Under the pieces are notes generated by a model. That model saw nothing but the letters and a program-made list of their open reading frames with translations. It was not told the origin of the DNA and did not search any database. From Sorangium aterium (GTDB lineage Bacteria > Myxococcota_A > Polyangia > Polyangiales > Polyangiaceae), in contig NZ_JAQNDK010000002.1 of NCBI RefSeq assembly GCF_028368935.1, forward strand, positions 1,922,001 through 1,986,000: DNA of 64,000 bases, written 5' to 3'. A program made the translations under genes and the position numbers. Shown here one piece after another: positions 1 to 64,000 of the stretch. Each line of letters begins with the position of its first letter. The stretch's first letter is position 1.

Positions 1-495
1 GGCCAGCTCGCCGGCCTCCTCGCGGAGCTTTGCGCCGATGAGCGGCGCGCCTCCGTCGAGCAGCTTCCGGGTGTAGCTCTTCGTCGCCGACGACGCCTTG
101 CGCGTCTCGATCTCGCGCTCGAGGGTCTCGAGCAGCGCGGACGCGTCCTGCCCCTCGTCGGCGGCCTCGGGCTCCCCGTCGCCGCGGGCATCGACCTGCC
201 GGAAGAAGCAGCTCGCGCTCCCCGTGTGGCACGTCGGTCCGCGGGGCTCCGCGAGGATCAGGAGCGCATCCCCGTCGCAGTCGGCGTGGATGCTCGTCAC
301 CGCGAGCGTATTGCCGCTCGTCGCCCCCTTCTCCCAGAGCTCGCCCCGCGATCGGCTGAAGAAGGTGGCGCGCCCCGTCTCGAGCGTCCTGGCGAGCGAC
401 TCCCGCGTCATGTACGCGAGCATCCGGACCTGCCCGGTCAGCCGATCCTGCACGACGGCCGGCACGAGCTTGCCCTCTCCGAATGCGATCTTCAC
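1..495 (-). CDS. hisI: bifunctional HisIE, 5' part (runs off window)
   Basis: This encodes phosphoribosyl-AMP cyclohydrolase fused to phosphoribosyl-ATP pyrophosphohydrolase (histidine biosynthesis, cytoplasmic). Only the first 165 codons are in the window. The PRA-CH domain covers about residues 1-105 and shows the metal-site signature HADCDGD followed by [13 protein letters not shown] HisE-like helix starts near residue 120 ([13 protein letters not shown]) and continues to the window edge (LREEAGELA). The start is GTG at 495-493 ([13 protein letters not shown]), three bases after the lgt stop codon, so translation is probably coupled to lgt. Whether the HisE half is complete cannot be seen. 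An unfused HisI is less likely given the HisE-like tail. Confidence 0.88.
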
Positions 496-498
496 GGT

Positions 499-1950
499 CT
501 ATGCCTCTCCGGTGGTGTCGGGCGCCTCGGCGGCGCCGTGTTCGCGGGCCGTCGCCCGGCCCTCGTCCTTTGCGCTGCCGCGCCTGGCGCCGGCCTTCGA
601 CGGCGCGCTCGGCTTCTTTCTCGGCGTGTCGTCCTCGTCCTCGTCGTCCTGGTCCTCGTCGTCGTCTCCGTCTGCTTGCCTGTCGGCGGCCGCGGCGGGG
701 CTCTCCGGGAGGCTGAGCGCCATCGCCTGCTCCGGGTGGTCCAGGGCGGCCTTGTGATAGACCGCGAACGCGATCGACGCGGCGATCCCGGTCGCCAGCG
801 CGACGGCCTGGGAGGTCGAGTACTGGAGGGTCGCCGAGGCGGCGAACGTCTCGGGCCTGAGGGCCAGGTACAGGGCGATCGCGGGACCGAAGGACAGCAC
901 CTGCGTCACCTTGCGCACCACGTTGTCGCGGAGGAGGTGGGAGAACCCGATCGTGTACCCCACGGCGAAGATCACGAGGCCGGCGGGGAGCAACACGTGC
1001 TCCGGGAGCGTCGGCGGGATCGAGCCGCGCTCCGCGTCGTCGCGGAGGAGCTCGAGCAGGTAGCGGCAGACGCCGTAGGAGAACGTGAAGATGAGGAAGA
1101 TCTCGCCACGGAACTTCTGCCGTCGGCGCGCGAGGAGCAGGAGCGCGAGCAGCCCTGCGCCGACGAGCGACTCGTAGATCTGCGTCGGGTGCACGGCGAG
1201 CGACGCCTCGGCGGTCGGATCCAGCCCGCGCTCCTTGACGTGCTGCACCCACGCCGGGGACCCGCTGCCGTGGTCCAGCGTGCCCTCGGCCCAGCGCGGG
1301 AACGTGCCGAGCTTCTTCAGCCAGGCGGGCGCCGTCTCGCCGAGCGGACGGCCGAAATCGCAGCCGAAGAGGTAACACCCGATGCGCGTGATCATCAGGC
1401 CCGAGGCGAGGCTCGGGACGGCGACGTCGGCCCAGGGGAGCAGCGGGATGCGATGGGAGCGCAGGAACAGGTACGAGCCCAGGAAGCCGCCCAGGAAGCC
1501 GCCGTACGCCACGAGCCCGCCGCGGCGGATGTCGAACATCGCGCCGAACGAGTCGAACTCGTCGAGGTTCGTGAGGATGTAGAGCACGCGCGACCCGACG
1601 ACCGCGGCGAGGGCGGTGACGACGTAGCAGTTGGCCATCGTCTCCTTCGGCAGGCCGTCGCGCTCCGCGAGCCCGAGCGTCAGGTACCAGCCGACCACGA
1701 GCGAGAGCCCGAGCATGACACCGTAGCTGTAGATGGGCAGCGGACCCAGGGTGTAGGTCTGCTCCTTGACCTGGGAGGCGATCGCGGCGAGCGCGACGCC
1801 TGCGATGCCCGCGGTCGCCGCGCCTGGTTTGTTCTTCGCGATGAGCAGCCCGATCGCGCCCGCGAAAGCGATGCCCGCAGCGATCAGGAAGACCCAGAGC
1901 AGGGGCACGGTCCAGGCGGGCAGCGGGACGCGAAACAGGATGGGATGCAT
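499..1950 (-). CDS. lgt: prolipoprotein diacylglyceryl transferase Lgt
   Basis: Lgt moves diacylglycerol from phosphatidylglycerol to the lipobox cysteine of prolipoproteins in the inner membrane. The 483-residue product has many hydrophobic segments. It carries the Lgt signature RRGGLVAYGGFLGG (about 142-155), HPTQIYE (254-260) and YGVCRYLLELLR (about 292-303). It is far longer than typical Lgt (about 260-330 residues). There are about 65 extra hydrophobic residues at the N terminus, and the C-terminal end is charged, first acidic (DDDEDQDDEDEDD) and then Lys/Arg/Ala-rich. ATG at 1950 is preceded by AAGGAGAGG. The downstream gene hisIE starts three bases after the stop. At least three lipoprotein substrates are encoded in this window. 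Confidence 0.95.
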   Translation of the reverse strand: MHPILFRVPLPAWTVPLLWVFLIAAGIAFAGAIGLLIAKNKPGAATAGIAGVALAAIASQVKEQTYTLGPLPIYSYGVMLGLSLVVGWYLTLGLAERDGLPKETMANCYVVTALAAVVGSRVLYILTNLDEFDSFGAMFDIRRGGLVAYGGFLGGFLGSYLFLRSHRIPLLPWADVAVPSLASGLMITRIGCYLFGCDFGRPLGETAPAWLKKLGTFPRWAEGTLDHGSGSPAWVQHVKERGLDPTAEASLAVHPTQIYESLVGAGLLALLLLARRRQKFRGEIFLIFTFSYGVCRYLLELLRDDAERGSIPPTLPEHVLLPAGLVIFAVGYTIGFSHLLRDNVVRKVTQVLSFGPAIALYLALRPETFAASATLQYSTSQAVALATGIAASIAFAVYHKAALDHPEQAMALSLPESPAAAADRQADGDDDEDQDDEDEDDTPRKKPSAPSKAGARRGSAKDEGRATAREHGAAEAPDTTGEA

Positions 1951-2165
1951 GGCGCCTCTCCTTACGCCTGGGCTTGGGGACCATCAAGCATCGTCTCTCG
2001 CGCATGACGCAGCGAGCCAAGGCGCTCGCTGACGCTGGTCCCACCGCGTCGGGCGATCTCGATGTGCCCGGGCCGTCAGCGAAGCGCGGCGCTCTCCCCA
2101 TCCTGTCGACGGCGCCCGCGAAGCGACCCTCGAAGTCCGCGCGCGCCGCTGCTAGCATCGATTCC

Positions 2166-2915
2166 GTGCTCTCTGGCCGTGCCACCGTCGGGGTCTTCGC
2201 AGTGCCTGGACTGCTCGTGAGCGCGGCGTGTGTTCCTGAAGGGCCGGCCACGGGGGATGCGAGCGCGCGGCCGGCCGGGACGGTCGCACCGTCGGTCTCC
2301 TCGACCGCGGGTGCAGCTCAGGGAGCGCAGGGGACGGGCGTGTTCGAGGACGACTTCAACCGGTCGGCGCTCGGCCCCGACTGGAACGCCCTGAGCTCCA
2401 AGTGGGCGATCGACGAGGGGCAGCTCTGCGTGCGCGCCGCGAGGAACCGCGGCGTGTGGTTGAATCGGCCGCTGCCGCAGAACGCCCGGATCGAGTTCGA
2501 GGCCATCGCCGAGGCCCCGGACGGCGATCTCAAGGCCGAGCTCTGGGGAGACGGTCGGAGCGGGGCGACGGCGGCGAGCTACACGAACGCGACGAGCTAC
2601 CTCGTGATCCTCGGAGGATGGAAGAACACCAAGCACGTGCTCGCGCGCCTCGACGAGCATGGCGCCGATCGGCTGGAGATCGACGTGGATCCAGACAGCG
2701 ACGACGACCGAGCGCGCCCGGTCGCACCGGGGCAACCGTATCGCTTCCGGATAGAGCGTCGTGACGGCAGGACCCTCTCCTGGTCGGTGAACGACGTCGA
2801 GTATCTGGAGCTCAGCGACCCTGCTCCGCTCTCCGGTCCAGGGCACGAGCACATGGGCTTCAACGCATGGGATGCGCCGGTCTGCTTCGACAACCTGCGC
2901 ATCACGCCCCTCTAG
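2166..2915 (+). CDS. secreted lipoprotein with concanavalin-like fold (predicted)
   Basis: This is a predicted lipoprotein of 249 residues. The GTG at 2166 is chosen because it puts a hydrophobic signal peptide at the N terminus ending in the lipobox LVSAAC, with Cys22 as lipidation site. The open frame extends upstream to 1974, but that part looks non-coding. After a Pro/Ser/Ala linker, the segment FEDDFNRSALGPDW through VCFDNLRITPL resembles the beta-sandwich of DUF1961/concanavalin-like lectin-glucanase domains. No catalytic glutamates are recognisable, so binding rather than hydrolysis is plausible. No clear ribosome binding site is seen. The function is unknown. Confidence 0.7.
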   Translation: MLSGRATVGVFAVPGLLVSAACVPEGPATGDASARPAGTVAPSVSSTAGAAQGAQGTGVFEDDFNRSALGPDWNALSSKWAIDEGQLCVRAARNRGVWLNRPLPQNARIEFEAIAEAPDGDLKAELWGDGRSGATAASYTNATSYLVILGGWKNTKHVLARLDEHGADRLEIDVDPDSDDDRARPVAPGQPYRFRIERRDGRTLSWSVNDVEYLELSDPAPLSGPGHEHMGFNAWDAPVCFDNLRITPL

Positions 2916-2920
2916 CCGCG

Positions 2921-4396
2921 ATGGAATCGGGTGAGGTCGAGCGGGAGCTCGAGGAGCTGGAGACGCGCATCGAGCGGCTGCGCGCGCTCTACGAGCAGTA
3001 TTTCATGGGGATCGAGCGGCTGGAGCCGCTCATCCCGCGCAAGGACGTCGAGCGTCGCATCTGGGTGATGCGGCGGGAGCAGATCAGGAACACCGGGCTC
3101 CGGTTCAAGTTCCAGATGCTCATCCAGCGCTACAACACGTTCCAGCAGTACTGGGGCCGCGTCTCGCGCGAGATCGAGAACGGCACGTACCGCCGCGACG
3201 TCATCCGCGCAGCGAAGCGGGTCGGCGCGAAGGAGGCGCTCACGGTCGTCGGCCGCAAGCGGGCGGAGCGCTACGCGGAGCTCGCCGAGCAGCAGGAGAC
3301 GGCGCGCGAGCCGGTCCACCGCGCCGATGACGGCGGCGATCACGACGAGATCGACGTCGACGACGAGGCGGTCACGCTGGCGCCCCCTCCTTTGCCCGCC
3401 GCATTGCTGGCGGGGAAGCGATCGCTGGCCGCGCTGGCCGCCGAGGAGGTCGCGCCTCGCGCCGCGGTCGCGCCGCTGACCGCGCCGGAGGCGGCGAGCG
3501 CGGCGCCCGCCAGCTCGCCGGGGCGCCCCGCGCTCGCGCCGCCTGCCATGCCGCAGGCCGCCGCGGCCGTGAAGCCCGCTCCGCTGGGAGGGCTGCCCCG
3601 GGGGCTCGGTCTGACCAGGCCGCAGCAGAAGCCGGCGGAGATCAAGCCGGCAGAGGCGAAGCCGGTCGAGGCCTCGCCGGCGGGCGCGAAGACCTCGGCG
3701 CGCGCTGCCGTCGAGAAGGCCCAGCCCGCGGCGGGCGGGAACAGCCGCCAGCGGCTCGCCGAGCTCGCGGCGGAGATGCGCGCTCAGCGCACCAAGACCG
3801 GCGACGCGGCGAAGGCCGCGGCCGGGCCTCCGGACGTATTGGCAGACGTCGCGCCCGAGCCTCCGCCCGCTCCGAAGCGACCGCCGCCCCCGGTTCCCGT
3901 CAAGCCTTCTCCCGGCCCTCCGGCCGAAGCTCCAGCGGTCGCTGAGGCGAAGGGCGCGGGAGCGAGGCGGCAGGAGCGCGTGCACTCGGAGCGCCCGCCG
4001 TCGGCCCGGCGCCGTCGCTCCACCGCGCCGCCTGCCGCGGAGGCCGGCGCGGCGAGCGGCGCTCGGAGCCCGGCGCCGCGGACGCCGTCGCGCCCCCCGG
4101 AGGCCGCGCGCGCCGGCCTCGACACCGCGGTGCGCGCGCGACCCGGGCCGCCCCCGCAGCGATCTGCTGCGCGCGACGACGAGCTCCCGGAGCAGCGGCT
4201 GCGTCAGATCTACGCGAAGTACGTCGAGACGAAGCGCGCCGCGCGTGAGTCGACGGCCGGCGTCACCTACGAGCGCCTGGCCGAGAGCCTCCGCGCGCAG
4301 GCCGCGAAGCTGCGTGCGACGAACCCGGCCAAGTCCGTCGACTACGATGTCGTCGTCAAGGACGGCAAGACCCTGCTGAAGCCGATCCTCAAGTAG
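2921..4396 (+). CDS. coiled-coil, Pro/Ala-rich protein with MXAN_5187-like ends
   Basis: This 491-residue protein lies five bases after the preceding lipoprotein gene. Residues 1-110 are charged and helical (EELETRIERLRALYEQYF, LIPRKDVERRIW, RYNTFQQYWGRV). The middle, about 150-420, is a low-complexity Pro/Ala/Lys linker. The last 70 residues (EQRLRQIYAKYVETKR, TYERLAESLRAQ, VVVKDGKTLLKPILK) form a second conserved block. Both ends resemble the C-terminal domain of the myxobacterial MXAN_5187 family as I remember it; no alignment was run. The start ATG at 2921 is preferred over the in-frame extension into the upstream gene. The molecular function is unknown, and the long linker suggests a scaffold. 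Confidence 0.75.
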   Translation: MESGEVERELEELETRIERLRALYEQYFMGIERLEPLIPRKDVERRIWVMRREQIRNTGLRFKFQMLIQRYNTFQQYWGRVSREIENGTYRRDVIRAAKRVGAKEALTVVGRKRAERYAELAEQQETAREPVHRADDGGDHDEIDVDDEAVTLAPPPLPAALLAGKRSLAALAAEEVAPRAAVAPLTAPEAASAAPASSPGRPALAPPAMPQAAAAVKPAPLGGLPRGLGLTRPQQKPAEIKPAEAKPVEASPAGAKTSARAAVEKAQPAAGGNSRQRLAELAAEMRAQRTKTGDAAKAAAGPPDVLADVAPEPPPAPKRPPPPVPVKPSPGPPAEAPAVAEAKGAGARRQERVHSERPPSARRRRSTAPPAAEAGAASGARSPAPRTPSRPPEAARAGLDTAVRARPGPPPQRSAARDDELPEQRLRQIYAKYVETKRAARESTAGVTYERLAESLRAQAAKLRATNPAKSVDYDVVVKDGKTLLKPILK

Positions 4397-4504
4397 CCGG
4401 AGATCGGCTGGCGGCAGGGCGGACGCGACATCCCAAGGCAGGGATCGGCGCGCGAGCAGCGTTCGGGGCGGCGAGCGCCAAGAGCATGAGCTCTCCGAGC
4501 CAAG

Positions 4505-4646
4505 CTCGGTTAGAGCGGCGTGCAGTTTCGTGCGCTACGGGCTCATCCGCGTCGTTCGGCTCGCTGCGGCGTACTTTCGTACGCCTCACTCGCCTGCCTA
4601 GCGGCTGAGCCCGTATCTCACGACGCTGCGCCCCGCTCTAGCCGAG
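4505..4646. repeat. 142-bp imperfect palindrome in gene-free stretch
   Basis: The 314-bp gap between the MXAN_5187-like gene and the next gene is dominated by a long inverted repeat. The outer arms are CTCGGTTAGAGCGG (4505-4518) and CCGCTCTAGCCGAG (4633-4646). The middle arms are TACGGGCTCATCCGC (4536-4550) and GCGGCTGAGCCCGTA (4601-4615). The centre is GGCGTAC-TTTC-GTACGCC (4568-4585). The whole can fold into one hairpin with a few mismatches. No T-run follows. It may be a MITE-like or REP-like mobile repeat, or a structured RNA. No coding sequence is seen in the rest of the gap. Confidence 0.7.
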
Positions 4647-4710
4647 ACGCTCCTGAGGGCGCTCGCCGCGTCAGACGGCTGGGCTGGGCGGATGAGGATG
4701 TTCCGGCGGA

Positions 4711-5004
4711 TCAGTGATGTGCGACGCGGCGCCAAAGCTGCGGCAGCCGCTGGACCCGCGCAGGTACTCCGGTGTCGTCCTCGACGAAGAGGATCGCACA
4801 CGCCGTGCGGTCGGCCTCGCGCATCCTCGCGCATAAGTCGGCCAGGTCATCGTCGGCGTCCACAACGTCGGCTTCGGCCGGCTGGGAACCGCCTTGAACG
4901 TATTTGACATTGTCAAGGGCGATCCATCGCCCAGCGAACTGTTCAGATCGACATATGTCGCGCCAGCTCATTCGAGGCGCGACCAAACGAATCTTACTGC
5001 CCAT
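4711..5004 (-). CDS. small conserved hypothetical protein (DUF5678-like)
   Basis: A 97-residue soluble protein starts at ATG 5004 (MGSKIRLVAPRMSW). The block EQFAGRWIALDNVKYV followed by DVVDADDDLADLCARM and CAILFVEDD resembles small DUF5678-type proteins common in Polyangiales, in which an FxGxWVALD motif precedes an acidic stretch. The next Met (4971, MSWRDIC) is an alternative start. No strong ribosome binding site precedes either. Its amino-acid composition is balanced, unlike the Arg-rich antisense frames around it, which supports real coding. The function is unknown. It is unrelated to its neighbours and flanked by long gaps. Confidence 0.55.
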   Translation of the reverse strand: MGSKIRLVAPRMSWRDICRSEQFAGRWIALDNVKYVQGGSQPAEADVVDADDDLADLCARMREADRTACAILFVEDDTGVPARVQRLPQLWRRVAHH

Positions 5005-5191
5005 TTCCCGTGAGCGACCTTCTCCCCCATGTTCCAAAGTCAAGCGCCGACCAAGCAAAGCCAGGGCGCGGCGTGCACTGAACTTTCAGAACTGTCGGGG
5101 CAGGATCTAGCACCGCTCAAAATCGGGCGTCAAGGCAAGCCTGGAACAGCCCGGACCCTCTGGGCGTTGTGCTCGATCCGGCCCACGTCCT

Positions 5192-7003
5192 TCACCGACA
5201 TTGCGCTGGCAGCTGGGACATCGCCTCGCCTGCCCCGATCCGCGCGGCGGCCAAGGCGTGGGACTTCGCCGCGCACCCCTTGGACGCGACCGCACGCTTG
5301 GCGCTACCGCTGATAGCGGCTCTCGCCTCGGCCTTCTTGGGGCCATCGCAGGCCGCGAAGCGCTTCACCGCGAGATCCGTGTTGCCGCCGTTCGCCAGGT
5401 TGATCGCGGCCCTGCACTCCTGCTCCGCCTTCTCGTTGCCAGGCGGCGGGGCCTTGGGTCCGGTGGTCGCGGCCGGGGTCGTCGGGGTCGACGTGTGCTT
5501 CGGGGTGTCCGGAGCCGTCTTGTCCGGGCCGTTGGGCTCGGGCGGCGTAGGCTCCGGGGTGGTGGTGGGCGTGCTCGTGGGCGTGCCCACGGGATCCGAT
5601 GCCACGGTGACCGACGGCGCGCCCGTGGGCAGCGGGATCGCGGTCGACGTGCTCTCCTCGGTCGTGCTCCCGCCGCTCCCCCTCGTCATCATGACGACGC
5701 CCACGACGCCGAGCACCGCGACGGCCGCGACCGCGGCGAGGATCGGAGCTGCCTTGCTCTTCTGCGGAGCCGGCGGCGGCGCGGGGAACACCTGGCCGCT
5801 GCCCGTGGGCACGGCCGGGTGCGCCGGAACGACAGCCTGATCCATGACCGTCGCGGCCTGATGGGCCTGATGGGCCTGATGGTTGACGACGGTCCTCACC
5901 GGTCCCGATCCCGTGGGCGGCCCCGCGACGAACAGCGGCTCCCCGAGCTGCGTCTGACCCGAGCGCGACGGCATGAGCGCCGTCCCGCTGGTCGGCGCGT
6001 CGCTCCCGACGAGCGTGCGGGGCGCCGCCGCGAGCACCGAGAGGCGGGCGCCCGCGCCGATCGTGAGATCCTCGTAGAACTCCCGCGCCGACTGCTGCCG
6101 GTCCTCGCGCCTCTTGCTGAGGGCCCTCATGACGGCCGCCTTCATCTTCGGCGGGGCCGCGGCGCCCATCGGCACCGCCTCGAACGGGAACGGCTGCGCC
6201 GTCATGTGCTGCGTCGCCCACGCCCATGGCGTGTCGGCGTCGAACGGCAGGCGCCCGGTGAGCATCTCGTAGGTCAGCACGCCGAGCGAGTAGATGTCGC
6301 TCCGCGCGTCGAGCTCGGTCCCCGTGAACTGCTCGGGGCTCATGTACGGCGGGGTCCCGAGCACCGTCCCCTGCTGGGTCAGCTTCTGCTCGGCCTTTGC
6401 GCTGCGCTCGTCGCGCTTCGCGATGCCGAAGTCGAGGACCTTGACGTAGTCCTCCTCGCCGGCGCGCTTGGTCAAGAAGATGTTGGCGGGCTTCAGGTCG
6501 CGGTGGACGATCCCCTTCTCGTGGGCCTCCTGGAGCGACCCGCACGTCTGCGCGATGATGCGATCGACGCGCTCTGGAGAGAGCGCGCCGCCCCGCTCGA
6601 GCGCCGTCTCCAGCGACTGCCCGTTGAGGAGCTCCATCGCGATGTAGAGCTCCCCGGTGTTCGTCTGCCCGAAGTCGTAGACCTTGATGGTGTTCGGGTG
6701 CTCGAGCTCGCTGACCGTGCCGCACTCCCGCATGAAGCGCGCGACCACCTGCGGATCCTTCGCGTGCTGCGAGAGGAGCGTCTTGATGGCGACCTTCCGC
6801 ACCGACGTCCCCATCGGCTGCTCGCCGTTGTAGACGCGGCCCATCCCGCCCTCGCCGAGCACGCCGATGATGCGGAACCGGCCGCCGACGATCGCGCCGA
6901 TGAGCGGGTCTGCCTCCACCGGCGCGACAGGGAGGAGCGCGCCGCACGTGGCGCAGAAGCGCGCCCCATCGATGTTTGGCTGATGGCAAGCGGGACATTC
7001 CAT
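5192..7003 (-). CDS. zinc-ribbon Ser/Thr protein kinase, single-pass membrane
   Basis: This 603-residue Hanks-type kinase opens with a zinc ribbon (CPACHQPN...CATCG, residues 3-21). The kinase domain spans about 41-320: glycine loop GEGGMGRV (50-57), VAIK with Lys74, HRDLKPAN (catalytic Asp169) and DFG (191-193). All catalytic residues are present, so it should be active. A Pro/Gln-rich juxtamembrane region contains HQAHQAHQAA. One membrane helix (about 419-440) follows, then a Thr/Pro-rich stalk and a Cys-containing helical C-terminal domain (ECRAAINLANGG, VASKGCAAKSH, LPAQCR) presumably outside the cytoplasm as a sensor. It is monocistronic, with no adjacent phosphatase or substrate gene. 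Confidence 0.93.
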   Translation of the reverse strand: MECPACHQPNIDGARFCATCGALLPVAPVEADPLIGAIVGGRFRIIGVLGEGGMGRVYNGEQPMGTSVRKVAIKTLLSQHAKDPQVVARFMRECGTVSELEHPNTIKVYDFGQTNTGELYIAMELLNGQSLETALERGGALSPERVDRIIAQTCGSLQEAHEKGIVHRDLKPANIFLTKRAGEEDYVKVLDFGIAKRDERSAKAEQKLTQQGTVLGTPPYMSPEQFTGTELDARSDIYSLGVLTYEMLTGRLPFDADTPWAWATQHMTAQPFPFEAVPMGAAAPPKMKAAVMRALSKRREDRQQSAREFYEDLTIGAGARLSVLAAAPRTLVGSDAPTSGTALMPSRSGQTQLGEPLFVAGPPTGSGPVRTVVNHQAHQAHQAATVMDQAVVPAHPAVPTGSGQVFPAPPPAPQKSKAAPILAAVAAVAVLGVVGVVMMTRGSGGSTTEESTSTAIPLPTGAPSVTVASDPVGTPTSTPTTTPEPTPPEPNGPDKTAPDTPKHTSTPTTPAATTGPKAPPPGNEKAEQECRAAINLANGGNTDLAVKRFAACDGPKKAEARAAISGSAKRAVASKGCAAKSHALAAARIGAGEAMSQLPAQCR

Positions 7004-7511
7004 GCGATCGAACCTCTACCCCCGAAGCATGACGGAACGCGATCGTCGCCTCGAGCCGCTCCGCGGCGCGCCCGAGCGAACGTGCGCCGGGCAGGATCGC
7101 AGCAGCCGCGAGCGGAGCGCAAGGGACCTCTCGCTGGCCCGAGGCGCCGCCAGCGCGCGTCCTCGTCCTCCTCGTCGTCCTGGTCTTCGCCCTCGTTGGC
7201 GTTCGTCTGCGTTCGCTTGCGTTCGCTTGCGTTCGCGCTCACGCAGCCGCTCGCCCGCGCCACGCCGTCGCTGCGCGTGGCGTTCGGCGCGGGGAACGCG
7301 GCCCGGGCGACCCCGCGCGGGCCGCGCCGCTGCCCTCCGCGCGCCGCGGGAGCGTGCTCCTCGACGTCCGCACTTGAAAACCGGGAGCGCTCGAGCGAGA
7401 TCGGCGCCGCTGGAGGACGCCGGTGCTCTGGACCGCCCACCTCGACGGCGCGGCCAGCCCCGCGCTCTCGAAGCCGATTCCAGCGAAACGGACGAAAACG
7501 ATGCACACCGC
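7004..7511. other. gene-free stretch before the tRNA-tuf operon
   Basis: No convincing gene is seen between the kinase and the tRNA cluster; frames here translate to Arg/Ser/Ala-rich low-complexity sequence. It contains a short tandem array at 7199-7238: four 10-bp copies, two exact GCGTTCGCTT and two variants. The right part, from about 7500, becomes less G+C-rich and carries the promoter-like sequence listed separately. Confidence 0.5.
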
Positions 7512-7540
7512 TTGACACGTCTCTTGCAGGGGGCTAAGAG
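7512..7540 (+). promoter_or_regulatory. sigma70-like promoter for tRNA-tuf operon
   Basis: A perfect -35 hexamer TTGACA (7512-7517) is followed after 17 bp by TAAGAG (7535-7540), which matches three of six -10 consensus positions. It lies about 225 bp before tRNA-Thr, a reasonable position for a stable-RNA promoter. It is inferred from sequence only. Confidence 0.45.
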
Positions 7541-7764
7541 CCTCCTCCCTTCGCGGGATTCGTCTACCTTCGGAGCGACGTGAGCGGCACCAACTGCTTC
7601 ACCTCGCTGCGGTCCAGCCCGGTCGGGGCACTCCGAACCGTGCAGGCGGCGATCCAGCAGGGCCGGGAGTTGATTGCTCGCACAGAAGTGATCGGTCTTG
7701 GGACATTTCGCTAGGTCAGCACGCACGTTTCCCGGAGCCCGGGGACGGGCAGCGGGTGGATGCC

Positions 7765-7837
7765 GCTGGCGTAGCTCAATCGGTAGAGCACCTGCCTTGT
7801 AAGCAGGGGGTTAGGGGTTCAAGTCCCCTCGTCAGCT
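7765..7837 (+). tRNA. tRNA-Thr(UGU)
   Basis: A 73-nt cloverleaf folds by eye: acceptor GCTGGCG with CGTCAGC, D arm GCTC/GAGC, anticodon stem CCTGC/GCAGG with loop CTTGTAA (anticodon TGT), and T arm AGGGG-TTCAAGT-CCCCT. CCA is not encoded. It is the first of four tRNAs co-oriented with tuf. Confidence 0.95.
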
Positions 7838-7918
7838 CCGATGCAAGGCAACAGGTCGATGGTTCGGGAGGTCGCGGCAGAGACAAAGTCGGCAAAATCT
7901 AATAAATAGAGAAAATCT

Positions 7919-8000
7919 GGAGGGTTGCCCGAGCGGCCAAAGGGAGCAGACTGTAAATCTGCCGGCAATGCCTACGATGGTTCGAATCCATCACCCTCCA
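7919..8000 (+). tRNA. tRNA-Tyr(GUA)
   Basis: An 82-nt class II tRNA has acceptor GGAGGGT with ACCCTCC, anticodon loop CTGTAAA (anticodon GTA), a long variable arm as expected for bacterial tRNA-Tyr, T arm GGTTCGAATCC, and discriminator A. It is second in the cluster. Confidence 0.95.
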
Positions 8001-8074
8001 CCGGGGCGTCTTTACGCTCCGAAGGCGGTCCGACCAGGATCCAGATCCGCTGGGGTCACTCCCGACGGAAGCCC

Positions 8075-8147
8075 GCGGGCGTAGCTCAGTTGGTAGAGCG
8101 TCAGCCTTCCAAGCTGAACGTCGCCGGTTCGAACCCGGTCGCCCGCT
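8075..8147 (+). tRNA. tRNA-Gly(UCC)
   Basis: A 73-nt cloverleaf has acceptor GCGGGCG with CGCCCGC, anticodon stem TCAGC/GCTGA with loop CTTCCAA (anticodon TCC), and T arm CCGGTTCGAACCCGG. CCA is not encoded. It is third in the cluster. Confidence 0.95.
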
Positions 8148-8163
8148 CCGTGGTCGGTCGTTT

Positions 8164-8236
8164 GCCCACCTAGCTCAGTTGGCAGAGCACGTCCTTGGTA
8201 AGGACGAGGTCGTCGGTTCAATCCCGATGGTGGGCT
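8164..8236 (+). tRNA. tRNA-Thr(GGU)
   Basis: A 73-nt cloverleaf has acceptor GCCCACC with GGTGGGC, anticodon stem CGTCC/GGACG with loop TTGGTAA (anticodon GGT), and T arm GTCGGTTCAATCCCGAT. It is the last tRNA before tuf, 55 nt upstream of its start codon. Confidence 0.95.
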
Positions 8237-8291
8237 CCAGCGAGGACAGCGAAACGCAGTCGCGAACTTCATTTCGGCAGGAGACATCTCG

Positions 8292-9482
8292 ATGGCCAAG
8301 GAGAAATTCACTCGTACGAAGCCGCACGTGAACGTGGGCACCATCGGCCACATCGACCACGGCAAGACCACGCTCACGGCGGCGCTCGTCAAGGTGCAGT
8401 CGAAGCGCAACCTGGCGAAGGCGATCTCGTACGCCGACATCGCGAAGGGCGGGACGGTCCGTGACGAGACCAAGACGGTGACCATCGCGGCGGCGCACGT
8501 CGAGTACGAGTCGGCGAACCGCCACTACGCGCACGTCGACTGCCCCGGGCACGCCGACTACATCAAGAACATGATCACCGGCGCGGCGCAGATGGACGGG
8601 GCGATCCTCGTCGTGTCGTCGCTCGACAGCGTGATGCCGCAGACGCGCGAGCACGTGCTGCTCGCCCGGCAGGTCGGCCTGAACCACATCGTCGTGTTCC
8701 TCAACAAGTGCGACGCGGTGGACGACCCGGAGATGCTCGACCTGGTCGAGATGGAGGTCCGCGAGCTGCTGTCGAAGTACAAGTTCGACGGCGACAACGC
8801 GCCGGTGGTCCGGGGCGCGTCGCTGCCCGCCCTGCAGGGCGACCCGAAGTGGGAGGAGACGATCCAGCAGCTGCTCAGCGCGCTGGACAGCTACATCCCC
8901 GAGCCGGTGCGCGACATCGACAAGCCGTTCCTGATGGCGATCGAGGACGTGTTCTCGATCAAGGGCCGCGGCACGGTGGCCACGGGCCGCATCGAGCGCG
9001 GCGTGATCAAGGTCGGCGACGAGGTGCAGATCATCGGCTTCAAGGACACGAAGAAGTCGGTCGTGACCGGCGTCGAGATGTTCCGCAAGCTGCTCGATCA
9101 GGGGCAGGCGGGCGACAACGTCGGGTGTCTGCTCCGCGGCGTGGAGAAGGAAGAGATCGAGCGCGGCCAGGTGCTGGCGAAGCCCGGGTCGATCACGCCG
9201 CACACGAAGTTCACCGGTGAGGTGTACGTCCTCAAGAAGGAGGAGGGCGGGCGCCACACGCCGTTCTTCACCAACTACCGGCCGCAGTTCTACATCCGGA
9301 CGACGGACGTGACCGGCACGGTGAACCTCCCCGAGGGGGTGAAGATGGTGATGCCGGGCGACAACATCACGATGACGATCGAGCTCATCGCGCCGGTCGC
9401 GCTGGAGGAGCAGATGCGCTTCGCCATCCGCGAGGGCGGCAAGACGGTGGGCGCCGGCGTCGTCACCAAGATCCTCGCGTAG
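8292..9482 (+). CDS. tuf: elongation factor Tu
   Basis: EF-Tu delivers aminoacyl-tRNA to the ribosome and hydrolyses GTP. The 396-residue product is full length. It has GHIDHGKT (residues 19-26; Ile replaces the usual Val), the DCPGHADY switch II motif, NKCD for guanine specificity, and the beta-barrel domains 2 and 3 ([13 protein letters not shown]). AGGAGA lies 8-13 bases before ATG 8292. It follows four tRNA genes and its stop codon overlaps the ribosome binding site of rpmG. This is the tRNA-linked, tufB-type arrangement. Whether a second tuf gene exists elsewhere cannot be seen. Confidence 0.98.
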
Positions 9483-9491
9483 GAGGCCGAC

Positions 9492-9662
9492 GTGGGCGAG
9501 CAGGCCGGTGGGTGGCGTGCGGCGCGCATCGCCGTCTCACTGGCCTGTCGCGAGTGCAAGTCGCGGAACTACAAGACCACGAAGGCGCCGGACCAGGTGG
9601 TGTCGCTCAAGAAGTTCTGCAAGCAGTGCAAGAAGCACACGGTTCACGACGAGACGAAGTGA
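9492..9662 (+). CDS. rpmG: 50S ribosomal protein L33
   Basis: This 56-residue large-subunit protein is the standard gene between tuf and tRNA-Trp/secE in many bacteria. The conserved part is [15 protein letters not shown] to [11 protein letters not shown]. Two CxxC pairs make it the zinc-binding (C+) form. Translation starts at GTG 9492, five bases after a perfect AGGAGG (9481-9486) that overlaps the tuf stop codon. This adds about 17 residues ([16 protein letters not shown]) before the usual L33 core. No ATG lies in frame between this site and the core, so an extended N terminus is likely real. Confidence 0.93.
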
Positions 9663-9691
9663 ACGGGTGCTCAGGAAGGCGCAGCGATTCT

Positions 9692-9764
9692 AGGGGTATA
9701 GCTCAGTTGGTAGAGCAGCGGATTCCAAATCCGCAGGTCGGGAGTTCGAGCCTCTCTGCCCCTG
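9692..9764 (+). tRNA. tRNA-Trp(CCA)
   Basis: A 73-nt cloverleaf has acceptor AGGGGTA with TGCCCCT, anticodon stem GCGGA/TCCGC with loop TTCCAAA (anticodon CCA), T arm GGGAGTTCGAGCCTCTC, and discriminator G. It lies between rpmG and secE, its usual position. Confidence 0.95.
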
Positions 9765-9851
9765 CCGGGGGATGTGGGTGCCCCATGGCCGCCCTTGGAT
9801 CCCCACCGAGCAGGCCTCTGTCTGCCGCGGGTCGGCGCGTTTGGTGTTGTT

Positions 9852-10481
9852 ATGGCGAAGGGTCAAAAAGACAAGCAGCCGCCGAAGGTCGCGGAGGACG
9901 AGGAGCCGGAAGAATCCGGACCGAGCTCGCCCGCCGAGGACTCGTCCCTCGTGGCGCAGAGCGAGAGGACGGGGGCTGCTGACGCGAAGGACGCCGAGGC
10001 GCAGCGGGCCGATGAGTCGAACGAGGCCGATGAGGCCGAGGACGAAGAGGTCGCGGCTGCTCAGCTCGGCTCGGAGCGCTATGTGCTCGCCGGCTTCTTC
10101 GCCGCGGGGATGCTGCTCGCCTACCTGCTTGGCAAGGTCGTCCATGGCGTCTGGGCGACCCTGGCCAACAAGGACTGGTTCAGCCGGACGCTTCCGGCGC
10201 TCGCCGCGGTGGGTGACGACGACAAGACGACGTACGGCATGATCGTCGGCGGCGTCGTCGCGCTGGTCGTCGTGTTGCGCGCGTTCCGCAACGCCGAGCT
10301 CCGCGCCTGGAGCGACGAGGTCGCCGCCGAGCTGGCGAAGGTGAAGTGGCCGACCAAGAAAGAGGTGACGAATGCGACGTTCGTCGTCATCGCGACGACC
10401 ACCGTGGCGACCCTCTACCTGGCGCTGCTCGACCGCTTCTGGGCATTCGTGACCAACATCGTTTACGGCGATGGAAGCTGA
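9852..10481 (+). CDS. secE: preprotein translocase subunit SecE
   Basis: SecE clamps SecY in the inner-membrane translocon. The 209-residue product is long for the family (E. coli has about 127). Residues 1-75 form a Glu/Asp/Ala-rich hydrophilic extension. Two membrane helices follow (YVLAGFFAAGMLLAYLLG and YGMIVGGVVALVVVL), then the conserved SecE domain EVAAELAKVKWPTKKEV and its essential helix. ATG 9852 follows tRNA-Trp with no clear Shine-Dalgarno. nusG begins 30 bp downstream, as is usual. Confidence 0.95.
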   Translation: MAKGQKDKQPPKVAEDEEPEESGPSSPAEDSSLVAQSERTGAADAKDAEAQRADESNEADEAEDEEVAAAQLGSERYVLAGFFAAGMLLAYLLGKVVHGVWATLANKDWFSRTLPALAAVGDDDKTTYGMIVGGVVALVVVLRAFRNAELRAWSDEVAAELAKVKWPTKKEVTNATFVVIATTTVATLYLALLDRFWAFVTNIVYGDGS

Positions 10482-10511
10482 AGCAGGGAGATCCTGAGGG
10501 AATCAAGCGCC

Positions 10512-11042
10512 ATGGCCAAGAAGTGGTACGTCATCCATACCTACTCGGGATACGAGGCGAAGGTGCGCGACGCGCTCCAGCAGCGCGTGAAGCAGTACAG
10601 CCTGGAAGATCGGTTTGGCGAGATCCTCATCCCGAGCGAGACGGTCACGGAGAACCGTCCCGGCGGTAAGACCCGCGTGCGTCAGAAGCTCAGCCTGCCC
10701 GGCTACATCTTCGTGGAGATGGAGATGAACGAGCAGGTCTGGCACCTGGTCAAGGACACCCCCAAGGTGACCGGCTTCATCGGCAACCAGACGCCGCAGG
10801 AGGTCCCGATCGTTCAGATCGACAATCTCCGGCGGGGGATCGTCGAAGGGGCGGTCAAGCCGAAGCCGCGGCTCACGTTCGAGGTGGGTGAGGAGGTGCG
10901 GGTCCTCGATGGCGCCTTCGCGAACTTCACCGGCACGGTCGACGACGTGAAGATGGACAAGCAGAAGCTCAAGGTGAAGGTCAGCATCTTCGGCCGACCC
11001 ACCAGCGTGGAGCTCGACTTCTCAGCCGTGGAGAAGCGCTAG
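10512..11042 (+). CDS. nusG: transcription termination/antitermination protein NusG
   Basis: NusG binds RNA polymerase and links it to Rho or the ribosome. The 176-residue product begins with the NGN domain (KKWYVIHTYSGYEAKVRDAL, PGYIFVEMEM, VTGFIG) and ends with a KOW domain (VRVLDGAFANFTGTVDDV). The length is normal. ATG 10512 lies 30 bp after secE and the pair is probably co-transcribed. Confidence 0.97.
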   Translation: MAKKWYVIHTYSGYEAKVRDALQQRVKQYSLEDRFGEILIPSETVTENRPGGKTRVRQKLSLPGYIFVEMEMNEQVWHLVKDTPKVTGFIGNQTPQEVPIVQIDNLRRGIVEGAVKPKPRLTFEVGEEVRVLDGAFANFTGTVDDVKMDKQKLKVKVSIFGRPTSVELDFSAVEKR

Positions 11043-11070
11043 CCGGGAACGGACGGCTGCAAACCTGCGG

Positions 11071-11099
11071 GCGAGCACCGCGCCTCCGCGGTGCTTCGC
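11071..11099 (+). terminator. hairpin between nusG and rplK
   Basis: GCGAGCACCGCG and CGCGGTGC-T-TCGC pair around a CCTC loop, giving a strong stem in the 117-bp nusG-rplK gap. It is followed by TGTTTCTC, a poor U-tract. It could be a weak attenuator or a leader structure of the L11 operon, where L1 autoregulation usually acts. No L1 site was identified. Confidence 0.4.
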
Positions 11100-11159
11100 T
11101 GTTTCTCTGAATAGTAGACCGCCCGTCGGGCGGCGGTTCGATAGGGTGCGAGATTCATC

Positions 11160-11603
11160 ATGGCGAAGAAAGTCACAGGGTACGTGAAGCTGCAGCTTCC
11201 GGCGGGCAAGGCCAACCCGTCGCCCCCCGTCGGTCCGGCGCTCGGCCAGCACGGCGTCAACATCATGGCGTTCTGCAAGGACTTCAACTCGCGGACGGCG
11301 GCGCAGGGGGACATGATCATCCCGGTGGTGATCACGGTCTACTCGGACCGCTCGTTCACGTTCATCATGAAGACGCCGCCGGCCTCCGTGCTCCTCAAGA
11401 AGGCGGCGGGGCTCGAGACGAAGAAGAAGCCGGGCGCGGGCTCCAAGGAGCCCAACAAGGTCAAGGTGGGCAAGGTCACGCAGAAGCAGCTGCAGGAGCT
11501 TGCCCAGCTCAAGATGCAGGACATGAACACGACCAACCTCGAGTCCGCGATGCGCAGCATGGCGGGCACGGCGCGCTCGATGGGCATCGACGTCGTCGAC
11601 TGA
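11160..11603 (+). CDS. rplK: 50S ribosomal protein L11
   Basis: L11 forms the GTPase-associated stalk base with 23S rRNA. The 147-residue product shows the N-terminal signature [20 protein letters not shown] and [12 protein letters not shown], and the C-terminal RNA-binding domain ending in [12 protein letters not shown]. Gene order nusG-rplK-rplA is canonical. Confidence 0.98.
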
Positions 11604-11646
11604 GGTGGTCGCGCTCCCCGCCGTCGGGGATGCGCCCCCCGCCGCG

Positions 11647-11677
11647 CTGGCGTCCCGAGGGGCGCCCGGCGGGCCAG
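11647..11677 (+). promoter_or_regulatory. possible leader hairpin, rplK-rplA gap
   Basis: CTGGC and GCCAG enclose a self-complementary GC-rich core. A second small repeat, CCACGG/CCGTGG, lies downstream near 11693-11717. Both sit in the 141-bp gap before rplA-rplJ. Because rplA and rplJ are only 3 bp apart, any L10-type autoregulatory leader would have to act from here. The evidence is weak. Confidence 0.25.
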
Positions 11678-11744
11678 AAGCAAGACTTACCACGGTAGTT
11701 TCAGGCGCACCGTGGGAGGCGAGAGCCGTTAAGAAGGAGGGCAT

Positions 11745-12455
11745 GTGCCGAAAGTCGCCAAAAAGAAAGTCGCAGCGCGGGCAGTCGTCGACCGCGCGCG
11801 AAAGTACACATTGCAGGAGGCGTGCGCGCTCGTGAAGCAAGCGGCGCCCGCCAAGTTCGACGAGACGGTGGACCTCGCGGTCCGGCTGGGCGTCAACCCG
11901 CGGCACGCAGACCAGATGGTCCGCGGCGCCGTCGTGCTGCCGCATGGGACGGGGCAGTCGCTCCGGGTCCTGGTCTTCGCCAAGGGTGAGAAGGCCAAGG
12001 AGGCCGAGGCGGCCGGCGCCGACTTTGTCGGCGAGGCGGATCTCGTGAACAAGGTCCAGGAAGGCTTCATGGACTTCGATCGCGTGATCGCCACGCCCGA
12101 CATGATGGGTCTGGTGGGCAAGCTCGGCCGTATCCTCGGTCCGCGCGGCCTGATGCCGAACCCGAAGGTCGGGACCGTGACGTTCGACGTGAAGACGGCC
12201 GTCTCGGAGGCGAAGGCCGGCAAGGTGGAGTACCGCGTCGAGAAGGCGGGCATCGTGCACGCGCGGATCGGCAAGGTCTCCTTCGCGGAGAACGCGCTCC
12301 ACGTGAACGCGGACGCGCTGATCCAGGCGCTCGTCCGGGCCAAGCCGGCGACGGCCAAGGGCATCTACCTCCGGAGCATCACGCTGTCTTCCACGATGGG
12401 CCCCGGGGTTCGCATCGACCCGGTCCACTTCATCGGCAAGACGGAGGAGGCGTAG
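11745..12455 (+). CDS. rplA: 50S ribosomal protein L1
   Basis: L1 builds the mobile L1 stalk and in many bacteria represses its own operon. The 236-residue product shows [20 protein letters not shown], the hallmark [18 protein letters not shown] and a C-terminal [11 protein letters not shown]. The start is GTG 11745, four bases after AAGAAGGAGG. An ATG two bases upstream is out of frame. Confidence 0.98.
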
Positions 12456-12458
12456 CCC

Positions 12459-12989
12459 ATGGAACGGTCCCAGAAGGAAGTGCTGATCGGCTCCGTCCGG
12501 CAGAAGTTCGAGCGGATGTCTTCCGCGGTCTTCCTGGACTTCAAGGGGATGAACGTCGAGGCGGTCACCAAGCTTCGCGATGAGTTCCGGAAGTCCGGCG
12601 TGGAGTACCGGGTCGTGAAGAACACGCTCGTCCGCCACGCCATCAAGGAGCACCCCTGGGCGAAGACCCTCTCGAAGAGCCTGACCGGCATGACCGGCGT
12701 GGCCTGGAGCTACGAGGATCCGAGCGCGGCAGCCAAGGTCGTCAAGGCGTTCCGCAAGGACAACCAGAAGCTGCAGATCAAGGCGGGGCTCATCGAGGGG
12801 CAGATCCTCTCGGGCGACGCCGTCGAGACGCAGCTCGCGACGATGCCCGGCAAGGATGAGCTTCGTGCCACGCTGCTCGCGACGCTGCAGGCGCCGCTCC
12901 AGCAGTTCGTGCAGCAGCTCAACGCGCCTCTCCAGAATTTCGCCTATCTCTTGAAGGCGAAGGAAGAGGAAGCGGGCAAGCAGGCCTGA
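12459..12989 (+). CDS. rplJ: 50S ribosomal protein L10
   Basis: L10 anchors the L7/L12 dimers to the ribosome. The 176-residue product has the typical N-terminal domain (FLDFKGMNVEAVTKLRDEFR, VEYRVVKNTLVRHA) and a C-terminal helix that binds L7/L12 (LQQFVQQLNAPLQNFAYLLK). It starts only 3 bp after rplA, so the classical L10 leader RNA is not directly upstream. Confidence 0.97.
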   Translation: MERSQKEVLIGSVRQKFERMSSAVFLDFKGMNVEAVTKLRDEFRKSGVEYRVVKNTLVRHAIKEHPWAKTLSKSLTGMTGVAWSYEDPSAAAKVVKAFRKDNQKLQIKAGLIEGQILSGDAVETQLATMPGKDELRATLLATLQAPLQQFVQQLNAPLQNFAYLLKAKEEEAGKQA

Positions 12990-13088
12990 GAGGGCGCTTT
13001 CGTATCAATTGGGCCTTGCGCCCGTCTGGTTTTGGTTTACATGGGCCCCCTCCCCGGGGCGCGCAGAAGAGTTTGAAGGAGTCTTGCA

Positions 13089-13478
13089 ATGGCTGAGATC
13101 ACGCGCGAGCAGGTCGTCGATTACCTCTCCAACCTCCCTGTCATCCAGATCGCCGAGCTCATCAAGGACCTCGAGAACAAGTGGGGCGTCAAGGCTGCCC
13201 CCGCGGCCGTGGCCGTCGCCGCCGGCCCCGCGGCCGGCGCTGCTCCGGCCGAGAAGGCCCCGGAGCAGACCGAGTTCGACGTCATCCTTGCGAACGCCGG
13301 CAGCAACAAGATCGGCGTCATCAAGGCGATCCGCGAGATCACCGGTCTGGGCCTGAAGGAGGCGAAGGACCTGGTCGAGGCCGCGCCGAAGACCGTCAAG
13401 GAGCAGGTTTCCAAGGCGGACGCGGAGGAGATGAAGAAGAAGCTCGTCGAGGCAGGTGCTACCGTCGAGCTCAAGTAA
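13089..13478 (+). CDS. rplL: 50S ribosomal protein L7/L12
   Basis: This is the stalk protein that recruits translation factors. The 129-residue product has an N-terminal dimerisation domain ([18 protein letters not shown]), an Ala/Pro hinge and the conserved C-terminal domain ([27 protein letters not shown]). GAAGGAG precedes ATG 13089. A 99-bp gap separates it from rplJ, and a structured 366-bp gap separates it from rpoB. Confidence 0.98.
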
Positions 13479-13517
13479 CGATCACCGCTCCCTGCTAGGG
13501 AAATCGGGATCCGCCGG

Positions 13518-13563
13518 CGGACGGCGGCAGGGGCGGTCGTCCCTGCCGCACGTCCGGCTTTTG
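13518..13563 (+). terminator. terminator-like attenuator in rplL-rpoB gap
   Basis: A 15-bp stem pairs 13518-13532 (CGGACG + GCGGCAGGG) with 13541-13556 (CCCTGCCGC, one bulged A, CGTCCG), closed by an 8-nt loop. Four T residues follow at 13559-13562 after GC. This is a near-canonical intrinsic terminator inside the operon, so partial termination (attenuation of rpoBC relative to rplJL) is the likely role. E. coli has an attenuator in the same gap. Confidence 0.65.
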
Positions 13564-13574
13564 TCTGATGAACG

Positions 13575-13680
13575 GGACCGCGGATGCGGGCCCTCGCGCA
13601 ACGCTGAAGAGGACCGCGAGTACGGGTCCTCGGTCAACTCTGAAGAGGACCGCGGGTGCGGGTCCTCGGCCAACGTCGGA
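13575..13680 (+). repeat. three tandem 36-bp hairpin units upstream of rpoB
   Basis: Units at 13575-13610, 13611-13646 and 13647-13680 share GGACCGCG-N-GCGGGTCCTC type cores followed by a CAAC/GAAGA spacer. Units 2 and 3 can each form GAGGACC/GGTCCTC stems; unit 1 is degenerate. They lie between the attenuator and rpoB and would be transcribed as serial hairpins. They may serve RNA processing or stabilisation. They are too few, and lack spacers, to be a CRISPR array. Confidence 0.75.
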
Positions 13681-13844
13681 GCTCAATGGGTCGCCACGCG
13701 GTCCGCTCTGCCCCCACAGCCAAGATGTTTTGGGTCCTCATTCCCTGGGGACGCTCGCTCGCCATTCGTGCGTAGCTTCGTGTTCGTTGCTCGGTTCGAG
13801 CCGTGCGCCCGCCCCGCACGGCTCGTGTGAGCCGGAGGAAATCG

Positions 13845-17981
<4,137 letters not shown>

Positions 17982-18034
17982 TGCAGTTCGTCACGTCACG
18001 AGCGCCGCGCGCCTTTTCGGTGACGGCAGGGGAG

Positions 18035-18056
18035 GCGCGCCGCGCGGGCGGCGCGC
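18035..18056 (+). promoter_or_regulatory. hairpin in rpoB-rpoC gap
   Basis: GCGCGCCG (18035-18042) and CGGCGCGC (18049-18056) pair perfectly around a 6-nt loop in the 141-bp rpoB-rpoC gap. No U-tract follows, so it is unlikely to terminate. It may be an RNA processing or pausing element, or simply GC-rich sequence. Confidence 0.3.
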
Positions 18057-18122
18057 TCCCGAGCGCTCAAGCAGTGGGCGCGGACAGGTTCATCGGTTTC
18101 GTTTCTGTCTCCGGAGGTCTCC

Positions 18123-22406
<4,284 letters not shown>

Positions 22407-22415
22407 TCTCCTGCC

Positions 22416-22494
22416 GGCGCGCCCAGGGCGGGATTCAACCCCGACCCCGGGCGCGCCGCCCATCTCCCGAAGCGCGTTTGCGCCGTCTCGGGAG
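22416..22494 (+). terminator. paired hairpins after rpoC
   Basis: Two stems follow the rpoC stop: GGCGCGCCC/GGGCGCGCC (22416-22424 with 22449-22457) and CTCCCGA/TCGGGAG (22464-22470 with 22488-22494). There is no T-run, so this may be a Rho-assisted end or an RNA 3' stabiliser. The remainder of the 396-bp gap up to 22802 shows no gene. Confidence 0.45.
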
Positions 22495-22802
22495 GCGTCT
22501 TCCGCTTCGCCCCAGGCTCACCCACCTGGCGGGCCGCGCCGGACGTGGCGTGCGCGCCCACCCGGGGTCAGTCTTCACTTCCACGTCGCAGCGTATCGGG
22601 TCGAGCGGGCATCGCCAGCCAACCGGCGTCGGCTGGAGCGCTCACGGGGCTCGCGCGCCGCGCCGAGCTCTGCTCTCATTCCTCGAGCGCACCCCATGGC
22701 TGTATACGCCGCTAGCGGCTGGCCAGCTCTCCCCGCGTGCTCCCGTTCCGCGAGGGTTCTTGGGCGCGCCACCTCCAATTTCTGGGTAGAATCAGGGTTT
22801 CG

Positions 22803-25043
22803 ATGGCTTCCGTTCAAGGATTGAACCAGCGGATTGCCGATCGCCTCGTCCTCGAGGGGCGCATCACCCCGGACGATCACCGTCGTGCGGTGGAGTACGC
22901 GATGCGTACGCGCGGCCGTATCGAGGACGCCATCATCGAGCTCGACATCGTCAACGAGGCCGAGCTCCTGAAGTTCATCGCGACCGTCCACAACACCCGC
23001 TTCGTCTCGACCGAGAAGCTATCGAAGGCGATCATCGAGCCCCGCGTGCTCGCCAAGGTCTCGGCGATCACCGCGACGTTGCACGGCGTCTTCCCGGTCC
23101 TGCTCGACGATCGGAACACGACGCTGTCGGTCGCGACCGCGGATCCCGACAACGACGTCGCGCTGCACGAGATCCGGCTCGCCGCGGGCGTGCGGGACGT
23201 ACGCGCCATCGTCGCCAGGCCGGCGGCGGTCCGCGCGGCCATCGCGTACCACTACCGGGGCGACACGACCGCGTTCAGCTCGCTGCTGCGCCCGGTCAAC
23301 TCGTTCGACGAGATCCTCTACACCAACAGCAATAACCCCTTCGAGCGCGCGTCGATGACCCACGAGCGCGCGTCGATCACGCACGAGCGCGCGTCGATGA
23401 CGCACGTGCCCGCGGCGGTCCCGCTGCCGCCGCACGGGCAGACGATGCACGTGCCGCCGGCGCACGTGGCGCCCACGCAGGCGGCGCCGATGCACCCGCA
23501 GGCGATGCACGCGCAGCCGGCGCACGCTGCGGCGCCCACGCAGGCGGCGCCAATACCGGCGGCGCTCGTCACGGCGCCGCAGGTGCCCGCGGTGATGCGG
23601 GCGCCCTCCGCGCCGCCCCGGGTGGCCCCGGCCGGCCCGCCGCCCACGCCGGTGCCTCCTTCGCCGCCTCCGCAGCAGCAGGTCGCTCCCGCCCCGATCT
23701 CCGCGCCGGTCGCCGTGGCGCCGCCCCCGCCGCCGGCGCACCCGACCACGACCCACGCGTACGTCGAGACGCTCAACGTCCTCGTGAGCCTGCTCGAGAA
23801 CGCGCGGCAGGACCTTCGAGGCCACTCGTCCACGGTCGCTCGCATCGTGCGCAAGCTCTGCGAGCGCATCGGCCTTCCGCCGACGACGGTCGCGAGCTAC
23901 GTGGCCTCGGCCTACCTGCACGACCTCGGCAAGAACGGCCCGTACCACCTCACGGCGCTCAACGTCGCCGAGTACGAGGGGCACCGGCTCGCCGCGACGA
24001 AGAGCGTCGATCTTCCGGCGCACCTCATGGAGTCGGTGGGGCTGCCGCAGGAGGTCGTCTCGGCGATCAGCATGATGTACGAGCGCTACGACGGCAGCGG
24101 CTTCCCCGATGGCCTGTCGGGCAAGGAGATCCCGCTCGGGGCGCGCATCCTCGCGGTCGCGGACACCTACGCCGATCTCACGCAGAACCCGCGCAACCCG
24201 TACCGCAAGGCGCTCCGCCCGCCGGAGGCCTGCGACGTGCTCGCCCAGTACCGCGCCACCATCTTCGATCCGAACATCGTCGACCTCTTCCGCCAGGTCA
24301 TGACCGGCGACGACATGCGCGCGAAGCTGCTCTCCGATCGGCACCAGGCGCTCATCGTCGACCCGGATCCCGAGGAGACGACGGTGCTCGAGCTGCGCCT
24401 GCTCGAGCAGGGCTTCGAGGTCTCGATCGCGCGCAACGTGGCGCAGGCGCGCCGCGAGCTCGAGACGAAGGACATCGAGGTGGTCGTCAGCGAGATCGAC
24501 CTCGAGGAGCCCGACGCCGGCCTCGCGCTCCGCGCCGACGCGCTGAAGCTCGGCTTCGGCCGCGACAAGACGTGGGTCATCCTCACGGCGAAGACGGACC
24601 GGCAGACCGCCCAGCGCGCCTTCGATCTCGGCGTCGACGACTTCGTCTCGAAGCCGGCGTCGACCGACGTCATGGCCGCCAAGCTCCGCCAGCTCATCGA
24701 GCGGCGCTCGACGACCGCCGTCCCCCGCGGCGTGTCCGGCTCGCTCGCCGAGATGGGCCTGCCGGACATGATCCAGATCCTCTGGCACGGCCGGAAGACG
24801 TGCGCGCTCAAGATCCAGGCGAACTCCATGGCCGGCGAGATCCACTTCGCCGACGGGCAGGTCGTCCATGCGCTCTGGGCCGGCGCGCAGGGCGAGGACG
24901 CGTTCTACCGGATGCTCACGCTCCGGGAGGGCGACTTCCGCCTCGACCCGAGCTTCTCGCCCAGCACCCGCAGCATCACGGCGTCACCGGAGGCGCTGCT
25001 GCTCGAAGGGATGCGCCGCCTCGACGAAGGGACCCTGTCCTAG
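22803..25043 (+). CDS. T2SSE_N / HD-GYP / pseudo-receiver / DUF4388 fusion
   Basis: This is a 746-residue regulatory fusion. Residues 1-155 resemble the N-terminal domain of GspE/PilB ATPases (RIADRLVLEGRITPDDHRRA, LLKFIATVHNTRFVS) but no ATPase follows. A Pro/Ala/His linker (about 180-325) includes three 21-bp repeats coding ERAS(M/I)TH. The HD-type phosphohydrolase has HD at 373-374 (YLHDLGKNG) and a GYP-like YDGSGFP (429-435). A receiver-like domain (about 515-635) has Glu564 where the phospho-accepting Asp should be. DUF4388 (PatA-type, LAEMGLPDMIQILW) ends the protein. A c-di-GMP or protein-interaction role is plausible but unproven. ATG 22803 is preferred over the upstream extension. 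Confidence 0.85.
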   Translation: MASVQGLNQRIADRLVLEGRITPDDHRRAVEYAMRTRGRIEDAIIELDIVNEAELLKFIATVHNTRFVSTEKLSKAIIEPRVLAKVSAITATLHGVFPVLLDDRNTTLSVATADPDNDVALHEIRLAAGVRDVRAIVARPAAVRAAIAYHYRGDTTAFSSLLRPVNSFDEILYTNSNNPFERASMTHERASITHERASMTHVPAAVPLPPHGQTMHVPPAHVAPTQAAPMHPQAMHAQPAHAAAPTQAAPIPAALVTAPQVPAVMRAPSAPPRVAPAGPPPTPVPPSPPPQQQVAPAPISAPVAVAPPPPPAHPTTTHAYVETLNVLVSLLENARQDLRGHSSTVARIVRKLCERIGLPPTTVASYVASAYLHDLGKNGPYHLTALNVAEYEGHRLAATKSVDLPAHLMESVGLPQEVVSAISMMYERYDGSGFPDGLSGKEIPLGARILAVADTYADLTQNPRNPYRKALRPPEACDVLAQYRATIFDPNIVDLFRQVMTGDDMRAKLLSDRHQALIVDPDPEETTVLELRLLEQGFEVSIARNVAQARRELETKDIEVVVSEIDLEEPDAGLALRADALKLGFGRDKTWVILTAKTDRQTAQRAFDLGVDDFVSKPASTDVMAAKLRQLIERRSTTAVPRGVSGSLAEMGLPDMIQILWHGRKTCALKIQANSMAGEIHFADGQVVHALWAGAQGEDAFYRMLTLREGDFRLDPSFSPSTRSITASPEALLLEGMRRLDEGTLS

Positions 25044-25064
25044 GCGCGTCGCGCTGGAGGCCCC

Positions 25065-25694
25065 TTGAAGAGCCCCGTCTGCATCGAGACCCCGCGGCTG
25101 CGCCTCTTCATCCCTTCCGTCGAGCTCGCTGGCCGCTACCTCGCCTATTTCGAGCGCAACCGCGACCACCTGGCGCGGTGGGATCCGCCGCGCCCCGAGG
25201 GCTTCTACACCGAGGCGTTCTGGCGCGAGCGCCTCCTCCGCGACCACGAGGACTTCGCCGCGGATCGCGCGCTCCGGCTCGCGCTGCAGTGGCGCGGCGC
25301 GCCCGGCGGCGAGGTGATCGGGGTCTGCAACTTCACGCAGTTCGTCCGCGGCGCCTTCCAGGCCGCGACCCTCGGCTATTCGCTCGACCAGCGCGCCGTG
25401 GGCTCGGGCCTGATGTTCGAGGCGATCGAGGCGGGGATCGCGTACATGTTCGACACGCTCGGCTTCCACCGGGTGATGGCGAACTACCTGCCGCACAACG
25501 AGCGCAGCGGCCGGCTGCTCCGGCGCCTCGGCTTCGCCGTCGAGGGGTACGCGCGCGATTACCTGTTCATCGACGGCGCCTGGCGCGATCACGTCCTGAC
25601 CGCGCTGACCAACCCGAGGTCCGCGCCTCCGGGCGGCTCGCGGACGACAGGGACGGCGCACCCCGTCCGCGGCGCCGGCCCGCGCCACGGTTGA
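25065..25694 (+). CDS. RimJ/RimL-type GNAT acetyltransferase
   Basis: This is an N-acetyltransferase of the GNAT fold, 209 residues, closest by motif to ribosomal-protein-alanine acetyltransferases: IETPRLRLFIPSVE, NFTQFVRGAFQAATLGYSLD, the acetyl-CoA region GSGLMFEAIEAGIAYMFD, and MANYLPHNERSGRLLRRLGF. The start is TTG 25065, four bases after GGAGG (25056-25060). It lies 21 bp downstream of the HD-GYP fusion gene and may be co-transcribed. The C-terminal 25 residues are low-complexity. The exact substrate cannot be assigned. Confidence 0.85.
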   Translation: MKSPVCIETPRLRLFIPSVELAGRYLAYFERNRDHLARWDPPRPEGFYTEAFWRERLLRDHEDFAADRALRLALQWRGAPGGEVIGVCNFTQFVRGAFQAATLGYSLDQRAVGSGLMFEAIEAGIAYMFDTLGFHRVMANYLPHNERSGRLLRRLGFAVEGYARDYLFIDGAWRDHVLTALTNPRSAPPGGSRTTGTAHPVRGAGPRHG

Positions 25695-25929
25695 TCCGGC
25701 CGCTCCCGCGATCGCGCCGCCGCGCCGCAGGGGCCGCTGCGCGGCGTCCAGGCCGCACGCCGCGGGCGGCCGGCGACCGGTTGGCGACCGATCGGTAACC
25801 AGGCGAGAACGCTGAAGATTGCGGCTTGCCCGCCCGCGACGGCCGCGCGCCGCGTCTTGCCCCGCAGCGGGTGCCGCCCTAGCTTGTCGCGAGGCGTGGA
25901 CCGCGAGTGCGGCCGCGACCCGGAGGCAC

Positions 25930-26877
25930 ATGTACGGTCCGCAAGGCAACGGTGGCGGCAGCGCACGCAGGCCAGCGCAGCGCTCGACGAAGGTCACGGT
26001 CCCCGAGATCCGGTCCCGCAAAGGGGTCTCGCCGATCGCGATGGTGACGGCCTACGACTTCACGATGGCGCGGCTGCTCGACGAGGGCGGCGCCGATCTG
26101 CTGCTCGTCGGCGACTCGCTGGGGATGGTCGTGCAGGGGCACACGACGACGCTCCCCGTGACGGTCGAGGAGATCTGCTACCACGGGCGCGCGGTGGCGC
26201 GCGGCGCGCGGCGGGCCCACGTCGTGGGCGACATGCCGTTCATGAGCTTCCAGCTCTCCCCGATGCACGCGCTCGAGAACGCCGGGCGCATGATGAAGGA
26301 GGGCAGCTTCGAGAGCATCAAGCTCGAGGGAGGCGAGGAGATCGCCGAGCACGTGCGCCGGATCGTCGCCGCGGGCATCCCGGTGATGGGTCACCTCGGG
26401 CTCACGCCGCAGTCGGTGCACGCGATGGGCGGCTTCAAGGTGCAGGGCAAGGGCGACGAGGCGGCCGAGCGCCTCATCGCCGACGCGCGCATCCTCGACG
26501 AGGCGGGCGCCTACGCGATCGTGCTCGAGGCCATCCCGCCGGATCTCGCGCAGGAGGTGACGGCCGCGGTCTCCGTCCCGACGATCGGCATCGGCGCCGG
26601 GGCCGGCTGCGACGGGCAGGTGCTCGTCTGTTACGACCTGCTCGGGATGTTCCGCGAGCTGACGCCGAAGTTCGCGAAGCGCTTCGCCGAGGTCGGCGAT
26701 CAGATCGTGGAGGCGACGCGCGCCTACGTGGACGAGGTCCAGTCGCGCACGTTCCCCGCTGCAGAGCACAGCTTCAAGCCGAACGGGCCTCGCCGGGCCG
26801 CCACCGTGCCCGCCGCGCCGGCCAAGCCCGAGTTCGCGCCGGCGGACGAGATCCCCCCGCACTGGCAGACGCACTGA
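25930..26877 (+). CDS. panB: ketopantoate hydroxymethyltransferase
   Basis: PanB makes ketopantoate from 2-oxoisovalerate and methylene-tetrahydrofolate in pantothenate synthesis. The 315-residue product carries [20 protein letters not shown], the metal-site [35 protein letters not shown] and the [14 protein letters not shown] region. It is about 50 residues longer than E. coli PanB because of an N-terminal Gly/Arg-rich start and a Pro/Ala tail. GGAGG (25922-25926) places the start at ATG 25930. No panC lies nearby. Confidence 0.96.
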
Positions 26878-26887
26878 GCGCGGCGGC

Positions 26888-26932
26888 GCGGTGCGGTGCG
26901 GTGCGGTCGATTGACTCGACTCGACTCGACTC
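26888..26932. repeat. two adjacent pentanucleotide microsatellites
   Basis: Four copies of GCGGT (26888-26907) are followed five bases later by four copies of GACTC (26913-26932). They sit between the convergent 3' ends of panB and the BatA-like gene. Slippage-prone repeats of this type may vary between strains. No regulatory role is evident. Confidence 0.85.
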
Positions 26933-27000
26933 GACGCCCGGCTGCTCCGCGCCGGCAGGCGCGCGCTCCGCGCGGGGGAGCGCGCCCGCGGTGGCCGGCC

Positions 27001-29130
27001 TCAGCTCGCCCGGCCTTCCGCCGGCTCCTGCCGCCCTGCGATGGAGCGCAGCAGGAGCTCGACCGCGAGCAATCCGAGCAGCAGCAGCGCGACGTAGGGC
27101 GACCCGTCGATCGACGCGGCCATGCCGCCCAGCTCCGCCGCGCGGGCGCTCTCGGCGACGCGCCGCGGGCGGAGGTCGATCTCGCGCTCCGGGACGGACA
27201 CGACGCGCGTCGAGCGCTCGCCGTCAAGGGTGAGCTCGTAGAGGCCGGCGAGCGGCGGAGACACGCGCAGGCGCCGCTCGACCTCGGCGACGGGGAGCGC
27301 CTCGCGTGACCGCGAGCCCTGCGGGGCCCCGTCGCGATCGAACCGCACGCGCTCGACCTTGACGTCGTGGTAGCCGTCGAACGTCCACACCTCGCCCGCG
27401 GAGAGGCGCCGCGCGCCGCCGCGGGCGCGCGCGGCGCCGACGAAGCCGTCGAGCAGCGACAGGAACGCGGGCCGCAGCGCGACGTCGCTCTCCTCCGTGC
27501 TGAGGGGCAGCGTCATGAACAGCACCACGCCGCGCCCGAGCGGGCGGCGCACGAGGAACGGGGCGCCGTCCGCCCACCGCGCGAGCACCTCGGCGCCCTC
27601 GGAGGCCTCGGCTCCCAGCGTCGCCCGGCCGCGCGGGGCGACGTCGGCGAGGCCGGGCGCGGACGGGCCGAGCCAGCCCGCCGTCGCCGGATCCACGCCG
27701 GGCACCGGGGAGGCCGACCAGCGGACGACGCCGGGGACCAGCGGCTCGAACCCTGCGCCGAGCGGCGCCGCGGCCGCGCGCTGGCCGAGCGTCAGCAGCG
27801 CGACGCCGCCGCGCTCGACCCACGCGGCGAGCGAGCGGCGCACCTCCGGCGTGAAGCCGGGCGCGTCATCGACGATGAGCCCGGCGTGCGCGGCGAGCTC
27901 ATCCGCGTGCTCCGGGACCGAGGGCAGCGGCCTGATCTGCGCGTCCAGGTCGAGCGCCGAGAGGGCCTGCTCGAGCGGCGGCGGGCCGCCCGTCTCGACG
28001 TGCGTGGTCGCGGGGTCGACAACGACCGCGATCGAGAGCGGGCCGCCGGCGGAGATGATCGGGGCGCGGTCGTCCTCGGCGATCGCGTCGCCGCCGGTGA
28101 GCGCGGCGATCAGGATCTCGGGCGCCCCGGCGGGGAGGTCGATCGAGAGCTCCTCGGCGCGCAGGGCCGGATCGAGCGCGACCTTGCCGAGCACGGCGTC
28201 GCCGGCGCGCACCTCGAGGGATCGCCCCGCCGCGGCGGAGGCGCCTGCGGCGGAGGCGCCCGCGGCGAGCGGCACGTCCGCGCCGCCGTCTCGCTGCGCG
28301 ACGGCGATGTCGGGCCCGCGCGCCGCGGTCGACGCGGCGGTGCAGACGACGCGGACGCGCGCCTTCTGGCCGGATCGATCGGCGCGCACGATCCCGCAGT
28401 CCTGGCCCGTCGCCTCGAGCTCCTGGAGCGGCACCCACGTGGCGATGTCGGGGGTGCCCGAGATGGGCGGGGCGCCGGGCGTGCCGTCCGCGAGGTCGCT
28501 GAGGAGCACGATGCGCTTGTCGCTCTGAGGGAGCCCCCGGAGCAGATCGCGGGCGAGCGCGAGGGCGCCGTCGATGTCGGTTGCGCGGTCCGACGGCGCC
28601 GCCGCGGCGAGCGCTTCGCTGACGGCGGCGAGGTTGGTGGTCGATGCGAGGGCGACGCGGGCCGGGGCGCCCGCGAGGACGAGCGCTGCGGCGTCGCCGG
28701 GAGCGAGGCCGCTGGCGAGCTCGCGCGCGGCCGTGAGCGCGCGCTCGAACCGCGAGGACGCCTGGCTCGACCGCCCCTCGCGCGCGGCGCCCTCGGCGCC
28801 GTCCGTGCGCGCCCGCATGCTGAGCGAGTCGTCGATGACGATGGCGAGCGCGACCGACGCGCCGGCCCTGCGGCTGAGCGACAGGTGCGAGCAGCGCAGG
28901 AGCGGCGTGGCGCCGAGCACCGCGAGCGCGAGCACCGAGACGGCCCGCGTGGCGAAGAGGGCGCGGTCCTCGAGGAGGCTCCGGCGCCGCGCCGTCGGCG
29001 GCGTGGGCGGGACCAGGCGCGCCGGCGGGAACGGCCGCTCCTCGGCGCGGCGGCGGCGCAGGAGGTGCGCGGCGATCGGCGCGCCGACGAGCAGCGCGAC
29101 CAGCAGCGCGCCGAGCGTGACGAAGCTCAT
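27001..29130 (-). CDS. BatA-like membrane protein with VWA domain
   Basis: The 709-residue protein starts with two membrane helices separated by a charged loop ([37 protein letters not shown]), the BatA N-terminal double-helix pattern. A von Willebrand A domain follows with the MIDAS motif DDSLS and later acidic residues (LLSDLADG). A large glutamine-amidotransferase-like/beta-rich region and one C-terminal helix (YVALLLLGLLAVELLL) complete it. It overlaps the DUF58 gene by 4 bp (ATGA), so the two are an operon. Such genes usually accompany a MoxR AAA ATPase, which is absent here. A role in envelope stress or surface assembly is inferred. Confidence 0.8.
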   Translation of the reverse strand: MSFVTLGALLVALLVGAPIAAHLLRRRRAEERPFPPARLVPPTPPTARRRSLLEDRALFATRAVSVLALAVLGATPLLRCSHLSLSRRAGASVALAIVIDDSLSMRARTDGAEGAAREGRSSQASSRFERALTAARELASGLAPGDAAALVLAGAPARVALASTTNLAAVSEALAAAAPSDRATDIDGALALARDLLRGLPQSDKRIVLLSDLADGTPGAPPISGTPDIATWVPLQELEATGQDCGIVRADRSGQKARVRVVCTAASTAARGPDIAVAQRDGGADVPLAAGASAAGASAAAGRSLEVRAGDAVLGKVALDPALRAEELSIDLPAGAPEILIAALTGGDAIAEDDRAPIISAGGPLSIAVVVDPATTHVETGGPPPLEQALSALDLDAQIRPLPSVPEHADELAAHAGLIVDDAPGFTPEVRRSLAAWVERGGVALLTLGQRAAAAPLGAGFEPLVPGVVRWSASPVPGVDPATAGWLGPSAPGLADVAPRGRATLGAEASEGAEVLARWADGAPFLVRRPLGRGVVLFMTLPLSTEESDVALRPAFLSLLDGFVGAARARGGARRLSAGEVWTFDGYHDVKVERVRFDRDGAPQGSRSREALPVAEVERRLRVSPPLAGLYELTLDGERSTRVVSVPEREIDLRPRRVAESARAAELGGMAASIDGSPYVALLLLGLLAVELLLRSIAGRQEPAEGRAS

Positions 29131-30122
29131 CGGCGCACCTCGGCGATCGCCTGCACGAGCGCGCGGACGACGTCGGTCGGAGGATCGGCGCTCGTCGCGC
29201 GGAGCAGGCGGCCGCCGCGGGACGCGAGCGCCCGCGACCAGCCCTCGGCCAGGGCGGCGAGGCGCGCCTGGTACTGCGCGCGGACCGCCCCCGCGTCGGC
29301 CTCCACGACCGCGCCGCCCTCGAGGGCGCGGAGGCGCACGTTGCCCTCGAAGTCGAGCGCCGCTTCGCTGGGATCGAGGACCTGGAGGGCGATCAGCGTG
29401 CGGCCGCCGGTGCTCAGCGACGTGAACGCGGAGAGCGCGCGGTCGGCGCCCGACGGGGCCGCGCCGGATTCATGAGCAAGATCGATGAGATCCGAGATGA
29501 GCAGGACGACGGCGCCGCGGCGGGCCTTCTTCGCGATGGGCGCGAGCGCGCGCTCGACGGCGCCGGCGTCGCCGCTCCAGTCCTGGGCGGCGGAGGTGGC
29601 CTCGAGGGCGCCGACGATCCGCTCGAACGCCTCGCGCCCCGCCATCGCGGGCAGGCCGTGGGTCCCGGCGCCGCCGAGCCAGGCGAGCCCCACCGGGTCG
29701 CCGGTCGCGAGCGCGACGCGGGCCATGGCCGCGGCGATGAGCGCCGCGTAGGCCAGCTTGGCGCCGGGCGCGCGCCGGCCGCGGTAGGACATCGACGCGG
29801 TCGCGTCGACGCACAGCCACAGGGCGCGATCGGTCTCGGTCTCGAACTCGCGCACCATGAGGCGATCGTGGCGGAGCAGGGCGCGGCGATCGAAGAAGCG
29901 GAGATCGTCGCCGGGCACATAGGGCCGCTGGCCGCCGAACTCGACGCCCGCGCCCTTGCGGACGCTCCGGTGCATCCCGGCGTAGACGCCCTCGGCGACG
30001 GCGCGCGACTTGAGGCGGAGCGGGGCGAGGCCGCCCCAGTCGATGGGGAACGCGGCGAGCGAGGCGCGATCGGAGGCGAGCGGCACGGTCCGCTTCTTAG
30101 CCTGGATCCACGGGGCGATCAC
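29127..30122 (-). CDS. DUF58 domain protein
   Basis: This DUF58 protein of about 331 residues is the usual partner of VWA/BatA proteins. It shows the family block [20 protein letters not shown] and [20 protein letters not shown], followed by a VWA-like MIDAS sequence DATASMS. The chosen GTG at 30122 ([11 protein letters not shown]) excludes an Arg/Pro-rich upstream extension that runs through a tandem repeat. No strong ribosome binding site marks it, so the start is uncertain. It is translationally coupled to the BatA-like gene and divergent from the FtsH-type gene, with an intergenic region of about 270 bp. Confidence 0.78.
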
Positions 30123-30140
30123 CTCGCGCCAGCCGTGCGC

Positions 30141-30235
30141 CGGCGCCGCGGGTGGACGTGCGGCAACGGCGCGTCGGCGCCGCGGGTGGACGCGCGGCAA
30201 CGGCGCGTCGGCGCCGCGGGTGGACGCGCCGCTGC
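30141..30235. repeat. 34-bp tandem repeat between DUF58 gene and ftsH
   Basis: Nearly identical 34-bp units begin at 30141, 30175 and 30209 (core GCCGCGGGTGGACG, then CGGCAACGGCGCGT); the third is truncated. They lie in the divergent promoter region of the DUF58 and FtsH-type genes. If translated from an upstream start they would add an Arg/Pro-rich peptide to the DUF58 protein, which looks unreal. Confidence 0.8.
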
Positions 30236-30394
30236 CGTGCATCGGAGGCGCGGCAGCTGCGCGCCAGGGGCGCTGAGCCGCGCTCGGGGACGCTCCTGGG
30301 CTCCCTCCCTCGCGCGGCTTTCTCGTGGGCTTTCCCGTTCTTCCGGGGGCGAGGGCTTGCCGAGGCGACGCCCGCCGCACATCAGCTCCGTGGA

Positions 30395-32254
30395 ATGGCT
30401 GACGAGAAGAGGCCGGCGTCGCGCGCGTGGCTCGGGTACCTGCTGATCGCGGTCGGGATCCTGGTCCTTTCCGGGATCGTCAGGTCACGAGGGCGCCCGC
30501 TCGTGCCGTACGACGAGGCGGTCGCCGAGGTGCGGCGCGGGGAGATCTCCTCGGCGATCGTGAAGCCCGACGAGATCGAGCTGGTCCGCCGCGCCAGCCC
30601 GCAGCGACCGGAGGAGCAGGTCCGCGTGACGCGGCTGCCCGGCGTCCAGGACGAGCCGATCGTGAGGGCGCTGCTCGACCAGCAGGTCCACATCGAGGCG
30701 AAGAACCCCCAGACGTCGGTGTGGATGCAGGTGGCGATCTGGCTGTTGCCGCTCTTCCTCATCAACGCGGCGTTCTTCATGATGCTGCGGCGGGCGGGGC
30801 AGGGGGCCGGCGGGCCGCTCGGGTTCCTGCGCAGCAAGGCGAAGATCTACGATCGATCGAAGCAGGATCCGGTGCGCTTCTCCGACGTCGCCGGCGTCGA
30901 TGAGGCCAAGGACGAGCTCGTCGAGGTCGTCGACTTCCTCAAGGAGCCCTCGAGGTACCGCTCGCTGGGCGGGCGGATCCCGCGCGGCCTCCTGCTCATC
31001 GGGCCGCCCGGCACCGGCAAGACGCTCCTCGCGCGGGCGGTGGCGGGCGAGGCGAACGTGCCGTTCTTCTCGCTGAACGCGAGCGAGTTCGTCGAGATGT
31101 TCGTGGGGCTCGGGGCCGCGCGGGTCCGCGAGCTCTTCGAGGAGGCGCGCAAGAGCGCGCCCAGCATCGTGTTCATCGACGAGATCGACGCCGTGGGCAG
31201 GACCCGGGGCGGCCTCGGCGCCCTCGCGACCCACGACGAGCGAGAGCAGACGCTCCACCAGCTCCTCGCCGAGCTCGACGGCTTCGACGCGCGCACCACC
31301 GTGATCCTGATGGCGGCCACCAACCGCCCCGAGGTGCTCGATCCGGCCCTCCTGCGGCCCGGGCGCTTCGATCGTCAGGTCATCGTGGATCGGCCCGATC
31401 TGCGGGGCCGCGAGGCGATCCTCGCCGTCCACGCGCGGCGGGTGCCGCTCGCGAAGGACGTCGATCTCGGGCTCGTGGCGCGCCGCACGTCGGGCATGGT
31501 CGGCGCCGATCTCGCGAAGATCGTCAACGAGGCCGCGCTGGCCGGGGCGCGGCGCGGCGCCAGGGAGATCGGACAGGCCGATTTCGACGAGGCGCTCGAT
31601 CGCTCGCAGCTCGGGCTCCGGCGGCGCGGGCAGATCATGACCGCGGAGGAGCGGCGGCGCGTGGCCTACCACGAGGCCGGGCACGCCCTCGTCGCGCTCG
31701 CGCTGCCAGCAGCGGATCCGGTGGAGCGGGTGTCCATCGTGGCCCGCACGATCGGCGCGCTCGGCGTGACGATCCAGGTGCCCCGCGACGAGCGTCAGCT
31801 GGCCACCGAGCAGGAGATCGAGTCGCGCGTCACGGTGATGCTCGGCGGCAGGGCGGCGGAGGAGATCGCGCTGGGGCAGGTGTCGAGCGGCGCGCACGAC
31901 GATCTCGGGCGCGCCACGGCGCTCGTCCGCGAGATGGTGACCCGCCTCGGGATGAGCCGGCGCCTCGGGCTGGCCGCGCTCGCGCGCACCGTCGGCGCGC
32001 CGATGCTCGGCGTGATCCAGGAGGAGCGCACGTGCAGCGAGGAGACCGCCCGCGAGGTCGACGAGGAGGTGAGGGAGCGGCTCGGCGAGATGTACCTGAA
32101 GGCCAAGCAGCTGCTCGTCGATCGCCGCGAGGGCCTCGAGGCGGTCGCGGATGCGCTCGTGCTCAAGGAGACGCTGCGCGGCGAGGATCTGGCGGAGATC
32201 GCGGCCGTGTCGACGCGCCGGAAGATCGCCGTGGGCCCGCCGAGCGCGGCGTGA
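30395..32254 (+). CDS. ftsH: FtsH-family ATP-dependent zinc metalloprotease
   Basis: This is a membrane-anchored AAA protease that degrades membrane and regulatory proteins. The 619-residue product has helix 1 ([18 protein letters not shown]), a short periplasmic part, helix 2 ([19 protein letters not shown]), then the AAA module: Walker A GPPGTGKT (about 203-210), Walker [13 protein letters not shown], and the second region of homology with [19 protein letters not shown]. The zinc site HEAGH is at about 426-430, with a third acidic ligand in [10 protein letters not shown]. All catalytic residues are present. ATG 30395 removes an Arg-rich upstream extension. It may be one of several FtsH paralogues. 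Confidence 0.94.
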
Positions 32255-32257
32255 GCC

Positions 32258-33703
32258 TCAGGCCGCGCGCCGCCAGCGCCTCAGGCCGCCCGCGAGCGCG
32301 GCCAGCGACAGGCCGGCGGCCGCCCAGGCCCGGCCGCCGGCGCCCTCGCGCGGCGCGCCGCCGGCCGCGCGGCAGGCGCAGCCGCCGTCCTCCTCCGCGA
32401 GCTCGCCGCTGCCTGCCGGGGCCTCCGGCTCGCCGACGCCGATCCCTCGCACCGCGATCATCTGCACGGGTCGGTCGGGGTCGTTGGACTCGACAAGGAC
32501 GGTCGCCGCGAGCTCGCCGCTCGCCTTCGGCGCGAAGCGGATCGCGAAGTCGACCTCCGTTTCGGGGTCGATCCCGAGCGCCGCGTCCGCGAGCTCGAAG
32601 CTCTCCGGGTCGTCGGTCGTCACGACGGCATCGAGCAGCGCCTCCCCCGTGTTCGACAGCCGGACGAGCTCCACGTTGGCCTGCCCCACCTCCACGGCGC
32701 CGAAATCGATCTCCTGCTTGTCCAGCGCGAGGTCCGGGAGCGGCACATGGACGCGCTCGCTCTCGAAGACCCATTCCCGCTCGGTGAGCGGGAAGGCGAG
32801 CGGGATGTCGACGAGCGGGATCGACCACGAGCGGCCCAGCACGATGACGCTGAACGCGGGGACGAGGTGGAGCGTGCCGTCGTACCGCACCGAGCCCTCC
32901 GGACGAACGTTGAGCTCGACCGACGGGCCTCCCAGGTAGTCCACGGAGGAGGCTCCGCCCTCGGGGGTGACGTCGCCTCCGCTCACCGTGGCCTGATCGA
33001 GCGTCTCGATGGCCACGCGATGGGTCGTGTAGCGGGCCGCGACGTCCATCGCGATGTCGAGCTCGAACCTCCCGTCGATTCCGGGGATCGAGCCGCCGAT
33101 GACGTCGCCGAGCGACACGGACGCAATGCGCTGCAGCTCGGTGGAGCTCTCCAGCGTGATGCCCGGCGCCCAGCCCCACGCGTCGAACTGCTCGCGGGCG
33201 TGCACCTGGAAATCGATCTGGGGCACATAGGGGATATCGCCCGTCCAGTCGACGTCCTGGCCCAGGACGGAAATGCTGATGCGTCCCTGTGCGCTGACAT
33301 CGAGTCCGTAATCGCAGCTGAACGCGCCTCCGTCCGGGGCGCCTGGTGCCTTGAGCGCGAGCGCCTCTGGCCATGACGCCTCGAGCGCTCCGCTCAACGA
33401 GACCTGGGTGTTGGCGTAGACCGCCGCCCCGAGGCTGACTTGCAGGGGTGAGCCCGGCGGGACCCAGCCTGTATCGAAGTCGAGCTCGAGCGGGATGGCG
33501 TCTTTGCGCTGGAACGTGAGCGGCCCCCGCGCGCAATGGAGCGGATCGTCCGCGCACGGCACGGCGAGCGAGTCGTAGGCCGACGCGGCCGCGGGGGCGA
33601 AGAGGGCGAGCGCGGCGGCGACGCAGGGGAGAGCGCGCCGCCGCCGGGGCCGAGCAGAGCGGAGAGCCGCGAGGGCAGCGCCGCCGGACAGCGAGGAACG
33701 CAT
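32258..33703 (-). CDS. secreted protein with MYXO-CTERM-like sorting tail
   Basis: This 481-residue exported protein has a signal peptide ending near FAPAAASAYDS. The long beta-rich N-terminal part matches nothing I recognise. An Ig-like choice-of-anchor-D/HYDIN-type domain (LDKQEIDFGAVEVGQANVEL to VQMIAVRGIG) occupies about residues 330-430. The C terminus has GGCACRAAGGAPR, a hydrophobic helix and an Arg-rich end (RRWRR), the layout of MYXO-CTERM tails thought to be cut and anchored on the myxobacterial surface. A second start at 33739 is possible. The function is unknown. The 3' end lies 3 bp from ftsH, tail to tail. Confidence 0.82.
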   Translation of the reverse strand: MRSSLSGGAALAALRSARPRRRRALPCVAAALALFAPAAASAYDSLAVPCADDPLHCARGPLTFQRKDAIPLELDFDTGWVPPGSPLQVSLGAAVYANTQVSLSGALEASWPEALALKAPGAPDGGAFSCDYGLDVSAQGRISISVLGQDVDWTGDIPYVPQIDFQVHAREQFDAWGWAPGITLESSTELQRIASVSLGDVIGGSIPGIDGRFELDIAMDVAARYTTHRVAIETLDQATVSGGDVTPEGGASSVDYLGGPSVELNVRPEGSVRYDGTLHLVPAFSVIVLGRSWSIPLVDIPLAFPLTEREWVFESERVHVPLPDLALDKQEIDFGAVEVGQANVELVRLSNTGEALLDAVVTTDDPESFELADAALGIDPETEVDFAIRFAPKASGELAATVLVESNDPDRPVQMIAVRGIGVGEPEAPAGSGELAEEDGGCACRAAGGAPREGAGGRAWAAAGLSLAALAGGLRRWRRAA

Positions 33704-33796
33704 GAGAACGATTACCACGATCCTCGCGCTCCACGCCATAGCCGCACCCCCGATGGCGGCGCGCCAGGCGCGGCCCAGCTGCGTTTCGGCGGCGCT

Positions 33797-35029
33797 CTAG
33801 CGCGCCCCGAACAACGTGCCGACCACGATGCCGGCGGCCGCACAGAGAATGGCCACCACGGTCCAGAGGATGAGCTCACGCGAGGTGCCGCCCGCCGTCG
33901 GTGCAGCGATAGCGGGCGTCTCGCGGACCACCGCGGCCGCGCGTTCGGGGAGCGCCCTGCTCTCCGCGCTCTCCGAACGCGTAACCGGCTGGCCGACGTG
34001 GCCAACGCCCGAGGCGGAAGCACCGTCCTGGAGAGGCGCGGCGTAATCCAGGCCGGTCCGCTCGAGCGCGAGATCGGTGATCGAGACGGCGTCCGCGAGG
34101 CTCGCGGGGGTGTGGTGCACGACGCGCCGTTCTTCGCGGCAGGCGCGCAGGGCGTCGGCGAACGCCCTGGCGCTCGGGTGCCGCTCGGAAGGGCTCTTGG
34201 CGAGGGCCCTCAGGATGACGGCCTCCAGGCCGGCCGAGATGAGCCCGGAGCGCTCGCTGGCGCGCGGCGGCAGCGGCTGCTCGGCGATCTGCGCCGTCAT
34301 CACGGCGATGGGCGTCCGCTTGCTGAACGGCACGGCGCCGACCGCCATCTCGTAGAGGATGCAGCCGAGCGCGTAGATGTCGCTGCGCGGGTCGACGTCC
34401 TCCCCGCGCACCTGCTCCGGCGCCATGTACTCCGGCGTCCCGAAGATCATGTCTTTCTCGGTGAGCCCGGTCGTCTGCTGCTCGCCGTGCACCACCTTCG
34501 CGAGCCCGAAATCGACAACGCGGACGCGGCCCGCGAAGGGTGACGGCGCGGCGGCGTGCTCGCCCGGGCGCTCGATGAGCACGTTGGCCGGCTTGAGATC
34601 GCGGTGCACCACGCCCGCCGCGTGCGCGGTCTCCAGCGCGGCGCAGATCTGCAGGGCGATCTCGATCGCCAGGTCGATCCCGATCGGCGCGTGGTCCCGC
34701 AGGAGCTCCTCGAGCGAGCTGCCGTCGATGTGCTCCAGCGCGATCACGAGGAGCCCGCCCTCCTCGATGAAGTCGAGCATCCGGACGACGTGAGGGCCCT
34801 CGACGCGCTCCAGGATCGCGGCCTCCCGGTGATAGCGCCTGAAGATCTGCGGCGTTCCCGAGAGGTGCCTGTGGATCACCTTCAGCGCGACGGGCTGGCC
34901 GTCCTCGTCGCGGGTGGCGCGGTAGACGACGCCGGAGGCCCCCTCGCCGATGACGGACTCCACGGTGTACCGCGACGCGACGCCGTGCCCGGCGGGCAGG
35001 CGATCGGGCGCGGGCTGCTGCGAGGTCAC
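33797..35029 (-). CDS. Ser/Thr protein kinase with C-terminal membrane anchor
   Basis: This is a 410-residue Hanks-type kinase. The start is GTG 35029 (VTSQQPAPDR), which overlaps the stop of the LysM gene by 4 bp (GTGA), so translation is coupled. Motifs: glycine loop GEGASGVV (about 28-35), ALK with Lys50, HRDLKPAN (142-149), DFG (173-175) and APE. An extended Ala/Ser-rich juxtamembrane part leads to one membrane helix at the extreme C terminus (LILWTVVAILCAAAGIVVG), leaving almost no extracellular domain. Sensing therefore probably depends on a partner, plausibly the co-encoded LysM protein. Confidence 0.93.
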   Translation of the reverse strand: MTSQQPAPDRLPAGHGVASRYTVESVIGEGASGVVYRATRDEDGQPVALKVIHRHLSGTPQIFRRYHREAAILERVEGPHVVRMLDFIEEGGLLVIALEHIDGSSLEELLRDHAPIGIDLAIEIALQICAALETAHAAGVVHRDLKPANVLIERPGEHAAAPSPFAGRVRVVDFGLAKVVHGEQQTTGLTEKDMIFGTPEYMAPEQVRGEDVDPRSDIYALGCILYEMAVGAVPFSKRTPIAVMTAQIAEQPLPPRASERSGLISAGLEAVILRALAKSPSERHPSARAFADALRACREERRVVHHTPASLADAVSITDLALERTGLDYAAPLQDGASASGVGHVGQPVTRSESAESRALPERAAAVVRETPAIAAPTAGGTSRELILWTVVAILCAAAGIVVGTLFGAR

Positions 35030-36003
35030 CGCCCACCGCCCGCGTCCGCCGGGATCGGCGGCGCGGGATCCGGCGAAGGCGCCCTGAGGTGCAGCTCCGT
35101 CGACGAGGTGCAGGCGCGCACGATCTTCGGGCTGAGCTCGATGGGATCGAGCCGCGCGGCGGGATCGGCCTCGCGCCACGCGGCGCACGCGGTCTCGGCG
35201 AGCCCTGTGGCGTCGAGCGCGACGTAGGCCTCGAGCAGGTGCCGCTGCACCGTGGCGATCTGCACCCGGGCGAGATCGCCGTAGCCGAGCAGGCGGCTCG
35301 CCCGCGCCACGGCGTCGATGTAGCGGCCGCTCCGCACGTCGCCGGCGAGCTGCGGCAGCTCGGCGTCGACCCGGCGCTGGGCGTCGCGCGCGCGGCCGGC
35401 CCCCTCGGAGCGCACAAGCGCGCCGGAGCTCGCGGCCTCGGCCTTGCCCTCGGCCGTGAGCGGCAGATCCGTGAGCGGGACGAGGATCACCATGCCGCGG
35501 CGCAGCGGGTCCTGCTTGAGGTGGTTGTACTTGTCGAGCATCCACGCCTGGTCCCGCTTGCCCAGGAAGCGATAGGCGATGGTGAGCAGGGTGTCGTGCT
35601 GGCCGACGACGTACCGCAGGTTGTACGGCACGATGATCTCCTGCCCGTCGGTCGGCTCGAGCCAGGGCCACGTGTCGTTCGAGAGCGCGAGGACGTCGCT
35701 CCGGTCGGCGGTGCCGAGCAGCCGCTCCGCGAGGATCGCCCAGGTCTCGCCCGCGGTGACGCGGTGGTGGCCGAGCGCGGGCACCTCCAGCCGCAGGCCG
35801 GGCATGATCGGCACGCCGGCGCCCGCGTCGAGCGCGTTCGCGGCGACGAGCACCTGCTCCATCTGCACGCGCCCGTAAGTGCGCTCCGCGATCTGCGCGA
35901 GGGTCTCGCCCTCGCGGACGACGTGCGGGAACGCCGCCGCGGCGCTGCCGACCAGCGTCGTCGCCGCGAGGGCGCCCACGGAAAACCAAGCTCGCCGAGG
36001 CAT
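35026..36003 (-). CDS. exported protein with LysM repeats
   Basis: The 325-residue product has a signal peptide (MPRRAWFSVGALAATTLVGS, cleavage after AAA) and three LysM-like peptidoglycan-binding repeats: VVREGETLAQIAERTYG, RVTAGETWAILAERLLG and YVVGQHDTLLTIAYRFLG. A helical C-terminal region (about 215-310) ends in a Pro-rich tail. It lies directly upstream of, and overlaps, a membrane Ser/Thr kinase gene, which suggests that peptidoglycan status is coupled to phosphorylation. ATG 36003 is divergent from the OmpA-like gene, with a 127-bp shared promoter region. Confidence 0.88.
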   Translation of the reverse strand: MPRRAWFSVGALAATTLVGSAAAAFPHVVREGETLAQIAERTYGRVQMEQVLVAANALDAGAGVPIMPGLRLEVPALGHHRVTAGETWAILAERLLGTADRSDVLALSNDTWPWLEPTDGQEIIVPYNLRYVVGQHDTLLTIAYRFLGKRDQAWMLDKYNHLKQDPLRRGMVILVPLTDLPLTAEGKAEAASSGALVRSEGAGRARDAQRRVDAELPQLAGDVRSGRYIDAVARASRLLGYGDLARVQIATVQRHLLEAYVALDATGLAETACAAWREADPAARLDPIELSPKIVRACTSSTELHLRAPSPDPAPPIPADAGGGR

Positions 36004-36040
36004 CACGCCGCCGAGGGTACCAGGGGTTCGCGCGCTGTGG

Positions 36041-36070
36041 GACGGCTCGCGACCGCTCGCGACGGCTCGC
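36041..36070. repeat. three 10-bp tandem copies in divergent promoter region
   Basis: GACGGCTCGC, GACCGCTCGC and GACGGCTCGC follow each other without gap between the divergent LysM and OmpA-like genes. The position would allow a regulator to bind cooperatively, but no regulator is known, so this is only a candidate site. Confidence 0.5.
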
Positions 36071-36130
36071 GGGGAACGTTTGCCACGATTTCGTCGCGCC
36101 TGTCGTTTCGTGCCAGAGTGCGCGCGACGC

Positions 36131-37153
36131 ATGAACGACACGACGACGGCCGGCAGGATCCCGACGTGGCTCTCGCGGCGCTCGCCTGCGGCGGCGCGGC
36201 TCCTCACGGCCGGCCTGCTGGGGCTGGCGACGCCGGGCTGCCTCGTCCGGCAGACGCTGTACGACGAGGCACGCGCGGAGATCCGGAGAGAGCGCGAGGC
36301 GGGTGACAAGGCGCGGGCCGAGGCCCAGAGCGCCCGCGCCGAGTCCGCGCAGCGGTCCGCGCAGGTCGCCGCCATCGAGGAGGAGCTGGCGCGCCTGGCG
36401 GACGACCTCCGGGCGCGCGATCTCAGGCTGTCCGAGGCGACGACGGCCGAGGCGGGGCTCGCGCGGCGGCTCGACGAGCTCGTCGCCATGAACGAGGAGC
36501 TGTCGGCGCGGCTCCGGAGCGCCGGGCAGAGCGTGGGGCAGCTCGCCGGGGAGCGGGGCAGCCTGTCGGCGGAGCTCGCGGAGACGCGGGCCAAGCTCGA
36601 CGATCTGCGCCGAAAGCAGGCGGCGGCGGAGGCGCGGGCGGCCGGGATCCGCGACGCCGTGGACCGGCTCAAGGGCGCCGTCGCCGCGGGGAAGGTCCGT
36701 GTCGGGCTCCGCGCCGGGCAGCTCGTGATCGAGGTGCCGAGCGATACGCTCTTCGCCGCGGGGAAGGCCGAGATCCAGCGCGAGGGGCGCGCGGTGCTGG
36801 CCGAGATCGCCGCGGTGCTGCGGACGATGCCGGAGCACAGGTTCCAGGTCGCCGGGCACACCGACGACGGCGGCGACGCGAAGAGCAAGAAGGGGAAGGG
36901 CGCGCGCCTCCCGTCGAGCTGGGAGCTGTCGGCGGCCCGCGCTGTGGCGGTGGTCCAGGCGCTGATCGCGGAGGGCATGGCGCCCGGGAGCCTGTCCGCG
37001 GCTGGATACGGCGAGTTCGCGCCGGCGGCGACGAACGCCACCGCGGAGGGGCGGGCGAAGAACCGGCGGATCGAGATCGGCCTGGTGATGGACCAGGAAG
37101 CGTCGGAGAAGGAAAAAGCAGGCGGCCCGAGCGGGGCAGCGCCAAAGCCCTGA
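36131..37153 (+). CDS. OmpA-like outer-membrane lipoprotein with coiled coil
   Basis: The 340-residue product has a lipobox ending LATPGC (Cys about 37). A long heptad-rich coiled coil (about 45-185; ARAEAQSARAESAQRSAQV, LARRLDELVAMNEELSARL) follows. The C-terminal OmpA/MotB peptidoglycan-binding domain has LFAAGKAEIQREGRAVLAEI, VAGHTDD, SAARAVAVV and GYGEFAPAATN...NRRIEI. It probably links the outer membrane to peptidoglycan. It is divergent from the LysM-kinase operon, which also concerns the cell wall. ATG 36131 is preferred because the lipoprotein signal then sits close to the N terminus. Confidence 0.9.
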   Translation: MNDTTTAGRIPTWLSRRSPAAARLLTAGLLGLATPGCLVRQTLYDEARAEIRREREAGDKARAEAQSARAESAQRSAQVAAIEEELARLADDLRARDLRLSEATTAEAGLARRLDELVAMNEELSARLRSAGQSVGQLAGERGSLSAELAETRAKLDDLRRKQAAAEARAAGIRDAVDRLKGAVAAGKVRVGLRAGQLVIEVPSDTLFAAGKAEIQREGRAVLAEIAAVLRTMPEHRFQVAGHTDDGGDAKSKKGKGARLPSSWELSAARAVAVVQALIAEGMAPGSLSAAGYGEFAPAATNATAEGRAKNRRIEIGLVMDQEASEKEKAGGPSGAAPKP

Positions 37154-37193
37154 CGGGTCGCCTCCAGCGCCTCCGGGCGCCGCCTGCGTCACA

Positions 37194-38633
37194 TCACCGA
37201 TCGCCCGCCTGCCCCGCGGCCGCCGCCTCGCCACGCCGCAGCGCGCATGCCGCGAGGATGCACAGCGCCGGCGTCACGACCATGTGATACCGGTCCTCGC
37301 CGAAGAAGACGGCGTGCGTCAGCGCCACCGACGCGACCGCGAACGCGAGGTAGCCGACGACGCCCCCGTTCGCGGGCCGGCCCGGCAGCGGCAGCGCGGC
37401 GATCAGCGGGATCGCCACCGCGAGCGGCCAGAACGCGTGCCCGTCGCCAAACACCCCGAGCGCGACCAGCCCGAGCACCGCCGCGAGCGCGAGGAGCTGC
37501 GCGGCGAGCTCCCGCCGCGGCCTCCGCCGCGGCATCGCCACGACGCCGAGCGCCGCGGCGGACAGCAGGCCGAGGTGCGACGCCGTGAGCACGCTGCGCC
37601 CCGCCGCGCGCCGCTCCTCGGGCCACGCCCCAGGGTCCGCCTCGCCGAGATAGCCGATCGGGAACGACTCGTGATCGAAGGTGAAGCCCAGCTTCCTCGG
37701 GATCAGGGCCAGCCAGCGACCTGGATCATCCTTGATCCACTGAAGCCCGGCGGCCATCCAGCAGCGGTCCTGCGCCACCTGGCCGCGCGCGATCGGGCAG
37801 CCGTCGCCCGCGCGCAGCGTCTCGAAGCGGCCCGTCGCGCGCGGGAACGCGCCGATGGCGAGGTTCCAGCCGCCGTTCGTCGAGACGAGCGCGCAGCCGT
37901 CCATCACGCGGCAGTTGCGGATCGTCCACGGCGCCACCACGGCGAGGGCCGTCGCGGCCGAGAGCGCCGCGGTGAGCGCGCCGCGCCTCCACGCGGCGCG
38001 CGCCCCGCCGGACGCCCCGCCGGCGCCCCGCCACGAGAGCAGCGCCAGGGCCGGCGCGCAGAGCAGGCTCTGGGGCCGCACAAGCGCCGAGAGCCCGAGC
38101 GCCACGCCCGCGAGGACCGCGCCGCGGGCCGGGCGACCGCGCGCGGCGTCGCGCGCGAGCAGCCACGGCGCCGTCACGAGGCCGAGCGCCGCGAGCGGCT
38201 CCGTCATGAGGAGCGCCGCATAGAGGATGAGCCCCGGCGAGAGCGCGGCGAGGAGCGCCGCGACGCGGGCGCGCGCCGGCGTCGTCGCGTACCGGGTGAG
38301 GCGGTGGACAACGACGACGAGCAGCGCGCCGATCACCGCGTTCGCGACGGTCGCCACGTGCGGCCCGGCGCCGAACAGCCGGTAGACGAGGGCGAGGAAC
38401 CCGCTGTAGCCGACCGGGTAATGGCACCACGGATGCCAGACCGCCTGGCCCCCGACGATGAGATCGTCCGAGTAGCCGAGCCCGGCGGCGATGCGGCGCG
38501 CGCCGAAATCGTAGTAATGGCCGTCCCACACGGGCTCGCGCGCCCACGCGATCGCCACGTAGAGCCGCGGCAGCAGCGCGAGCGCGAAAGCGAGCGCCGA
38601 GAACGCGAGATCCCCGCCGGCGCGCTCTGACAT
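37194..38633 (-). CDS. GT39-like polytopic membrane glycosyltransferase
   Basis: This integral membrane protein of about 479 residues has some ten or more hydrophobic helices. The first loop has AREPVWDGHYYDFGARRIA, like the acidic loop of ArnT/PMT-type (GT39) lipid-phosphate-sugar glycosyltransferases. It probably transfers a sugar from a polyprenyl phosphate donor; the acceptor is unknown. Start ATG 38633 gives the first helix directly (DLAFSALAFALALLPRLYVA). An alternative ATG at 38717 overlaps the stop of the upstream ParA-like gene by 8 bp and would add 28 polar residues. In either case the two genes are likely one transcript. Confidence 0.8.
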   Translation of the reverse strand: MSERAGGDLAFSALAFALALLPRLYVAIAWAREPVWDGHYYDFGARRIAAGLGYSDDLIVGGQAVWHPWCHYPVGYSGFLALVYRLFGAGPHVATVANAVIGALLVVVVHRLTRYATTPARARVAALLAALSPGLILYAALLMTEPLAALGLVTAPWLLARDAARGRPARGAVLAGVALGLSALVRPQSLLCAPALALLSWRGAGGASGGARAAWRRGALTAALSAATALAVVAPWTIRNCRVMDGCALVSTNGGWNLAIGAFPRATGRFETLRAGDGCPIARGQVAQDRCWMAAGLQWIKDDPGRWLALIPRKLGFTFDHESFPIGYLGEADPGAWPEERRAAGRSVLTASHLGLLSAAALGVVAMPRRRPRRELAAQLLALAAVLGLVALGVFGDGHAFWPLAVAIPLIAALPLPGRPANGGVVGYLAFAVASVALTHAVFFGEDRYHMVVTPALCILAACALRRGEAAAAGQAGDR

Positions 38634-38709
38634 GCCGCGCCCGTCGCGCCCGCCGTACTCGCCGCGCCCACGTCCGAGTCGCGCCGCCCCGTCGCTGGCG
38701 CGCGCCGCC

Positions 38710-40368
38710 TCAGCCATGCGGCTTGGCGCGCGCGCCCGCGGAGATCTCGCGCAGGCGACGCATGTAGGTCTTCGCCACCTGCGCCGGATCGAGCCGCAGG
38801 TACTTGGCAATTTCCTGAACGAATCCCTGTACGTAGACGGTCGCTGGCAGGTCGCCTATCGCCTCGTTCTCGATCGCCTGGAGGTGCGCGAGCGAGATCT
38901 TGGTCCGCTGGGAGATGTCGGTGAGCTCGACCCCCTGCGACTCGCGCACCTTGCGGAGCAGCGCGCCGCTGAACTGCGTCTCGGCGTTGATCTCGCGCGC
39001 GAGCTCGGCCTGGAGCATGGCGAGCTCGGCCACGGCGGCGGCGTTCTCGGCGCGCACCGGGCCGAGCTGCGTGCGCGGATCGTCCGGGTAGGTCGAGAGA
39101 TCGTACGCGCGGCGGCGCACCGGATCGAGGAGGGTGTCGTGCGCCTCCTCGATGCGCGCCTGCTCCTTCTGGAGCACCGCGGGGCTCAGCACGCTGACGA
39201 CGGGGAGGCTCCCCTCCCGGTAGGTGTCGCGCTGGCGCTTGTAGGCGCGCCGGATCTCGTCGTCGGCGGCCGTCCGCGCGAGGCCGAGCGCGTCGTAGAG
39301 CGTCAGCGGCGCGGCGCTCTTCGAGGCGGCGGCGAGGGCGCGCGCGTGCGCCTCGGCCGGGCGGGAGTCGCGCGCGGCGAGCAGCGCGAGGATGCGCCGG
39401 GCCACGCGCTCGAGGTTGCGCGCGCTCTTCGAGGTCGGGCTGTCGATGAGGAGCGGCTGGCGCCGGCGCGCGGTCAGCCACACCGCGTCGTCGTGCTCGA
39501 TGTGCCCGAGGTAGTCGAGGGAGATGCCGAGGAAGCGCTCCGAGACGGCGCTCATCGCGGGGCCGAGCTCCAGGTCCGAGCGGTGCCGGGTCTGGCTGAC
39601 CACGAGGTGGGGCTTCACCCGCGGCAGCTGCGCGGCCGCGAGCGACGCGACCCCCTCGTCGAACCGCTTCACCTCCATGATGAAGTCGCGCGGCGTCGCG
39701 AGCGGTGGGAGCGACGCGGCCACCTTCTCCACGAGCCGGATCTTGAAGCGCTCCTTCATGAGCGCCCGGCGCAAGGTGCGCTGGTAGAGCGCGCGGCAGA
39801 AGCGGTAGGAGTGCTCGACCGCGAGCGGCTCGGGCGTGGTGGCGCAGATGCCGACGTCGGCGTGCAGGAAGAGGTCGAGCGTCGAGGAGCCGGTCGCCGC
39901 GCCGAGGCTGACGATCACGTAGTCGACGTCGAGCTCCTGGATCATCTTCATCCAGTAGGCGGCGCGGCTCGGCCGGTGCGGCGTGGCCGTCATCGGATCG
40001 TACGCGGTCGGGACGAGCCGGAGCCCGGGCACCGTGGTCGCGATCGGCTCGGCCTTGCCCTCCTCGATGTCCTCGCGCGTGACGAGCGGCGGCGCCTCGA
40101 TCCCCAGCGCGGCGTGCAGCCCCGGGCTGTAGGCGTCGGTGTCGATGATGATCACGTCGCGCCCGAGCTGCGCGAAGTACACCCCCAGGTTGACCGCGAG
40201 CGTCGCCTTGCCCACGCCCCCGCGGCCGCCCCCCACGGCGATCACGCGCCGGGATCGCGAGCTGGAGAACGAGGTGATCTCGCCCGGCAGGGGGAGGTCG
40301 TCGTCCGCCGAGCCGGGCGGGAGGGTCGAATAGCGCGGCGGAGGGTAGGACTCACCGGAGCTGGACAA
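38710..40368 (-). CDS. ParA/MinD-like ATPase + J-like + RodZ-type HTH fusion
   Basis: A 552-residue cytoplasmic protein has three modules. Residues 38-300 are a MinD/FlhG-type P-loop domain: GGGRGGVGKATLAVNLG, with later VDYVIVSLGAA and VGICATTPEPLAVEH. The usual signature lysine (KGGVGK) is Arg and the following Thr/Ser is Ala, so ATPase activity may be changed. Residues about 345-430 resemble a J domain (LYDALGLARTAADDEIRRAY) but lack HPD. The C-terminal 80 residues match the cytoplasmic HTH of RodZ (LRKVRESQGVELTDISQRT, VYVQGFVQEIAKYLRLDP). A role in spatial organisation of envelope or surface machinery is inferred. It is followed by a glycosyltransferase gene. Confidence 0.82.
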   Translation of the reverse strand: MSSSGESYPPPRYSTLPPGSADDDLPLPGEITSFSSSRSRRVIAVGGGRGGVGKATLAVNLGVYFAQLGRDVIIIDTDAYSPGLHAALGIEAPPLVTREDIEEGKAEPIATTVPGLRLVPTAYDPMTATPHRPSRAAYWMKMIQELDVDYVIVSLGAATGSSTLDLFLHADVGICATTPEPLAVEHSYRFCRALYQRTLRRALMKERFKIRLVEKVAASLPPLATPRDFIMEVKRFDEGVASLAAAQLPRVKPHLVVSQTRHRSDLELGPAMSAVSERFLGISLDYLGHIEHDDAVWLTARRRQPLLIDSPTSKSARNLERVARRILALLAARDSRPAEAHARALAAASKSAAPLTLYDALGLARTAADDEIRRAYKRQRDTYREGSLPVVSVLSPAVLQKEQARIEEAHDTLLDPVRRRAYDLSTYPDDPRTQLGPVRAENAAAVAELAMLQAELAREINAETQFSGALLRKVRESQGVELTDISQRTKISLAHLQAIENEAIGDLPATVYVQGFVQEIAKYLRLDPAQVAKTYMRRLREISAGARAKPHG

Positions 40369-40616
40369 GGTTCCTCTTCGTGCGGCGCGCGGTGGTGCGC
40401 GGGCGGGATGGTGCGGCGGCGAGCGGATGCGAGCGGCTCGCGGCGCGTGTCCCTCCTAGCACGCGCCGCGCGCGGCCATCAGCGTCGCCGTCGCCGGGGC
40501 TCGGCGCCGTCGCCGGGGCCCCGCACCGTCGCGCGCGGTCCGCCCGCCCCGCCTGCCGCGGCTCCCGCCGCGCGAGCCGCCTCGACGCGCCCAGGCCGCT
40601 GGGCTAGGCGCTCTCC

Positions 40617-41840
40617 GTGGCCACCGTCCGACCTTTCCGCGCTTACCGACCCCCCCAGGCCCAGGCGGCTCGCGTCGCGAGCCCGCCGTACGACGTCATC
40701 TCGACCGCCGAGGCGCGCGTCCTCGCGGCGGGAGGCCTGCACAGCTTCCTCCGCGTCTCCCGCCCCGAGATCGACCTGCCCGAGGGGACGGACGAGCACG
40801 ACGACGCCGTCTACGCCCGCGGCGCGCAGAACCTCGCCGATCTCATCGCGAGCGGCGACCTCGCGCAGGACCCGGAGCCGCACCTCTACCTCTACGCGCA
40901 GAGGATGGGTGATCACCGGCAGATCGGCGTCGTCGGCTGCGCCGCGGTCGCCGAGTACGAGCAGGACGTCATCAAGAAGCACGAGAAGACGCGCCCCGAC
41001 AAGGAGGACGACCGCACCCGCCACATCGAGGAGCTCGGCGCCCACGACGAGCCGGTGTTCCTCACGTACCGCGCCGACGCGGGCATCGACCGCGCCGTCG
41101 CGGAGGCATTGCAGTCGCCGCCCATCTACGATTTCACGACCACGGACGGCGTCGAGCACAAGCTCTGGGTCCTCGGCCGCGCGGCGACCGCCGACATCGA
41201 GGAGCGCTTCCAGGCGATCCCAACGCTCTACGTCGCCGATGGCCACCACCGCAGCGCCGCGGCGGCGCGCGTCCACAGGAAGCTGCGGGGCGACGGCGGC
41301 GAGCACGACGTCTTCCTGGCCGTGGTCTTCCCGCACGACCAGATGAACATCATGCCGTACAACCGCGTCGTCCGGGACCTCGCCGGCCGCAGCGCGGAGG
41401 CGCTGCTCGCAGCCCTCGGCGAGCGGCTCGACATCGCGCCGGCGAGGGACGGCGCGGCCGCGACCCCTGCCGGCCCGCGGACGTTCGGGCTCTACCTCGG
41501 CGGTCGCTGGTACACCGCCAGGGTCCGCCCGGGGTCGTTCGACGCGAAGGACCCGGTGGCCTCGCTCGACTGCTCCATCTGCCAGGACCAGATCCTCGGC
41601 CCGATCTTCGGCGTCAGCGACCCCCGCCGCGACAAGCACGTCGATTTCGTCGGCGGCATCCGCGGCGTCGCCGAGCTCGAGCGACGCGTCGACTCGGGCG
41701 CGTTCACGATGGCGATCCACCTCTATCCGACGCAGATCGACGAGCTCTTCGCGGTGAGCGACGCAGGGCTGCTCATGCCGCCGAAGAGCACGTGGTTCGA
41801 GCCGAAGCTCCGCAGCGGGCTCTTCATTCATACGTTCTGA
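40617..41840 (+). CDS. DUF1015 family protein
   Basis: This 407-residue cytoplasmic protein of the DUF1015 family starts at GTG 40617 (VATVRPFRAYRP). It has the conserved PPYDVIS near the N terminus, LYLYAQRM, YVADGHHRSAAAARVHR and MPYNRVVRDLAG in the middle. YVADGHHR is the family hallmark and resembles the nucleotide-binding loop of ParB/sulfiredoxin-like proteins. The biochemical role is not established to my knowledge. It is divergent from the ParA-like gene and is followed 33 bp later by a rhodanese gene. Confidence 0.88.
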   Translation: MATVRPFRAYRPPQAQAARVASPPYDVISTAEARVLAAGGLHSFLRVSRPEIDLPEGTDEHDDAVYARGAQNLADLIASGDLAQDPEPHLYLYAQRMGDHRQIGVVGCAAVAEYEQDVIKKHEKTRPDKEDDRTRHIEELGAHDEPVFLTYRADAGIDRAVAEALQSPPIYDFTTTDGVEHKLWVLGRAATADIEERFQAIPTLYVADGHHRSAAAARVHRKLRGDGGEHDVFLAVVFPHDQMNIMPYNRVVRDLAGRSAEALLAALGERLDIAPARDGAAATPAGPRTFGLYLGGRWYTARVRPGSFDAKDPVASLDCSICQDQILGPIFGVSDPRRDKHVDFVGGIRGVAELERRVDSGAFTMAIHLYPTQIDELFAVSDAGLLMPPKSTWFEPKLRSGLFIHTF

Positions 41841-41873
41841 CGAGCGCGCCGCGCCGGGGCTAGACTGCGCCCC

Positions 41874-42311
41874 ATGGCGGACATCAAGCGTATATCCCCC
41901 CAGCAGGCCAAGAAGCTCATCGACGAGGAGGGGTATCTCTACCTCGACGTCCGGAGCGAGCCCGAATATGCGGCCGGGCACCCGAGCGGCGCGCACAACG
42001 TGCCGCTCATGCACGCCGGCGCCGGCGGCATGAAGCAGAACCCCGACTTCCTCGATGTGGTCCGCGCCCTCTATCCCAGGGACGCGAAGATCATCGTTGG
42101 CTGCAAGTCCGGACAGCGCTCGATGCGCGCGGCAGAGGCCATGGTGTCGGCAGGCTACACGGCCGTCATCGAGCAACGCGCCGGCTTCGATGGGCCGCGC
42201 GACGCGTTCGGCGCGATCACCGAGCCGGGGTGGGGGCCGGCCGGGCTGCCCGCCGAGACGACAACGCCCGGCGGCTCGTACGCCGAGCTCCGCAAGAGCG
42301 CTGGCAAGTAA
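41874..42311 (+). CDS. rhodanese-like sulfurtransferase
   Basis: This is a single-domain rhodanese, 145 residues. It has YLDVRSEPEYAAGHPSGAHN at the N terminus and the active-site loop IIVGCKSGQRSMRAAE with the catalytic Cys. It probably carries persulfide sulfur; the acceptor is unknown. The C-terminal 35 residues (TEPGWGPAGLPAETT) are an extension seen in some plant-type single-domain rhodaneses. ATG 41874 has no strong Shine-Dalgarno. Confidence 0.93.
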   Translation: MADIKRISPQQAKKLIDEEGYLYLDVRSEPEYAAGHPSGAHNVPLMHAGAGGMKQNPDFLDVVRALYPRDAKIIVGCKSGQRSMRAAEAMVSAGYTAVIEQRAGFDGPRDAFGAITEPGWGPAGLPAETTTPGGSYAELRKSAGK

Positions 42312-42406
42312 TACGTCCGGCGCGCACGGCCCGCGCCGCGGCGCCGAGCGCGCCGTCGCAGCGCCGAGCGCGTTGCCGGAGGCCGCTCGCTCCGCTAGGA
42401 ATCCGC

Positions 42407-43117
42407 GTGCTCCACGGTGCGCGCGTCGCAGTGGTCATCCCCGCGCGGGACGAAGCGCGATGGATCTCCGAGGCGGCGGGGTCGGTCCCCGCCTTTGTCG
42501 ACCACGTGATCGTCGTGGACGATGCCAGTCGAGATGGCACGGCCGAGATGGCCCGCGCGGTCGGGGACGAGCGCCTCGAGGTGCTCGTCCACCCGGAGTG
42601 CCGCGGCGTCGGCGCGGCGATCGTCGCTGGCTACCGGCGCGCTCGCGCCCTCGGCGCCTCGGCCGTCGCGGTCATGGCCGGCGACGGGCAGATGGATCCG
42701 CGCGATCTCCCGCGCGTCGTCGCCCCGATCGCCTCGGGCGAAGCCGATTACGTGAAGGGCGATCGGCTGCGCCACCCCGACGTGTGGCGCGTCATGCCTC
42801 TCCAGCGGCTCGCCGCGACGGCGGCGCTCGCCGCGCTCACCCGCCGTGCTGCGCGGCTCGACGCCCTCTCCGACAGCCAGTGCGGGTACACCGCCATCTC
42901 GGCGCGCGCGATCGACGCGCTCGACCTCGACGGCCTCTGGCCCCGCTACGGGTATCCGAACGACCTGCTCGCCGCCCTCGCGGCTCGCCGGCTCCGCGTC
43001 CGCGAGGTCAGCGTGCGTCCCGTCTACCGCGGCGAGGCGAGCGGCCTGCGCGCGCGCCACGTGTTTACCATTCTTTTCCTGATCGCCAGGAACGCCATAG
43101 GGCAGTCCCTGAGCTGA
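42407..43117 (+). CDS. family 2 glycosyltransferase
   Basis: This 236-residue GT-A fold transferase has VAVVIPARDEARWISEA, VIVVDDASRDGT (nucleotide-binding acidic residues), a GYRRARALGA motif, the metal-binding region MAGDGQMDPRDL, and QCGYTAIS. The overall pattern is like dolichyl/undecaprenyl-phosphate mannosyl- or glucosyltransferases. The start is GTG 42407 with AGGAA six bases before. There is no C-terminal membrane helix pair apart from a weakly hydrophobic end (VFTILFLIARNAIG). The acceptor is not identifiable from context. Confidence 0.85.
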   Translation: MLHGARVAVVIPARDEARWISEAAGSVPAFVDHVIVVDDASRDGTAEMARAVGDERLEVLVHPECRGVGAAIVAGYRRARALGASAVAVMAGDGQMDPRDLPRVVAPIASGEADYVKGDRLRHPDVWRVMPLQRLAATAALAALTRRAARLDALSDSQCGYTAISARAIDALDLDGLWPRYGYPNDLLAALAARRLRVREVSVRPVYRGEASGLRARHVFTILFLIARNAIGQSLS

Positions 43118-43326
43118 TCAGGAAAACCGCAGAGCGCCCGGGCGCGGACGGAACGTGTGAGTTGGAGTCGATCGAATCGACACGTGCCACTGCGTAAAAC
43201 GGTCGACAACTCGCTCATTGGTTTTCATAGCAAAGCTGCCTGGCGACCTGACTCATCGACTTGGCGCGGAGGGGGCCCGAGAGGCGCGAACCCCGCAGCC
43301 ATGCTTCAACAAGGGGGGTGACGGAC

Positions 43327-45549
43327 GTGGCCATCAGCCGAGCCGCCTGGGCTAGAATCTGGAATCCGGGGAGGTCGCGGACTCCGTCGTTCACGCCTCG
43401 GGTCGTGGCCTATGCGTTCGGCATCGAGCTGCCGTACAGCCTGCTTGTCCCGGTCGCTCACCTGCGCCTCCTCGGCGTCGTGGACTCGGCGGTCCAGGCG
43501 CGGTTGCTCGGGCTCATCGGGTTCATGTACCTCGTCAAGACGGGGGGCCTGATTGCGCTGCTCGTCCACATGCTGCGCCCGATCGAGCGGCTGCGGCAGT
43601 ACGCCGTGGTCCATCGCCTCCAGAGCGGCGCGGGCCTCGAGGACTCGAGCAGCGGCGGCGCGGCGCCCCCGGAGGAGGTCGTCCTCGCCGCGGCGAGCGC
43701 CGCCTACGACACCCCGCTCGCGTTCGCGACGGTCTGGGCCGTGTCGTGGGGGCTCCTGTACCTGCCGGTCACCGTGGCGCTCTACTTCATCGCGCCGGAC
43801 CAGAGCCCGCTCGGCGTCCAGCGCGGCGTCGCGCTGGCCCTGTTCGCGCTGGCGCTGTTCGCGGCCGCGCTGCCGCTCGCCTACAGCATCCTCGGCCGCC
43901 TGCTCGCCCCCGCCGCCGGCGTGATCTCGCTCATCGCGCGCGAGCGCGGCCTCTCCATGCCCGGCAAGGGATACTCGCTCGCCGTCCGCCTCGTGATCCT
44001 CGGCGCCTGCCTCGCCATCGCGCCGACGAGCTGGATGGCGGCGATGGTGCTCGGCGAGACGGCGGGGCCGGCCAAGCCCGGCCTGAAGCTCACGCTGGCG
44101 ATCTTCTCGATGGTCGCGGTCACCTGGGCGCCCGTCTGCGCGGGCTTCCTCGCCGGCGCCCTCGCGGGCCCGCTCCAGCAGGTCGCCGCGGTCATCCAGA
44201 AGATCGTCCAGCGCGGCGAGGTCGACCGGCTGGAGCGGATCCCGGTCTATTTCAATGACGAGATCGGCGCGCTGGCGGGTGGCGTCAACGCGATGGTCGA
44301 TCGCCTGGAGGCGTCGTCCCGGCGCACGCGGAGCTACCTGGCGGAGCGCGAGCGCCTGCTGCAGGACGCGGCGCAGCGCGCGGCGCAGCTCGGGGCCGTG
44401 CTGGACAACCTCGTCGAGGGGGTGTTCGCGTGCGACCGCCAGGGCCGGCTGACGATGATCAACGCCTCGGGGCTCAGGCTGCTCGGCCTCTCGGGCCGCT
44501 CGGAGCAGGCCGGCAGGATGGTCGAGGAGGTGATGGACCTCGGCCGGGTGCGCCACAGCGACGGTCGCGCCTTCACGCGCGAGGAGCTGCCCATGGTGCG
44601 GGCGCTCGCCGGCGAGACCATCGTGCAGGAAGAGCAGGTGCTCGCGGACGGCCGCGCGGGCCGCGACGTCTTCCTGCGGACCAGCGCGGCGCCGATCCGC
44701 AGCGAGGGCGGGGCGGTCCTCGGCGCGGTCGCGGTCGCCCGCGACGTGACGGAGCTCATGGAGCTCGATCTCGTCAAAGATCAGTTCATCCGGGTCGGCG
44801 CGCACGAGCTCAAGACGCCGGTCGCGATCATGAAGGGATACGCGCTCGCGCTCCTGCGCAACACGAACGATCTGCCGGCGCCGCGCCGCAAGATGCTGGA
44901 GGCCATCGACCGCGGCGCGGACAGGATCAACCGCATCGTCGACGATCTCCTGGCCATCTCGCAGGTCACGCTCGACGTGCTCCAGGTCTCCGAGGAGGAC
45001 GTCGATCTGAAGGAGCTCGTGCAGGAGACGGTCGACCGCGTCGCGAAGTCGGCGAGCCGGCACCGGGTGCGGATGTCGCTCGACGCCGAGCGGCCGCCCG
45101 TCGTGCGCGCCGATCCGGAGCGGCTGCGCCAGGTGCTCGCGAGCCTGCTCGACAACGCGGTGAAGTACTCGCCCGACGGCGGCGACGTCGACGTGCGCGT
45201 CGCCGTCGCCGAGCGCGCGGCGGCGTCGTCGCCGCCGTCCTCCTGCGACGCCGCGCTCTTCTCGCAGCGCCACGGCGCGGCGCCGCGCTACGAGGCGGTC
45301 GTGTCCGTGCGCGACCGGGGCGTCGGCATCCCCGCGCACAAGCAGGAGCGGATCTTCGAGCGCTTCTTCCGCGCGCACACGGACACCCGACACGACTACG
45401 GCGGCATGGGAATAGGGCTGTTCCTTGCGAAGGACATGATCACCCGTCACGGTGGCCGTATCTGGTTCGAGAGCGAGGAGGACAGCGGCAGCACGTTTTA
45501 TTTCACCCTTCCACTCAGCAGCGAGGCCCCCGCGGCCGATCGACGATGA
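43327..45549 (+). CDS. membrane sensor histidine kinase (HAMP-PAS-HisKA-HATPase)
   Basis: The 740-residue sensor has six predicted membrane helices in residues 15-285. A HAMP-like region follows (ILPVYFNDEIGALAGG type), then a PAS domain (about 350-475; LDNLVEGVFACDRQGRLTMI). HisKA has the phospho-accepting His493 in AHELKTPVAIMKGY, and HATPase_c has LLDNAVKYSPDGGDV (N box), DRGVGIP and GGMGIGLFLAK. It should be active. The GTG at 43327 is chosen because AAGGGGGG lies eight bases upstream. Its stop overlaps the start of a response regulator gene (ATGA), its probable partner. The input signal is unknown. Confidence 0.93.
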   Translation: MAISRAAWARIWNPGRSRTPSFTPRVVAYAFGIELPYSLLVPVAHLRLLGVVDSAVQARLLGLIGFMYLVKTGGLIALLVHMLRPIERLRQYAVVHRLQSGAGLEDSSSGGAAPPEEVVLAAASAAYDTPLAFATVWAVSWGLLYLPVTVALYFIAPDQSPLGVQRGVALALFALALFAAALPLAYSILGRLLAPAAGVISLIARERGLSMPGKGYSLAVRLVILGACLAIAPTSWMAAMVLGETAGPAKPGLKLTLAIFSMVAVTWAPVCAGFLAGALAGPLQQVAAVIQKIVQRGEVDRLERIPVYFNDEIGALAGGVNAMVDRLEASSRRTRSYLAERERLLQDAAQRAAQLGAVLDNLVEGVFACDRQGRLTMINASGLRLLGLSGRSEQAGRMVEEVMDLGRVRHSDGRAFTREELPMVRALAGETIVQEEQVLADGRAGRDVFLRTSAAPIRSEGGAVLGAVAVARDVTELMELDLVKDQFIRVGAHELKTPVAIMKGYALALLRNTNDLPAPRRKMLEAIDRGADRINRIVDDLLAISQVTLDVLQVSEEDVDLKELVQETVDRVAKSASRHRVRMSLDAERPPVVRADPERLRQVLASLLDNAVKYSPDGGDVDVRVAVAERAAASSPPSSCDAALFSQRHGAAPRYEAVVSVRDRGVGIPAHKQERIFERFFRAHTDTRHDYGGMGIGLFLAKDMITRHGGRIWFESEEDSGSTFYFTLPLSSEAPAADRR

Positions 45550-45914
45550 GCGACAGACACGCAAAGACGGTGCTCCTCGTGGAGGACGATGCGGATCTCG
45601 TGGCGCTCGTCGCCCTCGTGCTCCAGGAGGGCGGGTACCGGGTCAAGATCGCGTGCAACGGTCGCGAGGCGCTGGCCAAGCTGGAGCACGACCTGCCGGA
45701 TCTCATCCTGCTCGACATGAAGATGCCGGTGATGAACGGCCCGGAGTTCGCGCGTGAGCTCGAGGTCCGGCACGGGCGTCAGGCGCCCATCGTCGTGCTC
45801 ACCGCCGCGGCGGACGCGCACCGGCGGGCGGCCGAGGTCGGCGCCGACGCGTGGCTCGGCAAGCCGTTCGAGCCGGACGCGCTCCTCTCGACAGTGAGGC
45901 GCTACACAGGGTGA
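45546..45914 (+). CDS. single-domain response regulator
   Basis: This 122-residue CheY-like receiver has no output domain. Acidic pair Asp14-Asp15 (VEDDAD), phospho-acceptor Asp57 (LILLDMKMP), Thr87 and Lys107 (LGKPFEP) are all present, so it should be phosphorylated, most likely by the kinase encoded immediately upstream with a 4-bp overlap. Lacking an output domain, it must act through protein contacts or a phosphorelay. Its 3' end overlaps the convergent squalene-synthase-like gene by 13 bp. Confidence 0.95.
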   Translation: MSDRHAKTVLLVEDDADLVALVALVLQEGGYRVKIACNGREALAKLEHDLPDLILLDMKMPVMNGPEFARELEVRHGRQAPIVVLTAAADAHRRAAEVGADAWLGKPFEPDALLSTVRRYTG

Positions 45915-46966
45915 GCGCGGAGGAGCTGCCGCCGCTCGGCGAGGTCGCGCCGCACCTCGGCCCAGTACCGCGCGGGGAACCGGCGGTGATCGAAGCCGGT
46001 CGCGCGGAACACCCGTGTGATGCGGGCATAACGGCGCAGGCTCCACTCCCTCATGATCTGGAGCGAGGGGTGGAGGCCGCGCGCCTCGATGAACGGCGCG
46101 GCGCGCGCGTAGAGCGCTGGCATGACCTCATCGAGCCAGTTCCGCATCAGGGCCTGGTATCCGGGCGTATCGACGCACCGTCCGGAGATCACCTGAGCGC
46201 GCGTGACCCCATAACGCGCGAGCTCCTCCTCGGGCAGGTAGCAGATGCCGCGATCGGCGTCCTCCTGCATGTCCCTCAGGTTGTTGAAGAACTGATCGAG
46301 CCGACCGAACTCCCCGGCCGCGTCCCAGTGCTCCTTCGTCAGGAACGGAACCAGCTGGAAGATATGGCCTGACAGCCGCACCAGCATCGTGTCGTGCTCC
46401 TTCAGGGTGCGGATGAGCAGGCTGGGAGCGTGGTAGTCGGCGAGGGCGAGCAGGTAGGCGTCCCAGGCGGCGAGCGCGCGCGGTTGCATGTCGTCCGGGT
46501 CGGGACGATCGGGCGCGGGGCCGCGGAGCCACAGCGCGTGGATGGCCGAGAGCTCGCGGGCGAAGGGGCAGCACGGATCGACGAAGCCGCAGGAACGGAC
46601 GCGCCTCCACGCCACCATGAAGCGGCTGAACCGCCGCGCGTGCGGCTCGATGCGCTCGTTCTCGGCGAGGCGATCGACGATGCGGATCCAGCGGATGCGG
46701 TCGAGCCACGCCCGCTTCACGTCGGGCGTGAGGCCGAGCACCCATGCGGCGTTGTCCTCGTCTTTCAACGCGTCGTCCGACAGGGCGCGATAGTGCGATG
46801 AGCCGACGATCGCCGAGATCGGCTGGTAGGGAGTCTGCTCCGATGCCGGTGCAGCAGCGGGCAGGTAGGGCAGTCGAGAGGAGATGTGTTGAATAGGTTT
46901 CACGATGTCGAGTGCCGCACGTTGAACGTGCTTGTCGCCGGTGTCGCCCTGGCTTCGCGCGGTCAC
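45902..46966 (-). CDS. squalene/phytoene synthase-like protein
   Basis: This 354-residue protein resembles trans-isoprenyl diphosphate synthases that join two prenyl diphosphates head to head. The second metal-binding motif is clear: NNLRDMQEDADRGICYLPEEELARYG (written as DMQEDADRG, about 232-240, and CYLPEEEL). The first aspartate-rich motif appears only as DRLAE (98-102), which is degenerate. The middle region with four Cys (RSCGFVDPCCPF) is unusual. Start GTG 46966 is uncertain; a GTG at 46903 is an alternative. The product may be a terpenoid or carotenoid precursor, or catalysis may have been lost. No other terpenoid genes are nearby. Confidence 0.6.
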   Translation of the reverse strand: MTARSQGDTGDKHVQRAALDIVKPIQHISSRLPYLPAAAPASEQTPYQPISAIVGSSHYRALSDDALKDEDNAAWVLGLTPDVKRAWLDRIRWIRIVDRLAENERIEPHARRFSRFMVAWRRVRSCGFVDPCCPFARELSAIHALWLRGPAPDRPDPDDMQPRALAAWDAYLLALADYHAPSLLIRTLKEHDTMLVRLSGHIFQLVPFLTKEHWDAAGEFGRLDQFFNNLRDMQEDADRGICYLPEEELARYGVTRAQVISGRCVDTPGYQALMRNWLDEVMPALYARAAPFIEARGLHPSLQIMREWSLRRYARITRVFRATGFDHRRFPARYWAEVRRDLAERRQLLRAHPV

Positions 46967-47819
46967 TGGCGATTATGGACGTGGCCCGCCCTGTTTGCTT
47001 TGGGCGCCTGCGTCGGTGATGGATGGTGGCTCTCTACCGTGTAGAACTTTCCGATCCTCCGAGAGATGCGCGGTGACGCCCGTTCGCCTTCCTTTATGAG
47101 GCCTTATCGTCTCCCAGTCGACGCGGAAATTCGTCGTCCAGGGCACGGGCGCCGGAGATAATGCATGGATTCCTTGTGTCTTTTGCCGGTATGTTGGGAA
47201 CACGCCGTCAATGATCGTCGGTGTATACCCTGGGTCGGTACATTGTCCAACGGATAACATCAGTGATGGCCTGACATCTCGGCCCCTTCTCGCTCCGTCT
47301 CGGCGGTACGTCAGGCGTTCTAGGCACATGGATTATCCCGGAGTTCCTGGCGGATGGCACCTGTGCCCACGTGACGGCGCGTGAGCGCCGGGGGCGAGCC
47401 TCTCTCTCTGCTGCTCGGTCTGCCGCGGTGAACGGCGCGACGGAAACGCTCCGACTCGCGACCGGACGCGATGCTAGACGCGCTCGTGACAGGGGGGATT
47501 CAGCGGTTGTTATCGCGCCGTGCGCGCTGCGGTGAACGGCCCAGATCTGTGGTTGTGACCACGGCCCAAAGCGGTCATCCGCGCTCGGTGCGCCCGAGGG
47601 GCGTCCGCTCCAGACAGAGTGGATGGACCGGACGAGAGGCCCTCGGGAACCACGTCCACCCATCCATCACCCGGTGGACGTGGACGATCGAGTCGGTGCT
47701 CGCCGAAGCGCGCTCCTGGCGCGGTGACGCCGCTCACCGCCGCCGTTGCGTCGCTGGCGCACGATGGCCGCCCGCCGGTGGGGGGCCGGGCTACCAGACA
47801 TGCAAAGGAGAATCTCAGG
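46967..47819. other. gene-free region, partly less G+C-rich
   Basis: About 850 bp hold no convincing protein gene. The left part (46970-47330) is clearly richer in A+T than its surroundings and could carry promoters for the divergent gene at 46966 and for the candidate RNA to the right. Small inverted repeats exist (TGTGGT-TGTG-ACCACG near 47549), and TGCGGTGAACGGC-type words occur near 47424 and 47530. Confidence 0.45.
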
Positions 47820-47960
47820 TTCGAAAGACTTCAGGAGCATCCTTAAGGTTAACCCCCTGAATCGAGCAAGGTCGGGCCCTGGCCCGTGTCCTGCTAAAGC
47901 TGCAGGACAGAGCGCCCGTGACGGCTTCCCCCCCCGCCGTCGAATGGGCGCTCTGTTTTT
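47820..47960 (+). ncRNA. candidate structured small RNA ending in an intrinsic terminator
   Basis: Four consecutive stems can form on the plus strand. They are TTCAGG/CCTGAA (47830-47835 with 47856-47861, extended by TCGA pairs), CGGGCC/GGCCCG (about 47873-47886), TGTCCTGC/GCAGGACA (47887-47894 with 47902-47909) and the terminator stem listed separately. No open frame here looks coding, and the only gene close by ends on the other strand. The 5' end and promoter are not identified. It could alternatively be a long 3' UTR, but no plus-strand gene precedes it for about 1.9 kb. Confidence 0.45.
47907..47960 (+). terminator. strong Rho-independent terminator, plus strand
   Basis: ACAGAGCGCCC (47907-47917) pairs perfectly with GGGCGCTCTGT (47946-47956). 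An inner stem GACGGC/GCCGTC (47920-47925 with 47936-47941) is closed by a C-rich loop. Five T residues end the structure (47956-47960). On the minus strand no T-run follows, so it serves plus-strand transcription. No known plus-strand gene lies upstream. Confidence 0.85.
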
Positions 47961-47986
47961 GGTGCTCTTCGTCGGGGACGCGAGGC

Positions 47987-50900
47987 CTAGCGCTCGCGCA
48001 GCCTGGCCACACGGTCGCGCCAGTGCTGGAGATCGAGCGCGGAGAAGACCGCGGCGGCGCGCGCGATCTGGCGCTCGCGCTCTGGATCGCGGCGCGGGAG
48101 GTGCCGCGCGAGCTCGAAGCGGGCGCGCGCCTCCTCGACGGGCAGGCCGCGCTGCAGGGCGTCGTCGATCGCCGCGGCCCAGAGCTGCCTCGCGCGCGCG
48201 CGGCCGCCGGCGAGCCACGCGGCGAGGCCGCTCAGGCGGAGCGAGGTCGAGCGGCCGAGGGGGAAGATGCGCGCGTACCGGCCGAGCGCGCGGCACGCCT
48301 CCGCGGAGGTGCGCGAGAGCTCGCGCCTCTCCGCCGAGCCGGGGGCGTCCTCGAGCAGCGCGAGCAGCACCTCGCACGTCGCCGCATAGCCGTACAGGCA
48401 GTGGTAGCCCGCCGGCTGTCCCTCGCGGAGCATGGGGAGCGTCCGCTCGGCGGCCGCGCGCGCCTCGGCGTTCGCGCCGCGGAGCAGGTGCCCCAGCGCG
48501 ACCTGGCCGTGCGTGATCTGCTGCGTGCGGTCGCCGAGCCGCTGCACCTCGGCCGACAGCGCGTCGAAGATGGCGATCGCGCCCTCGCCGTCGCCGAGCA
48601 GCAGCCGGCACTGCGCGCGGCCGCTCTCCGCCCAGATGTGGCCCTGCGCGTTGTCGCTCTCGCGCGACGCGATCACGAGCGCGCCGTACAGGTCGAGCGC
48701 CTCCCTCCAGCGGCCCTCGGAGTACGCCACGCCGGCGAGCAGCGTGATGCACTCCTCCTTGCGGCGGCGGTCGTGCAGCGCCTCGGCCAGCTGCTCGGCC
48801 TGGGTGAGCAGCGCCCGCGCGTCGCGGCACCGGCCCTCGCCGAGCGCCGTCAGCCCGCGCAGGCACGAGACGAACGCGACGCCTTGCGGGTCGTCGAGCG
48901 CCGCCGCGACCGCCGTCGCGCGCGCGGCGTACGCGTCGACGACGGCCTTCCACGGGACATACCCGAACGCGACGCTCAGGGTCGCGTACCCGCGCGCGAG
49001 CGCGAGCGACGGGCCGAGCCGCGCCGCGGCGTTGGTCGCCGCCAGCGCGGCCAGGAAGGCGAGCGTCGGCTCGTTGCGGAACAGGTACGTCTCCGACAGC
49101 TTCTCCGCCGCGAGCGACGCCTCGGCGAGGCGCTCGCGCTCGGCCGCGTCGCGCGCGACCGGGGCCGGCAGGCCAGCGACGTGCGCGAGCTGCAGGCCGA
49201 GCTGCTTCAGCGAGGCCATCGCCGGGCGGAGCCGCTCTCCGAGGCCCGCGCGACCGCTCGCCGCGCGCTCCCCCGCGCGGAGCCACGCGGCCTCGTCCCG
49301 CGAGAGCAGCTCCAGCGCCGCCGCGCAGTGCCGCTCCGCGCCGAGCAGATCGCCGAGGTTGTAGTGCGCCTGGCCGAGCCGCCGCTCCCAGCGCGCACGC
49401 CGGAGCGGCGGCGCGCGCTCCTCGGGAGGGTGCGCGCCGTCGAGGTCGAGCGCCCTCTTGTAGAAATCCACCGCGTCGCCGGAGGCGCCCGTCGCGAGGG
49501 CCTGGGCGCCCGCCTTGTCGAGGTACTCCAGCGTCTTCTGGACGGCGCCGGCGATGCCGTAGTGGTGGGCGAGGAGCGGGTACGACAGCGCGAGGCCCGG
49601 CGCGTCGCGGTGGCGCCGCTCGATCGCGCGCGCCGCGGCGGCGTGCAGGGCCCGCCGCTCCGGCTCGGGGGTGCCCGCGTAGACGATCTCCCGCAGCTTG
49701 TCGTGCACGAAGCCGAGCCGCCCCGGCTCGGTCTCCTCGAGCACGTGGCGACGGGCGAGCTCCGCGAGCGCGTCCATGGCGTCGACCTCGGCGAGGCCGG
49801 CGGCGCCGAGCAGCAGGCGCTCCTCGAGCTCGCGGCCCAGCACCGAGGCGAGCCGCGCGAGCGCGAGCGCCCCCTGGCTCAGCCCCGACAGCCGGCGCGC
49901 CACGAGCTCGCGCAGCGAGCCCGGCAGCGGCAGCGGGGCGGGCGGCTGGCTCCCGCGCGCGGCGCGGGCGAGCCGCTCTGCGGCGGCGCCCTCGGCGCCC
50001 GCGCGGATCCGCCACGCGTAGGCCTCGTCCCGGTAGATCACCCGCTCCTGGATCGCGGCGCGGAGGTACTCCGCGATGAAGAACGGGTTCCCCTCGGACT
50101 GCTCGAAGAGGTACTGCACGAACGCCTCGGGCGGCTCGTCCAGGGCGAGCATGTCGCGCACCATCCGCCCGACCGACCCGCGATCGAGCCGCCCGAGATC
50201 GAGCCGCGAGGCCCAGGGGGCGCCGAGGAGCGAGGAGAGCGCGGGCGACGTCTCCTCGGTCCGGTACGCGCACAGGAGGACCACGGGGTGGGCCGCGAAG
50301 TAGTCCGCGTCGAGGTGCTCGAGGACGGCGCGCGAGTTCTCGTCGGCCCACTGGAGGTCGTCGAGCACGAGCAGGACGGGCCGCGTCGCGGCGAACGCGG
50401 CGAGCGTGTCGGCGAGCGCGGTCCGCAGCCGGTAGCGGGCCGCGTCCGGCGGCAGCTCGGGGGGCTCCGGGTAGCGGTCGTGGCCGCGGAGCTGGGCGAG
50501 CGACGGCTCGTGCGGCGCGAGGACCCTGCCGCGCGGGCCGAGCAGCGCGTCGTAGCCCGTGGGGCCGAGCTCGCTGCACCGGTCGGCCACCGCGAGCAGG
50601 AGCGGGCGGAACGGGTGCAGCGGCGCGGCCTTGACCGCGCCCTCGCGCTCGACCTCGGCGGACACGGCCGCGCATGCGCCCGTGACCACGGCCATGCGGA
50701 TGAGCGCCGCCTGGTGCGCCGCCTCGACGGCGAGGCGCGTCTTGCCCACGCCGCTCTCGCCGCCGACGACGAGGAGGCTGCCCTGGCGCCGCTCGTGGGC
50801 GCGCTCGAGCGCCTCGGTGATCTTCTGCAGCGCCTCCCCGCGCCCGGCGAGGCGCGGCCGGTACAGGTACGGCTGCGCCTTCGGCACGCGCACGCGCACA

Positions 50901-51943
50901 TGCGCGCGCTCCCCGCCGGGGGGCGGCGTGTCGGCCGCGCCGAGCTCGGCGAGGGCGGTCGCGACCTCGTCGGCGTAGCCGAGCCGGTCCTCGGGGCGCT
51001 TCTTCAGGAGCCGCGCGATGAGGGCGTCGAGCGCGGGAGGCACGTCGGCGACGAGCTCGGAGGCCGGGAGCGGCTCGGCGTAGAGGTGCATGGACAGCAC
51101 GACGGAGCTCGAGTCGCCGAGGAACGGGACGCCCCCGGTCACGGCCTCGTAGATCATGCAGCCGAGCGCGTAGAGGTCCGCGCGCGCGTCGACGAGGTCC
51201 CCGCGGATCTGCTCGGGGGACATGTAGTCGGGGCTGCCCATCAGCCTGCCGCCCGCCTGGAGCACGTCGCGCCCGGTGTTCCCCTCGAACTGGAAAGCGA
51301 GGCCGAAGTCGAAGAGCACCGGCGTGCCGTCCGGGCGGATGAACACGTTGTCCGGCTTGAGATCGCGGTGGACGAGGCCCCGGCCGTGGACGTACGCGAG
51401 CGGCCGGCAGATCGCGCGGAGGAGCGTCAGCGCCTGGCGGAGCGCGCCGCCCGCCGCGCGGTGGAACGGGCGCGGCGCGAACGGCTGGTACGAGCGCGGG
51501 ATGATCGAGGCGGGCGCGATCTCCGCCGTCGCGGTGCTGGCCTGCGCGTCCATGGCCGTGGAGACGCTCACGGTCGGCTCGCTGCTCACGCTCCCGCGGG
51601 CGCGCCAGCGCTCCTGGTTGTGATCCCGGAGCGTGCGCCCCTCGATCAGCTCCATCGCGTACCACGGGATCCCGCCCTGGACCCCCTCGTCGAGCACCCG
51701 CACGACGCCCGGGTGCTCGACGCCCCGGAGCGCGTGGATCTCGCGGCGGATGCTGGAGACGAGGCTCTCGTCGCCCACGCTGACGGTCTTGAGCGCCGCG
51801 AGCGCGCCCGTGATGCTGTGCTGGGCGCGGTAAACGATCCCCATCCCGCCGCGGCCGAGCGGCGCGAGCACCCGCCACGGCCCGATGGACACCGGGACAT
51901 CCGGAGGGTGCCTGGCCTGACCCGAGCTCGGCGTCGTGATCAT
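47987..51943 (-). CDS. giant Ser/Thr kinase / AAA ATPase / TPR signalling protein
   Basis: A 1318-residue cytoplasmic protein. The kinase domain (about 20-335) has GRGGMGIV, Lys52, HRDLKPDN (192-199) and DFG (212-214). An unusual insert of about 55 residues (about 112-167, Ser/Thr/Ala-rich) lies between the hinge and the catalytic loop. An AAA/NTPase module of the type found in ATP-dependent transcriptional regulators has Walker A GGESGVGKT (394-402) and Walker B LLVLDDLQWADE. The remaining 700 residues are TPR-like helical repeats (ALDLYGALVIASRES, AIAIFDALSAEVQR). It resembles the myxobacterial PknB/AAA/TPR family and PknK. It probably integrates signals by phosphorylation. It is monocistronic and has no DNA-binding domain. 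Confidence 0.9.
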   Translation of the reverse strand: MITTPSSGQARHPPDVPVSIGPWRVLAPLGRGGMGIVYRAQHSITGALAALKTVSVGDESLVSSIRREIHALRGVEHPGVVRVLDEGVQGGIPWYAMELIEGRTLRDHNQERWRARGSVSSEPTVSVSTAMDAQASTATAEIAPASIIPRSYQPFAPRPFHRAAGGALRQALTLLRAICRPLAYVHGRGLVHRDLKPDNVFIRPDGTPVLFDFGLAFQFEGNTGRDVLQAGGRLMGSPDYMSPEQIRGDLVDARADLYALGCMIYEAVTGGVPFLGDSSSVVLSMHLYAEPLPASELVADVPPALDALIARLLKKRPEDRLGYADEVATALAELGAADTPPPGGERAHVRVRVPKAQPYLYRPRLAGRGEALQKITEALERAHERRQGSLLVVGGESGVGKTRLAVEAAHQAALIRMAVVTGACAAVSAEVEREGAVKAAPLHPFRPLLLAVADRCSELGPTGYDALLGPRGRVLAPHEPSLAQLRGHDRYPEPPELPPDAARYRLRTALADTLAAFAATRPVLLVLDDLQWADENSRAVLEHLDADYFAAHPVVLLCAYRTEETSPALSSLLGAPWASRLDLGRLDRGSVGRMVRDMLALDEPPEAFVQYLFEQSEGNPFFIAEYLRAAIQERVIYRDEAYAWRIRAGAEGAAAERLARAARGSQPPAPLPLPGSLRELVARRLSGLSQGALALARLASVLGRELEERLLLGAAGLAEVDAMDALAELARRHVLEETEPGRLGFVHDKLREIVYAGTPEPERRALHAAAARAIERRHRDAPGLALSYPLLAHHYGIAGAVQKTLEYLDKAGAQALATGASGDAVDFYKRALDLDGAHPPEERAPPLRRARWERRLGQAHYNLGDLLGAERHCAAALELLSRDEAAWLRAGERAASGRAGLGERLRPAMASLKQLGLQLAHVAGLPAPVARDAAERERLAEASLAAEKLSETYLFRNEPTLAFLAALAATNAAARLGPSLALARGYATLSVAFGYVPWKAVVDAYAARATAVAAALDDPQGVAFVSCLRGLTALGEGRCRDARALLTQAEQLAEALHDRRRKEECITLLAGVAYSEGRWREALDLYGALVIASRESDNAQGHIWAESGRAQCRLLLGDGEGAIAIFDALSAEVQRLGDRTQQITHGQVALGHLLRGANAEARAAAERTLPMLREGQPAGYHCLYGYAATCEVLLALLEDAPGSAERRELSRTSAEACRALGRYARIFPLGRSTSLRLSGLAAWLAGGRARARQLWAAAIDDALQRGLPVEEARARFELARHLPRRDPERERQIARAAAVFSALDLQHWRDRVARLRER

Positions 51944-52255
51944 CGAGGGACCGACGCAGCCTTGGCCCGGGCCTGGATTCGCCCCAGGTGGTAGGTCAAA
52001 AGCGGTTTCCCGACATCCACGCTGGAGCTGAGTACATCCACCCGACGGCGCGCGATGATGTCACGGCGCGGTCGACCGTACAACAGGTCTGTGTGGAGGC
52101 CAGCTCATCGCACGAACGCCGCGCGGCGGGGCTGTCGCACCGACAGGCGACTACACACGAAGCAGCGGAGCGTGGCTATCGAGGCTCGCGCCGGAGCGGA
52201 GGCGCGGCGCGTCCCGAGGCGCCGGCGCGCCGCCGAGGCGCCGTGCGGTCGTCGC

Positions 52256-52283
52256 GTCGCGCGTCGCGCGTCGCGCGTCGCGC
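52256..52283. repeat. four copies of a 7-bp tandem repeat in a 717-bp gap
   Basis: GTCGCGC is repeated four times at 52256-52283. The gap 51944-52660 between the giant kinase and the next lipoprotein gene holds no other recognisable feature: frames are Arg/Ala-rich and no clear promoter is seen, although 52480-52560 is less G+C-rich. The array may be a slippage site. Confidence 0.7.
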
Positions 52284-52660
52284 GTGCACGCAGGGAGCGC
52301 CGGCGCGCGGGCGCCTCTCTGGACGTTAGCGCCGCGCGAGACGCGGTGAACCCGGGACTCTGCGGAGGCGCGCTCTGCCGCCGCGGTCGTCGCCGCATGT
52401 CGAGGCGCGATGTCGAGGCGAGCCTCGCCGCGCGGCGCTCGGGCGGGGACGTCTCGGTCTCTCGCGGCCAGAGGACCGCCGGAGATCGTCTGCTTTCCCC
52501 GCTTGGTGGATTCGACATCTCCGATGTCGTTGTCCCGTTTCACCGACCTTCGATCGCGCTGTGCGAGCCCATCGTGCACAGCTGAGCTCGCGGTACACGG
52601 TTTGCTCCCGGTGCGCCCACGGCCCGCGCTGGCGGCCGCACTTAGAAAGGGAACCAACGA

Positions 52661-53191
52661 ATGAAGCATTCGACTCATCTCGGGGCCTTGTTGACCGTCC
52701 TGTTCCTCGCTGCGTGCGGCGGCGAAGGTGCAGATTCCGCCCCGACGGACAGCGCCGTGAGCTCCAAGCAGCTCAGGGATCTGACGGCCGATGACGTCCA
52801 ATCCGCCTGCGATTCGCTCGCGGCGAGGGTGAAGCTCTCCAAGGAAGATGCCTGTGAGTACCTGGGCCTCGTCGCGTCGCCCGCCGTCGGGCAGCCGTGC
52901 GGCACGGTGAAGGACGAGTGCCTCTCCGCGGCCGACGAGGAGGCTGACGAGCAGGACGACCACGCAGCGGATTGCATGCCTCCGACCGAGCACCGCGCCG
53001 GCTGCTCCGCCACGGTGGCCGAGTACGAGGTCTGCTTGCTCGCCCAGACGCAGCGGGTCCGGGCGCTCACGTGCGACTCCGAGCTGAGCTCGCTCGAGGC
53101 GGTCCCTCCGGAGTGTGAGGCGGTGGCGCGCAAATGCCCGCAGATCGTGGCAGCGGACGAGGGCGGAGCTCCGGGCGCCGAGAGCCCCTGA
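52661..53191 (+). CDS. small cysteine-containing lipoprotein
   Basis: A predicted lipoprotein of 176 residues. The signal is MKHSTHLGALLTVLFLAAC, with lipobox LAAC and Cys19. The mature part is acidic and contains nine further cysteines (ADDVQSACDS, DACEYLG, QPCGTVKDEC), so disulfide bonding in the periplasm or outside is likely. ATG 52661 follows AAAGGGA. I do not recognise the family; many such short Cys-rich lipoproteins occur in Polyangiales. It is followed by a strong hairpin about 105 bp after the stop. Confidence 0.8.
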   Translation: MKHSTHLGALLTVLFLAACGGEGADSAPTDSAVSSKQLRDLTADDVQSACDSLAARVKLSKEDACEYLGLVASPAVGQPCGTVKDECLSAADEEADEQDDHAADCMPPTEHRAGCSATVAEYEVCLLAQTQRVRALTCDSELSSLEAVPPECEAVARKCPQIVAADEGGAPGAESP

Positions 53192-53294
53192 ACGCGGCGC
53201 CGAGGAGCGGGCGGCCACCCATCATGGGCGATCGATCATCGATCATCGCGCGCAACGCGGACGCACGGCTGTCTTCCTGAACGAATCACCGGTA

Positions 53295-53328
53295 GGCACG
53301 ACACGGCCGCTTGGCGGCCGTGAGTGCC
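53295..53328 (+). terminator. strong hairpin after lipoprotein gene
   Basis: GGCAC-GA-CACGGCCGC and GCGGCCGTG-A-GTGCC pair around a TTG loop. Only ATTGTCC follows, so the U-tract is poor. The position between two plus-strand lipoprotein genes, in a 327-bp gap with no other gene, fits a transcription end. It could also protect the RNA 3' end. Confidence 0.5.
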
Positions 53329-53518
53329 ATTGTCCTACCTGTGTTTCCCTGGATCTTTTGATTCCTGTTGATATTCGTGCTCGTCCGCGCCTTCCAGGGC
53401 ATCTCGGCGTATGATGGGCTCCGGAGCCGGCGCGTCCGGGGAGGTTCAAGCCTCGGCGTCTCGGCTCAAGCGAAGTCGCGGCTCGCGCCGAGGGTTCGCT
53501 GGCACAGAGGAGGATTTC

Positions 53519-54685
53519 ATGAAGATCACCAAGGTTTCCGGAGTGCTCGCCCTGCTGCTGATCGCCGCCGCGGCTGCTTGCGGCAAGGGCGAGCAGCCGG
53601 CTGAGGCGAACGCGACGGTCGAGGTGACCGCCACCGCCGAGTCGGCGATGGGCGAAGGCGCCTATGTCGAGGAGCACGAGAGCGGCAAGGCCGCCTTCAA
53701 CGTCGCTGCCGACGGGAACGTCAAGGCCGCGGTCACGGGTCCGGACGGCAAGCCGATCCGCGAGGACGTCAGCGGCACGCTGGTGTGGAAGGACGCGTCC
53801 GGGGAGAAGACCGTGCCGCTCACGCTCGATGCGAAGACCGGTCTCCTCGTCGCCGCCGGCCCCAAGCTCGAGGCGGATCTCACCGAGATCGGCTACACGC
53901 TCAACGTCGCCGGCAAGCCGTGGAATGGGACGCTGCACGTCCCCGCCGGCGGCACCGCCGAGCTCTACGCCAACGCGAAGGCGTCGGCGGAGCTCGGGCT
54001 GCCGGAGGGCAAGCTCGGCCCGCACGGCGGGCGCGTCGAGATCGTGGGCGACGACCGTCTCGAGCTCCTTGTCGACGAGGTGACCGGCGAGGTCCGCGTC
54101 TATGTGCTCGACGCCGACCTGAAGCCCATCGATATCGGCGAGCGCAAGATCACGCTCGGCGTGGTGGCCGAGGCGCCGCAGGTGGTCGTCCTCGCCCCGG
54201 CGGTCGCGACAGCGGACGTGGCCGCGACCGCGGCCGCGGGGGTGGCCGCGGGGGCGTACCTGACCGGCAAGCTCGCGCTCGCCGCCGATCCGCTGAAGCT
54301 GACCATCGCGGTGCGGAAGGCGGGCCACGCGGCCGTCGGCCTGTGCGGCTACCGGCCCGGGGTGGCGTTCGCCGTCCATGCGCGCGCGCCGCGCGTGAAG
54401 GTGCGCGTGAAGACCGACTGGGATGCACACGTCCACGCGCTCGCGAACGCCGACCTGAAGGCGAAGGCCGACATCGACCCGAAGGTCCACGTCCACGCGG
54501 GGGCCGGCGCCGCTGCCAGGGCCAACGCGAAGGCCAACGTCAACGTGAAGGCGCCGAGCATCCGCGTGACGCCGCCCAGCGTGAACGTGCAGATCAAGGC
54601 GCCGAAGATCTCGATCCCCAAGCCGAGCTTCAAGGCGTCGGCGTCGGCGCACGCGAGCGCGGGCGCGAAGGTGGGGGCGCACTGA
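53519..54685 (+). CDS. lipoprotein with KAP-rich repetitive C terminus
   Basis: The 388-residue product is a predicted lipoprotein (MKITKVSGVLALLLIAAAAAC, lipobox ending in Cys21, written here as LIAAAAAC). The first part is beta-rich (about 40-230), containing LGPHGGRVEIVGDDRLELLV, a motif shared with periplasmic metal-efflux-associated proteins. A hydrophobic Ala-rich stretch follows (AATAAAGVAAGAYLTGKLAL). The last 120 residues are a low-complexity series of alternating Lys/Ala/Val/His (VHVHAGAG, NVNVKAPSIRVTPPS, KAPKISIPKPS). GAGGAGG precedes ATG 53519. The function is unknown. The tail looks able to form an extended or beta-repeat structure, perhaps binding anionic polymers. Confidence 0.75.
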   Translation: MKITKVSGVLALLLIAAAAACGKGEQPAEANATVEVTATAESAMGEGAYVEEHESGKAAFNVAADGNVKAAVTGPDGKPIREDVSGTLVWKDASGEKTVPLTLDAKTGLLVAAGPKLEADLTEIGYTLNVAGKPWNGTLHVPAGGTAELYANAKASAELGLPEGKLGPHGGRVEIVGDDRLELLVDEVTGEVRVYVLDADLKPIDIGERKITLGVVAEAPQVVVLAPAVATADVAATAAAGVAAGAYLTGKLALAADPLKLTIAVRKAGHAAVGLCGYRPGVAFAVHARAPRVKVRVKTDWDAHVHALANADLKAKADIDPKVHVHAGAGAAARANAKANVNVKAPSIRVTPPSVNVQIKAPKISIPKPSFKASASAHASAGAKVGAH

Positions 54686-54770
54686 CGCGCCCCGGCGGGA
54701 GGGGTGGGCGGCGCGGGCCGCCCGGCGAGCCCTCCCCCGACCCTCCTCCGAGGCGTCGGAGAGCCTGTCG

Positions 54771-56303
54771 TTGACGCGGAAGACCTCGGCGAAGCGGCCG
54801 CGGCGGACCTCTCCGCCCGCGGGCGCGGTGGCGGCTGTGGTGCTCGATCCGGCGTCGAGCGCCCCGCTCCACCGGCAGGTTTACGAGGCGGTGCGCGGGG
54901 CGATTGTCGCCGGGCGGCTGCGGTCCGGGAGCAAGCTGCCGTCGACTCGGGCGCTCGCGGCGCAGCTCAGCCTGTCGCGCAACACGGTGCTCGGCGCGTA
55001 CGCGCAGCTCCTCTCGGAGGGGTACCTGCGCGGCCGGATCGGCTCCGGGACGTACGTCGCCGACGCGCCGCCGGAGCGCGTCCTGCTCGCCCGGCCGAGC
55101 TCCGAGCCGCAGCCAGCGCCCTCGCTGGATGGCGCTTCCCTCTCGCGGCGCGGCGCGCTCGTGGCGGGCGCGGCGTCGCCGTTCCTGCGCGCCACCGCGC
55201 CGCGCGGTCCTGCCGGCTGGGCGTTCCAGGTGGGCGTGCCCGCGTTCGACGCCTTCCCTGCCGCCGCCTGGGGCCGGCTGATGAGCCGGCGCTGGGACCG
55301 CTCGTGGCAGGCGCTCCTGACGCGCTGCGAGCCGCAGGGATACGCGCCGCTGCGCCGCGCGATCACCGACTACCTCGTCACCGCGAGGGGCGTGCGGTGC
55401 ACGCCGGACGAGGTCATCGTGGTCAGCGGCGCCCAGCAGGCGATCTCGCTCGTTGCCGAGGTGCTGCTCGATCCCGGCGATCCGGTCTGGGTCGAGGATC
55501 CGGGCTACACCGCGGCGCGCAGCGCCCTGATCGCGGCCGGGGCGACGCCGGTGCCGGTCCCGGTGGACAGGGAGGGGCTCGACGTGGCGACGGCCGTCCG
55601 GCGATCGAGCTCGGCGCGGCTCGCCGTCGTGACGCCGGCGCACCAGTTCCCACTGGGCGTGACGATGAGCCTCGAGCGCCGGCGCGCGCTCCTCGACTGG
55701 GCGAGGTCGTCGAGCGGCTGGGTTTTCGAGGACGACTACGACAGCGAGTTCCGCTACGCGGGCCGGCCGCTCGCCGCCCTTCAGGGCCTGTCGCCGGGCG
55801 CGCGGGTGATCTACGCGGGGACATTCAGCAAGGTGCTCTCGCCGTCGCTGCGGCTCGGCTACCTCGTGGTGCCGGAGGGGCTGGTCGACGCGTTCGTCGC
55901 GGCCAAGGCGCTGGCCGACGTTTCGTCGCCCTCGCTGGAGCAGGCGGTCGTGGCCGATTTTATGATCGAGGGCCACTTCGCGCGCCACGTGCGCCGCATG
56001 CGCGTGCTGTACGAGCGGCGCCAGGCCGCGCTGGTCGCGGCGGCGGAGCGAGAGCTGTCGGGGCTGCTCGAGGTCGGCCCGGCGCCCGCCGGCATGCACC
56101 TCCTCGGCTGGCTGCCTACCGGGCGCGCGGACGGCGCTGCGGCTGAGCGCGCGGCGGCGAGCGGCGTGCGGTGCGTCGCGCTGTCCGAGCTTCGCGCGCG
56201 CTCCGCCGGACGGGGAGCCCTGCTGCTCGGCTATGCGGCTTTGCCCGAGGACGAGATCGCCGAGGGCGTCCGGCGGCTGAAGGCCGCGCTGCGCCAGCGC
56301 TGA
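54771..56303 (+). CDS. MocR/PdxR-type GntR regulator with aminotransferase domain
   Basis: The 510-residue regulator combines an N-terminal GntR winged helix (about 25-95; LHRQVYEAVRGAIVAGRLRS, LPSTRALAAQLSLSRNTV) with a PLP-dependent aminotransferase-like domain. That domain holds GAQQAISLVAEVLLDPGD, DDYDSEFRYAG and the PLP lysine in GTFSKVLSPSLRLGYLV. Such proteins usually sense PLP or an amino compound and control a neighbouring gene. The adjacent plus-strand AhpD-like gene, beyond a 158-bp hairpin, is a possible target. The TTG start at 54771 (TTGACGCGG) is the only extended option but has a weak GGAGAG site. Confidence 0.88.
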   Translation: MTRKTSAKRPRRTSPPAGAVAAVVLDPASSAPLHRQVYEAVRGAIVAGRLRSGSKLPSTRALAAQLSLSRNTVLGAYAQLLSEGYLRGRIGSGTYVADAPPERVLLARPSSEPQPAPSLDGASLSRRGALVAGAASPFLRATAPRGPAGWAFQVGVPAFDAFPAAAWGRLMSRRWDRSWQALLTRCEPQGYAPLRRAITDYLVTARGVRCTPDEVIVVSGAQQAISLVAEVLLDPGDPVWVEDPGYTAARSALIAAGATPVPVPVDREGLDVATAVRRSSSARLAVVTPAHQFPLGVTMSLERRRALLDWARSSSGWVFEDDYDSEFRYAGRPLAALQGLSPGARVIYAGTFSKVLSPSLRLGYLVVPEGLVDAFVAAKALADVSSPSLEQAVVADFMIEGHFARHVRRMRVLYERRQAALVAAAERELSGLLEVGPAPAGMHLLGWLPTGRADGAAAERAAASGVRCVALSELRARSAGRGALLLGYAALPEDEIAEGVRRLKAALRQR

Positions 56304-56390
56304 GCGCCCCGCACGTGGATCCAGCCGATCGGGACGAAGTGGATCTCGCGCTCGCCCGGCGCGCTGCCTAGAAAGTGCGTTCTGGCTCTA

Positions 56391-56548
56391 CTGCGGGAGG
56401 TTGCCCCGGATCAGCAGAAAAACCGCCCAGGCGCCGAGGCCGCCAAGCAACCAGGGGAACGAGAAGGGAATGCCGGGACGGCCCTCCCCCTCTTCTCTTG
56501 GCGGCCTCGGCGCCTGGGCGGTTCGCTTCTCAGGGCGACCTCCCGCAG
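56391..56548. repeat. 158-bp near-perfect inverted repeat
   Basis: The outer arms (56391-56406 and 56533-56548, CTGCGGGAGGT-GCCC) differ at one position. The inner arms (56421-56447 and 56497-56523, starting AACCGCCCAGGCGCC) are perfectly complementary over 27 bp. The loop of about 50 nt itself contains GAGAAG/CTTCTC. It fills most of the 296-bp gap between the MocR-type gene and the AhpD-like gene. It lacks a T-run. A MITE-like element, or a leader structure for the downstream gene, are both possible. Confidence 0.88.
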
Positions 56549-56599
56549 TCGTGCTAGGCGCCCGCGCGCGGGCGGAGGGAAACCACGGAGGATGGACCC

Positions 56600-57067
56600 A
56601 TGCAGTCACGCATGAATTACGCGAGCGTCGCCCCCGAGGCGTATCAAGCGATGCTCGGGCTGAGCTCCTACGTCAAGCGCTGCGGGCTGGAGAAGACGCT
56701 GATCTCCCTCGTGTTTCTCCGCGCCTCGCAGATCAACGGCTGCGCCTATTGCATCGATCTGCACTGGAAGGAAGCGCGGGCCGCAGGTGAGGACGAGCGG
56801 CGGCTCTACATGCTGAGCGCGTGGCGCGAAGCGCCCTGTTACAGCGAGCGCGAGCGGGCCGCCCTCGAGTGGGTCGAGGCGGTGACGCTCGTCGCGGCAG
56901 AGCACGTGCCCGATCGCGTCTATGACGCCGTACGCCAGCACTTCTCGGAGCGGGAGATCATGGATCTCACCTGGGCCGTGGTGACGATCAACGCCTGGAA
57001 CCGCGTGGTGCTCGCCACCCGGGCCGTGCCTGGCTCCCACAGGTCGGAGAAGCGGGAGCAGGCGTGA
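56600..57067 (+). CDS. AhpD/carboxymuconolactone-decarboxylase-like protein
   Basis: This 155-residue alkylhydroperoxidase-like protein has the redox motif CAYCIDLHWKEAR (CxxC plus the downstream His), as in AhpD and YnjA-type proteins. Length and helical pattern fit the family (MNYASVAPEAYQAMLGLSSY, LEWVEAVTLVAAEHVPD, WAVVTINAWNRV). It probably scavenges peroxides or reduces disulfides. ATG 56600 lies eight bases after GGAGG. It follows a large hairpin and a MocR-type regulator, which may control it. Confidence 0.93.
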   Translation: MQSRMNYASVAPEAYQAMLGLSSYVKRCGLEKTLISLVFLRASQINGCAYCIDLHWKEARAAGEDERRLYMLSAWREAPCYSERERAALEWVEAVTLVAAEHVPDRVYDAVRQHFSEREIMDLTWAVVTINAWNRVVLATRAVPGSHRSEKREQA

Positions 57068-57259
57068 ACCGGCGCGCGGCCGCGCCGCGGCCGCGGGCTC
57101 CGTTCGAGCGGCCTGCGCGCCGTCGTCATTCAGCGCCGGCGGCGGATGACAATCTCCCTGTTCCGGACCGGAAGTGCCTCGATGGGGGTGTGCTACCGGT
57201 TGGTTGGAGGGGTCGCTCCCGCACGCGCATGAGCCTGAGGAAGAAGCAGTGATGTTTGC

Positions 57260-58777
57260 TCACCCGGGCAGCGCGCGGTAATCGATCTTCCCCGTCGACG
57301 TCCGCGGCAGCTCGTCCATCGCGACGATCTTCTCCGGGACCATGTACGGGGGAAGCCGCTCCGCAAGGTACAGCCTGAGCGAGCGGTCGTCCGCGTCCCC
57401 CGCGAGGGCGACGAAGCCGCGCAGCGTCTTGCCGAGGCGCGCGTCCTCCACGGCGATCACCGCGGCCTGGCGCACGGCGGGGTGCGACGCCAGCGCCGCC
57501 TCGACCTCGCCCGGCTCGACCCGGTAGCCCCGGATCTTCACCATCCGGTCGATGCGGCCGCGGAAGTAGAAGAGCCCGTCGGCCTTGCGCTCCACCCGGT
57601 CGCGGGTCCGGTACGGGCCGCCGTCCATGGTCGTCGGCCCCGAGACCACGAGCTCGCCCGTCCCGGGGCCCTCGATGACCCGGCCGCTCTCGTCGTCCGC
57701 GTCCAGCGCGAGCAGCGCGCAGGCGGCGTAGGGGCACGCGACGCCGATCGGGAGCTCGCTCGCCCCGTCGAGCGCCGCGCGATCGACCCGGTGGAACGTG
57801 CAGACGTTCGTCTCGGTCGGGCCGTACAGGTTGTAGAGCGTCGCGCCGGGCGCCCGCGCCGCGAGCGCCGCGAGCTCGCGCGGCGGGAAGACCTCGCCGG
57901 CGAAGAGGATGGCGCGCACGGGGGGCGAGAGCGCGAAAGCCGGCGCCGGCGCGCCCGCGTCCGCCGCGGGGAGCGCCGCGACGAGCTTCATGAACATCGA
58001 CGGCACGCCGTAGATGACCGTCGGCGCGAGCGCGCTCACCGCGTCGCGGAGCGCGCGGCCCGAGGCGAGGTCGCGCCGCGCCATCGTCACGAGCGTCGCG
58101 CCGGCGCGGAACGTCGCGAGGTGGTCGAACCAGGCGAGATCGAAGATGAGCTCGGCCACGCGGAGGACCCGATCCGCCGGCGTGAGCCCGATGAGGTCGA
58201 TGCAGAAGGCGGTGAACGCATCGAGCCCGGCCCATGTGATGGGGACCGGCTTCGGCTCGCCCGTGCTGCCCGAGGTGTGCAGGATGCACGCGACGTCCTG
58301 CGCTCCGGAGCCGCCGTCGCCGCTGGCCCCGCCGTCGCCGCCCGTGTCGGCGCGCGCCGTCCCGCGCGGCGTGCGCCCCTCGGCGTCGAGCTCCACGCGC
58401 GGCAAGCCGCCGCCGAGCTCGGCGTCGATGCCGTCCGCGAGGCCCGCGGCCGCGGCGTCGAGCACGAGCGCCCGGCACCCCCGGGCCCGCGCGATCCGCC
58501 CGAGCCGCGCCGGCGGCGCGGTCGCGTCGAGCGGGACCGCCACGGCGCCGGCCGTGAGCACCCCGGCGAGCGCCACCGGCTCGTCGTGCGCCCGGCCCAG
58601 CGAGAGCAGCGCCACCCGGTCCCCCGGGCGCACGCCCGCCCCGGCGAGCGCCGCGCCCACGGCCGCCGCGCGCGCCGCGAGCTCGGCGTAAGTCACTGTC
58701 GCGGCGCGCGACGCGAGCGCGATGGCGTCGCCGCGGGCGGCCAGGTCCTCGGCGCGCAGGCGGAACGTGCCGGCCAC
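57260..58777 (-). CDS. stand-alone adenylation (AMP-forming) enzyme
   Basis: This is a 505-residue ANL-superfamily enzyme that activates a carboxylate as acyl-AMP. It has the P-loop HTSGSTGEPKP (about 167-177), NLYGPTETN, a YRTRDRVERKADGLFYFRGR core with GRIDRMVKIRGYRVEP, and the catalytic lysine in RTSTGKIDY. Size and A-motifs are like free NRPS adenylation domains and DltA. The aminoacyl-specific Asp in the substrate pocket cannot be assigned confidently. The GTG start at 58777 is 10 bp after a carrier-protein gene, so the cargo is very likely loaded on that carrier. Confidence 0.88.
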   Translation of the reverse strand: MAGTFRLRAEDLAARGDAIALASRAATVTYAELAARAAAVGAALAGAGVRPGDRVALLSLGRAHDEPVALAGVLTAGAVAVPLDATAPPARLGRIARARGCRALVLDAAAAGLADGIDAELGGGLPRVELDAEGRTPRGTARADTGGDGGASGDGGSGAQDVACILHTSGSTGEPKPVPITWAGLDAFTAFCIDLIGLTPADRVLRVAELIFDLAWFDHLATFRAGATLVTMARRDLASGRALRDAVSALAPTVIYGVPSMFMKLVAALPAADAGAPAPAFALSPPVRAILFAGEVFPPRELAALAARAPGATLYNLYGPTETNVCTFHRVDRAALDGASELPIGVACPYAACALLALDADDESGRVIEGPGTGELVVSGPTTMDGGPYRTRDRVERKADGLFYFRGRIDRMVKIRGYRVEPGEVEAALASHPAVRQAAVIAVEDARLGKTLRGFVALAGDADDRSLRLYLAERLPPYMVPEKIVAMDELPRTSTGKIDYRALPG

Positions 58778-58787
58778 GCGCTCCCCG

Positions 58788-59057
58788 CTAGCCCTGCGCG
58801 GCCGCGATGCGGCCGGCGACGAAGCGCGCCATGCTGTCCACGGTCGACACCGCGTCGAGGTCCACCTCCTCGTCCGGGATCCTCACGCCGAAGCGCTGCT
58901 CGATGAACACGAGCACCCGCGTCAGCGACATCGAGTCGAAGCCGGACCCGCCCGCGAAGAGGTCCTCGTCCAGGGCGAGCGGCGCCTTGCGCAGCAGGAT
59001 CTCCTTGGCGATATGGTCGTGCAGCGCGCGCCGCACCGTGTCGAGATCGTAGGTCAC
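58788..59057 (-). CDS. acyl/peptidyl carrier protein
   Basis: This 89-residue carrier protein has the phosphopantetheine attachment Ser42 in GSGFDSMSLTRVLVFIEQ. The four-helix pattern and acidic helix II (IPDEEVDLDAVSTVDSMARF) fit ACP/PCP/DltC. The start GTG 59057 (VTYDLDTVRR) has AAAGGGA upstream. An extended frame to 59123 is Arg-rich and overlaps the upstream gene region, so it is rejected. The gene lies 34 bp after the CBS gene and 10 bp before the adenylation gene. No phosphopantetheinyl transferase lies nearby. Confidence 0.9.
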   Translation of the reverse strand: MTYDLDTVRRALHDHIAKEILLRKAPLALDEDLFAGGSGFDSMSLTRVLVFIEQRFGVRIPDEEVDLDAVSTVDSMARFVAGRIAAAQG

Positions 59058-59091
59058 CGCGGTGGTCCCTTTCCGGCCGGAGCCCGGGCGC

Positions 59092-60477
59092 TCAGCCGAT
59101 GGCCGGCGTCGCCTTGCGGGCAAGATAGTCGATGAGGTCGATCTTGGACACGACGCCGAGCACCGTCTCCTTGTCGACGACGAGCGCGATCTTCGCGTCG
59201 CTCAGGACGCCCTTCAGGAGCTCGACCTTCGTCGCGGGCGTCACGGTCGCATAGTCGCTCTCGACGAGCCCGCCGATGCTCGAGTCGAGCGTGCCGCTCC
59301 CCGTCACGAGGTGCCGGAGCAGGTCGATCTCGTGGACCATCCCGCGCAGCTTGCCGTCCTGGGTCACCGGGAGCTGGCTTATCCCGTGCGATTTCATCAT
59401 GTCGATGACCTCGCGGACCCGCGCGTTCGCGTCGGCGGTGACCACCGCCCCGCTGGGCTTGACGGCGAGCAGGTCGCGCACCGTCCCGAGGCCCTTGTCC
59501 TCCTCGAGGAAGCCGTTCTCTCGCATCCAGTCGTCATTGAAGATCTTCGAGATGTACTTGGACGCGCCGTCGGGCAAGAGGACGAGGATGTTCTCCTTCT
59601 TCCCGCTCTGCCGCGCATACTTGATCGCGCCGGCCACCGCCGCGCCCCCGGAGCCGCCCACGAAGAGGCCCTCGAGCCGCACGAGGTCCCGCGTCATGAG
59701 GAAGCACTCCTTGTCGTCGACCCGGATGATCTCGTCGATGATCTTGAGGTTCATCGTGCTCGGAAAGAAATCCTCGCCGATCCCCTCGACCTTGTAGGCA
59801 AACGGCTTCGTGATCCGCTGGGTCTTCACGTAATCGTAATAGAGCGAACCGACCGGGTCGACGCCGACCATCTTGATCTCCGGCTTCCTCTCTTTGAGGA
59901 ACTTGCCAATGCCGCTCAGGGTGCCCCCTGTCCCCATGCCGGCGACGAAGACGTCGAGCTCGTCGCCGCACTGCGCCCAGATCTCGGGCCCGGTGGACCG
60001 GACGTGGGCCTCGGGGTTCGACGGGTTGTGGTACTGGTTCGCGTAGAAGCAGTTCGGCGTCTCGTCGGCGATGCGCTTCGCCACCTGGTAGTAGCTGCGC
60101 GGGTCGTCGGGCTCGACGGCGGTGGGACAGACCACGACGCGGGCGCCATAGGCGCGCAGCGTCGCGATCTTCTCCTGCGACATCTTGTCCGGCATGACGA
60201 AGACGCACTTGTATCCCCGGATGGCCGCGACCATGGCGAGCGCGGCGCCGGTGTTGCCGCTGGTCGCCTCGACGATCGTCCCGCCGGGCCTGAGCCCGTT
60301 CGCCTCGGCGTCGCGGATCATGTTCAGCGCGACCCGATCCTTGTGGCTGCCGCCCGGGTTCAGGTACTCGCACTTCACATAGATGTCGCTCTCCAGCCCC
60401 TCCGTGACCCGGTTCAGCTTGACGATCGGCGTATCGCCGACGGCCTTCGTGATATCGCTGCGCGCGCCTCGCATCAT
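59092..60477 (-). CDS. cystathionine beta-synthase with CBS-domain pair
   Basis: This is a PLP enzyme that joins serine (or O-acetylserine) with homocysteine or a related thiol. The 461-residue product has the PLP lysine in NPGGSHKDRVALNMI (Lys46), the Asn loop VEATSGNTGAALAM, and the phosphate loop GMGTGGTLSGIGK. The C terminus (about 330-461) holds two CBS modules (GISQLPVTQDGKLRGMV, IALVVDKETVLGVVS), usually AdoMet/adenylate sensors. The haem-binding N-terminal part of the human enzyme is absent. ATG 60477 (or 60474) follows AGAGG. It heads the operon with a carrier protein and an adenylation enzyme. Cysteine synthase is the alternative assignment. Confidence 0.9.
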   Translation of the reverse strand: MMRGARSDITKAVGDTPIVKLNRVTEGLESDIYVKCEYLNPGGSHKDRVALNMIRDAEANGLRPGGTIVEATSGNTGAALAMVAAIRGYKCVFVMPDKMSQEKIATLRAYGARVVVCPTAVEPDDPRSYYQVAKRIADETPNCFYANQYHNPSNPEAHVRSTGPEIWAQCGDELDVFVAGMGTGGTLSGIGKFLKERKPEIKMVGVDPVGSLYYDYVKTQRITKPFAYKVEGIGEDFFPSTMNLKIIDEIIRVDDKECFLMTRDLVRLEGLFVGGSGGAAVAGAIKYARQSGKKENILVLLPDGASKYISKIFNDDWMRENGFLEEDKGLGTVRDLLAVKPSGAVVTADANARVREVIDMMKSHGISQLPVTQDGKLRGMVHEIDLLRHLVTGSGTLDSSIGGLVESDYATVTPATKVELLKGVLSDAKIALVVDKETVLGVVSKIDLIDYLARKATPAIG

Positions 60478-60661
60478 GGGGAGACCTCTTAGCCGCCGCG
60501 CGCCGAAGCGACAAGCGACAAGGGGAGCACGCGGGCGCGGCGGCGCCGCGAGAGGCGCGCTCGCCGCGGCGCTGGCGAGCGCGCCTGCCGTGACTGCCGG
60601 GCTCGGTCGCCGGCCATCCTTCCTATCCTTCGGGAAGGAGCACAAAAGAAATGGTGTTTAT

Positions 60662-60684
60662 GATAGGTCCATATTGACCCTATC
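60662..60684. promoter_or_regulatory. operator-like inverted repeat, divergent intergenic region
   Basis: GATAGGTC-CATATT-GACC(C)TATC is an 8-bp inverted repeat with one extra base and a 6-bp spacer. It is A+T-rich relative to the surroundings and lies in the 405-bp region between the divergent CBS operon and the FHA-sigma54 regulator gene. No other gene is seen in that region. A binding factor is unknown. Confidence 0.35.
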
Positions 60685-60882
60685 CGGCACGTTATCGTTA
60701 CGGGTTCAAAGGCCCTGACGGCAGCGAGCCATGGCTCTCCCGGGGCGAGCCGCTGGGGCGCGGCGCTGACGGCCTGACGCGGTGACGCGCTGACGCCAGC
60801 GCCACGCGGCGCCGCTGCGCGCGTCGGGGCGAGCGGACCGGCGGGCGATCTCGCGCCGCGCTCCCTGTGGTAGACTGGCGAA

Positions 60883-62250
60883 ATGGCGTCCGAGCCGAAG
60901 ATCCACCCGAGCGCCGAGACGGCGCTCCTCAAGGTCCGCTCCAAGGAGATCGCGTTCAGCCGCTTCCGCGTTCAGGTGACCGCGGGCCCGGACGCCGGGG
61001 CGTCCCAGACGTCGGACGCGACGGAGTTCGTGATCGGCACGGCGCCTGGCAACCAGCTCATCCTGACCGACCGGGCGGTGTCGCGGCACCATTGCGTGAT
61101 CTCGGTCACCCCGCGCGGGTTCTTGCTCCGCGATCTCGGCAGCAAGAACGGCACGACCCTCTCCGGCTTCCGCGTCGAGGCGGCCTATCTCCTGCCGGGC
61201 GCCTCGCTCGGGGTCGGGCAGTCCACGCTCCGCTTCGAGCCGCTGGCCGAGGAGATCCGCGAGCCGCTCGGCGACGAGGAGCGGTACGGCCGGGTGCTCG
61301 GGCAGAGCGCGGCGATGCGCCGCATCTTCGGGGCGCTGCCGCGGATCGCCGCGTCGGACTCGACGGTGCTGATCGAGGGCGAGACGGGCACGGGCAAGGG
61401 CCTGCTCGCCGAGGCGATCCACGAGAGCAGCCCGCGCGCGGGGGGGCCGTTCGTCGTGATCGACTGCGGATCCATCCCGCCGACGCTCATCGAGGCCGAG
61501 CTCTTCGGGCACGCGAAGGGGGCGTTCACGGGCGCCCAGGCGGCGCGCGCCGGCGCCTTCGAGGCGGCGCGGGGCGGCACCGTGCTGCTCGACGAGATGG
61601 GCGAGCTCCCCCTCGACATGCAGCCGAAGCTCCTGCGCGTGCTCGAGGAGCGGCAGATCCGGCGCATCGGCACGATCGAGCCGACCAAGCTCGATATCCG
61701 GGTCATCGCGACGACCAACCGCGATCTCCGCCAGGAGGTGAATCGCGGAAATTTCCGGTCGGATCTGTACTACCGGCTCAACATCGTCCGCCTCCGCGTC
61801 CCCGCGCTGCGGGAGCGCCCCGACGACATCGCGCTGCTCACCGCGCATTTCTACCGGCAGCTCGCGCAGGGGCAGGACCAGAGCCCCCCGGGCGAGCTGC
61901 TCGAGGCCTTCATGCGGCAGGACTGGCCGGGCAACGTGCGCGAGCTCCGCGGCGCTGTGGAGCGCGCGGTGCTGATGATCGATCCCGCGCTGTTCCGCGA
62001 AGCCGTGATGGGCTCCGAGGGGGCGGAGAGCGGCTCTCCGGCGCTCCCGGCGCCCCGGGACGACGAGCTCAGCCTGTCGTTCCGCGAGGCGAAGGAGCGC
62101 GCCGTGGCGCGCTGGGAGCGCACGTTCCTCACGGCGCTCGTGCGCGCGAACGGCGGCAATCTGTCGCGCGCCGCCCGCGCGGCGCGGATGGACCGCAGCC
62201 ACCTGCGCGAGCTCCTCCAGCGGCACGGCGTCTCGGCCACGGAGGCGTGA
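60883..62250 (+). CDS. FHA-domain sigma-54-dependent activator
   Basis: The 455-residue regulator has an FHA domain (about 30-120; SRHHCVIS, LGSKNGTTLSGF) that binds phosphothreonine peptides. A sigma54 AAA domain follows (Walker A GETGTGKG about 167-174, GAFTGA 213-218, Walker B GTVLLDEMGELP, DWPGNVREL), then a Fis-type HTH (NGGNLSRAARAARMDRSHLR). FHA-linked activators are typical of myxobacteria and connect Ser/Thr kinases to sigma-54 promoters. Kinases of that class are encoded at three places in this window. It is divergent from the CBS operon and may control it; no GGC-GC sigma-54 site was found there. Confidence 0.95.
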   Translation: MASEPKIHPSAETALLKVRSKEIAFSRFRVQVTAGPDAGASQTSDATEFVIGTAPGNQLILTDRAVSRHHCVISVTPRGFLLRDLGSKNGTTLSGFRVEAAYLLPGASLGVGQSTLRFEPLAEEIREPLGDEERYGRVLGQSAAMRRIFGALPRIAASDSTVLIEGETGTGKGLLAEAIHESSPRAGGPFVVIDCGSIPPTLIEAELFGHAKGAFTGAQAARAGAFEAARGGTVLLDEMGELPLDMQPKLLRVLEERQIRRIGTIEPTKLDIRVIATTNRDLRQEVNRGNFRSDLYYRLNIVRLRVPALRERPDDIALLTAHFYRQLAQGQDQSPPGELLEAFMRQDWPGNVRELRGAVERAVLMIDPALFREAVMGSEGAESGSPALPAPRDDELSLSFREAKERAVARWERTFLTALVRANGGNLSRAARAARMDRSHLRELLQRHGVSATEA

Positions 62251-62335
62251 CCGCCGGGCCCGCGGGGCAGCGCCGGAGGCGGCCCACCCCGTCGGACCCC
62301 CGAGGGCAGCGCCAGAGCGCGCCCTCTTGCTGGTT

Positions 62336-62635
62336 TTACTGATTGGCCTTCTGCCGGTTCTCTCCCTTGAGCTCCTTGGCCTTCCCTTCGGCGGCCATCT
62401 GCTCATTGTCGACCAGCTTGCCGACTCGGTTCTTGAGCGCGCCGGCGGCCTCCTCGAGCGCTCCCTTCGCGCGCTCCTCCGCCTTGGCGTCCTCCTTTTG
62501 CACCTTTCCTCGGAGCTCCTTGGCGCGGCCCTCCGCTTCCATCTGCTCGTCGCCGAGCAGCTGACCGAGGCCCTTCTTGATCTTGCCGCCCAGCTCCTCG
62601 GCGGCCCCCTCATTGCGATCGCTCGTGTTGCTCAT
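62336..62635 (-). CDS. CsbD-family stress protein, two repeats
   Basis: A 99-residue, highly charged, helical protein has two copies of the CsbD motif: GKIKKGLGQLLGDEQMEAEG and GALKNRVGKLVDNEQMAAEG, each followed by KAKEL-type sequence. CsbD-like proteins are general-stress proteins of unknown biochemistry. A strong GAGGAGGA precedes ATG 62635. It points away from a GlsB-like stress gene; the 435-bp gap between them (62636-63070) holds no other recognisable gene. Confidence 0.92.
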   Translation of the reverse strand: MSNTSDRNEGAAEELGGKIKKGLGQLLGDEQMEAEGRAKELRGKVQKEDAKAEERAKGALEEAAGALKNRVGKLVDNEQMAAEGKAKELKGENRQKANQ

Positions 62636-63070
62636 TGCTTCCTCCTCGTGGCGTGGCCTCCGCAGAGCCTCTCTGCGGCGCGCCGCCGCCGTTGACCTGG
62701 CATTGGCAACCTCCGGATGTAGCAACCGGTGCGCCATCGCAGGGCAAACGGTCTTTTCGAGGGCGCGGAAGGGGGATTGGGGCAGGCTACCTCGCCCGCG
62801 CTCTGTCTCTCGGCTCGTCTGAGGCAATACGCCACGCGGCGGCCAAGCAAGCAGTCCCACGGTCCGACCGGACGATCCCCGCTCTCCTGGGGGCCGCACC
62901 GCGCCGCGGTCGGATTTCGCGCTGGATCGCGGTGACGCGAGCGCTCTGTCCGTGGCGTTCAGCTCGGCTGCGCGTCTGTGGAGAGCCGGGACTCCACGGC
63001 ATGGCGCGGCGCTTGCTGAACAGCCTGCATAGCAACGAGGAGCGCTTCGCTCCTTTCTGGGAGGTTCATC

Positions 63071-63328
63071 ATGTCATTCATCCTCTTTCTCCTGTTTGGC
63101 CTCGTCGTCGGTGCTCTGGCGCGCCTCATCGTTCCTGGACGTGAGCCGGGCGGGTGGGTCATCTCGATGATCATCGGCGTGGTCGGCTCCTTCATCGGCG
63201 GGCTGCTCGGCCGCATGTTGTTCATGTACCGTGAGGGGGAGCCGGCCGGCTTCTTCATGTCCCTCATCGGCGCCATCCTGCTGACCGCCGGCTATCAGGC
63301 GATCGCGCGGCGCCGTACGGTGGTATGA
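63071..63328 (+). CDS. GlsB/YeaQ/YmgE family membrane protein
   Basis: This 85-residue integral membrane protein has three hydrophobic segments: FILFLLFGLVVGALARLIV, GWVISMIIGVVGSFIGGLL and FFMSLIGAILLTAGYQAIA. It matches the transglycosylase-associated/GlsB family induced by stress. GGGAGG lies seven bases before ATG 63071. With the CsbD-like gene it forms a small general-stress cluster. The 395-bp gap downstream contains only a strong hairpin. Confidence 0.92.
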   Translation: MSFILFLLFGLVVGALARLIVPGREPGGWVISMIIGVVGSFIGGLLGRMLFMYREGEPAGFFMSLIGAILLTAGYQAIARRRTVV

Positions 63329-63533
63329 GCCGGCCGAGCGATCCCCGCTCGAGGCGCCACGCCCGATACCGGCCCACGGCGCTGGAGGAAGGAGCTCCCG
63401 AACCGCTCCCGCGATCTGTAACGCGCGGGAGCACCTCGGGCCGCGAGCAGGAGGCGCGGAGGAGGCGCTGCGGTCCGTGAGCGAGAGCTCGGCTCAGGCG
63501 GCGCGCGCTCTCCTCGCGCTCGGCGGGCTGAGG

Positions 63534-63584
63534 GGCCCTGCTCGTCGCACGGCTCACCCCCAGGGTCGTACGACGAGCAGGGCC
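63534..63584 (+). terminator. 14-bp perfect hairpin before aminotransferase gene
   Basis: GGCCCTGCTCGTCG (63534-63547) and CGACGAGCAGGGCC (63571-63584) are perfectly complementary, separated by 23 nt. It is followed by TTCGGCGG with no T-run. It sits between the GlsB-like gene and the aminotransferase gene. It could be a transcript end, or a regulatory structure. Confidence 0.5.
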
Positions 63585-63723
63585 TTCGGCGGCCTGTCGC
63601 GCTCGGTCCGGCGCCGGCGCCGCGATTCCGCCGGCGCCGCGCCCGCTCGCCGGGTAACGCTTGACGCCGCAGGAGGCTTTGGGCTTGCTAGCGGGCTCCG
63701 CGCTTTTGCCCAAGGTCCTGGCC

Positions 63724-64000
63724 ATGTCGTTCTCGATCCTGCCCCCGCCGATCACGCCCCTCGCCGCGATCCTGCCGTCCGAGCCGCTGCTGCTCATGGG
63801 CGCCGGTCCGGTGCCCATCCCGCAGGCGGTGGCCCAGGCGAACGGGGTCATCATCAATCACCTCGGCCCCACCATGGACCGCGTCATCCAGAACGTGAAG
63901 TACATGGCGGCCTATGCGTTCCAGACGCGCAGCGACAAGATCCTCGGCATCGCCGGGCCCGCGTCCGCGGCGATGGAGATGGCCGTGGCGAACCTGTGCT
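63724..64000 (+). CDS. class V aminotransferase (serine-pyruvate/alanine-glyoxylate type), 5' part
   Basis: Only the first 92 codons are in the window. The sequence SFSILPPPITPLAAIL, LLMGAGPVPIPQAVAQANG, VINHLGPTMDRVIQ and IAGPASAAMEMAVANLC matches the N-terminal part of PLP-dependent class V aminotransferases related to serine-pyruvate/alanine-glyoxylate transaminases. The PLP lysine lies beyond the window. ATG 63724 has no clear Shine-Dalgarno. The substrate cannot be assigned from this part. Confidence 0.8.
   Translation, partial: MSFSILPPPITPLAAILPSEPLLLMGAGPVPIPQAVAQANGVIINHLGPTMDRVIQNVKYMAAYAFQTRSDKILGIAGPASAAMEMAVANLC

Follow-up and report, generated by a model that had tools for sequence, protein, structure and literature searches.

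A very short candidate sRNA gene of Sorangium aterium with a predicted sigma-54 promoter is one copy of a family resembling Pxr

Small RNAs (sRNAs) of the very large myxobacterial genomes have, to our knowledge, been little studied. In Vibrio, the Qrr RNAs, which are about 100 nt long and Hfq-dependent, are encoded by several similar sigma-54-dependent genes under one NtrC-type activator and act with additive dose, and sponge RNAs of the CsrB/RsmZ type offer tandem GGA-bearing hairpins for multivalent binding. The closest described system is Pxr, the gatekeeper of multicellular development in Myxococcus xanthus, which holds back fruiting-body formation as a negative control of development; it is an sRNA of ~108 nt with three stem-loops that is encoded between pxrR and MXAN_1079/pxrA. 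According to excerpts of PMC5684412, Pxr has a predicted sigma-54 promoter and depends on the loop of its first hairpin, as a C-to-A change or deletion of this loop abolishes function. Excerpts of the same source and of PMC8538405 place its origin in the Cystobacterineae, and an excerpt of PMC5568312 gives one copy in most species and several in Cystobacter. The activator PxrR, also named SpdR, is reported to be essential for Pxr synthesis (PMC10217877, excerpt), and a 2025 publication, in the part available, calls the direct targets of Pxr uncharacterised and proposes pxrA (PMC11928866). Our literature search returned no paper joining Sorangium, sRNA and Pxr.

We analysed a stretch of 64,000 nucleotides of the Sorangium aterium contig NZ_JAQNDK010000002.1, called the window, in which the original prediction had located a near-perfect plus-strand intrinsic terminator with no plus-strand gene in the ~1.9 kb upstream. 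Both observations held: the hairpin is followed directly by a T5 run (Table 1), and the first plus-strand gene encountered upstream is a response-regulator reading frame ending at 45914. The outer stem of the hairpin has 12 bp and the inner stem 6 bp (GACGGC/GCCGUC), and the C run of its apical loop is likely to be its functional part. The 56-nt segment 47906-47961 folds with -35.7 kcal/mol; its dinucleotide shuffles average -14.8 kcal/mol (sd 2.7), and none of 200 folds as well (z -7.7). The fold of the longer plus-strand segment 47780-47962 is only moderately unusual (z -2.8), its signal being carried by the hairpin, and the minus-strand fold is not unusual (z -1.3) and comes with no T run. 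A simple terminator scan did not list the site because its loop limit was 8 nt and the loop here comprises 10. Scanning the window with Rfam gave no family at cut-off over the locus, and a permissive scan of 46900-48050 yielded four weak matches, the best with an E value of 0.17 on the minus strand.

A sigma-54 promoter is recognized by GG and GC spaced ten bases apart, transcription starting 12 nt after the C of the -12 element. This signature is found at 47880-47895, so that the stems which the original prediction had noted in front of the terminator are promoter DNA, and the start of transcription is predicted near 47906, leaving only the hairpin within the RNA. Upstream of the promoter lie two putative activator sites, 21 bp apart, with the family consensus TTKCAnnnnTGMAA; when scored with a weight matrix trained on Pxr loci only, site 1 was equalled by 0 of 100 shuffles. 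The element at -30 has three mismatches to the family sequence and is therefore supported by its place rather than its letters. By eye, the upstream TTGCAAG repeat was also considered as a sigma-54 site and rejected, GG and GC being 11 instead of 10 bases apart. The predicted sRNA, judged from the fold, is a single hairpin of ~55 nt, and by its sequence the locus combines a predicted promoter of its own, a terminator and a conserved structure as expected of a free-standing sRNA gene. We thus consider it very probable that 47880-47960 is a complete, very short, free-standing plus-strand sRNA gene with its own predicted promoter and terminator. The earlier view of a structured RNA unlinked to any protein gene stands in this form; what was taken for its 3' end, the terminator, makes up nearly the whole RNA.

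Table 1. Positions of the predicted sRNA gene, its control elements and its flanking genes in the window
Feature	Position	Strand	Remarks
Squalene/phytoene-synthase-like (terpene-synthase) gene	45902-46966	-	
Stretch holding the sRNA gene	47617-47986	.	No counterpart in Sorangium genome G002 (orthologous intergenic region)
Upstream activator site 1, putative (TACCAGACATGCAA)	47792-47805	+	88 bp before promoter TGG; matrix score 8.6
Upstream activator site 2, putative (TCTCAGGTTCGAAA)	47813-47826	+	67 bp before TGG; matrix score 7.8; aligned among copies
Element at -30 from TGG (TAACCCCCTGA)	47850-47860	+	Family YAAGTGCYYGA
Sigma-54 promoter, predicted	47880-47895	+	-24 TGGCCCG 47880-47886; N4; -12 CTGCT 47891-47895
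Predicted small RNA	47906-47961	+	Start inferred from -12 element; end at T run; fold; model R1
Hairpin	47908-47955	+	Outer stem 47908-47919/47944-47955; inner stem 47920-47925/47936-47941; covariation
Apical loop (UUCCCCCCCC), 10 nt	47926-47935	+	C run (C8) at 47928-47935
T5 run, intrinsic terminator tail	47956-47960	+	Sequence
Ser/Thr kinase gene, AAA and weak TPR matches	47987-51943	-	

Nor is the RNA an isolated new one: it belongs to a family resembling Pxr. When 47660-47985 was used as the query of a DNA search, 10 of 39 related genomes gave matches. Those in this genome, in five genomes of the same genus and in G019 cover all or part of ~47787-47982, and the single matches in G032, G034 and G038, which are short and lie upstream of the hairpin, are probably unrelated to the family. 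Alignment of the copies resulted in three blocks, i.e. the repeats near 47792-47826, TGGCCCG-N4-CTGCTAA and the hairpin. This alignment, A1, was built with a pattern that fixed GG, GC, GAGCGCC and GGCGCT, and part of the invariance of stem and promoter is therefore there by construction; two of its 32 rows (L003 and L006) were reverse-complement artefacts and were left out. In the 30 aligned copies TGG and TGC are unchanged throughout, GG and GC having been demanded by the search and the preceding T of each not.

Covariation in relatives had been suggested as a check, and the terminator hairpin passed it, with compensatory changes in its stem. In A1, 94.8% of the cells are paired and 6 of 18 pairs have two-sided changes, a number that 3 of 500 shuffles attain (mean 3.6), the covariation score being 0.182 versus 0.112 for shuffles (0 of 500 as high). 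A wider alignment, A2, comprised 47 of 52 reference sequences, L050, L052, two of L094 and L100 being too different to align. Here 89.8% of the cells are paired and seven pairs are changed on both sides, with a score of 0.229 versus 0.153 and 65 two-sided cells versus 17.4 in shuffles (0 of 500 for each). Of the five measures one, the count of further pair types, did not exceed shuffles in either alignment.

The model R1 scores the predicted RNA at 104 bits, this copy being itself included in the model. At E <= 0.001 it matches 29 of 183 genomes of the order, 28 of them from a single family, the Polyangiaceae. With strict filters, this genome has seven copies, each of the five other Sorangium genomes 4-10 and each of six genomes of genus g15 six. 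Among 377 genomes of the phylum 15 match, the two outside the class Polyangia weakly, and in distant matches the promoter and the C loop are kept and the stem is changed. A pattern made of the promoter, C7 and T4 occurs in 24 of the 377 phylum genomes, 22 of which belong to the class Polyangia, and its reversed control in one of 377. We also passed the loci collected to this point through a folding filter, which demanded a C6 run no more than 75 nt from a sigma-54-like site and discarded rows that did not differ around the loop. Removal of L110 and L118, which lie outside the class and do not have the look of the family, reduced the 78 distinct candidates to 76 copies, 74 from 22 genera of the class Polyangia (genera counted from genome handles) and two from Pxr. 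In 72 of the 76, the distance from the -12 element to the C run is 29-36 nt, a narrow spacing that was not imposed by the filter. The C run is 6-10 nt long in all 76, at least 6 being imposed, and at least 7 nt long in 75. A greedy and crude clustering of the stems gave 18 clusters; it separates the two Pxr rows, one of them being grouped with L045. These natural stem variants show what stays fixed. A second Sorangium subfamily has the stem GAGCGC.GTCGCGGAGACC and the same C8 loop (L075:13355-13399, L081:15038-15082 and L083 near 13565, all on the plus strand) and sits behind a sigma-54-like promoter and TTKCA-type sites.

In G143 one sigma-54 promoter is followed by five near-identical C-loop hairpins (L086:6821-7105, plus strand) and another by four (L087, ~6490-6770, minus strand), with a weak T run after each hairpin. 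Tandem hairpins behind single promoters argue that the hairpin is the functional unit, and they are possibly a ladder of multivalent RNAs. The arrays are reminiscent of the multivalent binding by sponge RNAs of the CsrB/RsmZ type, which offer GGA, whereas the fixed loop here is a C run. By description, the multicopy arrangement in Sorangium resembles that of the Qrr genes, from which the family differs in its ~55-nt RNA and in the absence of a match to Hfq in the five genomes searched, four of Polyangiaceae and M. xanthus AM003 (5 of 14 control genomes match). Any pairing would therefore be Hfq-free.

For the comparison with Pxr we collected 13 Pxr loci with a pattern derived from two oligonucleotides printed in the available part of PMC5568312. 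All 13 have the first-hairpin loop UUCCCCCCC (C7), and the 12 that reach far enough upstream have TTKCAnnnnTGMAA sites, a YAAGTGCYTGA-like element and TGGCACG-N4-CTGCTAWA. A Pxr locus in a record titled Comamonas sp. KCTC 72670 (L125, BNCN01000002.1) is nearly identical to that of Myxococcus, and the record is probably mislabelled. The Sorangium copy is thus like Pxr in its predicted sigma-54 promoter directly upstream of the sRNA, in tandem sites and an element of the same kinds, and in a hairpin with a C-run loop (C8 here), the stem sequences being unrelated. Applied to the 74 class copies, the weight matrix gave a mean best score of 10.1, versus -0.3 for shuffled sequences; in 29 of the 74 the two best sites are 21 bp apart, the commonest spacing, with positions near -88 and -67. 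A score of at least 10 was reached anywhere in 46 of the 74 copies; among control sigma-54-like sites, 13 of 498 loose ones and 4 of 9 strict ones reached it, and the motif is therefore not confined to sRNA genes. When the two usual places alone are counted, the figures are 38 of 74 copies versus 0 of 498 loose and 0 of 9 strict controls, these two places having been chosen after the site positions were seen and most of the loose controls probably being chance matches. Several copies, e.g. both of L115 and L092, have no such motif, and that of f17 lies away from the usual places. The element before -24 matches best at -29/-30 in 34 of 74 copies and with at most two mismatches in 24 of 74, versus ~3.5% of shuffles.

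A spacing of 19 bp is typical of Pxr loci, 11 of 12 having their sites at about -111/-92; for the element, the position is -42 in 11 of the 12 and -30 in one. In the Hyalangium Pxr locus a strict site lies at -89, and the element at -30. Unlike Pxr, the RNA is a single hairpin here and has four to five hairpins in G143, occurs in several copies per Sorangium genome where excerpted reports give Pxr one in most species, and lies in the window between a squalene/phytoene-synthase-like gene and a Ser/Thr kinase gene. We do not claim membership in RF01812, as neither model detects the other family: RF01812 exceeded its cut-off in none of the 28 genomes tried from the class Polyangia and in both of two Myxococcia controls, an Rfam scan of 10 loci gave a family match at two Pxr loci only, and R1, used on 12 of the 13 Pxr loci, did not recognize the first hairpin, its best match (E 0.15) being to the 3' part. 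The apical pattern GGYTYCCCCCC behind a sigma-54 promoter was found in 3 of 377 genomes and its reversed control in four, so that the apex GGUU-C-ACC common to Pxr and some Sorangium copies may be due to chance. On balance we regard it as probable, by a clear measure, that the family shares its regulatory logic and its loop with Pxr and is related to it.

A PxrR-type activator is likewise present. Searching with PxrR gave one standout match in each of 12 genomes (53-57% identity, 473-500 bits; next match 362-402), and in the reverse search against M. xanthus AM003 the best match of this genome's protein, encoded at G000:C4:1219440-1220789, was the locus holding PxrR itself (478 versus 393 bits), demonstrating that it is the reciprocal-best relative of PxrR. 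The recognition helices, SATTLWRKM and SSTTLWRKM, differ in one residue. The 12 PxrR-like loci fetched contain no sRNA copy. Gene calls were usable for 10 Polyangiaceae loci (not for L177), and the genes predicted there include no PxrK-like kinase; among the loci examined, only G312 has PxrK-like genes near the PxrR-like gene. In 4 of 4 cases checked, a palindrome of the same kind also precedes the sigma-54 promoter of the response-regulator gene that adjoins the PxrR orthologue (TTGCATCTTTGCAA and similar; L168:8161, L169:8679, L171:8518, L178:8351), which suggests a wider PxrR regulon. The upstream motif offers a testable PxrR/SpdR regulon in the very large myxobacterial genomes.

The flanking genes of the window copy, both on the minus strand, are also neighbours in the Sorangium genomes G002 and G004, and the intergenic region there has neither the sRNA module nor a C6 run; in G004 the stretch holding the sRNA gene is replaced by ~100 bases of poorly alignable sequence. 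The terpene-synthase orthologue is present in 6 of 6 genomes of the genus, and the stretches fetched beside it in the other five contain no copy (the G005 contig ends early). For five of this genome's seven copies, one or more flanking genes (at least 76% identity) also flank a copy in another Sorangium genome; for the window copy none do. By this comparison, it was either gained here or lost in relatives and is not tied to its neighbours. Absence at the same place in two relatives, together with several intergenic copies per genome, would also suit a small mobile repeat of the REP or MITE kind that carries promoter and hairpin by chance. We hold this to be very improbable: the DNA similarity between copies is limited to ~47787-47982, the functional unit, where no terminal repeats are evident, albeit without a dedicated search, most copies have flanking genes in common with other species, and the stem pairing is kept. 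A mere terminator, bidirectional, for the convergent kinase transcript or for a long plus-strand transcript, has still less to recommend it. The kinase gene does end 27 bp from the T run, and the element is nearly palindromic, with a minus-strand R1 match at E 0.028, but the T run is on the plus strand alone, the kinase orthologues of G002 and G004 have no such element beside them, and promoter and hairpin stay together in copies with differing neighbours, the promoter being imposed by the filter and the narrow spacing not. Termination needs no C8 loop.

Equally improbable is a structured RNA reaching further upstream, as originally proposed, which stable local stems in the single sequence might suggest. 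The 8-bp perfect stem (TGTCCTGC, 47887-47894, with GCAGGACA, 47902-47909) is present in the sequence but finds no support as RNA structure, as its pairing and its score in relatives are no better than in shuffles: over the seven pairs tested 66.8% of the cells are paired (92 of 500 shuffles as good), and the covariation score of 0.106 was reached by 128 of 500. The stem overlaps the -12 element, and what is conserved there is the promoter and the activator sites. The strongest competitor, which we nevertheless consider unlikely, is a sigma-54-driven C-loop sRNA unrelated to Pxr by descent, in which grammar and loop arose separately, the same activator family and kind of target favouring both. 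It would account for the unrelated stems, the models that do not detect each other, the differing site spacing, the motif in front of other sigma-54 promoters and an apical likeness no commoner than its control. Three features, however, are coupled, namely tandem upstream sites, an element before -24 and a C-loop hairpin soon after +1, and the reciprocal-best activator is present in the same genome.

Our preferred reading, which we take to be likely on the strength of these comparisons, is a minimal multicopy Pxr-like sRNA gene under probable activation by the PxrR/SpdR orthologue. This protein, as the most likely NtrC-type activator, would bind the tandem sites and trigger sigma-54 polymerase at the promoter, giving a ~55-nt transcript whose one hairpin would also be its own terminator. 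The exposed C8 loop would be the working part, acting in trans by pairing with G-rich mRNA stretches or by holding a C-tract-binding protein, and several copies would raise the dose. For this action through the loop we see the chances as even. Among 121 predicted starts, taken crudely from longest frames, two have G6 runs nearby and two C6 runs, i.e. there is no excess of G runs. By analogy with Pxr the RNA may help to hold back or time a starvation or development switch. As a C-loop hairpin alone, such a stripped-down relative would show which part of Pxr is core. More tentatively, and with somewhat less than even confidence, Pxr could be an elaborate descendant of an old Myxococcota class of sigma-54/PxrR-driven RNAs with freely variable stems and a poly-C loop as their one constant, rather than a late invention of the Myxococcus lineage. 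This class would take the form of multicopy ~55-nt monomers in Sorangium and of tandem multivalent arrays in G143, and its loop would act, independently of Hfq, on either G-tract mRNAs or a protein that binds C tracts. Elsewhere in the window, Rfam models identified five tRNA genes within 2 kb (7765-9764).
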